Notes under the pieces: generated by a model
Seen by the model: only the letters and a program-made list of their open reading frames with translations
What the model was told of the DNA's origin: nothing
Database searches by the model: none
Origin: Sclerodactyla briareus
Lineage: Eukaryota > Echinodermata > Holothuroidea > Dendrochirotida > Sclerodactylidae
DNA length: 64,000 bases
Direction: 5' to 3'
NCBI GenBank assembly: GCA_026419785.1
Contig: JAODTK010003654.1
Location: 248,001-312,000 of the forward strand
Shown: positions 1-64,000 of the stretch, piece by piece
Numbering within the stretch: the stretch's first letter is position 1
Layout of the letters: the number at the start of each line of letters is the position of its first letter
Translations under genes and position numbers: made by a program

Positions 1-2100
1 CCAGCCAATTCTGCTTCCTGAAAATGATTGGGTGAATAAATGAATTACCACTGTTCGCAGCGCCACACTGAAAGTTGGGTATGATTTCAATTCTGACCTG
101 TCAACACACTGGTCAAATTTGAATTAATGTGAATAAAAAATATATTTCACAAAATTTGTGAGACCGATGACAAGACTGTGGTCCCCACACAGCGGGCATG
201 TCAATTTTTGACAACTTTCAGACCTGCCAATCGTTCTCAGACCACCATTTCTCCGCCCCATGAATCCCCACCCGCATCCCCATATGATTTCTCCTAAAAC
301 TGCTTTTTCCATAATTTGCATGTTTTGATCATGTTTAGCATGGCCCTTATTCCAAGGCCAACATCCATTTTAGCCCCTACATTTAAATGTCATGACCATA
401 GACAGAAGACGGACAATCCTTATGCCTGAGTATGAACACTGATTTTTCTGAGGGGATCTGACCGCATTGGTAATAATGAACCCTTGGCATTTACATACAG
501 TATATTGTACATCATCGAAATATAGGCCTACTAACGGACCATACTGTAACCTGGAGTGCTCAAAGGATCATACAAATTTCTGCTGGTTTCTACAAAACAG
601 TACGGGTTTGTGAATCTGTGACTACGAATACTTACATCTTATCGATATCGAACCCATGCCCCCCCCCCTCCTCCACCAATAGCTACCGGTGTCATGCCAT
701 TTTTCACATAGCCCAGGATGGCAACCCCATCGACCTCTTCTTTTTTCCAAGCTAGGCGTCCTGCATTTTCCGTAACAACTTCCCTTGGTCTAACTTTCTG
801 ATTTTTTGAAGGGCGATTGGGTGGCAACCCAGTACTATGTGAAACTCCAGAACTCGGTACAATATTGGGGGGGTGGGGTGATTTCCGGGGTAAGTTGAGT
901 CTGTGAAATAGATTTTTCCGATAGTTTTCCAAAGAATTCCCCATAAGGCTCTATGTGACCGGAAAGTGCTTGATGCCTTGAGATAATTTTAGAAGAACAT
1001 GTGGGCTATTTGGAATGCCTGCATCCTTCAAATGATTTTCTATCACAAATACCAGTTACAATGTGATTAAGTATTAGTTGGGCACTTGTGTATAATTTTG
1101 TAACAATTTACAATATTGAAAACGGTTATGTCCAAATAAGGCAAGCACATACGATACCCATTCGGGCCATACTAACGCCTTACTGAGTTGTATGATGGCA
1201 ACTTCATTTATTGTTTTGGATTTATACGTTTACTTCTGAGATTGCTTTTTTATGTTAGCCATCATAGCCTACTTGATGAACATTTAAATTCACTTCTTAT
1301 TGATCAGTAGACAATTAGGCCCTAGTTCATACAGTCAAGTGGATTTAATATCTTCTAGGGGGCTGGTGTTACCTGATGGTGTTGTAATAAACTGACCCAG
1401 GGGACCCTTAACATTTTGTTGTCCTTTTCCCACTGTTTTGTGTGGTAATCATTGCCTTTCCTTACACAACATTATCAATTCATTCTTGATATGAGAAGAT
1501 AGGCCTACCCGTAGATACACATTCAGGTTTTTCACATTTATCAAGTTGGTCCAATTCAGAAGATCCCTTATTAAGGAGGTGGTTTTTCTCTCATTCCCTT
1601 TTTCTCCTTTAGATAGAATCTATGAACAAGAACTTTTTGCTTATTATTTGGAAAAAAACCAAAAAACATTTCTTATGGAAACCATCATAGGCAAAAATCA
1701 GGCTCATGTTTGTACTAAGGGTGGGGATTGCGATCCACACACACTCAAAAAGGATCCTGAAAGAATAAAATCCTCTCAGCGCATTAGCTGACTGTTTGGT
1801 CCATACCCTGCAGCGCCACTGGGGAAAATCCTATTTTTGCAACTTCTGGTTTTGTAAAAACATGAGGTGCTGGCAGGAGCATCTGATTTAAATTTCCATT
1901 CACCTTCATTCATGGCTTCTTTTCCAGCCACGAGCACCCATACTGTAATAATCTATTGGAATCTGTTGAAACGGTAGTAGTAGGTCCAAATTTGTGTTTC
2001 GGGAATAGGTACCTGTGGCTCAAACAATTATTTTTTTGTTACGGCCGTCCAACCTTCCCAAAATTCGCAACTGATCCCCCATTCTCACTACAATAGTGGC
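1..2100. other. No supported gene
   Basis: AT-rich sequence with short chance frames only. A short C run lies near 659-667. I see no splice-bounded coding segment, RNA gene or clear repeat boundary here. Confidence 0.5.
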
Positions 2101-2130
2101 TGTCAATTTTGAACTGTTGGCTGACCCATC

Positions 2131-3860
2131 GTGACGGACTGCATTTGGAGCTAATTTTCTATTCAAAAGCCTGTTACAAACTATTTAAAGAGTGTCTAAA
2201 CACTTTTACCTGCTTGACGCATAAAATACATAACATTTCAATTAGAAAACAAAAGAAATGAGGATGGGTGATTCAGTGGCTTCATGCTTCCAATTTGAAA
2301 TCAGTGTGACGGACAGGACAAAAAACAACTCCATTTTCCGAAAAACTATCTGTTGTTGATTCAAGTTGCTTCGCGACACAATTGTGCAAATTACTTATTG
2401 GTATATGAACTATCACAAAAAATAGAATGAAACTAGTAAAATGCTTACTGTACCCTTGTAACGTAGGGGATGGTCAAAAATTGTGAGGACGGGACGATGA
2501 CGGACCCCAGGAGTTTGTTTTTCATCCTACCTTAATTAGAATTTTAAACTATCAAATTTTCAAGGTATTAAATCAATGGCATAATGAAGAATCAATCACT
2601 CACTACCAATAAAACATCAAAGATTGTAAAAATCTCTAATCAATCCAATCAGGAGATGTGACTGACAGAACGTGACGGATGGGACGTCATGGACGGGACA
2701 TTTCAGTTACGGCTTTCAGTTTCTGTTATCATTTGAAATGTGCAAAAGTAGAGTACCATTTGGACCCACAATGGTGAACCCATTGGAGCTGCAAACGAGA
2801 GAAAGAGTCTGGCAACGCAGAGCCTTGTAATAAGCACCCAATTGAAGACAATTAATTTTAAATGGGGGTGATTATTTGAGGGGAGTTTCCAAGGGAAGAA
2901 ATGTATGAAGTTTTACCAGAGATGGTGGAGTAAAGTGCTTCGGAGACATTTTGTCACATTGTGATAGGACCTGAGGAATTTATGACTTTTCTACTTGAAA
3001 TCATGCCCCATTTGATACCCACCTCCTTAGCTTTGGCTCTACATACCTTCAATTTATGGCTAACTATGTCTATTTCCAGCTACACCAAGAGGCGGGTGGC
3101 ATGAATTAGGTCAATTATTTGAGAACAAAAGCTATAAGCCTAACATATCAATGTTGTGGACACATGTTCCATTGGATCTACACTATCCTCTCCTTTGTAC
3201 CAAATAGAACTAGCACCTCTTTCTGGTTCAAAATTGTACGCTTTCACACGTTTAGTAAGGCATCATTGTAAGTACATCATTTATAAGCCTAGGGTTAGGC
3301 CCTATAAGAACCTCCTCAACACCCATTTTATCCCATGACCAACATTCAAGATGTTCTCTGATGGATAATAGGTTTGCTGTGTGACCAGGAGGCTATGCTG
3401 GAGTAGTGGTTGTTGGACATACATGGGGCTGGGTGAACTAGGATCTGCTGAAACACTCCTGAAACTGAAAAGATAGGTGTGCTTTTTGCTTTGTGGCTAG
3501 GGTTTAGACACTTTTTACCTGGTATGGTCTCAACCCTGTACTGCAAGGTACTTCAATTGACTATAAGGTAGAAACAGTCTGTTTGATAGTGTTTTGTGAT
3601 ATAAAAATGTATGATTTCGTAAGAAAAGTGACAGGACACACTGAATATATTTGTGACGGACGGGACAAAAATGGACGGATGGGACAAAAGGTGGGGTTTG
3701 GACTATTTTTATCACTCAAATCACAATCAATTCTATTTTGCTTTCTGTAAGTGGGTAGATCTATAGAAGATAGGAATTAGGATTAGGGCCAAAAATATCC
3801 TTGAATGGAGAAAAAGACTAACTTTTCATGTTTTTTTTTTTGTGGCGACGGACATTTCAC
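2131..3860 (+). repeat. Cluster of GACGGACGGGAC-like motifs
   Basis: The word GTGACGGAYGGGAC or close variants recurs at about 2131, 2305, 2485-2505, 2671-2700, 3652-3668, 3673-3688 and 3845, often followed by A runs (GGGACAAAA). Spacing is irregular, so this is not a simple tandem array. It may be a degraded dispersed repeat or a field of binding-site-like words. No coding capacity is evident. Confidence 0.4.
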
Positions 3861-5540
3861 CACACATAAAATTTAAAGTATAGTCATCCAGTCAAAACAT
3901 CCACTATGTAATAATTTATCTGAATTGCAAAAAGTAACCCAAACTGTATTATCCATTTAAAAGTAGTTTTTGAAGATGTGTTTTATGTAAGATTTGGAAT
4001 TGAGAATTTTCTGCATATTAAGTGTATTTTTGAACCTTCAGATCCTAGCTCAACTTTAAATTCTCATAAAAATATGTACAAAACCAAAGATGGTTCATGA
4101 AAGACTGGACTTGTCTATTTTTTCAGTGAAAAATAATCTGGTAAATAAACAACTTGAGATTCCTTTCACTTGCACATTTCTGTGGAGTTTCAAATGTAGT
4201 TTCAAAGTTTCTTCTTGTAGATGAGGTATCCAAAAATGACGTTCATTTTCAATATTCTTGATGCCTATTTTCCAGAATAATTGAAGGCTGATTAGCTTTA
4301 AAATCGTTTTATTATTTTCATAAATATATTAAAATCACGCCAATTTTTTCCTTCAAATTTACCACATATTTGCACTACTATTCTGAATATGACCTTTGGT
4401 CCAATCAAATGACAGGAGAATTGATCCGTATAAACCTCCACTTTACGTGGTCCCCTATCTTAACACCCAAACTAGCCTTCCTGGGGAGCAAGTTGGGTCT
4501 AAGTGATTAGTTCTATTCTTGAAGGAACACTCTCCAGGAGTAGACAAAACTGCTGGGGGGGTTTTTTTATACAGAATATTCTCATGCAATAACTCGCGTC
4601 AAAGTTCCACTCTAAATGAGTCGCCTAAATTCCTACTCAGTAAAATTCACTGGTAGCCTATCACTCCCCATCCACCAGACAGTGATACCTGTATGGGCAG
4701 CAGAGACTGGTCCCTTCCCTTCAGATTTTTCTTCATATAGGCTACATAACTAACACACTAACACTAGTAGTAACACGACATCATTTCAGTACCAGGTAAT
4801 TGGCATAAACGCACTATGAAATGATTACGCAAGTGTCCTATAAAAAAAAAAAGACCGACCTCTTGATTGACGCTGTGGAAGTATTCACGTGCCAGCTGAC
4901 AACGATCATGCTAATGAATCACCTTTCCCTGTCTTCGTCAAAGCATCGAATACACTTCCGCATTCTCCGGTCACTAAGCTCCATCTCCCACACACCATAT
5001 CATTGTCACTCACTCAATCGTGACGCGATGAAGCCAAAGGATTGATCCTCGAATCCTCCATTCTATTTCAAAGCACCGACATTTGCGAAGAGACTATGAA
5101 GGTTAGGGGATAGACAAGTACCTGACTACTGATTTGCAAACCTTCTTTTCAAAATAACTCAAGTTATCAGTTGTAACCGAGGCGACGAGACGCGGAGATC
5201 GGAATGCCGCGATATTTCTATCTTGTTAGTTAACTGGTTTGGTTTTACGTTGTGTAAGTTGTCAAAACTCAATATCTGACTTGTAAATGATTGATTGCTG
5301 ACGGTATAAAATCAGAAACAGTGAGAAGGTCAAGCTCACCCGGCGAAGTCATCAATTTAGGCGCACATGCCTGATATTATTGAGTCAGGTTTTTTGGTAA
5401 GATAAGAAATGACAAATATTTGCGGACACGTCACCGTAGATAACATTCATATATTTATTCTAAGCACAAATGTACGGTTGGCAACACTCCCACTCTGAAG
5501 CCGTACAGATTATCTGCCTCCAGCTAGCTCCTGGCCCTGT
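3861..5540. other. No supported gene
   Basis: AT-rich with scattered homopolymers. From about 5100 onward the composition becomes more balanced and free of obvious repeats, approaching the possible promoter/exon block at 5.5-6.2 kb. Confidence 0.4.
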
Positions 5541-5547
5541 TCTCCGC

Positions 5548-5650
5548 GGCCAATCTGATTTGGCCGTGTGTTTGGTTCGAAGCGTTCAGCGAGAGATGAT
5601 GAGATGAATCAGCTGTGGTGAGCGATATTAGAGGGCGGTATTATACCAAA
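5548..5650 (+). promoter_or_regulatory. Possible promoter (paired CCAAT boxes)
   Basis: GGCCAAT and its inverse ATTTGGCC sit back to back at 5548-5565, making a near-palindrome, followed about 70 bases later by a GGGCGG GC box. This lies just upstream of the only balanced-composition, possibly coding block in the first 17 kb. Box-level matches of this kind are common by chance. Confidence 0.2.
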
Positions 5651-5704
5651 TGATAAGAAGTTTTAAGCCACGTATGGTTATCCCGGAAGGTCTTAAATGG
5701 AAGT

Positions 5705-6240
5705 ATGGAACCATTCTTCCTTAAACTCTCGAGGACTAGAGGACCGGGACATTTTTCATCTAATGATCCGAATCGACTTCCCGGTTACAGAGGCTGCAGG
5801 GAAAAAAAACATCAATTCCGTTTAGGATTATTAGGCGACCCAGACCATTGTGACCCAGACGAAGAAAGCCAAGCGTTCGTGAATATACAGTATATTACGA
5901 CCACATTTAGTGTATTGCATTCGAGTTGGAGGCCGTTACCAGAGAAGGACATAGACTCCCAGCAAAGCTAAAACATTTGCATCATTCAAGTTACGACCGA
6001 GCCGAGGAGCTCTAAACGTAAAAAGCATCCGCTTCCGAGTTTGAAAAAGTGCGGGATCGAGGAGACCTTAAGAAACCTCGAGATCCTCAAGGGATTCAAC
6101 AGCGTTAATATGGGACTTTCTTTCACTTCTCTAAGAAGTTTTCAGAGGAAAAAAAACTGTGAACACCGTCTCACCAAAGGCATTCACATCATGAACTTTT
6201 TACGCACATGCATGGGCGTAAATCCTGGGGGATGGGGATG
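5705..6240 (+). CDS. Possible exon block, unrecognised
   Basis: Two short plus-strand frames (88 codons from 5705; 66 codons from 6041) lie in a repeat-poor block that follows a CCAAT/GC-box region. The second is basic at its start (SKRKKHPLPSLKK if read upstream of its Met). No domain is recognisable and the frames do not connect without a shift. It could be a first exon with 5' UTR or simply noncoding. Confidence 0.2.
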
Positions 6241-6310
6241 ATATTTCCCCACTTTTGGGAAATTGGGGGGTGGTTACACAAAATATCCCCCCCGTTTCCC
6301 CTCCGTTTTC
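6213..6310. repeat. G/C-run fold-back repeat (family of 10.7 kb)
   Basis: TCCTGGGGGATGGGG is followed by TTTCCCCACTTTTGGGAAA, a G run, then ATATCCCCCCC. The order G-run, CCCCACTT, AAGT-like, G-run, CCCCCC parallels the element at 10.69-10.80 kb, so these are probably two decayed copies of one small dispersed repeat. Confidence 0.4.
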
Positions 6311-7389
6311 AGGCAGAATTCTGGAGAGAAACATTTTTCTTTACTATACATGCTCTAATTGTGTCCAATGATGTGTAATTTCTCCCCATTAAATCTCTAT
6401 GTCACCGACTTCCAGCAAGCAACTAAGCACTAATAAGTAATGCCACAGAACGGCCCAATAATTTGTGGCAGAGTGAGATGATACATGGTTCAAAGGAGAC
6501 CACCCCAGTCCAGTCGTTGTTCATGCAGGTCGATACCATTTGTAAGAGCGGGGATGGTCTATGCAATACACCCCTCAGGCTCTTCCAGTTTTTACATGGC
6601 CAGATTCATGGCGGGACCAACCGAGGAAAATGTCAGGGGGAATTTTGGACAAAACAGGTGAAAACAAGAACGAAACAGGCAAATTCCCCGCGCTCCGTGC
6701 GTTGATTCGATTTTGTACTATTTTGTGGGAGTCACTTGTTATATAATGTATTATACAATATGTATATACACAGATGTAATTTGGTGTGCCAGTAAGTGAG
6801 CATTATTCTGCATACTTGCCGGCAAAAAAAATATACACAGATTTTTAGGGAACATTCTTGTTGGAGGTGTGTGAAGGATTCAGTCAGAAAGAAAGACAAA
6901 GGAAAGGAATCCTTACGCATTAGTTGCGTTCTTGTTATACATGGATTGCAAATGAAAATAAATCGTTGGTAAAGGTATTTTATTAGTTTCCTTTCAGTAA
7001 TGAGAGGCGTGACGTGAGTGGATTGCAAATCCACGAGAATTACGAAGGAAAAATGAGGGAAAAGCGCAATTTGGGGAAACACGTTTCCTTCCCCACCCTA
7101 ATTTTAGTCGATTGATGCTGAATGGAAAGGTTCGAGTAAAAACAAAAATTCAGTAATTCAGAAAACGTATTCCCTCATGAATGTATCGTGAAATCCTGTT
7201 AATAGTACACATAGCAAAACTCAAAACAAATAGAAAAAATCACAGAACTATTTCAACTGTTCAATTAATAATGATTGATTGCTCGTTCATATGTCATGTA
7301 TAGGCTTAGTCTACGCCTCAGCAAATTTACACAATAGGCCTATGTGAAATTGCTAGAAGGCGATTTCAGGTAGGTTTCCTACTTCCCGA
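6311..7389. other. No supported gene
   Basis: AT-rich. A CCGCGCTCCGTGCG word near 6685 resembles the GC-palindrome repeat seen at 11.7, 13.0, 24.1 and 32.9 kb. The 116-codon minus frame at 6732-7082 has no recognisable domain. Confidence 0.4.
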
Positions 7390-7409
7390 CCCCCCCCCCC
7401 CCCCCCCCC
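7390..7409. repeat. Poly-C tract (20 C)
   Basis: An uninterrupted run of 20 C followed by CACACACA. It is one of many C/G homopolymers in the window and a likely site of length error. Confidence 0.9.
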
Positions 7410-7599
7410 ACACACAAAAACTTCTCTAAAACATTTCCGACCACATGACAGGCATAATACCTATTGTTCATCTTTGAAGTCGAAATTGTTGACCAATATC
7501 CACTCCTTCAGTTTTATTTTGGACAATGTGTTCAGTGGTCTGGGTAGTTACAAGAACGTTAAGAACACTGAATGGGTCGTCTGCCTCGGCAGTATAATT

Positions 7600-8270
7600 T
7601 CAGTAGTGGCTCCCTTCGTGCGAGCTCGGGTAGGGGCGCCTCAGACTGACATACGAAGTCATGAAGTCACTGGCTAGTGGTAATTGGCAGTTACTATATG
7701 CAGGACAGGACTCGAACTTCGCGTTTTGGGCTGCAGTCTTGTATATCCCTAGTTATGCGCGGATGCTCACGCTGGTCGATGCGGTGGGGATTGGTTTTTA
7801 CTGTCTGACTACCCACTCGGCAATACTGACTTACCGCTTAAGGGACAGGTGTCTTAAGGTCTGATTTTCGAGAGCGGGGAGTTGGATGGTAGTTGCCTGA
7901 TCGGACCGTCGACTTGAGCATATGTTGGCGTCGTTTCCCGCGGCGGGCGAACATGTCCACCAGGTCATGTCGGCGGTACAGGGCCCTGCTGGTTCGGGCT
8001 GCGCAGGCGCATATCAGGACCGCCCCTTGATGCGGTTTTCAACAGCTACGGGAGAAGGGTGAGCCACAGGCCTGGTCGCTCCGGAGGGGAGACCATTGTA
8101 GTTGGAAGCAGCCGGTGAATAAATGCAGCTAGGTGCCTCCAGTGCATGTGCTGCCAGTGGAGTGATGAGCTGTGAAGTTTGTTAAGGGATGTACGTATTC
8201 TTTCTGAGACATTTCTGGTTAAATGAGTACCCACTACTGCATAGCAGGTGTGGCCGTACAAGCTTAATGT
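7600..8270. other. GC-rich noncoding island
   Basis: This segment is clearly more GC-rich than its surroundings and contains many CG-rich words. Only short overlapping frames are present (67 and 67 codons plus, 71 codons minus) and none matches a known domain. A B-box-like word (GTTCGAGTCCTG on minus, near 7710) hints at a tRNA-derived repeat, but no A box or cloverleaf is convincing. Function unknown. Confidence 0.35.
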
Positions 8271-9424
8271 ACCCCCCCCCCCTTAGTCTTTTTGAAAGTT
8301 GTCCGAATTAAGGTGGACTTCTCACTAGCGTCCGCCTAGGGATATTTTGGTTGGACAGGCTTAGTCTTATTCATGACGCTAGAAACGTTGTTTCTTCCCA
8401 GCTCTTTCATTGCCTCTGGTTTATTTTTTCACGGCACTACCACAAATACAGCGTAATCTCTGTTTATAAACCCCTGATGATTTGTGCCATAAAAATCGTT
8501 CTGTGAGCAGGTCAGTGAATATGCATAATTTACGTGCGTTCGAATGCACATATCATAGCGTCCATAACTCAATTTACTCAGGGTACTCCGAGGCTGCGAT
8601 ACCACTGCGTGGAACTGCCCATGTACGGGTGGATTTTACGTAACACGATGTGAGCCATGAAAGGATAAATACCTTCTTAACTGAACGCTAGGACAGGGTG
8701 AGAATGTAAATGACACGCCTGCCCTGCCAATATCTATCTTTGTAAAGGGTCGAAAAAAAAAACCATTTGATTAGTGTTCATCCATGATCAAAGGGTCGGG
8801 GCTTTCATAGATCGGTTCCGGCCCTAACAATTATTAAAAAAAAAATATGGATAATATATTACATGATGGGCTTGAAAAATTCTAATATAATTTACATAAC
8901 TTGGAGGTACAAGGTACTCCACAAAGAATAGAGTATCGAGCGCGCAACATACACGTTGGACCTGGCCATGTGCATTTCACGCGTCAGTGTAGAAATCATA
9001 TGTAGTACAAGTCGAATATATTAACACGAGCAGGTTCGGCCAATGATTACGTTTACAATGTCTACATATTGCGAATACTGGAATCTAACTAGCCATTAGC
9101 TCAAGGTGGCCATAGCCATCCGTCAAGTCGTTATTTTGTTTGCAATAACGAACCGGTATTGGTTTGCCCGTGTAATAAACAGGCCTCGGAAGCCCGCAAC
9201 AACACAACAAGTGGAGAGTCTTGGCGTTTGTTGCTAGAGTTTAGCTATAGGTTTTCCTCTGCTAATTTACCAGGCATTGCTGTTATGTGGATGTGACATC
9301 AAAACAAGCGCAATCGTAAAAGTAGTGGTAGCTGGGGCAACGATGTCGTAGTGTTAGGATCAGTTCAACTGTTTAAGAAACAACTGCAGGATGATTATTA
9401 CAGAGCTAGTTGGTTGCTGGAGAA
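8271..9424. other. No supported gene
   Basis: AT-rich spacer. I see no conserved coding segment or bounded repeat. Confidence 0.4.
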
Positions 9425-9800
9425 AACTGAAGGCCTTAAAGTCCAAACCGGGAGTCATAGGACTTTCCGTAACGGAGTTAAGTATTTGAAGTTTGGTATG
9501 TGAAGCATGTGTATTGCGAAGATCGAAAGCATCCCATCAGCAATAATAAATGTGTGACTTGACAACCGGCAAACAGTCTGTGGTTCTATGAAATTAAAAA
9601 CATTAATTTCACTCTTTTGGAGTTCGGAAAGCATTTGTCTATGGGAGAGAATTGATGTAGTGGGGGTTAGGGTTGATAGGTACTTTGGTGAGAGGACAGA
9701 CAACAGAACTCTGCTAAATGTTGACTTAGTCAACAAATAAACATCAAATACCAACATAATTCCGTGTTGTCCATGTGTGACGCCATGTATCATTGCGCAA
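9425..9800 (+). repeat. Dispersed repeat, copy 1 (see 16.2 kb)
   Basis: Shares an ordered set of words with 16155-16365: a CATACGACTCT/CATAGGACTTTC-like block, ACGGAGTTA, then GTGTATTGCGAA, and further on GGTTGATAGGTACTTTGGTGAG against GTTGATGGTTACTTTGCTGGG, ending with AATTCCGTGTTGT / ATCGTCTGTGTTGTT. Indels are frequent. Family not recognised. Confidence 0.45.
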
Positions 9801-10244
9801 TTGGCATTCTTCCCAATTTCTCTCTGCCTAATGGTCCAAACTTTGAACAGGCCAATAACTTTCTCACTTTTACCTCATTGAGGTAACATTCGTATTTGTG
9901 AATATTGGTATCTGGACTTCTATCGATTCAGTTTTTCCATTTCCTCTACATCACTTGTTAAATCTTCTCTGTTGTTCCAAGCCGGCATGTGTCCTTTAAG
10001 AACGATTTTTTTTTATCCTAACATGCCGCCCATACCTCCCCACTAAGGCTCTCACCCTCTTGCTGCTATAATCTCCATTTGGTAAACCCCGACAATGACA
10101 CCATTGAAACAAACCATTGCACACTGAAACCCAATATGTGGAACCACTCTCTTTCTGGGGTTACCGTTTCCATACCACAGAACTGAGCTTGATGTGTTGA
10201 CAGACAAATCATCTTCCCCTGCACAATGTTTCATGTGGAACTAG
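9801..10244. other. No supported gene
   Basis: Nothing beyond short frames. The distal half may belong to the repeat that follows, because CAAATCATCTTCCCCTG at about 10205 resembles CAAATCATCTCCCCCCTG at 58.4 kb. Confidence 0.35.
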
Positions 10245-10565
10245 CTCATTTATTAGATGGCTTACCTAGACCGGTTTGATTAAACACATTTGCTGATGCT
10301 CGCAGAGCTAGGGAGTATGTAAACAAAACTCCTCTCAGGAGAGCTCAATGGGAATGATGTGGGTAATTGGGGGTAATCAATTGGATTGAATTGAACTATT
10401 AATCAGTGCTACGCAACAAAAATGTAACTCAGCCTACCAGTGGCATTCTCCCTCCGCCCACCAGTTTCAACCTGAATCGCATGTACGGTATAGAATTCTA
10501 TGAATGTGACTAACAGAACGGGGACGAACGAACGAACTAACGAACAAACTGAACGGACGGGTTCT
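10205..10565 (+). repeat. Dispersed repeat with ACGA-rich tail, copy 1
   Basis: Matches 58395-58765 over about 350 bases: AAATCATCTYCCCC, then GGAGTATGTAAA, then GGTAATTRATTGGATT, AATGTAACTCAG/AATGTCACTCAG, and CCTGAATCGCATG/CCTGATCGCATG. Both copies end in degenerate ACGAACGAACG units. A 3' simple tail is typical of SINE-like retroposons, but I do not see a tRNA-type head. Confidence 0.5.
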
Positions 10566-10699
10566 CCAGCATAGTTTCACTTTTCACGCATTAAGGGTCC
10601 TGGGGTGGTTTCTTTCTGGTTATGGTGTAAATTCTTCATCATCATCTCCTTCAATCTCGGACTCTTCAATGACTTGTTTGGCCTGTGTGTGCACTGGGG

Positions 10700-10800
10700 C
10701 GGTCGATCCTGGGGGGGGGGGGGGCAGGGGACACTCCCCCCCCCCCACTTTCCGAAGTGGGGGGGGGCATCATATCAAATGTCTCCCCAATATTTTTTAA
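10700..10800. repeat. G/C fold-back element with perfect hairpin
   Basis: A G run (10711-10722 region), then a C run ending CACTT, the loop TCCG, then AAGTG and a G run (about 10738-10767). The C9-ACTT and AAGT-G9 arms pair perfectly. It is related to the element at 6.2 kb. Confidence 0.6.
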
Positions 10801-11519
10801 CCTCGATGAAGACGAAAGTACATGTCCGTTACACACGTATCCGATGAGAAGCATTTTTTGTTTAAAATCCTAGGCTATACCAGGGAACCGTGCAAATTAG
10901 CACCTTCGACTTTTGTGTATTCTACCTTCATGAATTGCAAGCAACAAAATCGAACACTTTGTGATATCAGTCAAAATTACCGTCAAAAGAAAGGGAACGG
11001 GTACGAGCCCTAACGAGGCAAAACGAATTATAACCTGGGTTCTCTAGAATGGGCTAACCGGTTCTGACTTCCAGGCCTTTTCCCCTAGACCCACTAAGTT
11101 GTTCCCATGAGGTAGGATTCAGGCCAAGAACCAAAAGAAGAGAACTTAATACACTTTGGTGGACAGCACTTTTCGCAATACATCACGTTTAGAGCATGAA
11201 GTTGCACCTAAAGCCAAACTTTTCAGAGGGGACGGTAAACCCTCGCCTAGTCAGACATTCTACGTCACTGCTGCCCGACAGAGTGAAACACATCTAGACC
11301 TCAGTGGCGGATTCTAAGTTTTCCTTCTTTCTGCAACATGCAATCACATGGCACTTACTAATTTTCGCAGGGCAAAATCCTTCACCCAATAAATCAATTT
11401 GAGCTACGCCCCAGTCTGAGCAGAGTAACTAGGCTACACAGTTCGTTAACAATTCATTAATTGTAAATCCAAACTGTTTTTTTTTTTTGGCTCAGACTTA
11501 GTAAATTGCGTAGCCCTTT

Positions 11520-11770
11520 GAAGAGCGCAAAGTTATTCTGAGATGAAAAATTCGGGTCGGCAAAAATCGCAATAATTCGGGAAAATCTGGACCGAAAAGG
11601 CAAAAGTGAAGGACTCACCCAAATGTCTGCTGACTGGCCTTAATTTCTATCAACGCCGAAAAAACATCAAAATTTTTCGCGCAGCTTCGCGCGGGGCCCT
11701 CTTTTCTGTCTTTTAGCCAAAACATGTTCGCAAAAACTCACAAAAGTCCCGGAAAGCCTAGGCCAGCTTC
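11520..11770. repeat. Dispersed AT-rich repeat with GCGCAGCTTCGCGCG core
   Basis: AT-rich sequence (AAAAATCGCAATAATTCGGG, CGGCAAAAATCG) around a GC-only palindromic core at about 11680-11694. Similar AT-rich flanks with a related core are seen near 12.96, 24.11 and 32.88 kb. Probably fragments of one repeat family, not coding. Confidence 0.4.
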
Positions 11771-12229
11771 AGCACTTGTTTCTCCTTTCCAATTTATTAT
11801 TCTGCAGTTGCCTACGAATGCATGAGGACCAAATTGTTCAAGTGATGTGCTCAAAGAAGCTTGCACTTGCATTACATTGGCTTTGCGTAATAGTCAATGG
11901 GGCAATTCTCCTGGCTGAAAGTTTGAGGGTCCCAGGTGGTCAAGAGTGAAAACCCATATGTAACGGGGACTTCCCTAAAAGTTGGGGGTCACTACCCCAC
12001 AAAGAACTGCACCCTTTATTGGAAAATAGTCCTAGCAACAGCATATACAACCGTATATTGCTTAATTGGCATCATCATTTTCATTTCATCATTTTTTCCA
12101 AACCCCAGTTTAGTTGATATTGTAAAGCATCAATATAAGTAAAGATGGTAAATTATATCACGATGCGTAACTAACCAACTTAGGCGAGTCAGTCATAATA
12201 TTCGAGAATGGGTCGGGCCGGGGTGCAGG

Positions 12230-13100
12230 ATAACTTGAGAGTGAAAACACGAACGACAATACCCAAATTCGGAGAAATAGTGGAAGAAATTTGGCATAGC
12301 AAAAATGAAAAGTTTTTTAATTATGGATTTGGTGGTCAATTTCGCGCGCATCATTACTGATGTAATTTGTCATATAACTGCATGAAATCCACTACCTTTT
12401 TATCTGGGTAAGCTTTGTTCTGCCCCAATTTACTGAACCTTTGAACGTGTACGTGCAACCATGGTCATTTAACTATAGTGGGTGTGCGTGGTTTCCAGTG
12501 ATAATCATAATTTGATGATCTTTAAATGTTCATTATTGTCTAACCGTACCCTATTCGTGTTGCGGAAATTTGTTCCGTTGTGCGGGGGACACACACACCA
12601 TATGTCCAGGTGCGGACGCGCGCAGAGCCAGGATTACCCATGTTCATACCGCAATGCCGCGCAAAATTTTGAATCGAAAGGCCAAAATAAAATAACCTAG
12701 AAAATATTAAATCATGGCGTTAATATACACATACCGGCGTTTTGAATATGCGAGTAAATGCTTTCGAATCATGGTGTTCACTGAATAAGCCAGATGCCTT
12801 GGGGCAGACTGCGCCCTCACCTCCAATTTGGTCCCTGAGATGGAAATTCGGGCTAAATTCGTGGAAAATTGTGGAAAGGAGAAAGGCACAGTGAAAAAAA
12901 AGCCATGAATTTTCTGCTACTTTTTCGATAAATGCCGGAGAACATGCAAAAAATTCCGCGTGCTCCGCGCGCGCTGGTAGCGTTCGATGGCTGACTTGTA
13001 GAATTCTCGGCCAAATATTTACTGCTCCCCAATTGGAAGGGTCCGTACGCCTATGGCTTTTCCCTTCGATCCCACCAAGTACCGTTTTGGTAGCCACCTG
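12230..13100. repeat. Further fragments of the GC-core AT-rich repeat
   Basis: GAGAGTGAAAACACGAACG with AATTTCGCGCGC (12235-12350) and AAAAAATTCCGCGTGCTCCGCG (12950-12975) repeat the pattern seen at 11.6 kb. The block ends near GGGTCCGTACGCCTATG. The 149-codon minus frame at 12720-13169 runs through this repeat and has no domain. Confidence 0.35.
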
Positions 13101-14680
13101 GATCCCACGCACACAAGCCAAAGTAGAAAGGGGTAATGAACGTACAAAGTGTGATATTCGGGTAATCATCTTAGTATGCCGATGACAACTTTTTTTGTCG
13201 TCTCTTACTCAAATCAACATGTAGAATGGGTGCTCTCGATCTGGCAAGTGCCGTTTCCGGCGATCTTGGAGGGTATGAAAAGCTACAATTTGCTTTGTAC
13301 GATTCGGGGCGCCAACCAATGTGGCGCTCCGCTTTATATGGTTATTTGCTTCCTATTGTCCCCCGCCCCTTTTCAAAACAGATCGGACGCTGGTTGTGGT
13401 GCTGTCTCCTATGCAGTGATAACATAGTGACTAGTTGATATGTTTGCATAGTAACCAAACAAGACAAGACTGTGGCATGATGAACTTTTTAGACCTACTC
13501 CCCGCAGCTTTAAAATACACACACAACACAGTCACACTAGACCCATGATTTTCCACAGCATCTGTTCTCTAGGTCTAGTTCATTTATTTGCATGGTCGTA
13601 CGGTAGTTTCGACTTGCTGTAAGTATTCCGGCTGTTCCTTTTTCCTCACTGTTGTTGACTTTACTGTAGTTATAATGATACAAACGTGCTCCCCTTTCCT
13701 TCCTTCCAGAATATACGCAGTGGCACGAACAAGATGAAATTATTTTCCTCAGCAAAGTCAGATGACGTGAAAAACAAGAGAGAGGAACTTCATCATGGCA
13801 ACGCTCGTGATTATGGGCGCTTTGGATAATTTTTTGGGGGGGGGTTATTTTTTTTTTTTTTTTCATTTTGTGTCCATCCAGTTTATTGGAACATCTCCTG
13901 AATATTTGAGGGTGGGATGCTTCATTAAGGCTAACAAAGAACACTTTACATTTCAGTTTTTCTAGAGACCGTATAAGGTTCGTTTTTTATAATTGCATTA
14001 TTTCTATCATTAGTCAAACGTTACGATATGTGACGTAGAACTTACCTCACGCTGGCACTCTCCATCGAAGTAATGTGTAAGTGGTGACTGTTTAGCCACT
14101 CCTCCGACAAACACAAACAAAAATCCGCTTCGGTGTAGTTATTATAACAACATCATGTAATGCGCCCACTCTCTTCAGTCTCTAACACTAACAGTATTCT
14201 GTATTAAGTTAATCTTGTATTCAAAGAGGCTTGTTTGTCATTCGCCTTGAAATAGAGAATGCATTTTAAAATTGCCGGGAACGGTTCTATCAATATGTTG
14301 TTCTTTATAGGCTGAAGGGTACACGGTTTTCAACGATTTGGGAATTCATTCCTTAGTGGAGTTCTGGGATGGGTATCTATAGTGGCATCGATCGGTCGAA
14401 ATAACATTTTTTAATTAACCAACGCAGTGGGCAGAAATTAAAACGTGAAAGCGAGACAAGATATATTGATGCACGTAGGCCTGCAGCAATAATACAACGG
14501 TAAAGCGAGACAAGTATATTGGAGGCCTTAGGCCTCATTGTTACAAGTTGCTGCAGCCAAGAGTGTTTCATTTTAACATTACTGTCAAACAATCGACTTG
14601 TTTATTTCGAGTTAATAGATGATGCATGCAGCCATGGATAAGTTCCCCATCGCCCCTGCTTGATACATCCATACATCTCC
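13101..14680. other. No supported gene; poly-G/poly-T tract
   Basis: A moderately GC-rich stretch at 13.22-13.42 kb has two overlapping plus frames without recognisable domains. G and T homopolymers occur at about 13836-13863. Confidence 0.35.
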
Positions 14681-14682
14681 GA

Positions 14683-14752
14683 CGACTACTAACTCCTACT
14701 ACTCACTCTACTACTACTACTACACTACTACTATAAATAATAATAATATATC
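14683..14752. repeat. (CTA)n / (ATA)n microsatellite
   Basis: Interrupted ACTACTACT units passing into AATAATAATA. Confidence 0.9.
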
Positions 14753-15709
14753 GTAGAGAGGGGTCTTACACTCGGCATCATTTTCTACCCAGAAATAATA
14801 TAGTCCGAACTACCTTTTCAAGTTATGGAGGTATGCAATTCACGCGGGAGAACTCAATGTCACTCACAGTCACATTTTAGTGTGTTGATAAATAGTATCC
14901 TACCTCAAGGTCTACATGGACTAACATATTACTTGAAGTACACTGGTCATAGGTGAACCTAACTTCTCTATTTTGGTGTCCTATATCTAGTAATAATTCA
15001 GAAACCAAAACTACCTCAGAAAAAAATTCAGAAAAGAAGACAATTCGGCTTATGCGCAGTGTGCCTCGTGAACGTCATGAGAGTAACCGGGACCCTGTGA
15101 ATACAAAGTCAATCCAAAACAATTATTTTTCCACGGAGTTACAAACTACATGTGATCTGATTAAAAACGCACACATTTGTTCCCCTGGTATGGGAGAATA
15201 CTTAGCATTTTTCCATTATGATCTTAATTAATAAGTTTCGGCTATAATGGTGCAAAACATCAGCATTTACCGTGTGAAGTAATAGCGACCTTTTGCATTG
15301 TTTCCTCTGTGACGTCATCAGTTCGGGTGGATTAATTTAGGTGCAAGTACATAACGCAACAGAACATTCAGGGAACATGCCAGATTCGCCAAATTTTGGT
15401 TGTGGGTGTTTGACAGGGCCTCTTTTCACCTGTGCCGACCTAAGATGTCTTTGCATTACCATTGTACTTGAAGCCGATGTCAATATAATTCCCGATATCA
15501 CTATCAGACGCTTCCTGTAACTTTTGTGCATATATTCGAGTTCAAGATTGACTGACGGACCGTCTGCACTTGAGAGACTTCCCGCATGTTATTGTGTTTC
15601 CACCTCTCGAATTAATTCGAAAGAAAACCGCTGTTACCCTTGCTTTTGTTGGCTGATTTCTTCCTAACAACCGTTGACAGCTATGGTTTATTGAACGGCC
15701 GGCCGAACG
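14753..15709. other. No supported gene
   Basis: AT-rich. The plus frame of 92 codons at 14953-15231 is serine/threonine-rich and has no recognisable domain. Confidence 0.35.
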
Positions 15710-15846
15710 GAAAGATAGACATAAAGAAAGATAGATACGGAGGATAGACATACAGACAGATAGATAGATACTGATAGATAGATAGATATGATTGATAGAT
15801 AGATAGCATGATATATCGATAGATAGATATATAGATAATAGATGAT
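15710..15846. repeat. (GATA)n microsatellite, interrupted
   Basis: About 135 bases of imperfect GATA/TAGA units. The minus-strand frame across it is only a translation of the repeat (YLSIYLSI type). Confidence 0.9.
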
Positions 15847-16154
15847 CGAGGGGACCCAGGTCATGCCGCCAAACATTCCCCTCAGCGGCCCAATGCTGTG
15901 CATTAGTATAGCATCCCCTTTTTGTGTTTGGATTATTAATCTATGTCCCACAGTACCCATACCACTGCAGGCCTGGTCATACTAATATCACTTCTTTTCT
16001 CTCGCCATTGAATATAAAAAATATAGAACTACAAAGAACAACACCGGATGTAATCTGACAACGTTTATTAACAATATTATATTTTTAAGAAATACAGGAT
16101 GAATGCTTAAGAACTATTAATTAGCTGGAGGAAAATTTGATGCAGCAACCCAAA
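15847..16154. other. No supported gene
   Basis: Short spacer between the GATA microsatellite and the 16.2-kb repeat; nothing recognisable. Confidence 0.4.
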
Positions 16155-16365
16155 CCAGATTTTCATACGACTCTCGTACGGAGTTAGCGCCCATTGAAAG
16201 GTGGTGAATGTGTATTGCGAAAAATCGGAGGGTGCTGTATGGGTTGGTGTTGTTGATGGTTACTTTGCTGGGAACAATTACAAAGAACTTCCGAGGAGTT
16301 ATTTACTAGATAAACCATGGAATACCATAACATAATCGTCTGTGTTGTTCAACTGTGACGTTCAT
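16155..16365 (+). repeat. Dispersed repeat, copy 2 (see 9.4 kb)
   Basis: Shares ACGGAGTTA, GTGTATTGCGAA and GTTACTTTGCTGGG-type blocks in the same order as 9425-9800, but is shorter by internal deletions. Confidence 0.45.
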
Positions 16366-17139
16366 ACTTTTTGCACACTGGGACTCTCCCTAATTTTTTT
16401 TTCCATTATGACCAAGAGTCCAATAACCCACATAGCCACATCGTAATGAAAATGGGGTTGGGGCCCTCATAGATAAAATCTTCCATTCCCTATGATATAA
16501 CCTTCATTGTATCCATGCCTGCAGTTGTTTCTTAACTCTTCGACAACATCGAATTATCATGTATCTTACACGGCATTGCAGAACCCATTGTAGGTCCCAT
16601 TAATGTTTTTTTCTTTTTCTTCAACGAATGAAATTATACGATTTCTGCATTTCTGTTTCTCATCTTGCAGTGACTAAACATTTATTCAATTTTTTCAGCC
16701 TCCCCCCTTTTTAATATTTATTATGGTTAGGAATAGGTACCATGCGATAAGAGTGCACGTTTCTGCCTCTGTGGACCATATCTATCTTTGCGAACTATTA
16801 ATAGGACATTCAGACATGACCCCTTCAGTTCTCATGATTGGCGAATTTGCACATGCGTACGGTACCCGCATGGCCGCATCCATGGCACCCCAGCATTATT
16901 GTCTCACAACACCCAGCAAACATAGACCTGCCTTCGCCTGTAAAAGTTTAAACTCACACGCGAGATTACAGCTGATTGATTTGAAACTCCCAAGATGAAA
17001 TAGCGTTTTCAAACCGACATCTCTTTCGAACTCATCTCGTTATTATGTTTATTTACATTAAACTGGTAATATCATTTCGCCAGACCCGGACAGACCGTTC
17101 CGTTTGCTGCCGTACAGCCACGGGCGTCACACAAAAGTA
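16366..17139. other. No supported gene
   Basis: AT-rich; the 91-codon plus frame at 16723 has no recognisable domain. Confidence 0.35.
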
Positions 17140-17300
17140 TCGATTTTTTTTTTGCATCAACTTATTATAGTACGATAGACCGTATCGATTGCGAATTGCA
17201 ATGACACGGGATTTTTCGTCGTGACGTCATGCAAACGCATGTCGTTGTTCGCTCGCCAGTTACTACCAGACAATTCATGACAATGCCTCTTTAACATTCA
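17140..17300. repeat. CGATACGGTAT-type palindromic element
   Basis: AAGTATCGATTTTTTTTTTG, AGACCGTATCGATTGCGAATTG, then GTCGTGACGTCATGCAAACG and CAATGCCTCTTTAAC. The same ordered words (CGATACGGTAT, GTCGTGACGTCATG, TGTCTCTTTAA) occur at 40.6-40.85 kb and partly at 18.8-18.96, 42.2-42.36, 26.97-27.06 and 59.54-59.64 kb. It looks like a nonautonomous fold-back DNA element family. Confidence 0.5.
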
Positions 17301-18083
17301 CCGCCATCCCACTCCCTTCTTTTTTGAAATTTTGCGTAAAGAGCGGTTATTATATCATTTACCTCAGTCAGATGATGGTTTTGATGAGAAATGTTCCTGA
17401 TGAAATGAAATGCAGAACATTTACTCCAATATTCTGGAACCTAATCCCACATGATCTAACAAACGACGTTTCATTTTTCGTAAAAAGGAGCTTACGTCTT
17501 TATAAAAACTCTATGACTAACTCTTTCCCAGCCATGAGAGAATATGCATGAGTCCTCTGCTTATCGTTTACATGAGGTTTTCATATAAGACATTCTTCAG
17601 GCTACTTATACCAATAATAAAATCAATTTTGTCATACATGTTTTCTGTATGCTACCAGTAAAAAATCCACGTTCTGGGTGGTTCCTTTTTGTAGGTTTTG
17701 CTGAATAAAGCTTAAAAGCTAACTACCACATTCACCGGGTTCATCCGGACGAACACCACCACTGGCTACGGTGTTCAGGGGGAATGGCTTACTTCCACTG
17801 GCTCTCCTAACTGTTTTTGCGTACTATCGCAGGTAGGGCCTACCCACAACCCCGTGGCTATAGTCTGCTAGGTTGTGGCCACCATACTACGTGGTTCAAT
17901 TGAGGTCAACGTGTTTTCGATACATTGGGCGCAACTCTTTGCCAATAATTCACAATCTAATTATGGCAACATGTTTCTGATCTCTATCGTCAGTTGTACC
18001 AAAATCGTGTCCAGGTATGTTGGCAACGTGTGTCCGGCAACTGTTGTGCATGTTGTGCAAGATGTTGACAGTGTACACAGGCC
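17301..18083. other. Spacer downstream of gene A
   Basis: No confident feature. The 144-codon plus frame starting at 17875 runs antisense through the tail exon of gene A and is probably chance. The 3' UTR of gene A would lie here on the minus strand, but no AATAAA signal could be tied to it. Confidence 0.35.
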
Positions 18084-18281
18084 TCAATTCGCAAGGAAAT
18101 CAACTCCATGTTTCTTCGCCTTGAGAACATCTCTAACACTCATGCCTCTTATACACATATCTTGTTTTGCCAACACCCCTTTATTCGTTTTCGTTGGTGA
18201 TAGTCCACTGGCTTCAATCGGCGTAAAAGATCTGTGGTTAGGTATCTCATACAAACTATCTTCCACTGGTATCTCAAAAAT
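18084..18281 (-). CDS. Gene A, C-terminal tail exon
   Basis: Begins after a TTTCTGCAG acceptor and reads IFEIPVEDSLYEIP, then stays open to a stop at 18084. Copy B has the matching exon (46787-46886) with VEDS-LYEIP and DLYTPM before its stop. YEIP and DLYTPM resemble tyrosine-centred SH2-docking motifs found in receptor kinase tails. Relative to copy B, copy A carries three extra bases spread over the exon, so its last part may be out of frame and its apparent length (about 66 codons) may be inflated. Confidence 0.65.
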   Translation of the reverse strand: MFEIPVEDSLYEIPNHRSFTPIEASGLSPTKTNKGVLAKQDMCIRGMSVRDVLKAKKHGVDFLAN

Positions 18282-21200
18282 CTGCAGAAAGCAAATTAAG
18301 GGAGAGTGAGTGAGTTGTGACGAAGTTATTGAAATACAATTCAGCGACGCAGATAACACTTGTTTGTATTTTTCATTAGTATTTACAAAGAAAAATAAGT
18401 GTAAATGCCAAATCTCGGTGTTTCATTTGTTAGTCATTTCGGTCCTTAGTTCTTCGTGGGAAGCGTAGGCGACCACCACAAACACGTTACTTACCCTTGG
18501 GGATTCTCTATGAAATAAAATTAGTCAAAATAATGAGTTGGAATGAGTTCCACTTTGACTACGTTCTGAGATTCGTCTGGACGGGCGCTTGTGACTGTCG
18601 TCATGCCAGCAATCAAACAGCAAGTCATTTCTGGAAACGAAAAAAATATGTCCAAAATAGCAGTTCGATATTGCACAAGAACGGACGTTTATACATTGAC
18701 AGTCCTTACCAAGGAAAAGAAAAACTGATGAAGTTCCTCATGTTTAAAAAAGAAAAAAGGAAAACATCCGTATGTTCTTAGCTTACGAGCATTGTCGTCT
18801 TAAGGGCAACTGGCGAAAAAACGAGGCGACCTTTGTGTGCCCTTAACGACTGGAGGGATAATTCGATGCAAATCGCTCGATACGGTATATGGTCATAATG
18901 ATATTCTAAATAGTAAATTAGTCAAAGATCGCGAGGCGATTCTGACGTAACGTCCTTAACAGCCTCGTCCGTTTTTTGGCGGGTGTTGGAAGACGATAAT
19001 CCCTCTTTAATAATGGCGTGATCGATACCGTTTGATACCCGCTCATTCATCTCATGAACATCCTAACCTTTGACTATGCTGCGCCACTGATCTCGTGTTT
19101 ACCACCACTGTTACACCGTGAGACTCAATCGCCTTCAGTGGTGGTGCCTACCCCTTGCACCCAATTGTCGTAAGTAGTGCAACTGCTTATGCGAAGAATG
19201 GTTAGATCTACGTCACAATTTTTTTTTTTTTTCTTTTGACTGATCATTTCTTCATTGAAAGTTACCATGTTGACAGAACGGAACGAGATTGATTCGATTC
19301 AAAAAATCATTATAAACCATAGGCTCTCATCGAAACGCACCTATCTGTGGGTAAATCTCAGGCCACGTTCCTTGTAGTGTTTCCACATGCTGGTTCTTTG
19401 GAGTCGCCTCTTGGTCGGTAGAAAGGCGGAACTCTGGAATAAATTAGGAAAAAAGCTGTCATGATTCTTGCACATTCATATACATGTCCAATTTGAACTT
19501 GATAGATTTGCCTCCTGTAATCTACTCAAAAACTCATTGCTTGGTTCTTTCATGTCTTCTGACCTTGACGACTTTGAGCTTTTCCCAAAAAAAAAGTAAA
19601 AGAATGATGTTTGGGTTCTCCAAATATCATACTCAAAATATTTTTGGGCTTTATGCTAATCTTGCACCTTGAATGACGAAACTCACCCAAGAACACAGGG
19701 TATTCGATCCCTATAGGCAACCCAATTGAAACCTATAGATTTTCTTTTTTCTCTTATTATCGACCCACAATCACAACCGGTTTTATTTACCTTTCCTAAC
19801 CTTGAATTACTTTCAAATGGTTCAAAAGGTTATCGGGGCACGCCCTTCCTCGATATACGCCCCATTCATCTTACTATATGAATACATCCTACACAAACGC
19901 ACAAACACACAACCACACACACACTCGCAGAGCATGCAAAAAAGTCGCACATCGAATCATGTGAGGACATATATTCCTTCGTCTTTGACAAGGATTGACA
20001 AATTCCTGAGTGTATTGATGCTGTTGAACGAGAGGGCAATCTAGGAGTTGCAGATCTCATCATCTTGTGAAATTCTGAGATGAGGAATTCAGCTGGGCTA
20101 CCCCATTCAGACAATTCTTTAAAAAAAACAAATCCGTATGCGAAACCATCTATGGACACACATATCCATGCAACCACCCACAGTAAAATTGATATTAACA
20201 AATATTTATTACCATATCAACTGGTTGCTATGGGACCAACCCCCTAAAACAGGTCTTTACGATGTAACTAGCCTACAGAATATGATGCAATGTGCCCCAT
20301 GGGGTAATGGGTCATTTCTATCACTGTTTCTAGTTGAAGATGCAAAATATCAAGACAAAGTTACCTGCCGATATCTAATTTTGCCATATGACATTCGCGG
20401 TAAACCAACATCGCTGGCGTGCGTATATTCATTCCACAATAGAGCTTCCGGCGAGAAATAGTTAAATGAAACCGCGTCTTAGAATGAATATAGAAATAAA
20501 TCAAAACATATTGAACAGAGCATACCTTCCCATGATACCTTGCTCCCCTCTAAACAGAATTTTACTAGGAGTAGGTCAGTCATCGCAACTGGAATTTACC
20601 AAATGAGCAACGAACCATTACTAACAATTGAGAAGCAGCTTTGCGAATGGCTGCATGACAGGGAGTTAATGACTTCATGCCTTACAATTAGGCCTACCTT
20701 AGATCTCATGAGACTTGCTACTTTTGGCGCGTCTTCAGACAGACAGAAATCATAATAGTTTACAGTGGCCTCCCTCCGATAATAGGACTTTCTCCGTTGA
20801 CAGACCTGGATGGAGAAACTGAAGAAGATATACCATAATGTGTGCATTAACCAGTTGCCAACCTGAATATTTTGTTTGTATTAATACCGGAATAATTGAT
20901 CACCCTTTTTTGATTGATTCAATTATTGTGGCTAGATTTGCCAGAAATGGAGTTTCGTGGGGAAGACCGAGCAGCAACTCCATACTGTCTATACAATATA
21001 CCCTGATCACTCAGATTCCGTACAATCCAGGAGTATACGTTTGATTTGATTTGACTTGATGTGATTTCTACGGGTTCAGGGGTTAACTCGCCTTCTCTTC
21101 TCGACTAGTGCTCAGAGGATATCGAGGCCGGGGTGTCAACCATTTCCCACTCTGCTCCCGAGACTGCCATTTTACGTCGCCTCCGAAAAGACGATCGTGA

Positions 21201-24200
21201 CTCAATGAAATCCGACCACTCTCTCGGAACCTGGAGGAGTGGAAGTCATGTCCAACGCGACTTCTCACAGTCGACCGACGAGACTTATCGCAAATATCCC
21301 GTAAAACCTCATAACCACGCACAAATTCCACTGCATTTCAGCGGAAACCTGAGTAAAGAACATAACCGCGCCCATCGCAAATGGTCATTACAGACAGCCT
21401 CTTAGGGATAAGTGTGTCGGGTGACTGCTGATTCGACCGAATGTCTGCTTGGCAAAGCTCACAATTCTACTCTGCCATTCTTTTTCCGCCCAACCAGGTT
21501 GATGAATGTTGGAGTCCAATAGTCTACATGCTTACGTTGATAACAGAAGGAAATCTTACCCCAAATGAGTGCAAAACCTCCATTGCTTCAAGTATCCACC
21601 AGTTGTCCCGTTTCACCTCGGGTAATGAAACAGGGGAGGTTGAAGAGGTATCGTCAGAAGGGTCTATGGACACTGTGAGATACTTGTCGAGAGTCTTACA
21701 GGCAGTATGTTCCGTGATGAGATAAAAAGCATCGCCTGAGACATACAAACGCTCATGTGAAGATTTTTTACTGTTGAAAAGTAAACAAAAAAAAACTTGA
21801 GATGCGAAGGTTATTGAACATAACGACATGTTCCATGTAGCTCAGACACTGGGCGATCTTTCGGAAAATAAATACCGTATGAAAATAAACCAAGATAGTT
21901 TTTATTGAAGTTTACTGACAACTTGGGATGAATAATGAACTGAAGTAAGCCGCTTACATTTTCCGATTCCAATTCCTTCAACTTTCGTAAGATGATTCGT
22001 GCCTGGTAATTCCAAAGCTCTCTTCACGAACGCATCCCATTGGAGAATTTCTTCTGCAAATTTGATTCTGTGAATAAATAAACAGCTAGGGTGTGTACGC
22101 CTGTAAACAGTTAGTCACGCATTCATCCAGTCGGTTTGACATCAGAGAATTTACTTCATTCTCTAGCATAGTTGAAACCAATGACAGGGAATTCCAATGT
22201 GGCATTATCCATGTTCAGTTGCCCATAAGCTCGTTTGTTTTAAGGTAGATAAAAAGTAGGAGGGCACCATACGATTCTGGGATGATTTACAAGCATCATG
22301 AAATATTCAATGAAAATGAAAACTGTGCACTAATATATACATCCTCATTGTCGTAATTCCCATTTGTGCAAAACCTGTTTTAATAGTCTGTGGACTTGTT
22401 TCAGCGTTTCATGCCGTGATTTCAAACCCTGGCAGCGCCTATGGTTTTGTGTTTTTGCAGTGTCTGGGCACCGGATTGAGTCCTGATTTGATATAACAAC
22501 ATCAATGTCAGTAACAATGGTAATATATTAAAATCCACCAAGCAAGGATATATTGCGGCACTGCCTGACTGAGGTATTCTCGTAAAACATTTTCTTGGAT
22601 GTTTGGTTCCTTAACCCCAGATTCTAAGGTGTCAATGTGGTGTCAACTGGTATGGGGTGTTGCGTGTAACTGAATATTGCAAATCAATTTTGAAGTTTCG
22701 TATTGGCTATCATGTATCTGATCGTAGGTACTGGCTAAAACAATAATGAGAATAATTGACACTATTTTGATTTATCACTAGCAACTCTATGAAATTAGTA
22801 CTAGATGTTTGTTATCACATGAAAAATCATACGAAACGAACAAGTAGCTAGATGAACAGCTGCAAACTTCACGATTGCAAACATTTTTGAAGGAACTAAA
22901 CGCATGAATTTTACTCCATAGACCTCCGCTACACACCATCCTACCTACCTGTTACCGTCGTAATACAACTCTCTTATCGACTTTAGTGGTGTCTTAATTG
23001 TCCCCATCCATCGGTTGTATTTTCTTCCCATTTTCATGTTTCCGATAATACACATCCATCCTCACTTAATCATGTTCTTATCGAAGCTGCCTCCTTGACC
23101 GCCGAATAATAATGGTAGTGATTAACCGAAAGCAGAATTAAATGTAGCGTATATTTGAACAATTTGCATTTAAATGAACCATGCTTGTCATGTTTTGGAA
23201 TGAGTCAACACGCATGTGGATGAACAATAAACTAACTTATTACGACGATAGCTTCTTTTTCTATATAGTAGTAAATGTGATTGGTGGAATAGTGCTTGGT
23301 AATGATAACCAGGGCCTAGCGAGCGGGGGGGGGGGGGGGGTGTGGTGTGTGTAGGACAGCCCCCAATAATTTCGTGCTGTCGCAATTTTCAGTCTTTCGG
23401 CAAAAAGGATAAGGGGAAAGAAAAGAAGAGGGTAGAGAGAATAGGTGAAAAGAAGAGGAAAAGGGGAGGAAGAAAGAGGAGAAGGGAAGGAAAAAGGAAA
23501 GTGAGAGAGGACCATGGGAAGACGGAAAGAAAGAGGAATAGAAAAAAACAACGGTAGCGGCCAGACTTTATTCTCGCTATTCGACTTTTGCCTCTTCACT
23601 AATTGGCCATCCATCGTCGGCCAGAGAATGGCCGCCGGCAAACTAGAGTATTTGACGGTTGTAGCTGTCGGTGTAATTGGACGAGTGCCGGGTCTATCGG
23701 CAAATTCGGCAAAAGGGGGAATAAGGCTTTATCATTTTTGACATTTTTATTTTCCATGAGTACGACAGTACTTTGAAAGTTTTTGTTTCTTGTCTATATT
23801 CCAAGATACATAAAAAAAAAATTCAAGCCATTTTGCTGAAAACAAATTAAGAAAGAATTCCAACAGATGAACAATGAAACAGTCCGGTTCTAGTGCGGGG
23901 AATCATGCGAGGGCCATAGCTAGAGACAGGCTAGAGATAGAAGCCCCCCCCCCCCCAGTTTGTTAGACAAGACTTGGCAGAGAAACGGACTACCCAACTT
24001 TGGGCAAGACATAAGTTAAATCTGGTTAGGATATCTAATGATAAGTGGAAAGCAGATGTACTAAATGGCCGAATCTTGATCAATAGCACCATTGAAGTGC
24101 CAATTTTTTTTGCGCGCTTCGCGCGCCGTGTGTACTTAATGGCCTGCTTCATATAAAAAAACACTCACGAGCTGCAGTAAATCGTGTATGGTTTAGAATT

Positions 24201-27200
24201 CGGGCAAAAATGTTCAACGTTCCAAATTGAAAGTGTCCTGCGTAATGGTGAGCTGGGTCGAATAATTTCTGAACGACCCAATTTTACTGAAAATATTGCA
24301 CCAATTGCGCTGAGGCTTCAATTTCACAATTTTTCAAAAGGGTAGGGTGACACCCCCTCCCCATACCCCTCCCCCCATATCAGTCATAATTGCCAGATCC
24401 GTCGGCAAAGTATAATCTCTACACACCCCCCCAATCCTCAGCCCTTCGCTACGCCCCTGTTGAATAACAGGAAGCGTGTCCTTGATACTGACCGTGACAT
24501 ACTGTTTTTGCTTCTTCAATCTATCAATATGACAATTTTTTCACTCTCGGGTAAAAACAAAAACAAACAAAACGGAAATACTCCATTGTACGTTATACTT
24601 ACTCGATTCACGTTCTTATAATAACCTCGAATGGACCTTCCTCGCTTGTAGTTGGTGGAATATTCAGTAACTCCAATCGAATTGACGAGAAGAAAAATCC
24701 CACACTTCCGTAAAACATTTCATGTTTTTTTTTCTTCACTTTTTCTTATCTACCAGACCGTCAAGCCCGTTCACTTAACCTGACCACGCCAGTGTTGTTG
24801 CAGGTTTCCTCACTTTTATCGATAACTATTATAACCTTAGGCCAATGGTCATGTAATTATGCCTGGACTTTTGGTACTTTTCTATTTGTAAATTATGCAG
24901 TCACACCCTAGACCGAATTTCAAGCCGATTCGAATGGAACTACAATCAGCTATCGTGGAATTTGCCTTGTGACATCACGGGGGGAACCGAAAGATCCCTT
25001 ATAATACAAGGTCACTGCCAACATGTACTTTTGAAGATATTGTACTAAACACCTAATATATGGGATACGTAGGCGAACCTACAAACAATTCATAACATAT
25101 CAAAGAATAATCTCCTCCATTTCTTTCTGAGTAAATGCCGTTTATCGTCTTCCTGTTATCATCGCGCAAAACATGCAGCATTGATGTGTAGGGTCCTTAT
25201 TGACTGGCCTCTGCATCGTTCCCCCGTGATGTCATAGATTCCTCGAATTTCCTCTAATTTTACATCGAGATATCTCAACAAGGCACATGCTGAAACCTCC
25301 AGGGGTTTTGGAGTGTCCTCTTTCCACTTGTGCTAGTCTTACATGATTATTGGCCGTTAAGCTGAGGGATCGTCCTCACAATAGTGAATGAATAATGAAG
25401 GCGACACAAATAGAGTCGTTATTCTGTTTCACGTGATCTCCAAACCGGGATCGCTATTGTTCGGTATCGACTGAGCATAGCTTCACTATGCTAAGTCAAT
25501 GCAAACTTCGTTCCCGGATACTATAGGAAATTGGGGTTCTGCAAATGGACCACTCCATGATTCCCGTGTTGTCAGACACTCATGTCAAGGTATAAAGAAA
25601 GAGGTAGGTTCTGAGAATAGCCTGTTAGCCTATATGTCGTGCAAATCATGACTGATGCACATCGGAATGATTTTGTGTGATGTCACGCAACCAGCAGCGT
25701 CCGATCATCTTGGTGTTTGAGACGATTCCCCCTCTTTTTTTTTTTTTTTTAAACGAGTCAACTATGACTATAATTTCGACACGATAGCTATCAGCCGGAA
25801 CATTAATGTTTCACCTCTGTATCGATGCAAACGACCCGACACTACACGCTGAATTATACCGTACATAAATAATCCATACCAGTAATCTGAGACTATTTAG
25901 ACCTATCTCGAATAAGACTATGTTTTCAATAAAAATCTTACTTCGGTGGATTGGTGAATCTTCTTTGCAAAGCCTGTGAAATAATTTGTGGAATAATATG
26001 TCAAATCGACTCATAGATGCAAAATAGCGCGTTGTATTAAGCTTTCAGTTTATAGTTAAAACAGTTACGTATTCGAGATGGTTCATCATTGTCATGGTAT
26101 CCTTCTTTCATGATGAATGGTTGTAAGGCCCCACCATGCGAACCATCTAGTGTTATTACTACCTCCTCAGTCTATACAACCCATGAAATCGATAACCGTT
26201 TTTTGGAAAGTGACATTCTTCCCTGTATGCAAGAGAATAGAAAATACTTTAACAGACTATCTCCTTCTTTCAATGCAGTAACGGGATCAGTATACAATCA
26301 AGCGCAACTGGCCGAGAGACGAATATAACCGATGTGTAAAGCACGTGAGAAACTACATTTTCTTCTCATTATCATCAACCACATTACCAGACCATTTCAC
26401 TCTTCTTAGAGATTGTATATGTTTTTGGGCATATATGCAAAACTATTCATTGAAATGATACTGTCATGTAATATTCCCTTTGAACTGACAAAGCACCCTT
26501 TGTCATGGGAGGTAACATGAAGCTGTTACTCTTGATGAATTTGGATTACCCGATTTTGCAACTGATTGATAACTCATGGAAAGCTGTGCGTGCGAAGAGG
26601 GTGAAGTTATAAGACGGGTACTGCTGTCATTTTGAAACTCATACCAGGACCATGAGAAGTGTGGTATTCACAAGTTGACCACTATTTATTGTTCATCTAT
26701 GTCATACAATCATTGTACAAATGTCTATTGCACTCAAGTAAAACTCAAATGTTGTATTCATTTCGATGAACCCACCAATATCACCATATTTTCCAATCCG
26801 CATTCTGTCGTTTTAGGTCTTGAGATTTTATTAAATAGGCACGGTCGTCTCCATTTTTTTTTCCTGTGGAATTTGTGTGACAGTACTTATCAGTTCCATA
26901 TTTCCCCAGTATTTTCCAATGGGGGTTAACGCAATAATATCCCTATCCATTTTTAATACCGAACAATCTGAAAACAACTACGTGACCAATGACGTCATGC
27001 GAACGTCGACGACGGCGGCTGCACTAGACGACAATGACACTTAAACATCCATTTTTACTCCACCTGTCCAACCGACGTTTTCTGAGGTGATAAAAAACAG
27101 AATGAAAAAGCTGAGTTTCTAAGGAGGTGGCAAATAAAATGACTGTTTGTATTATAGGAATACTATTCTAGCCATATCAGTTCACATATTATTGAGCGGA

Positions 27201-27611
27201 TGAGTCAGTCGGCTCCATACTGCATAACCATTGATTGCGAGTTAGAGCTCTTGAGAGCCCGATTGACTCTCCGCAGTTGCCGATGGACAAGGCATGTCTT
27301 CTGAAAATGGGCCACGCCACCCCACGTAGTAAGAGTGGGTTACATTGTGATGTGACTTGTAAGAGGCAATCAGGCTGAAATGTGGCTGCCCCTATTCCGA
27401 TGTCCCCCGGGGTACACGATAAAGTGACGTACTGAGTGCGTCGGAGTGAACACGCCCGAAAATGCGTGCTGTCTAGTGCGAATGTAACAGTCACTGATGA
27501 TCAGGGGTACTATCTATGGAGCGCTTTGAGCATGTGGAAAGAACACTATATAAGCACTGGATGTTATTATTATTATTATATATATTAATTATTATATTAT
27601 TATTATTATTC

Positions 27612-27650
<39 letters not shown>

Positions 27651-30600
27651 TTCTTATTATTAGTATTATTAGTCTTTTATTACCAACTATAAACTTACCC
27701 TTATCGAATTCTTTTCACGTAATTGCGTAATTCCTGATTGTTCGCGGTCTACGGTTGACTGCGAAGAAATGCAGCATTTCATTAAAATTGCAATGATGAC
27801 TTTTACATTAGTGTCATCAAAGATGCCAGAAGGAAAACCATGAATGGAACCAGTCAAAAATCCTGTAGAAGTTTGAAATTGCCGATATCCGACCGTCCAG
27901 AAAAAACAACACTATTTTGTGATAATGACTATTTAATAACCTCTATATTATCCAAATCCGATACCCAGGATCATAAGTGACCCCAAGGTAGGCCTACAAC
28001 CAGTTGGCATCCCAATCATTACAATTGATTCCTCTATAACACTAATAACAACCACTAGCTTTCTCTGATCAGAATGGAAAGTCGGCAACCGCATCAACAA
28101 AGCTGGTGTTCGGATACTCTAAAAATGAATAAAGATCATGCTCGAATGATTCGTGACCCACGTTTTAAAATAATTTAAGGCCTTTTTAAATATTTAATGA
28201 GAATATTACTCGTTGTATAATTTCTTTCGGCTCATTAGAGGCGGCTGATCCTCTGTCTTTTGATATTACCAAACTGACGGAGCTGTCATATTCTTGAAGA
28301 CGGTGAGCAGACGCGATATATCTAAAGTTATTTATTTGGTCTAAACTAAAGAAGTGGTTCGAATTTACAGCAGCACGGACGGTCTGGACCATGGCTCATG
28401 GATGCCCTAGCTTGATTACAAAGGCTCCAGACAGAAGAATATGTCTATCAGTGGGTATTTTTTTTGAAAAAGAGGGACTCGTAGCCTATTAACGAACTCT
28501 TACACACTTCGTGAGGAAAAGCGTGCAAATTTAATAAAAATTACAAGCATTCCCCGTATACAAGACATCCTTAATATCCCTTTCACAGCCATTAGAAATA
28601 CATTTATAGCGGGTAAGTGAGAGACGAAACGACTCGTAGTCTATATAGCCATGGGGTTCAAAGAAATATCTCCACGCCAATGACGCCATAGTCATCGATG
28701 TAAAAATACCATGAACCCACCATTAGAGACCATCATTACTAACAGGTGCACCACAAACCTAAGCTCTCACTACCTTCTTCTTTCTATACCAAATATGAAA
28801 TAATAAACTAATCTACTTACGTGTGATATTCGCCGTACTTGAAGCTGTTGATTAAAGGATATTTGACATCAACTGTTTTACTGATTTGGACCAGACCTCT
28901 CTCCCTCCTCCCAGTGACCATATGCGAATCTTAGGTCACTTATGTTATAACATGTGTTGGGATGGGCTTGACCACAATAACAAAGACATTATTATCAAGG
29001 GTCTACGTTTCCAGGACACTTGTAACTGTTACTTCACCCTCTGACTTCTTGGCTATAACGACCACCCATAACACCAGGAAACAGACACATATCACATGCT
29101 ATACCGATGATAATCACGAAGGTGGAACTGTATGCAGTGCCCAGCCTTTGACAACGGACTGGGGTAGATTCGGGTCCTGGAAGAGGAATAATATCAATCA
29201 TTATAAGCGCAGCCATAGCGCAGTTAGGACGTTAATTACAAATGTTTTCTGCCTAATAACTTTTAGTACTCAATTGAAAGAACAAATCGTTAGTCGGTGT
29301 AACTGTCCCCTTCCGACACTGAGTGTCTAGACCTCAGACGATGGTTGAATAGGTGGTCAGCTAACTAATAACTTCATCGGGGCCAATAACTCCAAGAGTC
29401 TGGAATATGGTTTGGTGGCGAACCCTCTGAACGTTTTTACCATGCTGTGACACAAAATACAAGGATAACGATTTATTACTAGGTCTATATAGACTAGGTA
29501 AAGAGAGGATCGACCTGATTACAGTCTACACATGTATGGCCAGTAAATCGTGCGACATAGTCCAATTACGCCTGTCCAGATCAACGCGAAGAGCAGACGA
29601 TGTCCATCCAGCGTATAGTCCACTCATACTCGCAATTCACCGTCTTCACTTTCTAGACTTATGTAGCCTTTAGTGTGTACCGTGTGCCAATGAAAGGTTC
29701 TAGTAAGTCAAAAACAAACAACTTCGCTTTAATTCATATTTGAAGTATTGTCTGGAGCTGGTTTATTTGATTAAATTTCAACTTGCTGTAGATGAACGGA
29801 ATTCGCGTAATGGCCGGGTGGGCATGCCGTCCTCGTCCGCAATGCAGACGTAAGGCCCTCGTGCTCGAACTCCAAGGCTTTGTTCCTCGCATATGCTGCC
29901 AACAAAAGGAACCGTGTTCTCTCGTTTTATGAAATTGAGTTTTCTCTGGAATTGGATTGGTTATTGAGGTGTCGACTTCGGAGAATAAACAAAATTTTAA
30001 TAATTATTTCACCTGATAATCCGGCATGGAGACACGCCCCTCATATCCCTTGGTCCTGAGACGTCCGGCACGTCCGGCAACACTACTAAAAAAGGAATCT
30101 CATCGGTGCGCACATAAACACTAGGATTGATGACGTGAATTATCAGCAATAACATGTGTGGCGTTGTAGGAGTTGTGAAATCAGCAGTGCCAGCCCTAAA
30201 TCCCCTAGGAGTGTGATACACTACTTTGAAAACGCCTATTTTAACAGAGCTCACGATAAAATTTGCCTGATTTTCATATTTTAGGGAGTTGAAGAAGTGT
30301 TGGTACAAAATATTTATATCCATATATATCTCAAGCTGAGAATTTTCAGTTCAGTTGTTGTGGTCTTTTTCATAACGTGTATGGGACGAAAACTCGTCAG
30401 GTAACCCTACATAAGGAGTAATCAAAATATAAGTTACACTACTGAACCGAATCAGTCAACTATAGGCTTTGTTGGAATATTATGAACGAACTATAATTAA
30501 GCAAAAAAATATTGTTTACATAGCACAACTACCATTTTTATTAAAGAGCATTTACGCTATTCTCCCTATTGCAGTTTCTTTTTTTATATTCGCCGTACAT

Positions 30601-31834
30601 GAGAGAGTTCTCTTCATCATCCTCTGTGTAATGCGTCAATAAAGATGTTGTAATTGAGTTCGAATCTTCATATGCCGTAAGTTTCGATGATATCCATGAG
30701 CGCCCTCTTCCCCTTGATTGTCCTGAGAGGTTAATAGTCAGGTCGAGAGTAACTCTGTACATTCTGTCTGCACCTAACGATGTATCTACTAGTCCTATTC
30801 ACCAGAGGAGTAACACGCCAATCAATGGTGAGAAACCTTTAGGGGCACTGAAGAAAATTGAAAGACAAGTTCATCATTAACAATTCAATCCTAAGATCTA
30901 AAGTCTACGAGCCGAATGCCTCAATGCACCTCAAGTGATCCTAAAAGGCAATATACAGTTCATATCGCGCTTTCGAGTACGGATGTCTCCGACGTAGCAA
31001 AGGGTAATTTATTATCACATCATCATCAACAACATAACCATGATGATGATGATATGATGATGATGATGATGAATGATGAGGATGATGATATGATGATATA
31101 TTATTAATTATTTTATTATTATTAGTAGTATTTATTTTATTATTATTTTATTATTATTAATTGAGAATAGGTTATGAGTTCTCTGAGAGCGATTGGTTTG
31201 CGAAAAGTTATTTCTGGTCTGCTGATCCAACCTTGATAAGAAACCTACGCCTTTATGTGCCTACTACAATGGCATTCGGTATTGCGCTCATCCCTTACTC
31301 TCACTCTCGCTGTCACCACTACGGAACCCACAGATATCTTCTCCTCGTTCCGTAAATCATTCGTTACAAGGATTTCAGTAGTTTTGCGAAGTACGACAAC
31401 CTCCCGTTAATTTAACGTAACACTAAAAGTACTCTTATGATATCGTAAATAACTTCTACTCTTGGTAAGCCGGGCAACTTGAGGGACTTGATTGGACACT
31501 GAAGCCTGAATTATTCATGGACGCACCATATTGTATAAATCGAAGCGTGATGTTAATATTCCCCTATCTACAAAGTGCTCGTTGTTATCATTGAGCTTGT
31601 ACATGAGATGAAGTCTCATATCCTCGGTGTATGCGTCCAGGACAGATGTTGTATTTGTAGTGGATTCGGTAGCGGAAAAAGTTTCGATGAAGTTCAGAAC
31701 CACTCTGCCCATATTGCACGAGGAGTTTAACGCTGGTAGAGCGTTTTCATGCGTACACCACTGCTACCTAGCGGGTGTATGTTCTTCAGCCAGTATACCT
31801 CAGGAGGCACCACACAGTCAATCGTGGGACCATC
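18084..31834 (-). CDS. Ig-domain receptor tyrosine kinase-like gene, copy A (locus span)
   Basis: Minus-strand gene assembled from separate exons (entered individually): two Ig-type exons, a transmembrane exon, a juxtamembrane exon and seven exons covering the kinase from alpha-C to the C-terminal tail. Predicted role: single-pass cell-surface receptor with Ig ectodomain and cytoplasmic tyrosine kinase fold. Exon order and splice sites match copy B about 28 kb away, so the two arose by tandem duplication. The signal peptide, any more N-terminal domains and the glycine-loop/VAIK exon were not found. HRD reads HPG and DFG reads DFC, which argues for a pseudokinase. Several exons carry a single-base frameshift relative to copy B, so this is either an unpolished assembly or a decaying gene. 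The receptor class (FGFR/VEGFR-like by the YTHASDV and CW..D motifs) is inferred. Confidence 0.75.
18554..18630 (-). CDS. Gene A, kinase alpha-H/alpha-I exon
   Basis: After the acceptor CGTTTCCAG the exon reads NDLLFDCWHDDSHKRPS, the classic receptor tyrosine kinase C-lobe signature (LM.DCW..DP..RPSF) containing the structural Trp and the conserved Arg that salt-bridges to the APE Glu. Copy B has NELLFDCWEEDSPTKRPS at the same place. The 3' splice site is clear; the donor (AAAGTGGAA) is weak compared with ATTGGTAACT in copy B. Confidence 0.85.
18790..18965. repeat. CGATACGGTAT-type palindromic element, in gene A intron
   Basis: Contains TCGATACGGTATATGG, then GATCGCGAGGCGATTCTGACG and a GTCCTTAAC end, matching parts of the elements at 17.15 and 40.65 kb. 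It lies between the alpha-H/I and alpha-G exons of gene A. Confidence 0.45.
19341..19433 (-). CDS. Gene A, kinase alpha-G exon
   Basis: 93 bp between a TTTATTCCAG acceptor and an ATAG/GTGCGT donor; the copy B exon is 92 bp. Matching segments are TDQEATP (A) with ADQEAIP (B), and GTWPEIYPQ (A) with GEWPENHPQ (B). The second block leads directly into the alpha-H exon (LLFDCW). This corresponds to the stretch after alpha-F that in receptor kinases carries the PYPG-type turn and alpha-G. The frame needs a one-base adjustment to join the following exon in copy A but not in copy B. Confidence 0.6.
   Translation of the reverse strand, partial: SSAFLPTKRRLQRTSMWKHYKERGLRFTHR
20406..20477 (-). CDS. 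Gene A, kinase activation-loop/APE exon
   Basis: Reads SFNYFSPEALLWNEYTHASDV. SPEAL replaces the APE motif and YTHASDV matches the YTHQSDV of FGFR-type kinases at the start of alpha-F. Acceptor TTCTAAG, donor GTTTAC. One T is missing near the start compared with copy B, where the same exon is fully open (TRFSFNYFSPEALFW). The plus-strand frame over this exon (to 20461) is its antisense shadow. Confidence 0.85.
20698..20818 (-). CDS. Gene A, catalytic-loop and DFG exon
   Basis: 121 bp, flanked by a TCTTCTTCAG acceptor and an AAG/GTAGGC donor. It reads FLHPGLSTEKVLLSEGG then HCKLYDFCLSEDAPKV then MRSK. In a canonical kinase this would be LHRDLSTENVLL and KLYDFGL. The catalytic Asp (HRD to HPG), the Asn that binds Mg (N to K) and the DFG Gly (to Cys) are changed, while the DFG Asp is kept. 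One extra T within the KLYDF codons shifts the frame. The preceding exon ends EVLHSFG, giving a natural junction HSFG/FLH. Confidence 0.85.
21080..21410 (-). repeat. 0.6-kb dispersed repeat, copy 1 (partial), gene A intron
   Basis: Matches 41183-41818 and 51488-52135: TTCTCGACTAGTGCTCAGA, GGGGTGTCAACC, ACGTTCA/ACGTCG, CTCGGAACCTGGAG, CATGTCCAACG, and AAATATCCCGTAAAACC blocks occur in the same order. It lies between the alpha-E exon and the catalytic-loop exon. Short frames through it are not conserved among copies. Confidence 0.6.
21560..21770 (-). CDS. Gene A, kinase beta-4/hinge/alpha-E exon
   Basis: 211 bp, fully open, between a CTTTTCAACAG acceptor and a GGG/GTAAGA donor. LYVSGDAFYLITEHTACK then TLDKYLTVSIDP match beta-4, beta-5 (LITE), the hinge and alpha-D (G.LdkYL) of tyrosine kinases. 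A Ser/Thr/Asp-rich kinase-insert-like stretch (DPSDDTSSTSPVS) follows, then ILEAMEVLHSFG, the alpha-E helix immediately before the catalytic loop. The insert is short compared with FGFR/VEGFR classes. Confidence 0.8.
21958..22067 (-). CDS. Gene A, kinase alpha-C/beta-4 exon
   Basis: 110 bp, open, acceptor TTATTCACAG, donor AAAAT/GTAAGC. Reads AEEILQWDAFVKRALELP then GTNHLTKVEGIGIGK, corresponding to alpha-C and the HpNiv.L.G.g stretch. Copy B has ALELPETNHLTKVEGI. Where alpha-C should carry its salt-bridge Glu (aligned to the E of ELKIL in VEGFR) this copy reads K or R, another departure from an active kinase, though the alignment is uncertain by one residue. Confidence 0.8.
22949..23110 (-). 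CDS. Gene A, juxtamembrane/cytoplasmic exon
   Basis: Ends at a clear donor (AACAG/GTAGGT). The 35 codons before it are open and basic: GRKYNRWMGTIKTPLKSI then RELYYDGNR. Copy B at 52598-52760 has GRKYIRWMEK and the same donor position. A basic, Tyr-containing segment between the membrane helix and the kinase is expected of a juxtamembrane region. The upstream acceptor is not resolved, so the left protein boundary is approximate. Confidence 0.5.
23325..23560 (+). repeat. G run and polypurine tract
   Basis: A run of 16 G at 23325-23340, then 23401-23560, almost uninterrupted purines (GGAAAGAAAAGAAGAGGG style) for about 150 bases. The Lys/Arg-rich plus frame here is a translation of the tract, not a gene. 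Confidence 0.8.
24080..24490. repeat. GC-core AT-rich repeat fragment
   Basis: TTTTTTTTGCGCGCTTCGCGCGC at about 24107-24128 in AT-rich context, followed by AAGGGTAGGGTGACACCCCC, C-rich runs, and CTTCGCTACGCCCCTG. Same family as the fragments at 11.6 and 32.9 kb. Confidence 0.45.
27185..27575 (+). repeat. SINE-like retroposon with GCGCTTTGAG tail
   Basis: A balanced-composition segment ends with GAGCGCTTTGAGCATGTGG, then ACACTATATAAGCACTGG and directly an ATT microsatellite. The tail GCGCTTTGAG...GCGCTATATAA-ATT is a familiar 3' end of nonautonomous retroposons in marine animal genomes. The 101-codon minus frame inside is not conserved with anything I recognise. Confidence 0.5.
27564..27680 (+). 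repeat. (ATT)n microsatellite
   Basis: Interrupted TTATTATTA units of about 115 bases forming the tail of the preceding retroposon-like element. Confidence 0.9.
29038..29176 (-). CDS. Gene A, transmembrane exon
   Basis: 139 bp, exactly the length of the copy B exon. Acceptor CCTCTTCCAG, donor AGG/GTGAAG. It encodes a hydrophobic helix of about 27 residues in two frame pieces, STFVIIIGIA and VICVCFLVLWVVVIAKK, ending in a Lys-Lys stop-transfer signal. Copy B gives STVVMI..GIA and CFLLLWVVVIAKKVR. One extra base between the two halves shifts copy A. The plus-strand 122-codon frame over this position is its shadow. This fixes the topology: Ig side outside, kinase inside. Confidence 0.75.
29760..29975 (-). 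CDS. Gene A, possible ectodomain exon
   Basis: Nucleotide blocks are shared with the minus strand at 57470-57660 of copy B (GGCAGCATRTGMG, then CTGGTTTGGAG/CTTGGAGTTCGAG). In copy A one frame reads GPYVCIADEDGMPTR, which looks like the F-strand YxC of an Ig domain. The distance to an upstream Cys is too short for a full Ig fold, so it may be a partial or atypical exon. Confidence 0.3.
30009..30323 (-). CDS. Gene A, long open segment in ectodomain region
   Basis: A 104-codon open frame between the Ig exons and the transmembrane exon, ending at a plausible donor (ATCAG/GTGAAA). The core VVYHTPRGFRAGTADF has no match I can name. Its position suggests an extracellular linker or degenerate domain, but no homologous block was found in copy B. 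Confidence 0.25.
   Translation of the reverse strand: MDINILYQHFFNSLKYENQANFIVSSVKIGVFKVVYHTPRGFRAGTADFTTPTTPHMLLLIIHVINPSVYVRTDEIPFLVVLPDVPDVSGPRDMRGVSPCRIIR
30533..30847 (-). CDS. Gene A, Ig-type exon 2
   Basis: About 315 bp, related along its length to 31527-31834 and to 59982-60310 of copy B: it starts LTID, has LDLTINLSGQSRG at the position of the Ig C-strand, and ends SLMYGEYKKRNCNRE before an ATG/GTAGTT donor. The Ig core Trp and second Cys are not readable in a single frame here. It is the most diverged of the three copies. Confidence 0.5.
31037..31165. repeat. (GAT)n and (ATT)n compound microsatellite
   Basis: ATGATGATG units pass into TTATTATTA units. It lies in the intron between the two Ig-type exons of gene A. 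Confidence 0.9.
31527..31834 (-). CDS. Gene A, Ig-type exon 1
   Basis: 308 bp with acceptor CGCCTAG and donor ATATG/GTGCGT at the same positions as the copy B Ig exon. Readable blocks: TID.VVPPEVYWL, ALPALNSSCNMGR (aligned to ARPAVNISWSING in B, with the core Trp replaced by Cys) and NNEHFVDRGIL (GQFADRGF in B). These are B-, C- and G-strand regions of an Ig domain. The longest open part is 65 codons. Confidence 0.6.
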
Positions 31835-32155
31835 CTAGGCGGCAGGGAGAAAACAAGTGGCAAGTTATCATTATCATTGCTCTAAGATTTTTTATACACC
31901 CATGACAAATATCCATGTTGCGCTGTGTAGTCGGACAATTACGAGCCTTTCTAAGATGGTGAATCCTCTACTGTAGTATACAGTGATATAGCAACGGAGC
32001 ATGCCTGTTCAATCGCCACAGATGAAACTTATAATGTGAAACCGAAGGAATCGATAGTCTCTAAATTCATTATCAAACGTCTCTCAGTTTCCAAAGAAAA
32101 AATCGCCAATATATGGCCCTGCAACAGTAGCGTACGCGATATCTGTCATAGGAGG
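31835..32155. other. Spacer upstream of gene A Ig exons
   Basis: No exon recognised. The start and signal peptide of gene A must lie here or further upstream. Confidence 0.35.
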
Positions 32156-32245
32156 GAGGGGGGGGGGGGGGGGGGGAGGGGGGAGGAGTAAAGGGAGGGG
32201 GGGGGGGGGGGGGGGGGGAGGGAGGGAGGGGGGGGAGGGAGGTCG
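32156..32245 (+). repeat. G-rich low-complexity tract
   Basis: Nearly pure G with sparse A (GGGAGGGGGG style), interrupted once by GGAGTAAAGGGAGG. The proline-rich minus frames across it are artefacts of the tract. G-quadruplex formation is likely. Confidence 0.9.
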
Positions 32246-33960
32246 GAAACCGAGGGAGGTGCACCCGTCATAAATGGCCTCGCTGCACCCTCCCTTATTG
32301 CAAAAAGTAAGTTAAAGTAAGTTATGGTGCCCCTAGACACATGCGGCTGCAACATTTGCTAAAAAAGATGCAGACACTGTTTCATCTATGGACACACAGA
32401 TTTACAAACGGCCGCTAAGATTGGCTTTCGGTTTTATTGTATATCATCAAGTGTGTCTATTTTAGGATACGAGAGGGATTGATTCCGTGTACAAACCTAC
32501 TAGAAATACTCGTAAAAATCGGCGTCGTATTGACCTCTGTGTGTTGCCTGTACCGTTAAAAAATGAGATCAAGATTTTTTCTTTTTACATTAGGCGAGTG
32601 CAATTTTGTGATCCTGCATGGACTAAAATTACAAATAGTTCTGCACAAAAGATGAGGCGTGGATATTCCAGGAGATACCACCCGTCCCCCTTCGTTGCCC
32701 TTCCAGTTCGGACAAAAGCAGTTTACCAAAACGAGGACAGTCGAAATGATACAAAAAACTTGAAAGAGCGACTTATCTAGAGAATTCGATCAAAATTTCG
32801 ACCAAAATGCGGAAATTAGGGAAAAGATGAGGCGAAAGGTATTTTCAAATCAAATATCACAAAAATTGTGCGAAGGTTTTGGCGCGCTTCGCACGTAATA
32901 GGGCCTTTGGCGTATTTACGTACCCGTCAACCCTGTGAACACAATGTGAAATTCGAGAACTTATTACGATTTTCGGGGGATCTTTTTTGAAGATTACATC
33001 GAAAGAAACCAGGGAACGTGGCAAAAGAAAAATCTACAACACTGAGTCATAGAAGGAGAATCTGGAACGGGTCCCTTGAAAAGTGAGGGATTTCGACCAG
33101 CACCCAACGGAGGGCAATTACAGCCCTTTGAGATCAGCAATTAGCAGAAAAATCACAAGAGTCCGAGCAGCAAATCGCATCTTAAGGCATGTAAAATGTA
33201 AAACATTTTGGAACGAGGGTGATGTTTTTAAAGAAGCGCTAAGAATGCAGCAAATGGCATGAAATGCAACCTGCCAAATGTGAATATTTTCTGAAGTGGG
33301 GAGAGCGGGATTGTGTGGCATAGGCGTAACGAGCGGGGTGGGGTGGAGGGGGGGGGGGTAGGGTAGATCCAAGGAAGACTTGCCGCACAAATACTTCTGA
33401 GATGAGAAATCGGGGAAATGACCGAATCGTGAGAAATTTTGGCAGATTTGGCAGCGAAAAGTAAAGAAAAAAGGTAGATCTTTCTGCTGGACTGATCGGA
33501 ATGGCCCGTTTATGCTATGTTGGACGGTCCGTTGTCGTAAGATCACATCAACTCCCAAAGAGGAGCCATACCTACTGCAGATGGAGCTCAGTCCAATTCG
33601 GCAGGAAAAAAAAACCACAGGATCAGGTAGCACGTCCAAATTATTCCTGGACATGAAGTGCAGTGTGTTGACGTGCAAGTGCGCCGTTTTGCCATCTAAG
33701 GCTATATCGGAAATGCAAAAGATTTCCAAAGGGGAGGGAGTAACACCCTTTCTTCGGGACCCCTCACCCAGAGCAGTCAGCCCCACTCAAAATGACGTCC
33801 TACGCCACTGGTAAAGCTACACCTATATCGAGAAGAACCCTCTCTCTCTCCCCTCTGCTAAATCGAGGCACTCCTTGGATTCTGGATGTTGGGCGAAAAT
33901 ACGAAAAAAATACAATTACTGTATCTATACGAATTTGGATTCAGGTTGGCGAATTCTGCA
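32246..33960. repeat. GC-core AT-rich repeat and spacer
   Basis: TTTTGGCGCGCTTCGCACG at about 32878, AAATTTTGGCAGATTTGGCAGCG at 33435, and a G run at 33340-33358 preceded by GGCATAGGCGTAACGAGCGGGG mark repeat fragments of the 11.6/24.1-kb family. The longest frame of the window (222 codons, minus, 33118-33786) runs through this and shows no domain. The plus frame at 32487 (97 codons) is also unrecognised. Confidence 0.4.
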
Positions 33961-34073
33961 TTTTGAACTGTCGAACTCAGCTTTCGAACTGTCGGATTCA
34001 GTTTTCGAACTGTCGGATTCAGTTTTCGAACTGTCGAATTCAGTTTTCGAACTGTCGAATTGGAATTCGACAG
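33961..34073 (+). repeat. 21-bp minisatellite ending in a 10-bp-arm hairpin, copy 1
   Basis: Five units of TTTTCGAACTGTCGRATTCAG (33961-34060) end at 34052-34073 in a perfect inverted repeat, CTGTCGAATT-GG-AATTCGACAG. The unit is a multiple of three, so the plus frame encodes seven-residue repeats (FELSDSV), but there is no sign that this is a gene. A related element with the same hairpin arms is at 63.4 kb. Confidence 0.85.
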
Positions 34074-34639
34074 GTCGATTTGATATTCGAAAAGAGCGAA
34101 GAGATTGGCGGTAGTTCGGGTGCATGACTAGAAATAGCGAGAAGCTGTACTTTCCACGATTATCGATAATTTGTAGGGTTTCCAGAGAGAAGATAATATG
34201 AAGGAATTTCAAAACAACTATCACCCGGCTCTAAGAAATCAAGGAGTGATACGCTTATCAGTTCGTAAACCCCACATGCGACCCTATTGTTATGTGCTGT
34301 TGTTGAGACACAGTCGTAACAGATCCAAGCCTATGATCAGGAAGGTCACACAGTACATGCTTGGAAACTACATCACTTTCGTTATGATAAAGGATACCGC
34401 GGATAATTACCCACCAGTGTGAAGATCAATTGAGGGGAAATCTCCCGAGGACCAAAAACATTGGCCTCGCCTACAGACAGTTGTTGGCCTCTCATGCCGA
34501 GAAGTTCGATTCAATCTTCATGATCCGAGTATTTCTCGATCCTGTTGCTTGAAATCAACACCATAATTTGGGAAAAAATGGGGGAAGGTGTTCAGTATCC
34601 CAGGCCCGGGGGTAGGGGAGGGGTGAATTTATAAAGTTA

Positions 34640-34869
34640 TTGGTCTGCCGCTGAACCAGCATATTTCAATGATGTCAGGGTTTATGCCTAGAACAGTCCT
34701 TCTGCAGGAAGTATGCCGCCTATCAGTCAATATACCACGGGAGGTTGGTGATAATCTTGAAGAAGAGGAGGCGAGTGCGCCAAGCCGGCAGTGCGAGATG
34801 AGAAATCCGGGGACAAAGAGCGATGAAAATATACGAGAATCATTCAGCTCAGCGATAAATAGACACTGA
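34640..34869 (+). CDS. Possible terminal exon, unrecognised
   Basis: An open plus frame of about 76 codons from roughly 34640 to the stop at 34869, acidic then polar (REVGDNLEEEEASAPSRQ, then ENIRESFSSAINRH). The composition is unlike the surrounding AT-rich noise. No domain is recognised and no acceptor is certain. Confidence 0.2.
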
Positions 34870-35240
34870 GTGACTAGTATGTAAACTTGGGGAGCTTCCC
34901 GCAACAGAATATGTGGCGAAGAGCTACTTGTAGGGTCATTATCGATTGTGATTAAAATAAGATGAAAATATGCAGTGCGAGAATTGCATCACGGGCTGGA
35001 AATTGCTAGAAGACAAAATTCTCCTGCGTCCACGGCCACCCATAGTACCGCTCGCTTAGATAGTCAAATGCATACAGCCCTCCCCGTGACGAGAATGCTA
35101 GCTACGTCAATGTATGCAACGTTCCATTCATTACATTCTTGATGGTCACTCATGCGAATTGGAATGCTCGTGAACGTTCTACTGTGTTGTCATTAGCTAC
35201 TTCTCCCGTTTCCCACTTCACAATATAAACCTACAAGAGC
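34870..35240. other. No supported gene
   Basis: Balanced-composition spacer without recognisable elements. Confidence 0.35.
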
Positions 35241-35445
35241 AACCCGCTTCAGACAATCCTTTCCTATATCTATATCGTCGGCAATTACCTCAGCACCAGA
35301 TGTGTTTCTGATAACACCACGGGTCCCCATTTGTGCCCCTGGGTTGAAGAGGAGCAAGCGGGAGAAAGTACCTTGCTCAAGGTTACAACGTGGACTCCAC
35401 AACCGTGGGTTACAAGCACGGAGAGGTGTCGGAATGCAGGGGGAG
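35240..35445. repeat. SINE/short-repeat-like segment
   Basis: GCCCCTGGGTTGAAGAGGAGC, GTACCTTGCTCAAGGTTACAAC and CTCCACAACCGTGGGTTACAAG resemble a widespread short repeat of marine animals with a CCTTGCTCAAGG core. Boundaries are not clear. Confidence 0.4.
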
Positions 35446-35534
35446 GGAAGGGGAGTGGTAGGGGAGTGGTACACCCAGAACTCGATAATATTACTTAAAG
35501 AAGTTATTCATTAGCGTGGAATGAAATGGTTGTG

Positions 35535-35725
35535 ATTCATTACGGTAAAAATCTTTTAATTTTTATCCATTATCAGTTAACTGTTAAAGCCTGCTTCATA
35601 TCGGTTAAGAAAGTTCATTATCGGTCAATTTTATATCATTATCGGTGTGATTACTATCAGTCAAATCTTATATCATCTCGGTTAATGATTCATTACGGTT
35701 GGTATATCCTTATCGGTTGTAACAC
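35535..35725 (+). repeat. Degenerate CATTATCGGT repeat cluster
   Basis: About nine occurrences of CATTATCGGT or one/two-base variants (CATTACGGT, CATATCGGT, CATCTCGGT, CCTTATCGGT) at spacings near 20 bases, mostly followed by TAA or CAA. It is an imperfect minisatellite or a cluster of binding-site-like words. Confidence 0.6.
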
Positions 35726-36237
35726 CTGTTCACTTGCTTGATAGAACATAATCCAGGATTCATTTTTCAGTTATATTCGACAGAAGAGATCTGCTTACAG
35801 ACAGAGGCGATTTTTTTAAAAAAAAAGGCCCCTTGTCCCCCTCTTTCAGATTAGAGTGTTCTCACTTGAAGTTTGGACGCACAGCCCCTGCTTCCAGGAC
35901 TGAATAGTGTGCCGCCAGGGGATATGGATATAATGATCATCCTACAAGTATATCGTGATAGGAGCCTGGGCAGACGAGGAGGGTAGAGGATCCAGTGGCG
36001 TTACACCACTGGAGTGGGGGGGGGGGGTCAAAACTCCCCATGACCCACGTGACCAATAATTTTAACCCAATTAAAAAATAATTGATTTAATTTTTTGAGG
36101 TTCAGTAGAGGTTTTGCAGAGCTTGTTATTTAGCAAAATATTTGCAGAAACAGTGTTCTAGGGGCCCGTTAAATTGTACTTATTGCCAAAATAAGTAGGA
36201 AAGGCGATTTAGGGGCGCACTACCCTTGATTCCGACC
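35726..36237. other. No supported gene; A and G homopolymers
   Basis: Poly-A at 35817-35826 and poly-G at about 36016-36026. Nothing else is recognised. Confidence 0.4.
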
Positions 36238-36290
36238 TCACCCCCCCCCCCCACCTCACCCCCCCCCCCCCCTCCCCCCCCAACAAATCT
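36238..36290. repeat. C-rich low-complexity tract
   Basis: Runs of C broken by ACCTCA and T. The glycine-rich minus frame over it is an artefact. Confidence 0.9.
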
Positions 36291-36518
36291 TCTCGGTACA
36301 GCGCCCCTAGAGAACATGATCCATATAAAACGTGGGTATAGGCCTCGCGTTCCTAACTGAGCGTAGAACATTTTCGACCGATCTACCTCTGGAAATTTTA
36401 CGGTATGCTGAAGACAAAGTAATGCTTGATGGCTTTACGTAGAGTATCCATCTAGCTTATGGTCGGCAGTAGTAGTCAGCTATGCCATGTCCCAACTGTT
36501 CATCTGTAACCCCTCCGC

Positions 36519-36800
36519 TCAGGGTTTGAGTGTTCGCCATCTTCTGTCCAGTGATGACGGCAAGTAAGAAACCCTGATGGGAATAATTGTCACACAGTTG
36601 GCGATACGCAAAGTACCAGCCGACAACGCTCGGGAAGAGTTGTTGTTACTTCCTACCAGAAGACAAGAGTATGAATCAGAGCTTTGAGAGATCGTTAAGT
36701 GGCTGTACAAAGGGTCGATAAATGACGTAATAGCGTAACAGAGGACGACTGCGTAGATGGGTTTACTCTCACGCACATCCTGTTGACGAGAGTTCAACAA
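36519..36800 (-). CDS. Possible Ig-like exon upstream of gene A
   Basis: A 93-codon minus frame with SHLTISQSSDSYSCLLVG then SNNNSSRALSAGTLRI. The pattern LxI...SDSYSCxxV...S...L.I resembles the E-F-G strands of an Ig domain. It is on the strand and side expected for a more N-terminal exon of gene A (4.7 kb upstream), but no clear splice sites or copy B counterpart were identified. Confidence 0.25.
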   Translation of the reverse strand: MLNSRQQDVRESKPIYAVVLCYAITSFIDPLYSHLTISQSSDSYSCLLVGSNNNSSRALSAGTLRIANCVTIIPIRVSYLPSSLDRRWRTLKP

Positions 36801-38880
36801 AATCAGCGCATGCAGAATTCGGTATAAATGACCAAAACAAATCGTTTATGAGTTTCCTTTTCTTCCTCCTCCCAATATCAGCCAAATCCCCCCCCCCCCC
36901 CATGAACAATATTCATGCAGCTTTATACCCCGGATGACTGTGCCTCTCACGGGTGTTTGATCCAAATAACTCATTCCATTTCTTCAATATTATCCTTCAA
37001 ATCACCTGACGACGATTCCACTGAACGAGTCTAAAGTAAAGACTATCGATTATCATGGTTTTCGAGAAACTCACCATTTTAAGTTTTTTTTTCCCGGTAG
37101 TTTTCCAAACCGAATATTGTGATAAAACTTACCTTATGCTTTATTGTCATTTCATTTGTTTCCCGTCAGGATAAATCCCCCGTCTTGAGCCAGTACCCTT
37201 ATGATAACAGTGACATTGGGAGAAAAAAACAGCGAGCAGAAAAATCTGGGATCCACGGATCGAAGCTGGCGCTATTTCCATTACCGAACGTTCAAATTTT
37301 AGCAACAAAAAACATTCTACCGTATTCCATTCCGAATTTTTCATTGTATGCTCTATGAGTCCTTTCCAAAGAAAATGACACCAACCATCTTGCTGGTTGC
37401 AATGATGACAGTAGAGTGACCAAATGCAGCTATCACTCCATGAAGTGCGCCACCTGGAAATTTGGATAAATTTCCACAGACACAGTATGGTATATCATTC
37501 TCATACAGTTCGCTTGGGTTTGCGCGGTTGAGAAAGTTCCATCGTTTGGAATCGAGCCATTTTCATCATAAACGTTTCTATTTTTCTTTGGAGGATGACT
37601 CTGTCTTTCGTGATTACTATACCCCGGCCGATACGGACCGTGGCCTCGCAATTTTTACTCAGCGGTCCGAAGAATGAGGTATTGTAGTCAGTTTCCACCT
37701 GTATTGCTGTTGTTGGTTGCCCTAGCGGAGTTTGCTACGATAAGAATAGTGGTGATTGGAAATGATCCACTGGGGGGGGGGGGTACCCAGGGGTGGGGTA
37801 CCCATGGGGTTGGGTTGTCTAGCCAATGCAGGTGCACTCGAGAAAAAAAAAAATGGTGTCTTCGTGTATCTGTTGTGTTGTGTGTGTGGTGTGTGTGGCG
37901 TAGTGCGCGCGCTTGCGCGTCCGTCGGGTGAGAAAAACATTCAATGGCAATTTGTTCATTCTTCACCAACCTTGAGCTTTTTAACATCTTTCAATATATG
38001 GTTGATTTCACATAGCTGAATGATTCAAATTTCGAAAACAATGGAAAAAAGACACGAAGGGAAGACAAAATTTTTCAATAATGTTGGCCAATTTGGAAAA
38101 TAATTTTCTTCGATATAAAATATTTACAGATTGAAAGGTTTCAAATTCCAGAACCATGTACAAAGAATCGGAACGAAGCGTTTTCGCCTTGTATGTCGTC
38201 AACGGCTTGTATGTGCAAAATACACTATATAGGGGGAGGCCTTCTTAAAGTTGTGGGTCCAGACCTTCCCCTTGCCCCCCCCCCCTCCCCATGCCACCTG
38301 CCTGCTGCCCTCCTGCATCACCCCCACGAACGATGAATACATTTCAAATTGTCAAACCATGATTTGAGGGAAGTGATTGGGATCTCGCGTGTAGGTATGA
38401 GAACGATTCCTACTCGTCTGATCAAAAGGTCATGCCCTCTAAAGTTTTGCCTATAAAACGCACACGCTCTATCGCGCAAAATAAAAACATTTTGACCAAC
38501 ATGGACCAGTTCGGGTATGAAAACGCACCGACTTTCGCGAGTTTTGTAGAATTTGTCAGCGTAGTGAGGAAAACACGTCTATGATCGAAACACACCTATT
38601 CGACGATATTCATCGTGCGCCACACAATCGGGCAGTAATAAATCGTATTCGTCTAAATGAGCCTTGAACGCTCTATTTTTGACAGGAGAGAGGAGAGAGA
38701 GGGTCCAAGATTCCTGAAACCGTTTTGTCAATTTTTGAAAGGCGCTTAGAGGGTTGGATGCCCGAATTCTTGTCATTTGTCGAGCAGTGTCTCGGAGTCG
38801 AAACGGTCTGACTTCATCGTGACGCCAGAATATTTGGCAAAACGTTTTCAAAAGTTGTCAAACACGCAGAGGACCCGCTA
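36801..38880. other. Spacer with C/G runs
   Basis: C runs at 36889-36901 and 38274-38286, a G run near 37772-37782 and a GT-rich patch at 37870-37930. Minus frames at 37433-37698 and 38579-38851 (90 codons) are open but unrecognised. Confidence 0.35.
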
Positions 38881-39087
38881 CACTCTTAGAAATTTTGTGT
38901 AAACTAACAACCACACATCCCGGTGAGTGGAAGAAAGTACACAATCATTGTGTATAATTTGAAAAATTTGTGTGATTTTCAATAAACAACCTCTACACGA
39001 TGTTGTGTATTTTTCTTACACAAAAACCGGGATAGGCGTACTAATTGCACAGTGCTGTGTAAATTCTACTCAACATTTTTAAGAGTG
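38881..39087. mobile_element. Small inverted-repeat element (MITE-like)
   Basis: About 207 bases bounded by CACTCTTAGAAAT at the left and its inverse (ATTTTTAAGAGTG) at the right, with several internal inverted ACACAA/TTGTGT words, so the whole segment can fold back. No coding capacity. Target-site duplication not clear. Confidence 0.6.
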
Positions 39088-40639
39088 GTCAGTTTACTGA
39101 AATGATGTGAATTCACATTGAACGTGAACAACTATTTTTATTTACTCTCCCCAACAGGGTCTGAAAGATTCACATTCAGTGAAGTTTCATGCTATTCCAA
39201 GAAGTGTCGACATGTGCTACATTGTAGGGTCACACTGGCAGTTTTCGGCTAGTTGTAGTTTCCGACATATTCGATTTACTAGCTCTCTGAATTGTCATTC
39301 GCTACCCCCAATAAATACCAAAACGGTTCTCCGTTTTTCTTTCAGGCTTTTATCCTCTGCTTTTCGAGTGGCAGTAACAAGATGGAATAAAACGGTACCT
39401 TGCAGATGTCCAGCGACGGGGAAAGTGCATCATACATCACGGTTACTGCTTCATAATATTGAAAAAATACCACGCTCATATTCACAGGCGATGCTCGATT
39501 GGCATTTTATTGACCAATGAATATGAACATTAATTGACGAAGCTTTCTGAAATTTGTGAGGGTATATCTAGATATAACTTTTGGAAACTACAACAAAACT
39601 ATTGTATCTGTTTCTGCATACGTACTCCTGTTCTTCGTTTAACTGTTTTCATGGTAATTTATTTGTCAAAGGGCTAGGTAGATTACCTTTCAAACTAACT
39701 GAATTTACTCTTGAAAGTTTGAATAATACAAAAAAAAAAAACAGAAAAAACGAAACATCTCCACAACTCAAGTGTTTCAAGGATCGTTACAATTACTTAT
39801 TGGCAATGGATGCAATATTCTACTGCTATTGTCACCAAGAGTTACGGTTCACCAGTCAGTATACACTATATACAGCCGCGGTATATGCATAGGGGTCGTC
39901 AAATTGCTACTGAACGTTTTATATTCCCTCAGAATTGAAACATTATGCATGTGGCATCACGGAAAATATTAATCTGGGTCAGCTGTTGCTTTTCATCAGT
40001 CATAACAAGATCGCACTTCAACTTGAAAACACACTTCATGCATTGCTTCTACATACTGTCAGACTTCGTACCATTGCTTCTTACGTGATCGTAATTTTTT
40101 AACGTATAGTCTAATATGCATGTACGTTATCTTGATTAACTGTATTCAATTGTGGTAAATGGCTGCAAGGAAAACGATTAAAGTAGTAGACTTTTCTTGA
40201 TTTTGTTTTCACGTAATGAACTCCGTATAATACAACCTGAATAGTATTTATGCACAATCACGGTCACCCGAAGGTACAATCGCTACTTGGCGAAAGCTAA
40301 ACAAATACGACTAAATGCCGCATTATTGATTGTAGTAAGTGGGTTTCTGTTTTCTCTGGAAGATGAATCAAGTAGACCGCTATAGTGGTATTCTTTTCGC
40401 TACTTCATTTCAATGTTTCCAAAGAATGGAACAACCCTCCATACCAGCAATGAATATTGAAGAATTACTTCGATGGCTGTGAATAAACGTGCATGTGAAG
40501 TCCGGGTATGGATCTGCATGATAATACAACCCCATATAGCGTTTGGGAAATCACGATATGTTCGAACGATCATGACTGTACGCCTCAAGTTCGTATTCCA
40601 TAATTGAAGAAGCATCATTACATCTTTTGATAGCAACTC
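39088..40639. other. No supported gene
   Basis: AT-rich. The 113-codon plus frame at 39179 is open but unrecognised. Confidence 0.35.
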
Positions 40640-40860
40640 GTGACGTTCGCCTGACGTCGCGATGCAAAATCGTTCCAATGCAAATCTATATCGATACGGT
40701 ATATCATCACGTTGATTTGTCGATGTAAATGTAGTATCGGTATACCGCGAGCGATTCTGTCGTGACTTCATGTACAGGGACTCCATTATTTGCCGGGGAT
40801 TGTGAGACGATCATGTCTCTTTAATATCGTTACAAAGCTACCGACAGGGCACTGGCGGGT
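40640..40860. repeat. CGATACGGTAT-type palindromic element
   Basis: TATCGATACGGTATATC and TAGTATCGGTATACC face each other about 50 bases apart, then GTCGTGACTTCATG, and CATGTCTCTTTAATATCG at the right. Same family as 17.15 kb. Confidence 0.5.
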
Positions 40861-41182
40861 TCGGGATCTCTCCTAATACTAGTTTAGGTTATCAAGTTAT
40901 TACGTATGGATAAATACAATTGCCGTTGCAGAAGAATAGACCCGGAATATCCACCACGGTCTGCCGTGAGAGGCGACTAAAGGGAGAAAAGGGTACAACG
41001 TGAATAATATTGTGACAGAGCTGTCGAAACAAAGTACTGACCGTTTTGAGATCTCCACAAATACTAGTTAAGGTTATCACGTATGAATGAATACAATGGC
41101 CGTTGCAGAAGAATTGACTCGGAATATTAACCACGGTCCGCTGTAAGATGGCAACTAAAAGGAAGGACTGTATAAATCAGTG
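40858..41182. repeat. Tandem repeat, unit about 185 bp
   Basis: AATACTAGTTTAGGTTATCA (40875) recurs as AATACTAGTTAAGGTTATCA (41060), followed in both by CGTATGRATRAATACAATKG, CCGTTGCAGAAGAATWGACYC and a GACTAAA/AACTAAA block. The minus frame encodes the same repeat (FFCNGHCIHSYVIT / FFCNGNCIYPYVIT). Confidence 0.8.
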
Positions 41183-41855
41183 ACTTCGGAAATATCATGA
41201 CTCCTCGTTCTACGTCATAACTTTCCTAGGCCTGCCCATAAAATGATACATTTGTGCTGCAACACCAGTCTTTATTTTGCGTACTTTCTTTTAAATTATT
41301 TTATTTGAATTCTACTGGTTCAAGAAGCACGGGAGGCTCATCAAGGAACTGGCCATATTGATCGTGAGTGAGCATCGGCGATACCTCCCCTTATTCTTCT
41401 CGACTATGCTCAGATGATATAAAGGCAGGGGTGTAACCAATTCCAACCATCCTAAGGGATGTCATTCACGCCCTCCCCCGAATAACGTTCAGTGAAATCC
41501 AGGACCCTACAGTTTTCTAGGAACCTGGAGCAGCGGCCGAGTCATGTCCAACGTGACTGCTCACAACCGACAACAAATATCACGTAATAAACCCAGTTAC
41601 CCCACTGGATTACAGCGGCACTATGACGTGAAGACCAAGACTCCGCCCATCACAACTGCAAGTACAGCCATCTCAGGAAGAACCCCAAATGTCAGTGATT
41701 TAAGCAAAACGTCAGTGATATCACTCTGCCCATTCTCCCGTCCTTAGTTTTCCCATTCGAAAAGCGTTCGGGGGTGTCAACCATTCTTACCACATGTTGA
41801 GGACATTGTGAAACCTGCATGGCAACTAAAAGGAAGGACTGCATAAATCAGTGAC
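41145..41855. mobile_element. 0.6-kb dispersed element, copy 2, flanked by direct repeats
   Basis: The segment 41183-41818 matches 51488-52135 nearly end to end and 21080-21410 in part. It is bracketed by ATGGCAACTAAAAGGAAGGA...AAATCAGTGAC at 41145-41181 and again at 41819-41855, i.e. a 37-base direct repeat with one mismatch. The flanking word belongs to the 185-bp tandem repeat, so the element appears to interrupt that array. Superfamily unknown; no terminal inverted repeat seen. Confidence 0.6.
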
Positions 41856-42204
41856 GATGTTGAGCCCAATGATGCCTTTTCATCTACGCTGTACTACATG
41901 CAGAGGCAGAAGAGGATAAATGATGTATTCCTTTAGGAGAACATATTTCATTATTGGTCAATATTCATCAAAATATGTCAATGGCCGGTAATGATTCGAC
42001 GCGCTTTACAGATGCTGATCATGGATAGGAACTGTATGGGAAGATTTTCAGCAGTTGGCTACACTAATCCTTTATCTTCTACTTTTAATCCTAAACTAAA
42101 CAACAGATATAATAGCTAAATGACATACCAATAGCAACAGAAAAATACCCCAAGCATTGCGTTTAAGCTGCATTTCTTAAGTACCTAAAAACAGTGTCGT
42201 CTCC
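41856..42204. other. No supported gene
   Basis: AT-rich spacer. Confidence 0.4.
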
Positions 42205-42365
42205 CAACACCCGGTGAACAATGGGTGGTGCCTTTGCTTGAAGTCACGACGAGAAAACCGTTTGATGGTATATCGATACAAATATGTGATGACATATCAT
42301 GTGGTGTCGATATACCGTACTAATATGGAATCGCGACTGGGAGATTCTATAGTACGTCAGGCAAA
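42205..42365. repeat. CGATAC-type palindromic element
   Basis: GGTATATCGATAC and GTGTCGATATACC face each other around a 24-base spacer that itself contains ATATG-TGATGA-CATAT. A GTCACGACGAG word lies to the left and GGAATCGCGAC to the right. Same family as 40.7 kb. Confidence 0.55.
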
Positions 42366-43639
42366 TGCCGGTGTTGTGTTTCCGCCATTTGCTATTGCCT
42401 TTTCAAGAAGCGACGGCATGGTCGCTTCGTCGGAGCATTCGCTCTGGGGCCGATAGGCAGGGTTGAACTTGACTCCCATGTTTGGAGGACACCAAAGCGC
42501 TGAAAAAAGGGATCCGTGACCTTCGTGCCTGGTGCTTCGTATAAGCAACAGGTTAGATCGAACATTCTAATGATCCATAACTAGACAACTACAGTAGGGC
42601 ACCGCTGGTTGAAAAAACTGAGGCGAGAAACTAGATTTTAAAGTTATAAAAACAAGAAGGCAATCCCTGGGCATAGGGCAAATATGGATCACAACTAAAA
42701 CCCACATCAATACCTGTGACGCTAGAGTCCCAAGTGTTCACAATCAATCGGGCCTTTTACCGGTACCATCCTCCCTCTATGTCTGACTTCGAAAACCATT
42801 CAACTGCTTCTCGGGACACGATCCCGGTATCGAACCCAAGTTCCTCTCTCAGCTCATCATTGCTGAGGTGAATCTCGGTGTCGTTTGTAGTACGCACTTT
42901 GTGTCACTGGCCCGCGAAGTAACGGGTACGCCATAAGAGCACACCGAGGAATACATACGCCCTTGACCTGATTGATGGATTAGGAATAATCTGCGTTTAT
43001 TTCAGACGTACTGATACCCGTGACCGCAGAGAACTGAATGCCATAATTTAGGTGCGCTTCGGTCTTCATATAGCCTTCCAGATTGTTGTCAAAATAGATT
43101 TTCTCTCGAGAAAGTAAACTAAAGACTGTACCACACCACCTTTACACCTGATGTACGTCCGCCAGAGGATCCCCTTCAAACAGCAGAGCCTTATATTGTT
43201 CTCTCTCTCTATGGCCAGATTGGGAGTCCAGCTTCCTATACTGAATCGATGTTGCCCTTATCTGGAAGTCCACATTCGTCTTTGCTATTTGTGTAAATTT
43301 CCCGGTGTAATTCCACATTTTTTCTGTCTATTGGTGACATACGATTTCATTCAGTGACCGTATGTTAGAACATGTCCACGGTAACTTTAGGCCGCCGTCA
43401 GCTCGAAAATTCACTGGTCAGATTATGGTAAGACGGAGAGGCCATGGTGAGTTGGTTGTTATATAGCTTCGAAAAAGCGGCTGATGAGAAACTGTTCTGG
43501 GCTCACGAGTAGGGTGGAATTGACCTGTTTAGTGTGTAAACCAAAGGGGCGGGAGGGGGGGAAGGGTGGGGGTTATAAAAGTGTGCCACATCTCGTGTAG
43601 GGACTTGTAGGCGCCTGAAAGCTCCTTCATTCCAAGAGA
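42366..43639. other. No supported gene
   Basis: Balanced composition; a weak B-box-like word near 42815 (ATCCCGGTATCGAACCC) is not backed by a cloverleaf. A G-rich patch lies at 43547-43575. Confidence 0.35.
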
Positions 43640-45560
43640 ACTAATTCGAAATCATACTATATTTAGAAATGACAATTCAAAATCTAAGGGTGGAACAGCC
43701 AGGAATAACATTATTTGCAACCAAAATATTGTAGATCTTGTCAGAACCAAGCCATCTATATTAACTCTTTAAATGGGAAGAACGAGAGCCTGCACAGGAT
43801 CATTGAGTATGCCTCCCACTGAATTATGTCACGAGCAGCCTTTTTTAATCTCCGGTCCAAAATACAATATTCATAGGTGATTTAAATTGTCCATATAAAG
43901 AAAGTGCTGTAATAGGACCACCCAAACACCGCTCCTTGTAGAAAACTATCAAACATAATTACCAAATACAACCTGAAAATCTTGAACATTGGTTTTAGGA
44001 CATAATTGTTTCGGAGGCGTAATAAAATTAACAATTCCAAGGAATTACTTGATCTTGCTTTTTCCTCTAGTGATCCTGCTTTATTTTACATGAGCACGGA
44101 AACCTATATGAGAAAATAAATATTAGGGGCCATTACTTTGTTGTTCCCACATTTAGGGTCACAGGGGCGACGCCAGGGTTTTGATTGGGGCGGGGTGGGG
44201 GATTATTGGCATAGATGATCCTGACATGGGGGAGGGGTCTAAGGGCAGGGGTGTCCCCCTCCCCTCTGCGATTTCTTGAGTCATTAATACTGCTTAGATG
44301 CAAAATGGTGCCACATTTATACACTTTGTAAGTGTATCTACGTTAACGAGTTTTGACAAAAATCCATGAATATCTGGAAAAAAATCAATCTGACAATTTT
44401 TCCAGGCAGGTCATATCATTCGCGAACAGTGATAAACCTGACAAAAATAAACCCGATGGAAAACTGTACTACGTTCTGTACAGGTAGGCAGGCTTACTTT
44501 TTAGAAAAAAAAAGCTGAAGATGGTGGTAAATAAATAAAAGCAAAATGACCAGTTGTTAGTAATTTTTCTGTAATTCCAAATAGAATCACTCAAGGAAAA
44601 GCAATTAGAGCAGTCTCATCGAATATCCACATTTATCAAGCTGCACAAACTGATATTTTATCCTTCACCGTATATACTCTAAAAAAAATGTTGCGAAGTT
44701 TGCAAGTTAACATTGAGTCCTTTCACATAATATTAACGAACAGTGGCTCATAATGACCACAGTGTTCTCAGAAGAGTAAACATACGCTACATTTGTGAAC
44801 GCTATATCACAGCAACAGTTGAGTCTCGATTTGAGTCCCGATGAGAACGAATAGAAAATAACCTAACTTGGATAACGTATTTTGACACTTCACCCCACCC
44901 CGACGAAACGTGGGCATTAAAACTTCATTCTGTCGATTTAATTTTTCGGCCCTCAAACCCCTGTGGTGCCGCCTTTGTTTAGGGATAATCATTAGATCTC
45001 ATTATGACTGTACAATAAGGCAGATTGGTCTGAGTTTCGAAATTTGAGTTCATAAATAAATTAGTTTTTCTGTTATTCCCTCTCTCTCTTACTAGCATAA
45101 CTCCTTCCCGGGACTCCTTAGATGAAATTGCAGATTTGAATAGTTTCGATCTTTGTTGCCCATTTAAACGTTGTCGTGAGGCCCTTGCTATTATCTACTA
45201 AAACTCATGATCTAATTAAAGCCAACGTTACTTAAGAGGAAGTATATCAAGTATAGTTGTCCCTATGATGAACAACAACATACAGGTTCCAGGGTGAAAA
45301 AAGATAAGGAAACAAAAGTTGGACTCTTGGAATAATATTTGTGAGGAAAGTGATGACAAAAAAACACGTAATTTGGGGAAACATGATATTTAATATTTTC
45401 GATAATATTAAACCAATACATAATACCAACATCCAACTCAAGGATGCAGATGGTACCCTCATCTTCAATCCTGTTGACCAAGTTAAATTGTTAGCTGACA
45501 CTTTTGAAATTTGAAAAGATTTTTCGAATCCCAAACTCTAATAAATTTTCAGACGATATT
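43640..45560 (+). mobile_element. Decayed non-LTR retrotransposon (LINE), 5' part
   Basis: Plus-strand remnants in order: TIFRNDNSKSKGG (43652 on) and FIGDLNCPYKES (about 43875) fit the APE-type endonuclease (yRnDr..kGGG and GDfN), LLDLAFSSSDPALFYMS (about 44050) fits its C-terminal part, and NIQLKDADGTLIFNPVDQVK (about 45428) fits the region just before the reverse transcriptase. The reading frame is broken many times and no YADD motif follows. G-rich sequence at 44160-44275 interrupts it. Most like CR1/Jockey-type LINEs. Confidence 0.65.
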
Positions 45561-45790
45561 AATGAGAATAAACGATGAAATAAAGGTCAACAAGGTCTTC
45601 TGATCCGATTTCAATAGGATACGGGCGGAGAGGCATCGAAACTTATCCAATTAATGAATCAAATTTAGCTCTCGGTCGTGTCAGTAACTCCTTTTTTTCC
45701 GGGGTTTTGGTGGAGGTATCATATGGTCATTTCTAGGTAACTTTTCAGTTCAACTGCAACTGTTACAAGAATATATTATTTTTTCATTAT

Positions 45791-45915
45791 AATCCGTTCT
45801 CTGCAGGGGGTGTTTCCCTCACTCTTGGGGGGTGACCAAGATCATTATTATCCCCGTTCTCTGCAGGGGGTGTTTCCCTCACCCTTGGGAGGTGACCGAG
45901 ATCATTATTATCCCT
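45791..45915 (+). repeat. 60-bp tandem duplication
   Basis: Two full units of CCGTTCTCTGCAGGGGGTGT...GATCATTATTATCC with period exactly 60 and a few substitutions, plus a short partial third unit. Confidence 0.9.
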
Positions 45916-46175
45916 TAAACCTGGGGAGAATGTTCCGGACCTGATAGCACTTAGATGCAATTAGCTTAATGCTTGTGTCGGAAAATTTGTGGGTAAAGAA
46001 AACCTAATCTCCCGCAGCTATAGTGTGCATGAGTAGTCTAAACTCCCCAGCACCTGTTCAATATCACGCGATGGGATCCACGTTGACCGCAGGATATTGC
46101 ATTCCTCGATTCGTTTACGTCCCGGGATAAGATTTTTTTATTTTTTAAATCGACGATTTTTTTTTAAATGTAAAT

Positions 46176-46226
<51 letters not shown>

Positions 46227-46322
46227 ACGCCATAGTGACCACTAAGTCTCCTACTGAATTTTGAGGTACGTACCTAAAATGTAAATAGCACACACACACA
46301 CACACACACACGTACACACACA
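46176..46322. repeat. Two (CA)n microsatellites with duplicated flank
   Basis: (AC)n at 46176-46228 and again at 46288-46322, each preceded by AAATGTAAATRRCAC, so the microsatellite and its flank appear to be duplicated about 112 bases apart. Confidence 0.9.
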
Positions 46323-46786
46323 ATTTGGAGCCCCGGAAAGATGAAATCACCCGGTGAAAAGGGTCAATCTCGAGATGTTCCAATTCTCCAATTGTTATTG
46401 TGAAAACGTACAACTGAAATTATGCCGACGATCTACTCTCCTTCGGGTGTATTGACCGCGGGCTTCAGCGGAGTGTACAACATATCTAGCTCATATACAT
46501 AACGAAATGTACAGGCAAGCCATGCTCGATGTATGTAGGCGTACATTTCATGCAATCTAATAAATACCACTTATATCCGATAACCTTTGCGAGGAATCAA
46601 ATGAAACTTTAAAAACGATGCGCTTTGTCGATAAGAGCTGCTCGGCATCCGATGTGCTACACCCACCTGACCACGGAGTTCATGGGCCTATACAAATATT
46701 TTGTATATCATACAGACAAAAAATCCGCAGGAATGTCATGGTCGAATACTTCTTTAGAAAGTTACTTCCTGTATTGCCAACACCCC
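46323..46786. other. Spacer downstream of gene B
   Basis: Would contain the 3' UTR of gene B on the minus strand. No polyadenylation signal could be assigned with confidence. Confidence 0.35.
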
Positions 46787-46886
46787 TCATTCGTTTTCGT
46801 TGGTGATAGTCACTGGCTTCATCGGCGTATAAAGATCTGTGGTAGGTATTTCATACAAAACTGTCTTCCACGGATGTCTCGGAAAT
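46787..46886 (-). CDS. Gene B, C-terminal tail exon
   Basis: After the acceptor TCCCTATAG the exon reads ISETSVEDS, then after a one-base shift LYEIPTTDLYTPMKPVTITN and a TGA stop at 46787-46789. LYEIP and DLYTPM are candidate phosphotyrosine docking motifs. The first is shared with copy A. The stop probably marks the true end of the family's protein. Confidence 0.65.
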
Positions 46887-49800
46887 CTATAGGGAATGAA
46901 TGAAGAGGGAGGACCAGGTTTATTAAAAATAATTGGGGAAAATTAGGCAACGTTGGTATCGACATACTCTTTTGTAATCTTTATTATCAATATCAAGAGA
47001 ACCATCGGAAATGATGTTTGCATACTTTCCCGATCTTTTGATATTTTCCATTTCATTAGAGGATATAAATCTCCAACTCATTATTCGAGTCTGGAACTAG
47101 TAGTCCATCTCTACAAAATATGTTTCCATTCACCAAGTGATATTCGTATCATGAGAGATGATAATCGAGAATTAAGAAATGAATAGGCAACTCATGTTCA
47201 ACTCTGGAACTATAGTATCCACCACTACGAATACGTTTCTCTTCACCAATGGATATAGAAAAAAGTAATTCGAAGATTAAGTTACCAATTTGAACGACGT
47301 TCGGCAGATTCTTAATGGAAGGGCGCTTGGTGGGACTGTCTTCCTCCCAGCAATCAAACAGTAGTTCATTTCTGTTAACAAGAAAATATTATAATATATC
47401 AGTTCGATGTTGTGTTTCCCGTATTGTGTTGTCCATTCATACAAAATGATATTCAATTTGACGCACAGGATGCGATTTTTATATATCTGTGGCCTAATGT
47501 TTCTGGATAACTACGTGGAATATTGTCATTGTCGAAGATCGATGACATCTACCGGTCAATTTTCTTTTAGTCAGAACTGATGGTAAAACTGCTTTGGTAT
47601 ACACTATTTTGAGTTACAGTGCTTGACCTTATGGGCCTATAAATTGTTTCTAAAATGAAATTTATCCGTGGCTCTTCAGATCTAAGATTTCAAGATTAAC
47701 GTGCGGGATCGACAAATAATGACAACCTGCAGTGTTAATATCCAAGAGACCACAAAGACAAATTGAATAGCTAGGGCGACCAATTTTATCATGAAGATTG
47801 TGATTATTCAGAGGAAGGTGCGCGGGCAGGCACCATGCACTACCGTTGTTGAGACATAGTCCTCAACTTACCCTGAGTCAGGACACGATCACATTTGAAC
47901 AATGCGCGAGCTGAGAGGCCAAAAACATTGCCAGGAGTTCATTCTTCATTCAGTACGTTGTGACATAATAATTTTTTGTTGGCTTTTGTTCGGCCAAACC
48001 TGAAGCCAAACCTTGTCGGAGGCGCTCACTACTTGGTTTTCCCTAGTCCTGGTGATTGTAAGTCATCATAAGATGCCTGCCTTCACCTTCCCAAATCTCC
48101 GAATTGACCTATCGTAGCACAAAAGACGTTACAGTGGCTGAACTTCCATCATAGAGATGCCACACATTGGACTATACCTCATTTGTGGGTGATTCTCAGG
48201 CCATTCGCCACTCGGTGCTTCATCGATCAGTCGGGATCGCCTCTTGATCAGCGGGAAATGGTGGGATGCCTAGTTAGAAGTGAAGTAGGATTATATATTG
48301 TAGTAGGCTATAATGAAGTGTAATGTATAATGTATACGTATAACGAAGGACACTCTTTCTTTCCTGTACAAGAGAAGTGAAGAAGTGGAGTAAATCAAGT
48401 AAATTACCGCAATTTACTGGATATTCTACAGTAAATTATTTACAGTGTAGCTTACAGTATATATTGGTCATGATGCGTCGATAGTATAATCATATATTAA
48501 TTATATTATTTACTTTCGCACTTTATTATACTTCGCAGTGGGTAATATTACTGAATAAAGTTACTGCCGAGACAATTTGCCATTATGCCAGTAGCTGTGG
48601 GACCAGGACATCGCTGGCTTGTGTATATTCATTCCAAAATAGAGCCTCCGGCGAGAAATAGTTGAATGAAAACCGCGTCTGGCGAACCAAGGAGGCAGAG
48701 AAATTGTCTAACTACGAAGACAATCTCTGTATGAATGCATCGGTTCACTGGGAACATGATTGCACCAAGAGTAGGTCGGGTTATACCCACCGAAAAATAA
48801 ATGAATTGACATTGTACATAAGCTAACCAAATGATACAACGAGTTAAGCAGGAAGTGTTTTAAGATTAACGAAAAACAAACTAGGTGTCGATTATTCAAT
48901 GCCCTAAAATTACCTTAGATCTCATAAGAACGGTCACTTTTGGTGCGTCCTCAGACAGGCAAAAGTCATATAGTTTACAATGGCCTTCCTCCGACAATAG
49001 AAATTTCGTCGACGACCAGGGGTTTTTGAAGAAACTGAAGAAACTGGTTGAAAACAGATGTTACTGGAATTGTGACGTCAGTCGAAAGGACAACTTCGGG
49101 CGTGAATACAAGAGATGTTACATCGTGGAGAATGGAAAACTGTATCTATAGGTCTAAACCCCATTCAATACGATGTTCCTATGTGGAGTTATTGGCCTTC
49201 AAAGTTTGGTCCATTATGCAGAGAAATTGGGGAGAATCCATTGCGCATAACGGCATGTCGTCACACTTTTTGGTGGAAACAACACGGAAATTATGCCTAT
49301 GTATTTCATTGTTCTATTGGTTGAATGAATCCAAAATTTGGAAGTTCTGTTGTCTTTCTCTCACAATAGTAGCCACCAACACCCTACTAACCCTCTACAG
49401 CAATCCTCACCCATAGACTTAATGCTTTATCGAAGTGATAATATGTGTGAATTCCAATAGAGAACAAAAAATGTTTGCATGGTTGTGAAAGTATGAAATC
49501 ATTTATTATTGCATGATGGATGGCTTTTGAATCTTGCCATACACATGCACAGACTTCAAAGTACTGTACTCTGTGACGGAAAGTCGTATGGAACTTCTTG
49601 TGTAGGACTGAGCGCATTCAGTTCTCTTCTCCATCCTAATCTATTGCCTCTTATATTTCATTCGATTTGCCCTTTAATTCTCCGGCGAAGTATATATTGA
49701 GGTGGCATTTCAACTAGCAAACATTGGACAGCCATACAACCATCTTTCATGAATTCGTCTTCTTGGACGTGTTGTCCCTGGGGTCGAGTCCCAGTATCGA

Positions 49801-52800
49801 TCGACATAGTAGAGTTCCCCTTAAACCCGATCAGCCACCCCATTATTAGTCATCTGCGATTTCCGAGTGCATTCGTAGTACCGCTCTCAGCACAAGTGAC
49901 GTTTTTACATACAATAACATTCCACCATTGAAATACACACTGTCACAAACGTCGACCCTCCAGGAGAGCAAAACATACAGAAGTAAAGGCAAATAATGTG
50001 AAATCACACAACTGCCCATCAGATATTCAAAGTCCAAGAGATGGGTAAAACCCCTCGCCTATGCTTAGGTTTCGTTTAGATTCCAACACGTCTTTCCGAA
50101 GCTACAGTCCGAAGCTGTACTGACATGCAATCTCTAGGAATGAATACGTGTGTTGCCTTTTTCTCTTTCAGTCAGTTTTAGCACTTGGCAATGGATGCTT
50201 GTACCATCTTGCACGAGGGCCTATCGTATCGGAGAGCTTATTTGACCTCTAGGATAGGATGAGTGCATTATCTACAGTGGGTATCCAACAAACGAGAAAT
50301 GACGCGGAGCAAATGTGATTATATAAATGTCGAATATATATGCACATGTTAGGGTATGGATGAGAAAACACGATATACATCTCGTCGGGAAGCCGTAGTC
50401 CCCATGAAGTGCTAGTAAACTTATCTGCCACGTGGGAAAATTTGGCTGCCGACATTGCGTTCGATTTAAGCATAGCCGGAGCTGAACATAAAAAGCACAA
50501 TCTTCCAAGTGTAGTAAGCATCTAGTAAACAAACTACCCATCACCCCATAGGAGTGTAGCACCTCCATTGCTTCGAGTATATCCCGTTTAATATGTGTTG
50601 CGCCGCTTCAGGGATGAGAAGGAGTGGCTGAAGAGTCTCGTCGTAGAAGGGCTGACATCAATAAACTGAAAGACATTTGTCGAGATCTTTTGCAGACGCC
50701 ATCCTCTCGTAATGAGATAAGGCCGTCACGCTGCATAAGAATATAGTGTTAGCTTGAAATTTTGGCCCTGTTTTTAAAGACCGGGTTCTCAACACTGACG
50801 AGCACGTTTCACGTAGCTTCTCAAAATCATCTATACGGATATCAGTGTACTTGCGAAAATGTGTGAAGAAGTGATCTACTGAAGAAAACTGCTTACATTT
50901 TGCGATTCGCAATTCCCTCCACCTTGGTAAGATGATTTGTCTCCGGTAATTCCAAAGCTCTCTTACGAAGCCATCCCATTGGCTAATCTTCTTTTGCAAA
51001 TTCGATTTCTGGGAGTAAAATGGAAGGGATTCACATCACGGTTAGGTTGCCCCTGCCGACAGTCAATACATATAACTAATATCTACATTAACATTTCTCA
51101 TTGTTGTTTTTTGTAAAATAACCCCCTTCAACAATGAGACAAAATCGTCACAACATTACATTCCACATTTTCCGACGCTGATACAAGATCTTGATTTGAC
51201 AAATGTTAAACACTGGTGAACATCCGAATATTCTAATTCCGATATAGGCCTAATAATGTTCATGAGGTTATCGATCATCGCAACTTTTCTTCTTACCAGA
51301 AACTGAAAAAAGAAGAAACAAAACATGTTTTATCTTCGAAATGCGTCGTTTTTTGAGGTTATTGTACGTATTTATGTTGAATTATTCAGTGTGTGTGATA
51401 TTTAAGACTCACAGAGTCGATTGGTCTAACAAAATCGACCCCGGAGACCTTAGAGTAACCACGAGTCACCACTTGCGGATGAACTATACCGACTTCGGAA
51501 TATCATGACTCCTCGTTATCGTCTCACTTCAAAGGCCTGCCCCTCAAACCGACATTTGTGCTGCACACCAGTCTTAATTTTGAGTAATTTTCTTTATTGA
51601 TTTGAATTTTACGTTTCAAGAAGCCAAGAAGGCTCCATCAAACCTCTGGCCGTATTGATCGGGAGTGAGCACGGCGATACTTCACCTTATCTGCTCGCCT
51701 AGTGCTCAGATGAATCGACGCGGGGTGTAACCCGTCCCACCCAACCAGCCCCCCCCCACCGGCCCGGACCCGCCGTTTTTAACGTTCATGGAATCATGAT
51801 CCGACACTTCTCGGAACCTCCGGAAAAGCTAGAGAGTCATTTCAACGTATTGCTCACAACCCGACAAAAATATTCCCGCAATAAACCCATTTACCCCCTG
51901 AATTACAGCGGTACCATACGTGAAGAACAGGACCCATCGCAACTGCAGGTACACCCACCTCTGAGAAACGTCCGCGTGACGGCGATTTTGAGCCTGAACT
52001 GTCCTGCTTGCAAAGCGTCTGTGATATCACTCTGACCATTCTCCCGTCCCTTAGTTCCCTTCGGAATTCATCGTCGGGGTGTCACTCACCTCCTTGCGAC
52101 ATGCGGAGGACATTGTGAAACCCTGCATGCCTTGTCTCGTAAATTTAGCTCACGTTTTGATACTTTCTAACAATATAACGACTAGCGGAATTCTCACCAA
52201 AAGGTCATGTTGAGTACCACAAATATGAACCAGGCGAACGACAAGTGACGGAGTTTGAACTGGCTAATGTAATCGTACAGTGTTTTACAGAGCCTAAAGG
52301 TAGAGAGAAGGAAAATCTACGAGTTAAACACGAACTTAATTCATAGGCAGGTAGGGGACATGAATTCCGACCATTTCGGCAGCACTTGTTTCTGAGTGCG
52401 GTACATCTATCTAGCGTCAGGTTTAACAGGCCAGCAGCCACACATTCTAGAATAGCCTCTAATACGGTAAACCCTCGTGACTACTCCACACCATGAAGAC
52501 AGGGTTTTCTGCTTAGAATGCCTAGTCGTGTAGACCGGAGCTGTATAAGTGTTAACTATCTTCGAACATTACTTCGAACATTACTGCTCGTACGTACCCG
52601 TCACTGTTGTGAATACGACCCTTTTATTTGTTTCAGTTGAAGTCGTGATAGTTTTTCCATCCATCGAATGTATTTCCTTCCAGTTTCAAGTTCAAACACG
52701 ATGAGACACATTTGAATCGTCTCTTAGATCAGATGTTACTAGAATAACCGCTCCTTCACAGCTGAATAGTAATGGTAGTAAATCTGTTTAGAACAATAAT

Positions 52801-55800
52801 TACCACTTGAAGGGAAAACTACAAGAGACTAAGTACAACGCAATCTCATCTCACCCCGTGCTTCATTGGTTTTAGGTTTGATTGTTGTATCGTTCTAATG
52901 TTTCTACTACTGTTGCTATTGTTAAGTGTGTAAAATCAGGTTACCTTGTAAACTAGCCTATTTTATTGCTTTTTTTCCTTGCACCTTGCGTGTATACTGA
53001 AGATGTCGGGTACTAATGACAGAAACTCACACATGATTAATACAGCACCTTGTACTCTTTCTTATTTCTGGCAGTTATAGTCTTGGTGTTGAGGTCGGAA
53101 TTGCGCCAGGCAATACGAAACCCTAAGCACCCTTCTAGGAATAAGTATTACATTAATTTCTGTAATAGAGTATGTACTTGGAATAAATAAACAGGTTTCA
53201 TAGGTTACCAATCCGCAAATTGATATAATACATTATTAATATGTTTTGGTATGAATATCAATGAAGATCATATAACCCGGACCTCGTTTCTACAAATGCC
53301 AACTATGCCTATTGCAATCCCAAATCGTGTGTTTTAGACATTATACCCACTTTCACCATTATCCTCACGCACACCCTTACATGAAGATCAGGAATGTCCC
53401 CGGTAGTTTCCAATCTGAAGAGGAACCGGAGATGAAAATTGTACACCGTAGTATCACAATGGTCCTTCGTCACATGGTTCTACTAATATGAACTTGTCTC
53501 TTTTTTGCATGTTAGCTGAAAACGCAAATTTGTAAACTCTTACTTGGTAGATGGTGTAAGGAAAACTCCTGTGGAGAGCTGCAGAACAGATTGATAGGAG
53601 TTTAATTCTGTTTTAAAGATGGAGTGGTCGTCCTGCTACGTCCAGGCGACAGCGACGGCGAATTTTTGCATCGTCACGACCAAATATCGAATGGTGCTTA
53701 TATTTATTGAAGCGATACGTTTTCGGACCTAATTATTATATCATTTTATTGGACGGAAAAATGCGTGAAATATACCATTTTGGTTTCAATTTATTTAAAT
53801 TGCTGTGTGCAGTATTTGTTTACACAGTTATTTTCAATTTTTGACGACAATCCATCTTTAAATATCCGCGTAACACACAAAACGTGTATGTTTGACGATA
53901 TGGTCTTAATCAGGAACTGGTTAGATACGAAAATAAATGGGTCAGACATGATAGGGCCATATCGAACACTTCATCATGGGAATAAAATCTGTTACCAACT
54001 GGTACCACCTAATGTTACAACACCTCTCATTATGGTTTCAACATTGTAAATCACACTATTCAATGGGTTGCAATGTCCGCAATACGTTCGTTACAGAAAC
54101 AGAGATGAAAGGAAGATGATAATTTACGTACAGGACGCCAGTCTTCTTTTGGCAATTTTGGGGGTAGCAGAGTCCGTATCTCTACACTGCCGAGGAAATG
54201 TATAAACATGTTATAAAAACGTAATGTGTTAGAAGGACGAGTTGGATACGTCCTTCCAGGGTAAGTGGAGGGGAGGGGGGTATCGATAATTCTTGTTATT
54301 CGCTGAATATTGTCTGCTTTTATATATCTTTGTTTTCTACTTTTCCATGGGGGTTGCTTCCTAACCACTTTCAATACCTTCACAGCTGGACCGCGCGTTG
54401 GATACTGTCATGTCATTGCTATGTACCATACTTTACCTAATTGTTTATATCGTGTTGACAAATAAAGTTGAACATAAATTGCGAAGCGTAATTCGATGGG
54501 TAATACGATTCTTACAATGCAATGGGGGGAACGTTCATTTTTAAGTGTTTAATATTAGAATGAAGGTATTGACAAACATTGAGATATTGTGAATTACACT
54601 CACCTGTCCCCCAACTTGTTCTGAATGATTGATAACACAGATGAATAAACATTTTACAAATACAAACACGGAACGGCAGTGCCCGATCACAGGACTATTC
54701 AAACAATGCGTAATTGAACATTATACCCTCATGAAATATTGTAGCACTGGTTTTACCTGTGTCACCCCCTACTCGTACATATATGCATACACTTTACCAT
54801 CGTCAAAAACTCTTCATTGGTAAGTAGAAGGTCCTATTGGTTGGGATCATGGCTGCCTATACGAAAAGAATGATGGATACAGCAGATGCCAGCACATCGT
54901 TAATTTCTTGTATCAACATGTCGGTGTGCACCCAAATCGATAATAAGGGCGCAATTTTTTTCATTTATATCTATAATACTGCGGTAAGAATTTACCGTCG
55001 AATTGTTTGCAGAATACCAAGAACGAAAGTAGCTATACATTCACATTGACGCGTTCAAATATATTTGGTAGAGTCTGCATCGTAAATACAACACCATCCA
55101 CATCAGTTGGGTATAAAGTTCACACATATTTTATCTGTCATGACCCGACGCGAGAATCGACCCCGGTCTCCCGGGTGGAGGCCAACGCTCTACAATCGTG
55201 CCAACCACTACGTGTCGCGTGCGGTCCATCTTAAAACCTTTTTTCGCATTTAAAGAAAGTGATTGAGCTGCTTCTTGTCACCTCGTACTGTTTATTACCA
55301 ACCTAAATTATTAGTGAAGCCCAAAGAGCAGTCGGGGCTTCTCAGTTCAGTTTCTTAGGGAGGTCAGGGAAGGGAACGAGTCCTCATGAACGCCCTGAGC
55401 CCAGCAAACCCAAAGAAATGAACAACAGAATTCTTGGAATTGCTGAAAGAACCAATTCAGACTTGTTATTGTTCTAGCTTCTGAAGGTCGGAATTAAACG
55501 CTTCACACTGTTCAAAATCTCCCAACAAGATCTCGCAGAGAGTGAATTGATCTTGTAGCTCTCCTTCGAAACGATCTCCAATTAGCATCTTATCTTTCGC
55601 GAATGAGGATTACACCTTCACGGAATACCCAAGCTAGGTGAGGTCTTACCAACTGCTCAAACAACTAGCTGATTTTATGCAGTTGTCACGTCTGTGTCAA
55701 GAAAACCTAAATTACATTCAGCAATACGGAGAATCCGATTGTCCTTGCCTAGCAGCTTTAAGATGCCTGTGATGGTTTGTATATATTTATGGCTTCCATG

Positions 55801-58800
55801 TTGAGCCAGCAGACAGGGACATTGAGTTAAAGGTCACCAGAGACCAAAGGGTATGAATCTGATTCACCACGAGTTCTACTGCACTGTCGTATGATAGAAT
55901 CAACTTCCGCGAACAGTAAGCTGGTGTCACTCTTGCAACGTCTCTGAAGATAATTCGCTCATTAAAACCAACACAGTCTCTTAAAAACCAATGCGTGACA
56001 TGGAACCGCAAATTGATGAATGCTCTCATGAGAGGTTGTGTTACACTTTCTACCCATTTCCCCCAGATGATATGGGTAGGGTAACAATTGGTCATAAAAA
56101 AAACAAGTTCCCATACCCAAAAGAGGACACCCTTGTTCAGTCCTTGGATATGAATTTGAATCGCCAAACTTACCTTGTGATATTTGATGACACGGATGAG
56201 GCTGTTGATGGAATAGGAGAAGAAAAGTTAGGACTCTTGGTGTTGACAGTAATCTATATCAGGTTGCTTCAGGAATCAGTCATTTGACGTGAATGGTAGA
56301 AGCCATACAGTTCAAGGTCAAGGTAATTCTACTTCATCCCCTCCTCCCAAAAAAAAAAAGGAAAGAAAAGGAAAAAACATTAAAACAAGATTAGAACAAG
56401 GATCTAGAGCTTACTTTACCAGTCATTTCCGTCATTGTTAAATGGATATGGACAAGGGAGTAGAGGAACCAGAAATAAGTAGCCCGGTCCCTGGGAATTC
56501 TGCTCTCAAATACGAGGTAAACATATAAATGCACGAAATAGACTCGAGACTATTCCATGATGAACCACCTCTCACTTTCTTGGCTATAACGACTACCCAC
56601 AGCAACAGGAAACAGGGCATATCACAGCTATACCAAGATCATCACGACAGTGGAAAGTATGGGTTGCTCCTGTCTGGGCAATCTGGACGGTGAGGGGTAG
56701 ATCAGTCCTGTGAGAAGGAGGACGTCATTCTTCAGTTAGTAGGATAACTTTTAGATGATAAATTTTCACATTTTTTCTAATCAACCATCTGCTTTACAAA
56801 TATTATTCAATTGATAATTGAAGAAAGAAATATGCTCTGGTCACAGTGGCCCACTTCAGAAAACAAAGGGCCCAGGCCTCTACATATCAATGGCCAGCTA
56901 CTAGTTTTGTGACCCGCTAACAAAAACACTTCAACCCGAGGGATTGGTGAGAAGAGTTACAGTCTGGCGGTTGCAGTAGCAGCTTAACCGTGAAACGGTC
57001 AGGCAGGTAGCAGGACATATCATTTGACTAAGGGAGTGCCCTATTTGTTAAACATACCATATCTATGGGGACGTGAAGAGGCGGAACAGGAACGTGAATC
57101 GTTCATGCCTGTTTCGTTCAACTTGGACACTATTTGAAAGTGTTGGCGGGCCATGCACGTTCAAACAGCATCCTCCTATCCATGCGTATTTTTTTTTTTG
57201 GAGGGGTGCTACCCACTCCAACGGAGGCTGAAACATTATCCCGAGCGCACTGATAGCAAGTGCCATTTCACACCTTACTCGGTCCTCTGTCTCCAATTAC
57301 CCTGTCCCATGACGTGTGGATGGTTTGTTTTGTGTAAACCGTTGAAAATGTAAGTAGAAACATCACAATATATTCACAATAAGAAGATTACCGGTATTTC
57401 CGTGCTGCTTGTAGTAACACAAAGTCTACAGCTAACACAATGATTCTAACTGCGGATTACTGTAGGTTCAGCGAGATTTGACATGACATACTCGTATGCC
57501 GTCCCATGCATGCCAATCACAGGCGCCATTGTCGCCTCCAAACCAGCACGTTTTGGCTCACATGCTGCCGATAACACTATCTTGCTCTTTTGGAGAAGCA
57601 GTTTCCTCTCTCGAGATAGATTGAACTTGACGGTGTCCCGAAATCCAGAGAGGTATAGAAGCATATTAAAAAAAAAAAAGGGGGTGTTCACCTGAATATT
57701 CTCCCGATGGAGAGCTTACGATAACTCTTCGAAAATAATCCTTCCCCACCCACCGTCGTGGTGTTACCAATTTGGTTTTGACTGACAGCGCATACTATTG
57801 GTGTATGCCGGGGCGTGGCCAAACGTCGAAATAGAGGCAGGGAGGATCCACTAGAATCTCTGTCTTCCTTTAACTGGTTCCCCTCTCCAGCAAGTACAAT
57901 TTCTCGTTAACATTTGGACGGGCTCCCTGGCACCTCACAGATGGATGGACAGCTGGTTTCGTTTCGATGCTCCACGCGTGTTCTCTTGCTTCTCTGCTGT
58001 ACCATTTATGTGCGATGAACCTCCGGCAACATACTATGTGAAAGAAAACAAGTGCCGTCAGAACGTCTTGGTACTGCGGACAGCAAAATTCCAGTGGCAA
58101 ATACCCGCATGTTATTTTCGCCACTTTCACATTATATGTTCGTTCACATTTAACTGACCTCTACTGACATCGTTCCTAACCGTGGATGACTAGGAACATG
58201 TCTACCACATTGGCCTTATATTTGCTTATCAGTGCCCAGCACAAGCAATGCAGCCAAAACTCATTCCTAATCCTTCGGCAGTCACATTGGAACACAACTT
58301 CCCACAGAATATGTCCCCAATAGGAATTGGACTCATATGAATGTAAACAATCCCTGAAAGGCAGGACTAAGTAACACTAGGGCGAGTTGTGCTAAAGAAC
58401 AAATCATCTCCCCCCTGGACAATAGGTGTTAATATGTCAACTAGGCGCAGATTGGCCCTTCTGACAGAGAATGTAAACACTGCTCCGGGGCAGAGGATTG
58501 GAGTATGTAAAAAACAAACTTGTCTGGGCAGCAGAGATCTCCAATAAAGAGTTGAAATGGGGTAATTAATTGGATTTAATTGAAATCTTATCACAATGCA
58601 ACATTAAAATGTCACTCAGAAGCTAAGGGCCAGCCAGTAGAAGCTTCTTTCCCCAGACCAAGTTCCAACCTGATCGCATGGTATGTTTAGAAGTTATGAT
58701 GAACGTGACGATCAGAAGGGACAACTCGAACGAACGGAGAACGAACGAACGGACGAGAGACATGAGGAACTTGTAGAGCTGCTGTCTCCCGCAGCTAAAA

Positions 58801-60310
58801 AAATCCAGTACATGGCGGTAAATGGTTCTGGTACTAATTCATACCAGGAGTGATGTTCAACATTTTTTTCAGTGTTTTTCCATATTTAATTTCAACGAGA
58901 GTTTGTATGTAGCCTACTCTCAGAATATAATGGCACAATTCGTGAGAGAGACAACCGGACAGCAGAACTTTGCACAACCGGTATCACACATAAAAAAAAT
59001 CCCACTACATGAGTATAGGAAAACTCTGTACCAGCAAATTGTGAAAATGTTTTCTGGCACTGATACGAATGGTTCTAGCATACCGTTAAACTTTCAGATG
59101 TTCTTGAATTTTAGGATATCCTTATGTTTCTTTTCTCTCGATCGACAGAAGCTGCGTTAGTGGACTGAAAGAAGTTTGTACAATTCTTGAAATCAGACTG
59201 TGTCATTACGATATTCATCGTTCGCTCACTGCTATTCTGCGCTCTCTCCTCGTGTGACTGGACAGTGTTACGATGTGAATAGAGAAATGAAAACACAGAA
59301 CAATTAGTCACCTATGGCAACTATTGGTATATTGTAACGAGTCTAGAGTTGAGGTATTCTTGCGTACAAAAATTAACGAGGGACTGTCGTAAATTAACTA
59401 AATATTGTAAAAAGATACTGCACCCAGCAATTTTGATGAAAAATTGGAAACCAACTGGTATATTCACGCATTCTTCCGTCCAAATTGAATTGATGTAATA
59501 ATATTGAAAGTAGGTGATTCAGAATTATACCGAGTTGTTGCTGCACATTACGATATTTTGTCGTGACGTCATTACAAAAAATTTGACCGTCGCTTGTTGC
59601 TGGACGCTAGCAACTACAATAATCTTTAATATATGTGTTCTTTTTGCAAAAATAAGAAAAAAGGTTCATTTCAGTTCACGGGGATCTGCTCAATTTCACA
59701 ACTATAACTGCTCGTGAGGAAGAAATATTTATATATATAATTTTTTATATTTATATTATTTTTACACAAGTTTGTGTACAAAACTTCGTGTAACGTTTAC
59801 ACAGGCAGATTCAGGCTACAGTAACATAAGAAAGTGTAGACATGAGTATCAGTATATGAGTAGAATATCCTACACTCTAATATTGCGTAATATTCACCAA
59901 TAAACCTCGTAGTAGAGGTAATACTCCGTATGTCAAATCTAGGAAATTAATATGAATTTGTCCATTCAAACCAAGACTTACCATATGTATGAATAGATGC
60001 ATTTATGCTGAATCCCCTATCTGCAAATTGCCCGTTTTTGTATAGAGCCGTACATGAAATTAATTCATTCCTCATCTCTGGAGTGTTATACGTCAAGGAC
60101 CCAGACGTTGTATTCGTGCGTTGAGGATCCTGTTAGGCTTTGGATGTTTTGAAAGATATTCATCAGCGCTCATCTGTCCATTGATCGACCATGAGATATT
60201 CACAGCTGGTCGGGCGCAGTTCGCCTGCGCGTACATACTGCTACCAACGATGTATGTTCTTCAATCCAGTGTACTCCAGGAGGAATAACTCCGTCAATGG
60301 TCAGAGACAT
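46787..60310 (-). CDS. Ig-domain receptor tyrosine kinase-like gene, copy B (locus span)
   Basis: Tandem paralogue of copy A with the same exon order: Ig exon, transmembrane, juxtamembrane, alpha-C, hinge/alpha-E, catalytic loop/DFG, APE, alpha-G, alpha-H/I and tail. Offsets between matching exons are 27.5-29.5 kb, so intron lengths differ only moderately. Only one Ig exon was recognised here (two in A). The catalytic loop lacks HRD and DFG is DFC. Introns hold a copy of the 0.6-kb element, a tRNA-derived SINE and a CR1-like LINE tail. APE, alpha-H/I and alpha-G exons join in one frame (...PENHPQMR/NELLFDCW), while catalytic-loop, alpha-C, hinge, transmembrane and Ig exons each carry a shift. 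Confidence 0.75.
47286..47371 (-). CDS. Gene B, kinase alpha-H/alpha-I exon
   Basis: 86 bp, fully open, acceptor TTCTTGTTAACAG, donor ATTG/GTAACT. Reads NELLFDCWEEDSPTKRPSIK, the receptor tyrosine kinase CW..D...RPS block. The first base completes the last codon of the alpha-G exon (CAAATGAG), giving an intact junction PQMR/NELL. Confidence 0.85.
48178..48269 (-). CDS. Gene B, kinase alpha-G exon
   Basis: 92 bp, acceptor TTCTAACTAG, donor GAG/GTATAG. Two frame pieces are recognisable: GIPPFPADQEAIPTD and, in the frame that continues into the next exon, SGEWPENHPQMR. GIPPFP is at the place of the PYPG turn of kinases. A shift lies between the pieces. Confidence 0.6.
48604..48678 (-). CDS. Gene B, activation-loop/APE exon
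   Basis: 75 bp and fully open: TRFSFNYFSPEALFWNEY then TQASDVL. It starts in phase 0 directly after MRSK of the previous exon. SPEAL is the APE equivalent and ASDV begins alpha-F. Acceptor GGTTCGCCAG, donor CTG/GTCCCA. The next exon 335 bp downstream starts at the alpha-G side, so the usual WSFG.L.WE segment is not visible. Confidence 0.85.
48914..49034 (-). CDS. Gene B, catalytic-loop and DFG exon
   Basis: 121 bp, the same as copy A; acceptor GTTTCTTCAG, donor AAG/GTAATT. It reads FLQKPL at the HRDL position, then after a one-base shift STKFLLSEEGHCKLYDFCL and SEDAPKVTVLMRSK. HCKLYDFCLSEDAPKV is identical in both copies, whereas the catalytic-loop residues differ between them and neither has HRD. 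Eight of the codon differences to copy A in the conserved half are synonymous. Confidence 0.85.
50545..50767 (-). CDS. Gene B, kinase beta-4/hinge/alpha-E exon
   Basis: About 223 bp. YILMQRDGLISLREDGVCK and DLDKCLSV match LYVSGDAFYLITEHTACK and TLDKYLTV of copy A in alternating frames, and EAMEVLHSYG before the donor (GGG/GTGATG) is alpha-E. The central Ser/Thr-rich insert is diverged. Acceptor AAAACAG at 50768 is the best candidate; the upper boundary is less certain than in copy A. Confidence 0.65.
50897..51008 (-). CDS. Gene B, kinase alpha-C/beta-4 exon
   Basis: 112 bp, acceptor TTTACTCCCAG, donor AAAAT/GTAAGC. RALELPETNHLTKVEGIAN matches RALELPGTNHLTKVEGIGI of copy A. The start (EFAK..ISQWDGFV) is in another frame, so a shift lies near the middle. 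The open frame of 113 codons across this position is a shadow of the exon. Confidence 0.75.
51488..52135 (-). mobile_element. 0.6-kb dispersed element, copy 3, in gene B intron
   Basis: Closely parallels 41183-41818: CGACTTCGGAATATCATGAC, TTGTGCTGCACACCAGTCTT, TATTGATCGGGAGTGAGCA, AGTGCTCAGATGA, CTCACAACCCGACA, ATTACAGCGGTACCAT and TGCGGAGGACATTGTGAAAC occur in the same order. It lies between the juxtamembrane and alpha-C exons of gene B; copy A has its own partial copy in a different intron, so insertions were independent. Confidence 0.65.
52598..52760 (-). CDS. Gene B, juxtamembrane/cytoplasmic exon
   Basis: Ends at a CGG/GTACGT donor. ELETGRKYIRWMEKLSRLQ lines up with GRKYNRWMGTIK of copy A, and both donors occur about 70 bases after this motif. 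The acceptor is not resolved. Confidence 0.5.
52761..55137 (-). other. Gene B intron region with a possible cytoplasmic exon
   Basis: A minus frame at 54060-54383 (107 codons, basic start VVRKQPPWKSRKQRY) may be an additional juxtamembrane exon, but no homologous block was found in gene A. A CGATAC/GTCACGACC palindrome-family fragment lies at about 53640-53730. Otherwise there is nothing recognisable. Confidence 0.3.
55138..55234 (-). repeat. tRNA-derived SINE head
   Basis: On the minus strand CGTAGTGGTTGGCACGAT (A-box-like) is followed by GGCCTCCACCCGGGAGACCG and GGTCGATTCTCG (B-box-like GGTTCGATTC). This is a tRNA-type promoter region, but the arms do not close into a complete cloverleaf and bases are inserted, so it is a retroposon head rather than a tRNA gene. 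Confidence 0.6.
55290..56330 (-). mobile_element. Decayed CR1-like LINE, 3' reverse-transcriptase part
   Basis: Minus-strand remnants in frame-shifted pieces: KDNRILRIAECNLGFL (about 55730), FEQLVRPHL (about 55660) and RRATRSIHSLRD (about 55530) correspond to the KANriLglI...f..LVRPhLEY...vQRRAT..i..L module downstream of the YADD motif in CR1/Rex-type LINEs. An open 126-codon frame at 55787-56167 lies in the upstream part. It sits in the gene B intron just below the transmembrane exon and is heavily broken. Confidence 0.6.
56569..56707 (-). CDS. Gene B, transmembrane exon
   Basis: 139 bp, identical in length to copy A; acceptor CTTCTCACAG, donor GAG/GTGGTT. Hydrophobic pieces STVVMI, GIAVICP and CFLLLWVVVIAKKVR match copy A piece by piece. 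Two single-base losses separate them. The helix ends in AKK, a stop-transfer signal, leaving the kinase inside the cell. Confidence 0.75.
56708..58394 (-). other. Gene B ectodomain intron region
   Basis: Contains the possible ectodomain exon at 57446-57691. The minus frame at 57870-58130 (86 codons) is open but unrecognised. Poly-T at 57189-57200 and poly-A at 57667-57678. Confidence 0.3.
57446..57691 (-). CDS. Gene B, possible ectodomain exon
   Basis: An 81-codon open minus frame (FRDTVKFNLSRERKLLL, SKIVLSAACEPKRAGLEA). It shares nucleotide blocks with 29760-29975 of copy A at the matching location between Ig and transmembrane exons. The reading frames of the two copies do not yet agree, so coding status is uncertain. 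Confidence 0.3.
   Translation of the reverse strand: MNTPFFFFNMLLYLSGFRDTVKFNLSRERKLLLQKSKIVLSAACEPKRAGLEATMAPVIGMHGTAYEYVMSNLAEPTVIRS
58395..58765 (+). repeat. Dispersed repeat with ACGA-rich tail, copy 2
   Basis: Counterpart of 10205-10565, with the same ordered blocks and a tail of ACGAACGGAGAACGAACGAACGG. It lies in a gene B intron. Confidence 0.5.
58766..59981 (-). other. Gene B intron region
   Basis: AT-rich. TATTTTGTCGTGACGTCATTAC at 59556 belongs to the palindromic element family. ACACAAGTTTGTGT at 59765 is a small palindrome resembling parts of the 38.9-kb element. The 112-codon plus frame at 58822 is unrecognised. Confidence 0.35.
59982..60310 (-). CDS. Gene B, Ig-domain exon
   Basis: 329 bp, acceptor CTCCCCAG, donor ATATG/GTAAGT. 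In order: SLTIDGVIPPGVHWIEEH, TSLVAVC (first Ig Cys), ARPAVNISWSINGQ (core Trp), then after a diverged middle NELISCTALYKNGQFADRGF (second Ig Cys). This is a recognisable I/V-type Ig fold. The pieces lie in more than one frame. It is the best-preserved of the three related Ig exons in the window. Confidence 0.7.
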
Positions 60311-60499
60311 CTGGGGAGGGCACTGGAAACAAAGTAAACGGCCAATGCTATTATTGAAAAGGCAGTGGAAAGTGGAAGAACAAAACTTGACTTTGAAGTT
60401 AGTTTGTCATTCCTTTTGATGGGACAGAGAAGGAAAATCATCCCCCAAATTGACTTTAGATGATTTGAGCAGTGGAAAATGAGCGGATTACTCACTATC

Positions 60500-62011
60500 A
60501 AGGCGTTTCCACAAACGGGCCTCGGACGCGAAGCGACGCGATACGACGCGATATAAAAAAAGGTTGAAAAAAATAAGATAGTAGGCCCCTTTCCACCGGC
60601 GCGCGATGCGCGGACCGATGCGGCGCGACGCGACGCGATTTTTCGAGTTGAATAATTTCACCTTTTTGTTGCTTGTCGCCGAGTGTCGCGAGCGATATTT
60701 TTCGGTGACCAATCATCGCGCCTCGTATATCACATGATCGGTTAGGAAAATGTCCATTATATCGTGCTAGAAACGTGGATATCATGGATGATGTATAGGG
60801 AAGGCCGGGAGGGTTTTTATCCGGTGGGAATGGAGGCTGATAAAAGAAAATTATGGTGATTGTCACTATAGAAGGGGCGAGAGTGGGAAGCCGAATGAGA
60901 AAAAGGTGACAATTAAAAGGAACGTTGAGAAGAATAGTGATAGAGGCAGCAGCTTATTTACAGGGGGCCTGGGAGCAGGTCATTCCACCATCCTTGCCCA
61001 TCAGCTTCGGCAGAAAAAAACTGGAAGCTTGCATTTGCTGCGCCACTGCCAGTCGTTAGCCAGTTTTTACCCCAAGGGGGGGGGGGGGGTTCGTCGATAT
61101 CTAAGAAGGAGAGTGCCACCATTGTCCCAAAACAACTAACTCAAATTGTTTTGTAGGCTCTCTAATAAAAGATCAAACTTCTACGTCTGGATTATCGCCA
61201 GAATAATGGATGTGATTAGGCAGTGTGTAGTTATTAAACATATAAATGCTCTACGATCAAATGGACAAAAATATCTCAGAATATCAAGCCCTTGAAACGG
61301 TGGACAAGTGGAACTGGCCGATCAGCCGATTCACTGACATGAAAAATCAAGACGTTTTCCCCAAGGGGAATCTATGGGACAGCTGGTATTCAACCTTGAA
61401 GTGGTTTCAATTGTACTGTGAACGGATTTTTGAACGTGAACTTCAAAACAGCAACGAGTGGCTAAAATAACTGACAAAAATGAAATGTCTAGAGGAACTA
61501 GATGGGATACATATATTTTGTCAGGGGAAAATTCCACAGGAGACGTAAAATGCGGAGCATCGGCCGACAAACGAACATATTCACGATCCACTTTCAAACT
61601 TCGAACGGGAACGGATTTCAGATAAACTTTGAGTCTGTCGTATTTTTTATGTCGAAATTGACCGATTTCGATCATTGAAATGATGAAACTTCTATTTCAG
61701 TATGTTAATTGCCAGCGATCCGAATTCGGGACAACGGAAAAATCGATGAACTCGGATAATTCATAATTTCATTTTTGTGAGAATAACTTTCAGTCCGCGG
61801 TTAGAACCAACAAGAATGTTGGTAACGGTCGTATGAAGGGTGGGTCAATTAGCTATGTCCGCTCGGGTCAAGGGGCTCGTCTGTAATGTCCGCGCGCCAC
61901 GAAAAACATCGATGAGCGATAAAAAAAGGCGCCCGCGGGGGTGGAAAGGTTCGCTGTGCCACTTTTTATCGCGTCGCGTGGCGTCGCGTCGCGCCGGTGT
62001 GAAAACGCCTT
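60500..62011. mobile_element. DNA transposon with nested terminal inverted repeats
   Basis: Outer ends AAGGCGTTTCCACA (60500) and the inverse of AAGGCGTTTTCACAC (ending 62011) are flanked by the direct repeat ATC on both sides. Both ends run into arrays of GCGACGCGA. Inside, CCTTTCCACCGGCGCGCG at 60588 faces GGTGGAAAGG at 61940-61949, a second pair of inverted ends. The roughly 1.4-kb interior has only short unrecognised frames (75 codons plus at 61246; 114 codons minus at 61331), so it is probably nonautonomous. A 3-bp target duplication would fit PIF/Harbinger-like elements, but the superfamily is not proven. Confidence 0.65.
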
Positions 62012-62311
62012 ATCGCAATGCCTTTATGGCATCACGAGGGAAGATGAAAACCTATCTTAATGCAGAATCAAGCAAAATTCACTTTTTTTTTTTCATCGGT
62101 CAGGCGCGCATGGTGAATCTGACTTCACTTTTCACTTATACAGAAGTGAAAAATCACCGATTACCGTGTACACCGATGGCGACATTCATTCAGTTCCCCT
62201 CGTACATCATTCGTTGGCACCTCTAAACTTCAGATTTGAGGTATCATTGAACACGCTTCATTTCACCTATGCAAACTTTCGGAACAATTTGATGGATTTT
62301 AGGAATATTAC
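62012..62311. other. No supported gene
   Basis: Spacer; A/T runs only. Confidence 0.35.
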
Positions 62312-62530
62312 CTTTAACATTCTCCGAGTATTCAAGTAATGATATTTTAATGCATATTCATGAGCATCCTGTTCAGTGCTCGCCACCAGATGCACATCTT
62401 CAGGGTTGGATAGGTGTGGGGACGTGTGAAATACTGTTTTAGGCAAAATTGGAACACGCCGCTTTTCAATGGCGATAACCGTCAAACCTGCATTCCGTAA
62501 TGGAGCAGGTGGCTGTCCTATCTCAGTCAA
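62312..62530 (-). CDS. Possible exon upstream of gene B
   Basis: An open minus frame of about 73 codons to a good donor (TTAAAG/GTAATA): EIGQPPAPLRNAGLTVIA, EDVHLVASTEQDAHEYALKY. The composition looks coding, and strand and location suit a further N-terminal exon of gene B. No domain is recognised and no counterpart was found near gene A. Confidence 0.25.
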
Positions 62531-63419
62531 TACGCTTGAGATTCCCCACTAGTGACTCTGAGGTTAAAGGATCCCATAGAATGCGATGTCGTATGCGGCG
62601 GACCCCTTAAATGGTGTACGAGTACTAGCCTGGAACGTGGCTAATTAATGTGCGGCGTTGGTTTGGCAGAGATAGAGACAAGTACAGTTGATTACAGCAA
62701 AAATCATCCGATAAAGGGTACAAACTGAGTACAACACTATGGTATATACGAGCAGCAGTGATGCCGCACCACCTCGGTTAATTGTAATGGAATGTCTTTC
62801 TAATAAGTAATCTATCGTCCTTAGGCCTACTAATGAGCTGCTTAGATATTTATTACCCTTTTGAACATTCTTATAAAGTTCCTTAAAAACATAAACTCTC
62901 TCGAAAAAATGTATGATTCCAACTCATGATACGGCCCACCACATTCCGCATCTACCGGAATCCTAGTCTTACTCAAAAATGTGGCGTTTTGGTTCAACAC
63001 CAATTAGCGTAAGTTTCGTTTTTTCTGTGGCAATGACCTCATGTACATGTATATTGTCACGGGAGGTTATGGTTCAATATTCAAATTTATATTCTCATGA
63101 AAACTTCCCCGTATCTGTCTTGCAAAAAACCCGATTATCTGCTAACTCCCCCGCAGCTTCATGAAATGCTATTCATTTTAAACGTACGACGTTTCGAGAC
63201 TACAATGATGACGACTTGTCACATGACGAAGTTTAATCTCTTACCCAAACATGGCAAAGGGATCTAATGAACCTTTCCACTCGGGGTTTCTCCTCCCAGA
63301 AAAAAGAAAAAAACAACACAAAAAAAACGAACAGAATGTTACACAACTAAACCTCCTACAAATTGGATGTTGATCTGCTGCCTTGCAACTTCGCCTGCGA
63401 TTCTGTCTTCGACCTGACG
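62531..63419. other. No supported gene
   Basis: Balanced then AT-rich spacer without recognisable elements. Confidence 0.35.
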
Positions 63420-63530
63420 AATTCGGTGTTCCGTTGTCGATTCTGTTTTCGGTCTGTCGAATTTTGAATTCGACAGGTTAGATATGATTTTCGAATTTCG
63501 CTCCTAGTGTCGAAAATAGCGAAGCGACTG
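63420..63530 (+). repeat. TCGAAT hairpin element, copy 2
   Basis: Degenerate GTCGATTCTGTTTTCGGTCT units followed by CTGTCGAATT-TTG-AATTCGACAG (63454-63476), with the same 10-base arms as at 34.05 kb, then a similar downstream GATATGATTTTCGAA stretch. Confidence 0.75.
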
Positions 63531-63789
63531 GCCAATTCATATCTCTATTAGAGAACGCACACTGCTTTAACGATAATTTTGCTATTTGTATATGCTTCGA
63601 CCTGTAGGATATATTGTAAAGTGAATTCTCAATTATCACTCTTGTTGAAAGAACTCTCGAGGACTCCGCTTAACTTCGTAAACCTCGATGGCAACCCTGC
63701 TATTCTGTGCTGTTGTATTCATTCAAAGAATCCACTTAGAACTGGGAAAGCTATATACCAATGAAATTACGTTATAAGTGACTTGATTT

Positions 63790-63945
63790 GGCACAGAGAC
63801 TGCGTAAATGACTTGTTCCATATTTTTAGTTACTGTGACTCGAACTGGAGCAACCATGTGACGTTCCCCCACTGCCGCGAAAAATAGGCCGAATGTCCAC
63901 CTGGCACTGCGGCTGACTGCTAAAGCGCCTGGGGCCAGGGTAGTC
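63790..63945 (-). CDS. Possible exon near the window end
   Basis: Follows a strong acceptor (CCCTGGCCCCAG) and reads ALAVSRSARWTFGLFFAAVG, then VRVTVTKNMEQVIYAVSV to a possible GTCACT donor. The alternating polar/hydrophobic VRVTVT pattern would suit a beta-rich ectodomain, possibly of gene B. No firm homology. Confidence 0.25.
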
Positions 63946-64000
63946 AACATCACGAAATTATATAGTTCAACGCTGATCCAGCCTTCGATAGATCCCCCCG

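Follow-up and report, generated by a model that had tools for sequence, protein, structure and literature searches.

Receptor guanylyl cyclases are membrane receptors with a pseudokinase domain. Receptor tyrosine pseudokinases are a known kind of protein, and humans have eight separate genes for receptor pseudokinases (PMC13259870). The vertebrate receptor tyrosine pseudokinases EphB6 and EphA10 are single-pass receptors in which several catalytic residues have been lost together. EphB6 reads VAIQ, Arg in alpha-C, HRSxxxxS and RLG, and EphA10 reads VAVH, HRGxxxxH and GFG (PMC13259870, Table 2). HER3, a partly dead receptor kinase, acts through an active partner; its DFG, its VCIK and its loop Asn are intact, and it differs at HRN and the alpha-C Glu. 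PTK7/CCK4 is a receptor pseudokinase that retains HKD and VLVK and reads ALG (both PMC13259870). In Caenorhabditis elegans, FLOR-1 of the KIN-16 family is described in PMC10523662 as a pseudokinase that lacks the Gly loop and, reading HRALALRS, both the Asp and the Asn of the catalytic loop; it pairs with the active OLD-1.

We analyzed a stretch of 64,000 nucleotides of the sea cucumber Sclerodactyla briareus, hereafter the window (C2299:248001-312000), within a genome of 319 Mb in 3171 contigs. The window holds two copies, A and B, of a multi-exon gene that lie in tandem on the minus strand; the gene includes a membrane-spanning exon and encodes a kinase-like domain. The reading that we favor, and consider probable, assigns the tandem copies A and B to a lineage-expanded receptor family with a single membrane pass and a tyrosine-kinase-like pseudokinase domain, in which the catalytic loop is mostly HPG and DFG has become DFC. 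On this reading they would act as ligand-gated scaffolds or allosteric partners. In the single membrane pass and the joint loss of several catalytic residues the family resembles EphB6 and EphA10. Unlike these two, it carries HPG, often has Lys in place of the loop Asn, and has a DFC that keeps the Asp; it also has many copies in one genome and no Eph domain recognized in the ectodomain pieces tried. Like the receptor kinases of the KIN-16 family, it would be specific to its lineage and include pseudokinases, but HxDxxxxN is present in OLD-1 and other KIN-16 members (PMC10523662), whereas HRD was found in 0 of 24 loci here. Like HER3 it would be a partly dead receptor kinase that works through an active partner, and more has been lost here.

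Organization of the two gene copies

Comparison of the window with itself gave six blocks shared by A and B, with spacings of 27.5-28.9 kb. A more sensitive comparison of the gene spans gave eight DNA blocks. Seven of these lay on exons of one gene, one of the seven spanning the catalytic and APE exons together with the short intron between them, and the eighth lay on an interspersed repeat. The gene order is membrane, beta1-3, alpha-C, hinge/alpha-E, catalytic, APE, subdomain XI and tail (Table 1). The beta1-3 exon is marked by KMGRKYNRWMGTI and the alpha-C exon by QWDAFVKRALELP.TNHLTKVEGIG; the hinge/alpha-E exon of copy A has MEVLHSFGV as its last residues, the subdomain XI exon follows the pattern LLFDCW..DS..KRPS, and the tail carries LYEIP.

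Table 1. Exons of copies A and B (window coordinates) and the actin stretches used as a control (contig coordinates).
Feature	Position	Strand	Remark
Copy A transmembrane exon (hydrophobic run, frame broken inside, end VVVIAKK)	29036..29216	-	DNA match to copy B, protein match to C1227
Copy A juxtamembrane and beta1-beta3 exon (MKMGRKYNRWMGTI)	22939..23119	-	Exon type without kinase profile match
Copy A alpha-C exon (EEILQWDAFVKRALELPGTNHLTKVEGIGIGK)	21958..22067	-	Acceptor CACAG, donor GTAAGC
Copy A hinge to alpha-E exon (YLITEHTACKTLDKYL...LEAMEVLHSFGV)	21557..21730	-	
Copy A catalytic-loop exon (LHPGLSTEKVLLSEGGHCKL, then YDFCLSEDAPKVASLMRSK one frame over)	20698..20818	-	
Copy A APE exon (FNYFSPEALLWNEYTHASDV)	20386..20466	-	
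Copy A subdomain XI exon (RNDLLFDCWHDDSHKRPS)	18579..18632	-	
Copy A C-terminal tail with tyrosine (IFEIPVEDSLYEIP)	18240..18281	-	
Copy B likely ectodomain exon (LTYNTPEMRNELISCTALYKNGQFADRGFSINASIHTYG)	59956..60096	-	62% match to C1227; no Pfam domain
Copy B likely second ectodomain exon	57745..57932	-	Match to C1227; no Pfam domain in C1227 pieces tried
Copy B transmembrane exon, frame broken inside	56568..56730	-	
Copy B juxtamembrane and beta1-beta3 exon	52588..52779	-	
Copy B alpha-C exon, frame broken	50892..50993	-	
Copy B alpha-E exon (ILEAMEVLHSYGV)	50542..50640	-	
Copy B catalytic-loop exon, one frame (FFKNPWSSTKFLLSEEGHCKLYDFCLSEDAPKVTVLMRSK)	48914..49034	-	
Copy B APE exon (SFNYFSPEALFWNEYTQASDV)	48592..48669	-	
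Copy B subdomain XI exon (RNELLFDCWEEDSPTKRPSIKNL)	47305..47373	-	
Copy B C-terminal tail (ISETSVEDS; LYEIP in another frame)	46844..46886	-	
Actin stretches (L033-L035)	C1260:167400-170900, C2792:242500-243200, C2792:267400-268000		

Other features of the window were also recorded. An interspersed repeat occurs at 41182-41821, 51491-52129 and 21084-21383 (68-73% alike), and introns of gene copies B and A each contain one of its occurrences. An inverted repeat of 0.4 kb (9456-9860 and 49187-49590, 72% identity) is possibly a mobile element. Two short tandem arrays (45794-45914 and 33961-34061) consist of a 60-base unit present twice (95%) and a 21-base unit present about five times. A tRNA scan of the window found none.

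In the catalytic exon of copy A, one frame gives FLHPGLSTEKVLLSEGGHCKL and the next frame gives YDFCLSEDAPKVASLMRSK; the exon of copy B reads FFKNPWSSTKFLLSEEGHCKLYDFCLSEDAPKVTVLMRSK within a single frame. The strings on which the original prediction was built are indeed present in the DNA, but both copies need frame corrections. A continuous KLYDFCLSEDAPK in copy A does not exist, as the frame changes between KL and YDF. The FLQKPL reported for copy B is a real string that lies in another frame than DFC and cannot read into it; upstream of DFC, its own frame gives FFKNPWSSTKFLL.

The designation of the gene as a receptor is supported by the transmembrane exon upstream of the kinase-like exons. 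Judged by eye, this exon encodes an unbroken hydrophobic run followed by AKK in the paralogue on contig C1227, and its counterpart is frame-broken in A and B. Copy B and C1227 have in common two cysteine-bearing exons 5' of the membrane exon, and these exons of copy B (57745-57932 and 59956-60096) probably encode the ectodomain. Six ectodomain pieces compared with Pfam gave no domain. At the other end of the gene, the LYEI tyrosine was found in four of 17 regions searched, which are the four with a recognizable tail; C1657b and C2074c gave weak tail-like matches that we attribute to chance.

Catalytic and fold residues across the family

A search of the whole genome with four catalytic-exon peptides recovered at least 24 catalytic-exon loci. 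The genome search scores the best candidates only and locus counts are lower bounds; the queries carried HPG or DFC (that of copy B DFC alone), and the matches at C2807, C1697, C2909 and C1908 were weak (E 0.03-0.5). HRD was read at none of the 24 loci found, and its position was occupied by HPG at 17. The seven other loci read FKNP (copy B), IPG (C3134), HHV (C2074c), HPC (C2200b), CKG (L049) and QPG (L050), with no motif in C1227. Therefore, the loop is not invariant, and the departure of copy B and its near paralogue C1227 from HPG is evidence against our reading from within the family. At the DFG position, 21 of 24 loci had DFC or EFC (EFC in three), and DFG was found in none of the 22 that could be read; the remaining three were C2807, which has DFW, and C1657e and C2909, whose frames were unreadable. 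The Asp of DFG is itself retained at 19 loci (18 DFC and one DFW).

The codons of the motif were then tabulated for the 17 HPG copies. The Pro was encoded by CCG in 10, CCT in four, CCC in two and CCA in one, and the Gly by GGT in nine, GGA in four, GGG in three and GGC in one. For Pro and Gly alike, each of the four codons is in use, indicating that HPG has been kept as protein; on this codon evidence, HPG at 17 of 24 loci with synonymous variation is more than chance. HPG and DFC/EFC share one frame in seven of the 17 copies (C2995a, C2995b, C1657a-d and C2987) and lie in different frames in another seven (copy A, C2995c, C2074a, C2074b, C2200a, C1908 and C1697). The last three are C2807, with DFW, and the unreadable C1657e and C2909. 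On C1657, seven family loci are clustered on both strands between about 207 and 376 kb; HPG is present in five of these, and most have the loop Asn, as FMDN.

Searches with the beta1-3 exon (16 matches) and the APE exon (13 matches) showed no HRD-bearing sibling. They returned the same contigs, one copy without a catalytic exon, and two other kinase loci, on C3080 and C2924, of which the C3080 loop was read. Locus L048 (C3134:26500-33300) has beta1-3, alpha-C, hinge and alpha-E exons and no catalytic exon in the stretch examined, and is possibly truncated. As a comparison, we read seven non-family kinase loci, chosen for loop coverage from the 36 PF07714 matches listed. The catalytic Asp was kept in all seven (five HRD, one YRD and one HAD). 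Beyond the loop, L037-L039 read DFG and L046 reads DLG. The HAD locus, L036 (C3080:40750-41450), reads HADLAARN, has no DFG and is not HPG; we take it to be a PTK7-like receptor pseudokinase separate from the HPG family.

The original prediction had named HRD and DFG intact in relatives as the result that would speak against a pseudokinase. Among paralogues of the same genome, which stand here in place of orthologues, neither motif was seen (HRD 0/24, DFG 0/22 readable; HPG 17/24, DFC/EFC 21/24), and this supports the pseudokinase interpretation.

The evidence of kinase-likeness comes from paralogue exons on C1697 and C1657. The APE/alpha-F exon of C1697 matched PF07714 at 3.5e-7, above the Pfam cut-off, and matched Trk, Eph and EGFR chains in PDB. 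The C1657 catalytic exon matched PF07714 at 8.9e-4, below the cut-off, and aligned to FGFR2 ungapped (E 0.007) with HPG over HRD and DFC over DFG, so that the register assumed in the original prediction holds. A profile of 12 catalytic-exon pieces gave a best PDB match of only E 0.039. Genome-wide, family loci on C3134 and C1697 scored above the PF07714 cut-off among the 36 matches listed. Compared singly with Pfam, the copy B APE and XI exons and the copy A hinge exon had no match. Where the matches cover them, the structural residues are nearly all present. The APE Glu is found in 13 of 14 regions; for the alpha-F Asp the figure is 12 of 14 and for the alpha-I Arg 11 of 12, the last count omitting the C1227, C2074a and C2074c matches, which were out of gene order or did not cover the residue. 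Fold residues kept while catalytic ones are lost would be the pattern expected of a pseudokinase.

We also considered a receptor guanylyl cyclase. This was rejected, as none of the guanylate-cyclase (PF00211) matches listed fell on a family contig; the five were on C2675 and C2194.

Frame breaks, selection and alternative explanations

The frame breaks raise the question of whether A and B derive from a receptor kinase that was once active and are now pseudogenes in decay, with the odd motifs as random damage. The catalytic exon of copy A and the alpha-C exon of copy B are both broken, other family loci are broken as well, and the C3134 copy has no catalytic exon in the stretch examined. However, breaks of the same kind occur in actin in the same assembly, where we counted at least six frame-breaking gaps in about 1.4 kb (three 3' stretches of about 470 coding bases each). 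Given this indel-rich assembly, frame breaks are weak evidence of gene death. The substitution pattern also stands against decay. The dN and dS values were 0.09 and 0.67 for A and B (83 codons), 0.06 and 0.86 for A and C1227 (91 codons), and 0.03 and 0.64 for B and C1227 (70 codons). The resulting ratios of 0.05-0.14 suggest purifying selection, although the blocks were picked for reading through, which biases dN down somewhat. Among distant paralogue pairs dS ran from 1.26 to saturation and dN from 0.23 to 0.55; the counts omit two APE blocks (C1657a and C2074b). The DNA likeness of A and B, which carries no read-through bias, is largely confined to exons, apart from the block that crosses the catalytic-APE intron, and agrees with the dN/dS values. 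Random damage is also at odds with one motif at 17 of 24 loci in varied codons. We therefore regard decay as unlikely.

A less probable alternative is that the family is an unconventional but active kinase in which another residue replaces the HRD Asp. The retention of the DFG Asp at 19 of 24 loci is in its favor, and so is the loop Asn. The original prediction had this Asn of HRDxxxxN as absent, which is true of copy A, where it is Lys, and of the STRK-type paralogues, also Lys, but not of most of the C1657 cluster. Against activity, the position of the catalytic base is a Gly, the VAIK Lys is likely missing, the Gly loop is degenerate and no candidate base is evident. In the clean copies a Thr or a Ser stands at the likely beta3 Lys position (VVLTT, VFVST and VLASI), and the likely position of the alpha-C Glu is an Arg in the conserved FVKRALEL. 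Both assignments are by position only, because the two N-lobe exons had no kinase match in Pfam or PDB. Taken together, we consider a working enzyme improbable.

It could also be argued that LHPG is intron beside the splice acceptor and that the real HRD is encoded one exon earlier, since LHPG directly follows a CAG acceptor and the preceding exon ends in LHSFGV. But FLHPGL is kept with synonymous changes in distant paralogues, the fit on the IHRDL of FGFR2 is gapless, and the preceding exon stops short of the HRD position, so that this explanation is very improbable.

That sequencing or assembly errors cover a normal HRD/DFG kinase is hardly credible: the assembly is indeed error-rich, as had been feared and as actin confirms, but the recurrence of one motif at 17 loci in differing codons indicates that error is not its source, and HRD in 0 of 24 and DFG in 0 of 22 readable loci contrast with the catalytic Asp in seven of seven other kinase loci of the same genome.

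Proposed signaling and significance

The pseudokinase receptor reading thus accounts for A and B best. At the level of sequence, the family has no HRD at any of the 24 loci read, no DFG at the 22 readable there, nearly all fold residues, a hydrophobic membrane exon and a low dN/dS. From these we infer that the kinase-like domain would be unable to transfer phosphate, and the A and B receptors probably signal via binding partners rather than as enzymes. In the proposed mechanism, the ectodomain would bind a ligand or a partner, and the cytoplasmic kinase fold would serve as a scaffold or allosteric partner. An active receptor kinase may then phosphorylate the tail tyrosine (LYEIP), on which SH2-type proteins could dock; these steps are proposed by analogy with HER3 or the OLD-1/FLOR-1 pair of the worm.

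A bolder extension is that a fixed HPG/DFC pseudokinase is the only signaling route of a whole duplicating system of recognition receptors in this animal. About two dozen loci, differing in their ectodomains, would then share one dead cytoplasmic scaffold and rely on the same active kinase partner, forming a receptor array for innate immunity or self-recognition. We offer this as a speculation with a small chance of being correct.

Loops of the HPG type may be found in other invertebrate proteins, which would lower the novelty of the family. Among the open-licence papers listed in our searches, no HPG/DFC receptor family appeared in titles or the starts of abstracts, and a search for the motif strings gave one unrelated Arabidopsis match. 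The available part of PMC8662651 mentions no HPG/DFC receptor family. Among those papers we saw no report of this variant of the receptor tyrosine pseudokinase, a large family in one genome without HRD at any locus read. The results also caution against taking frame breaks in this assembly for gene death. If confirmed, the family would be a natural test of the role of the kinase fold once catalysis is gone.
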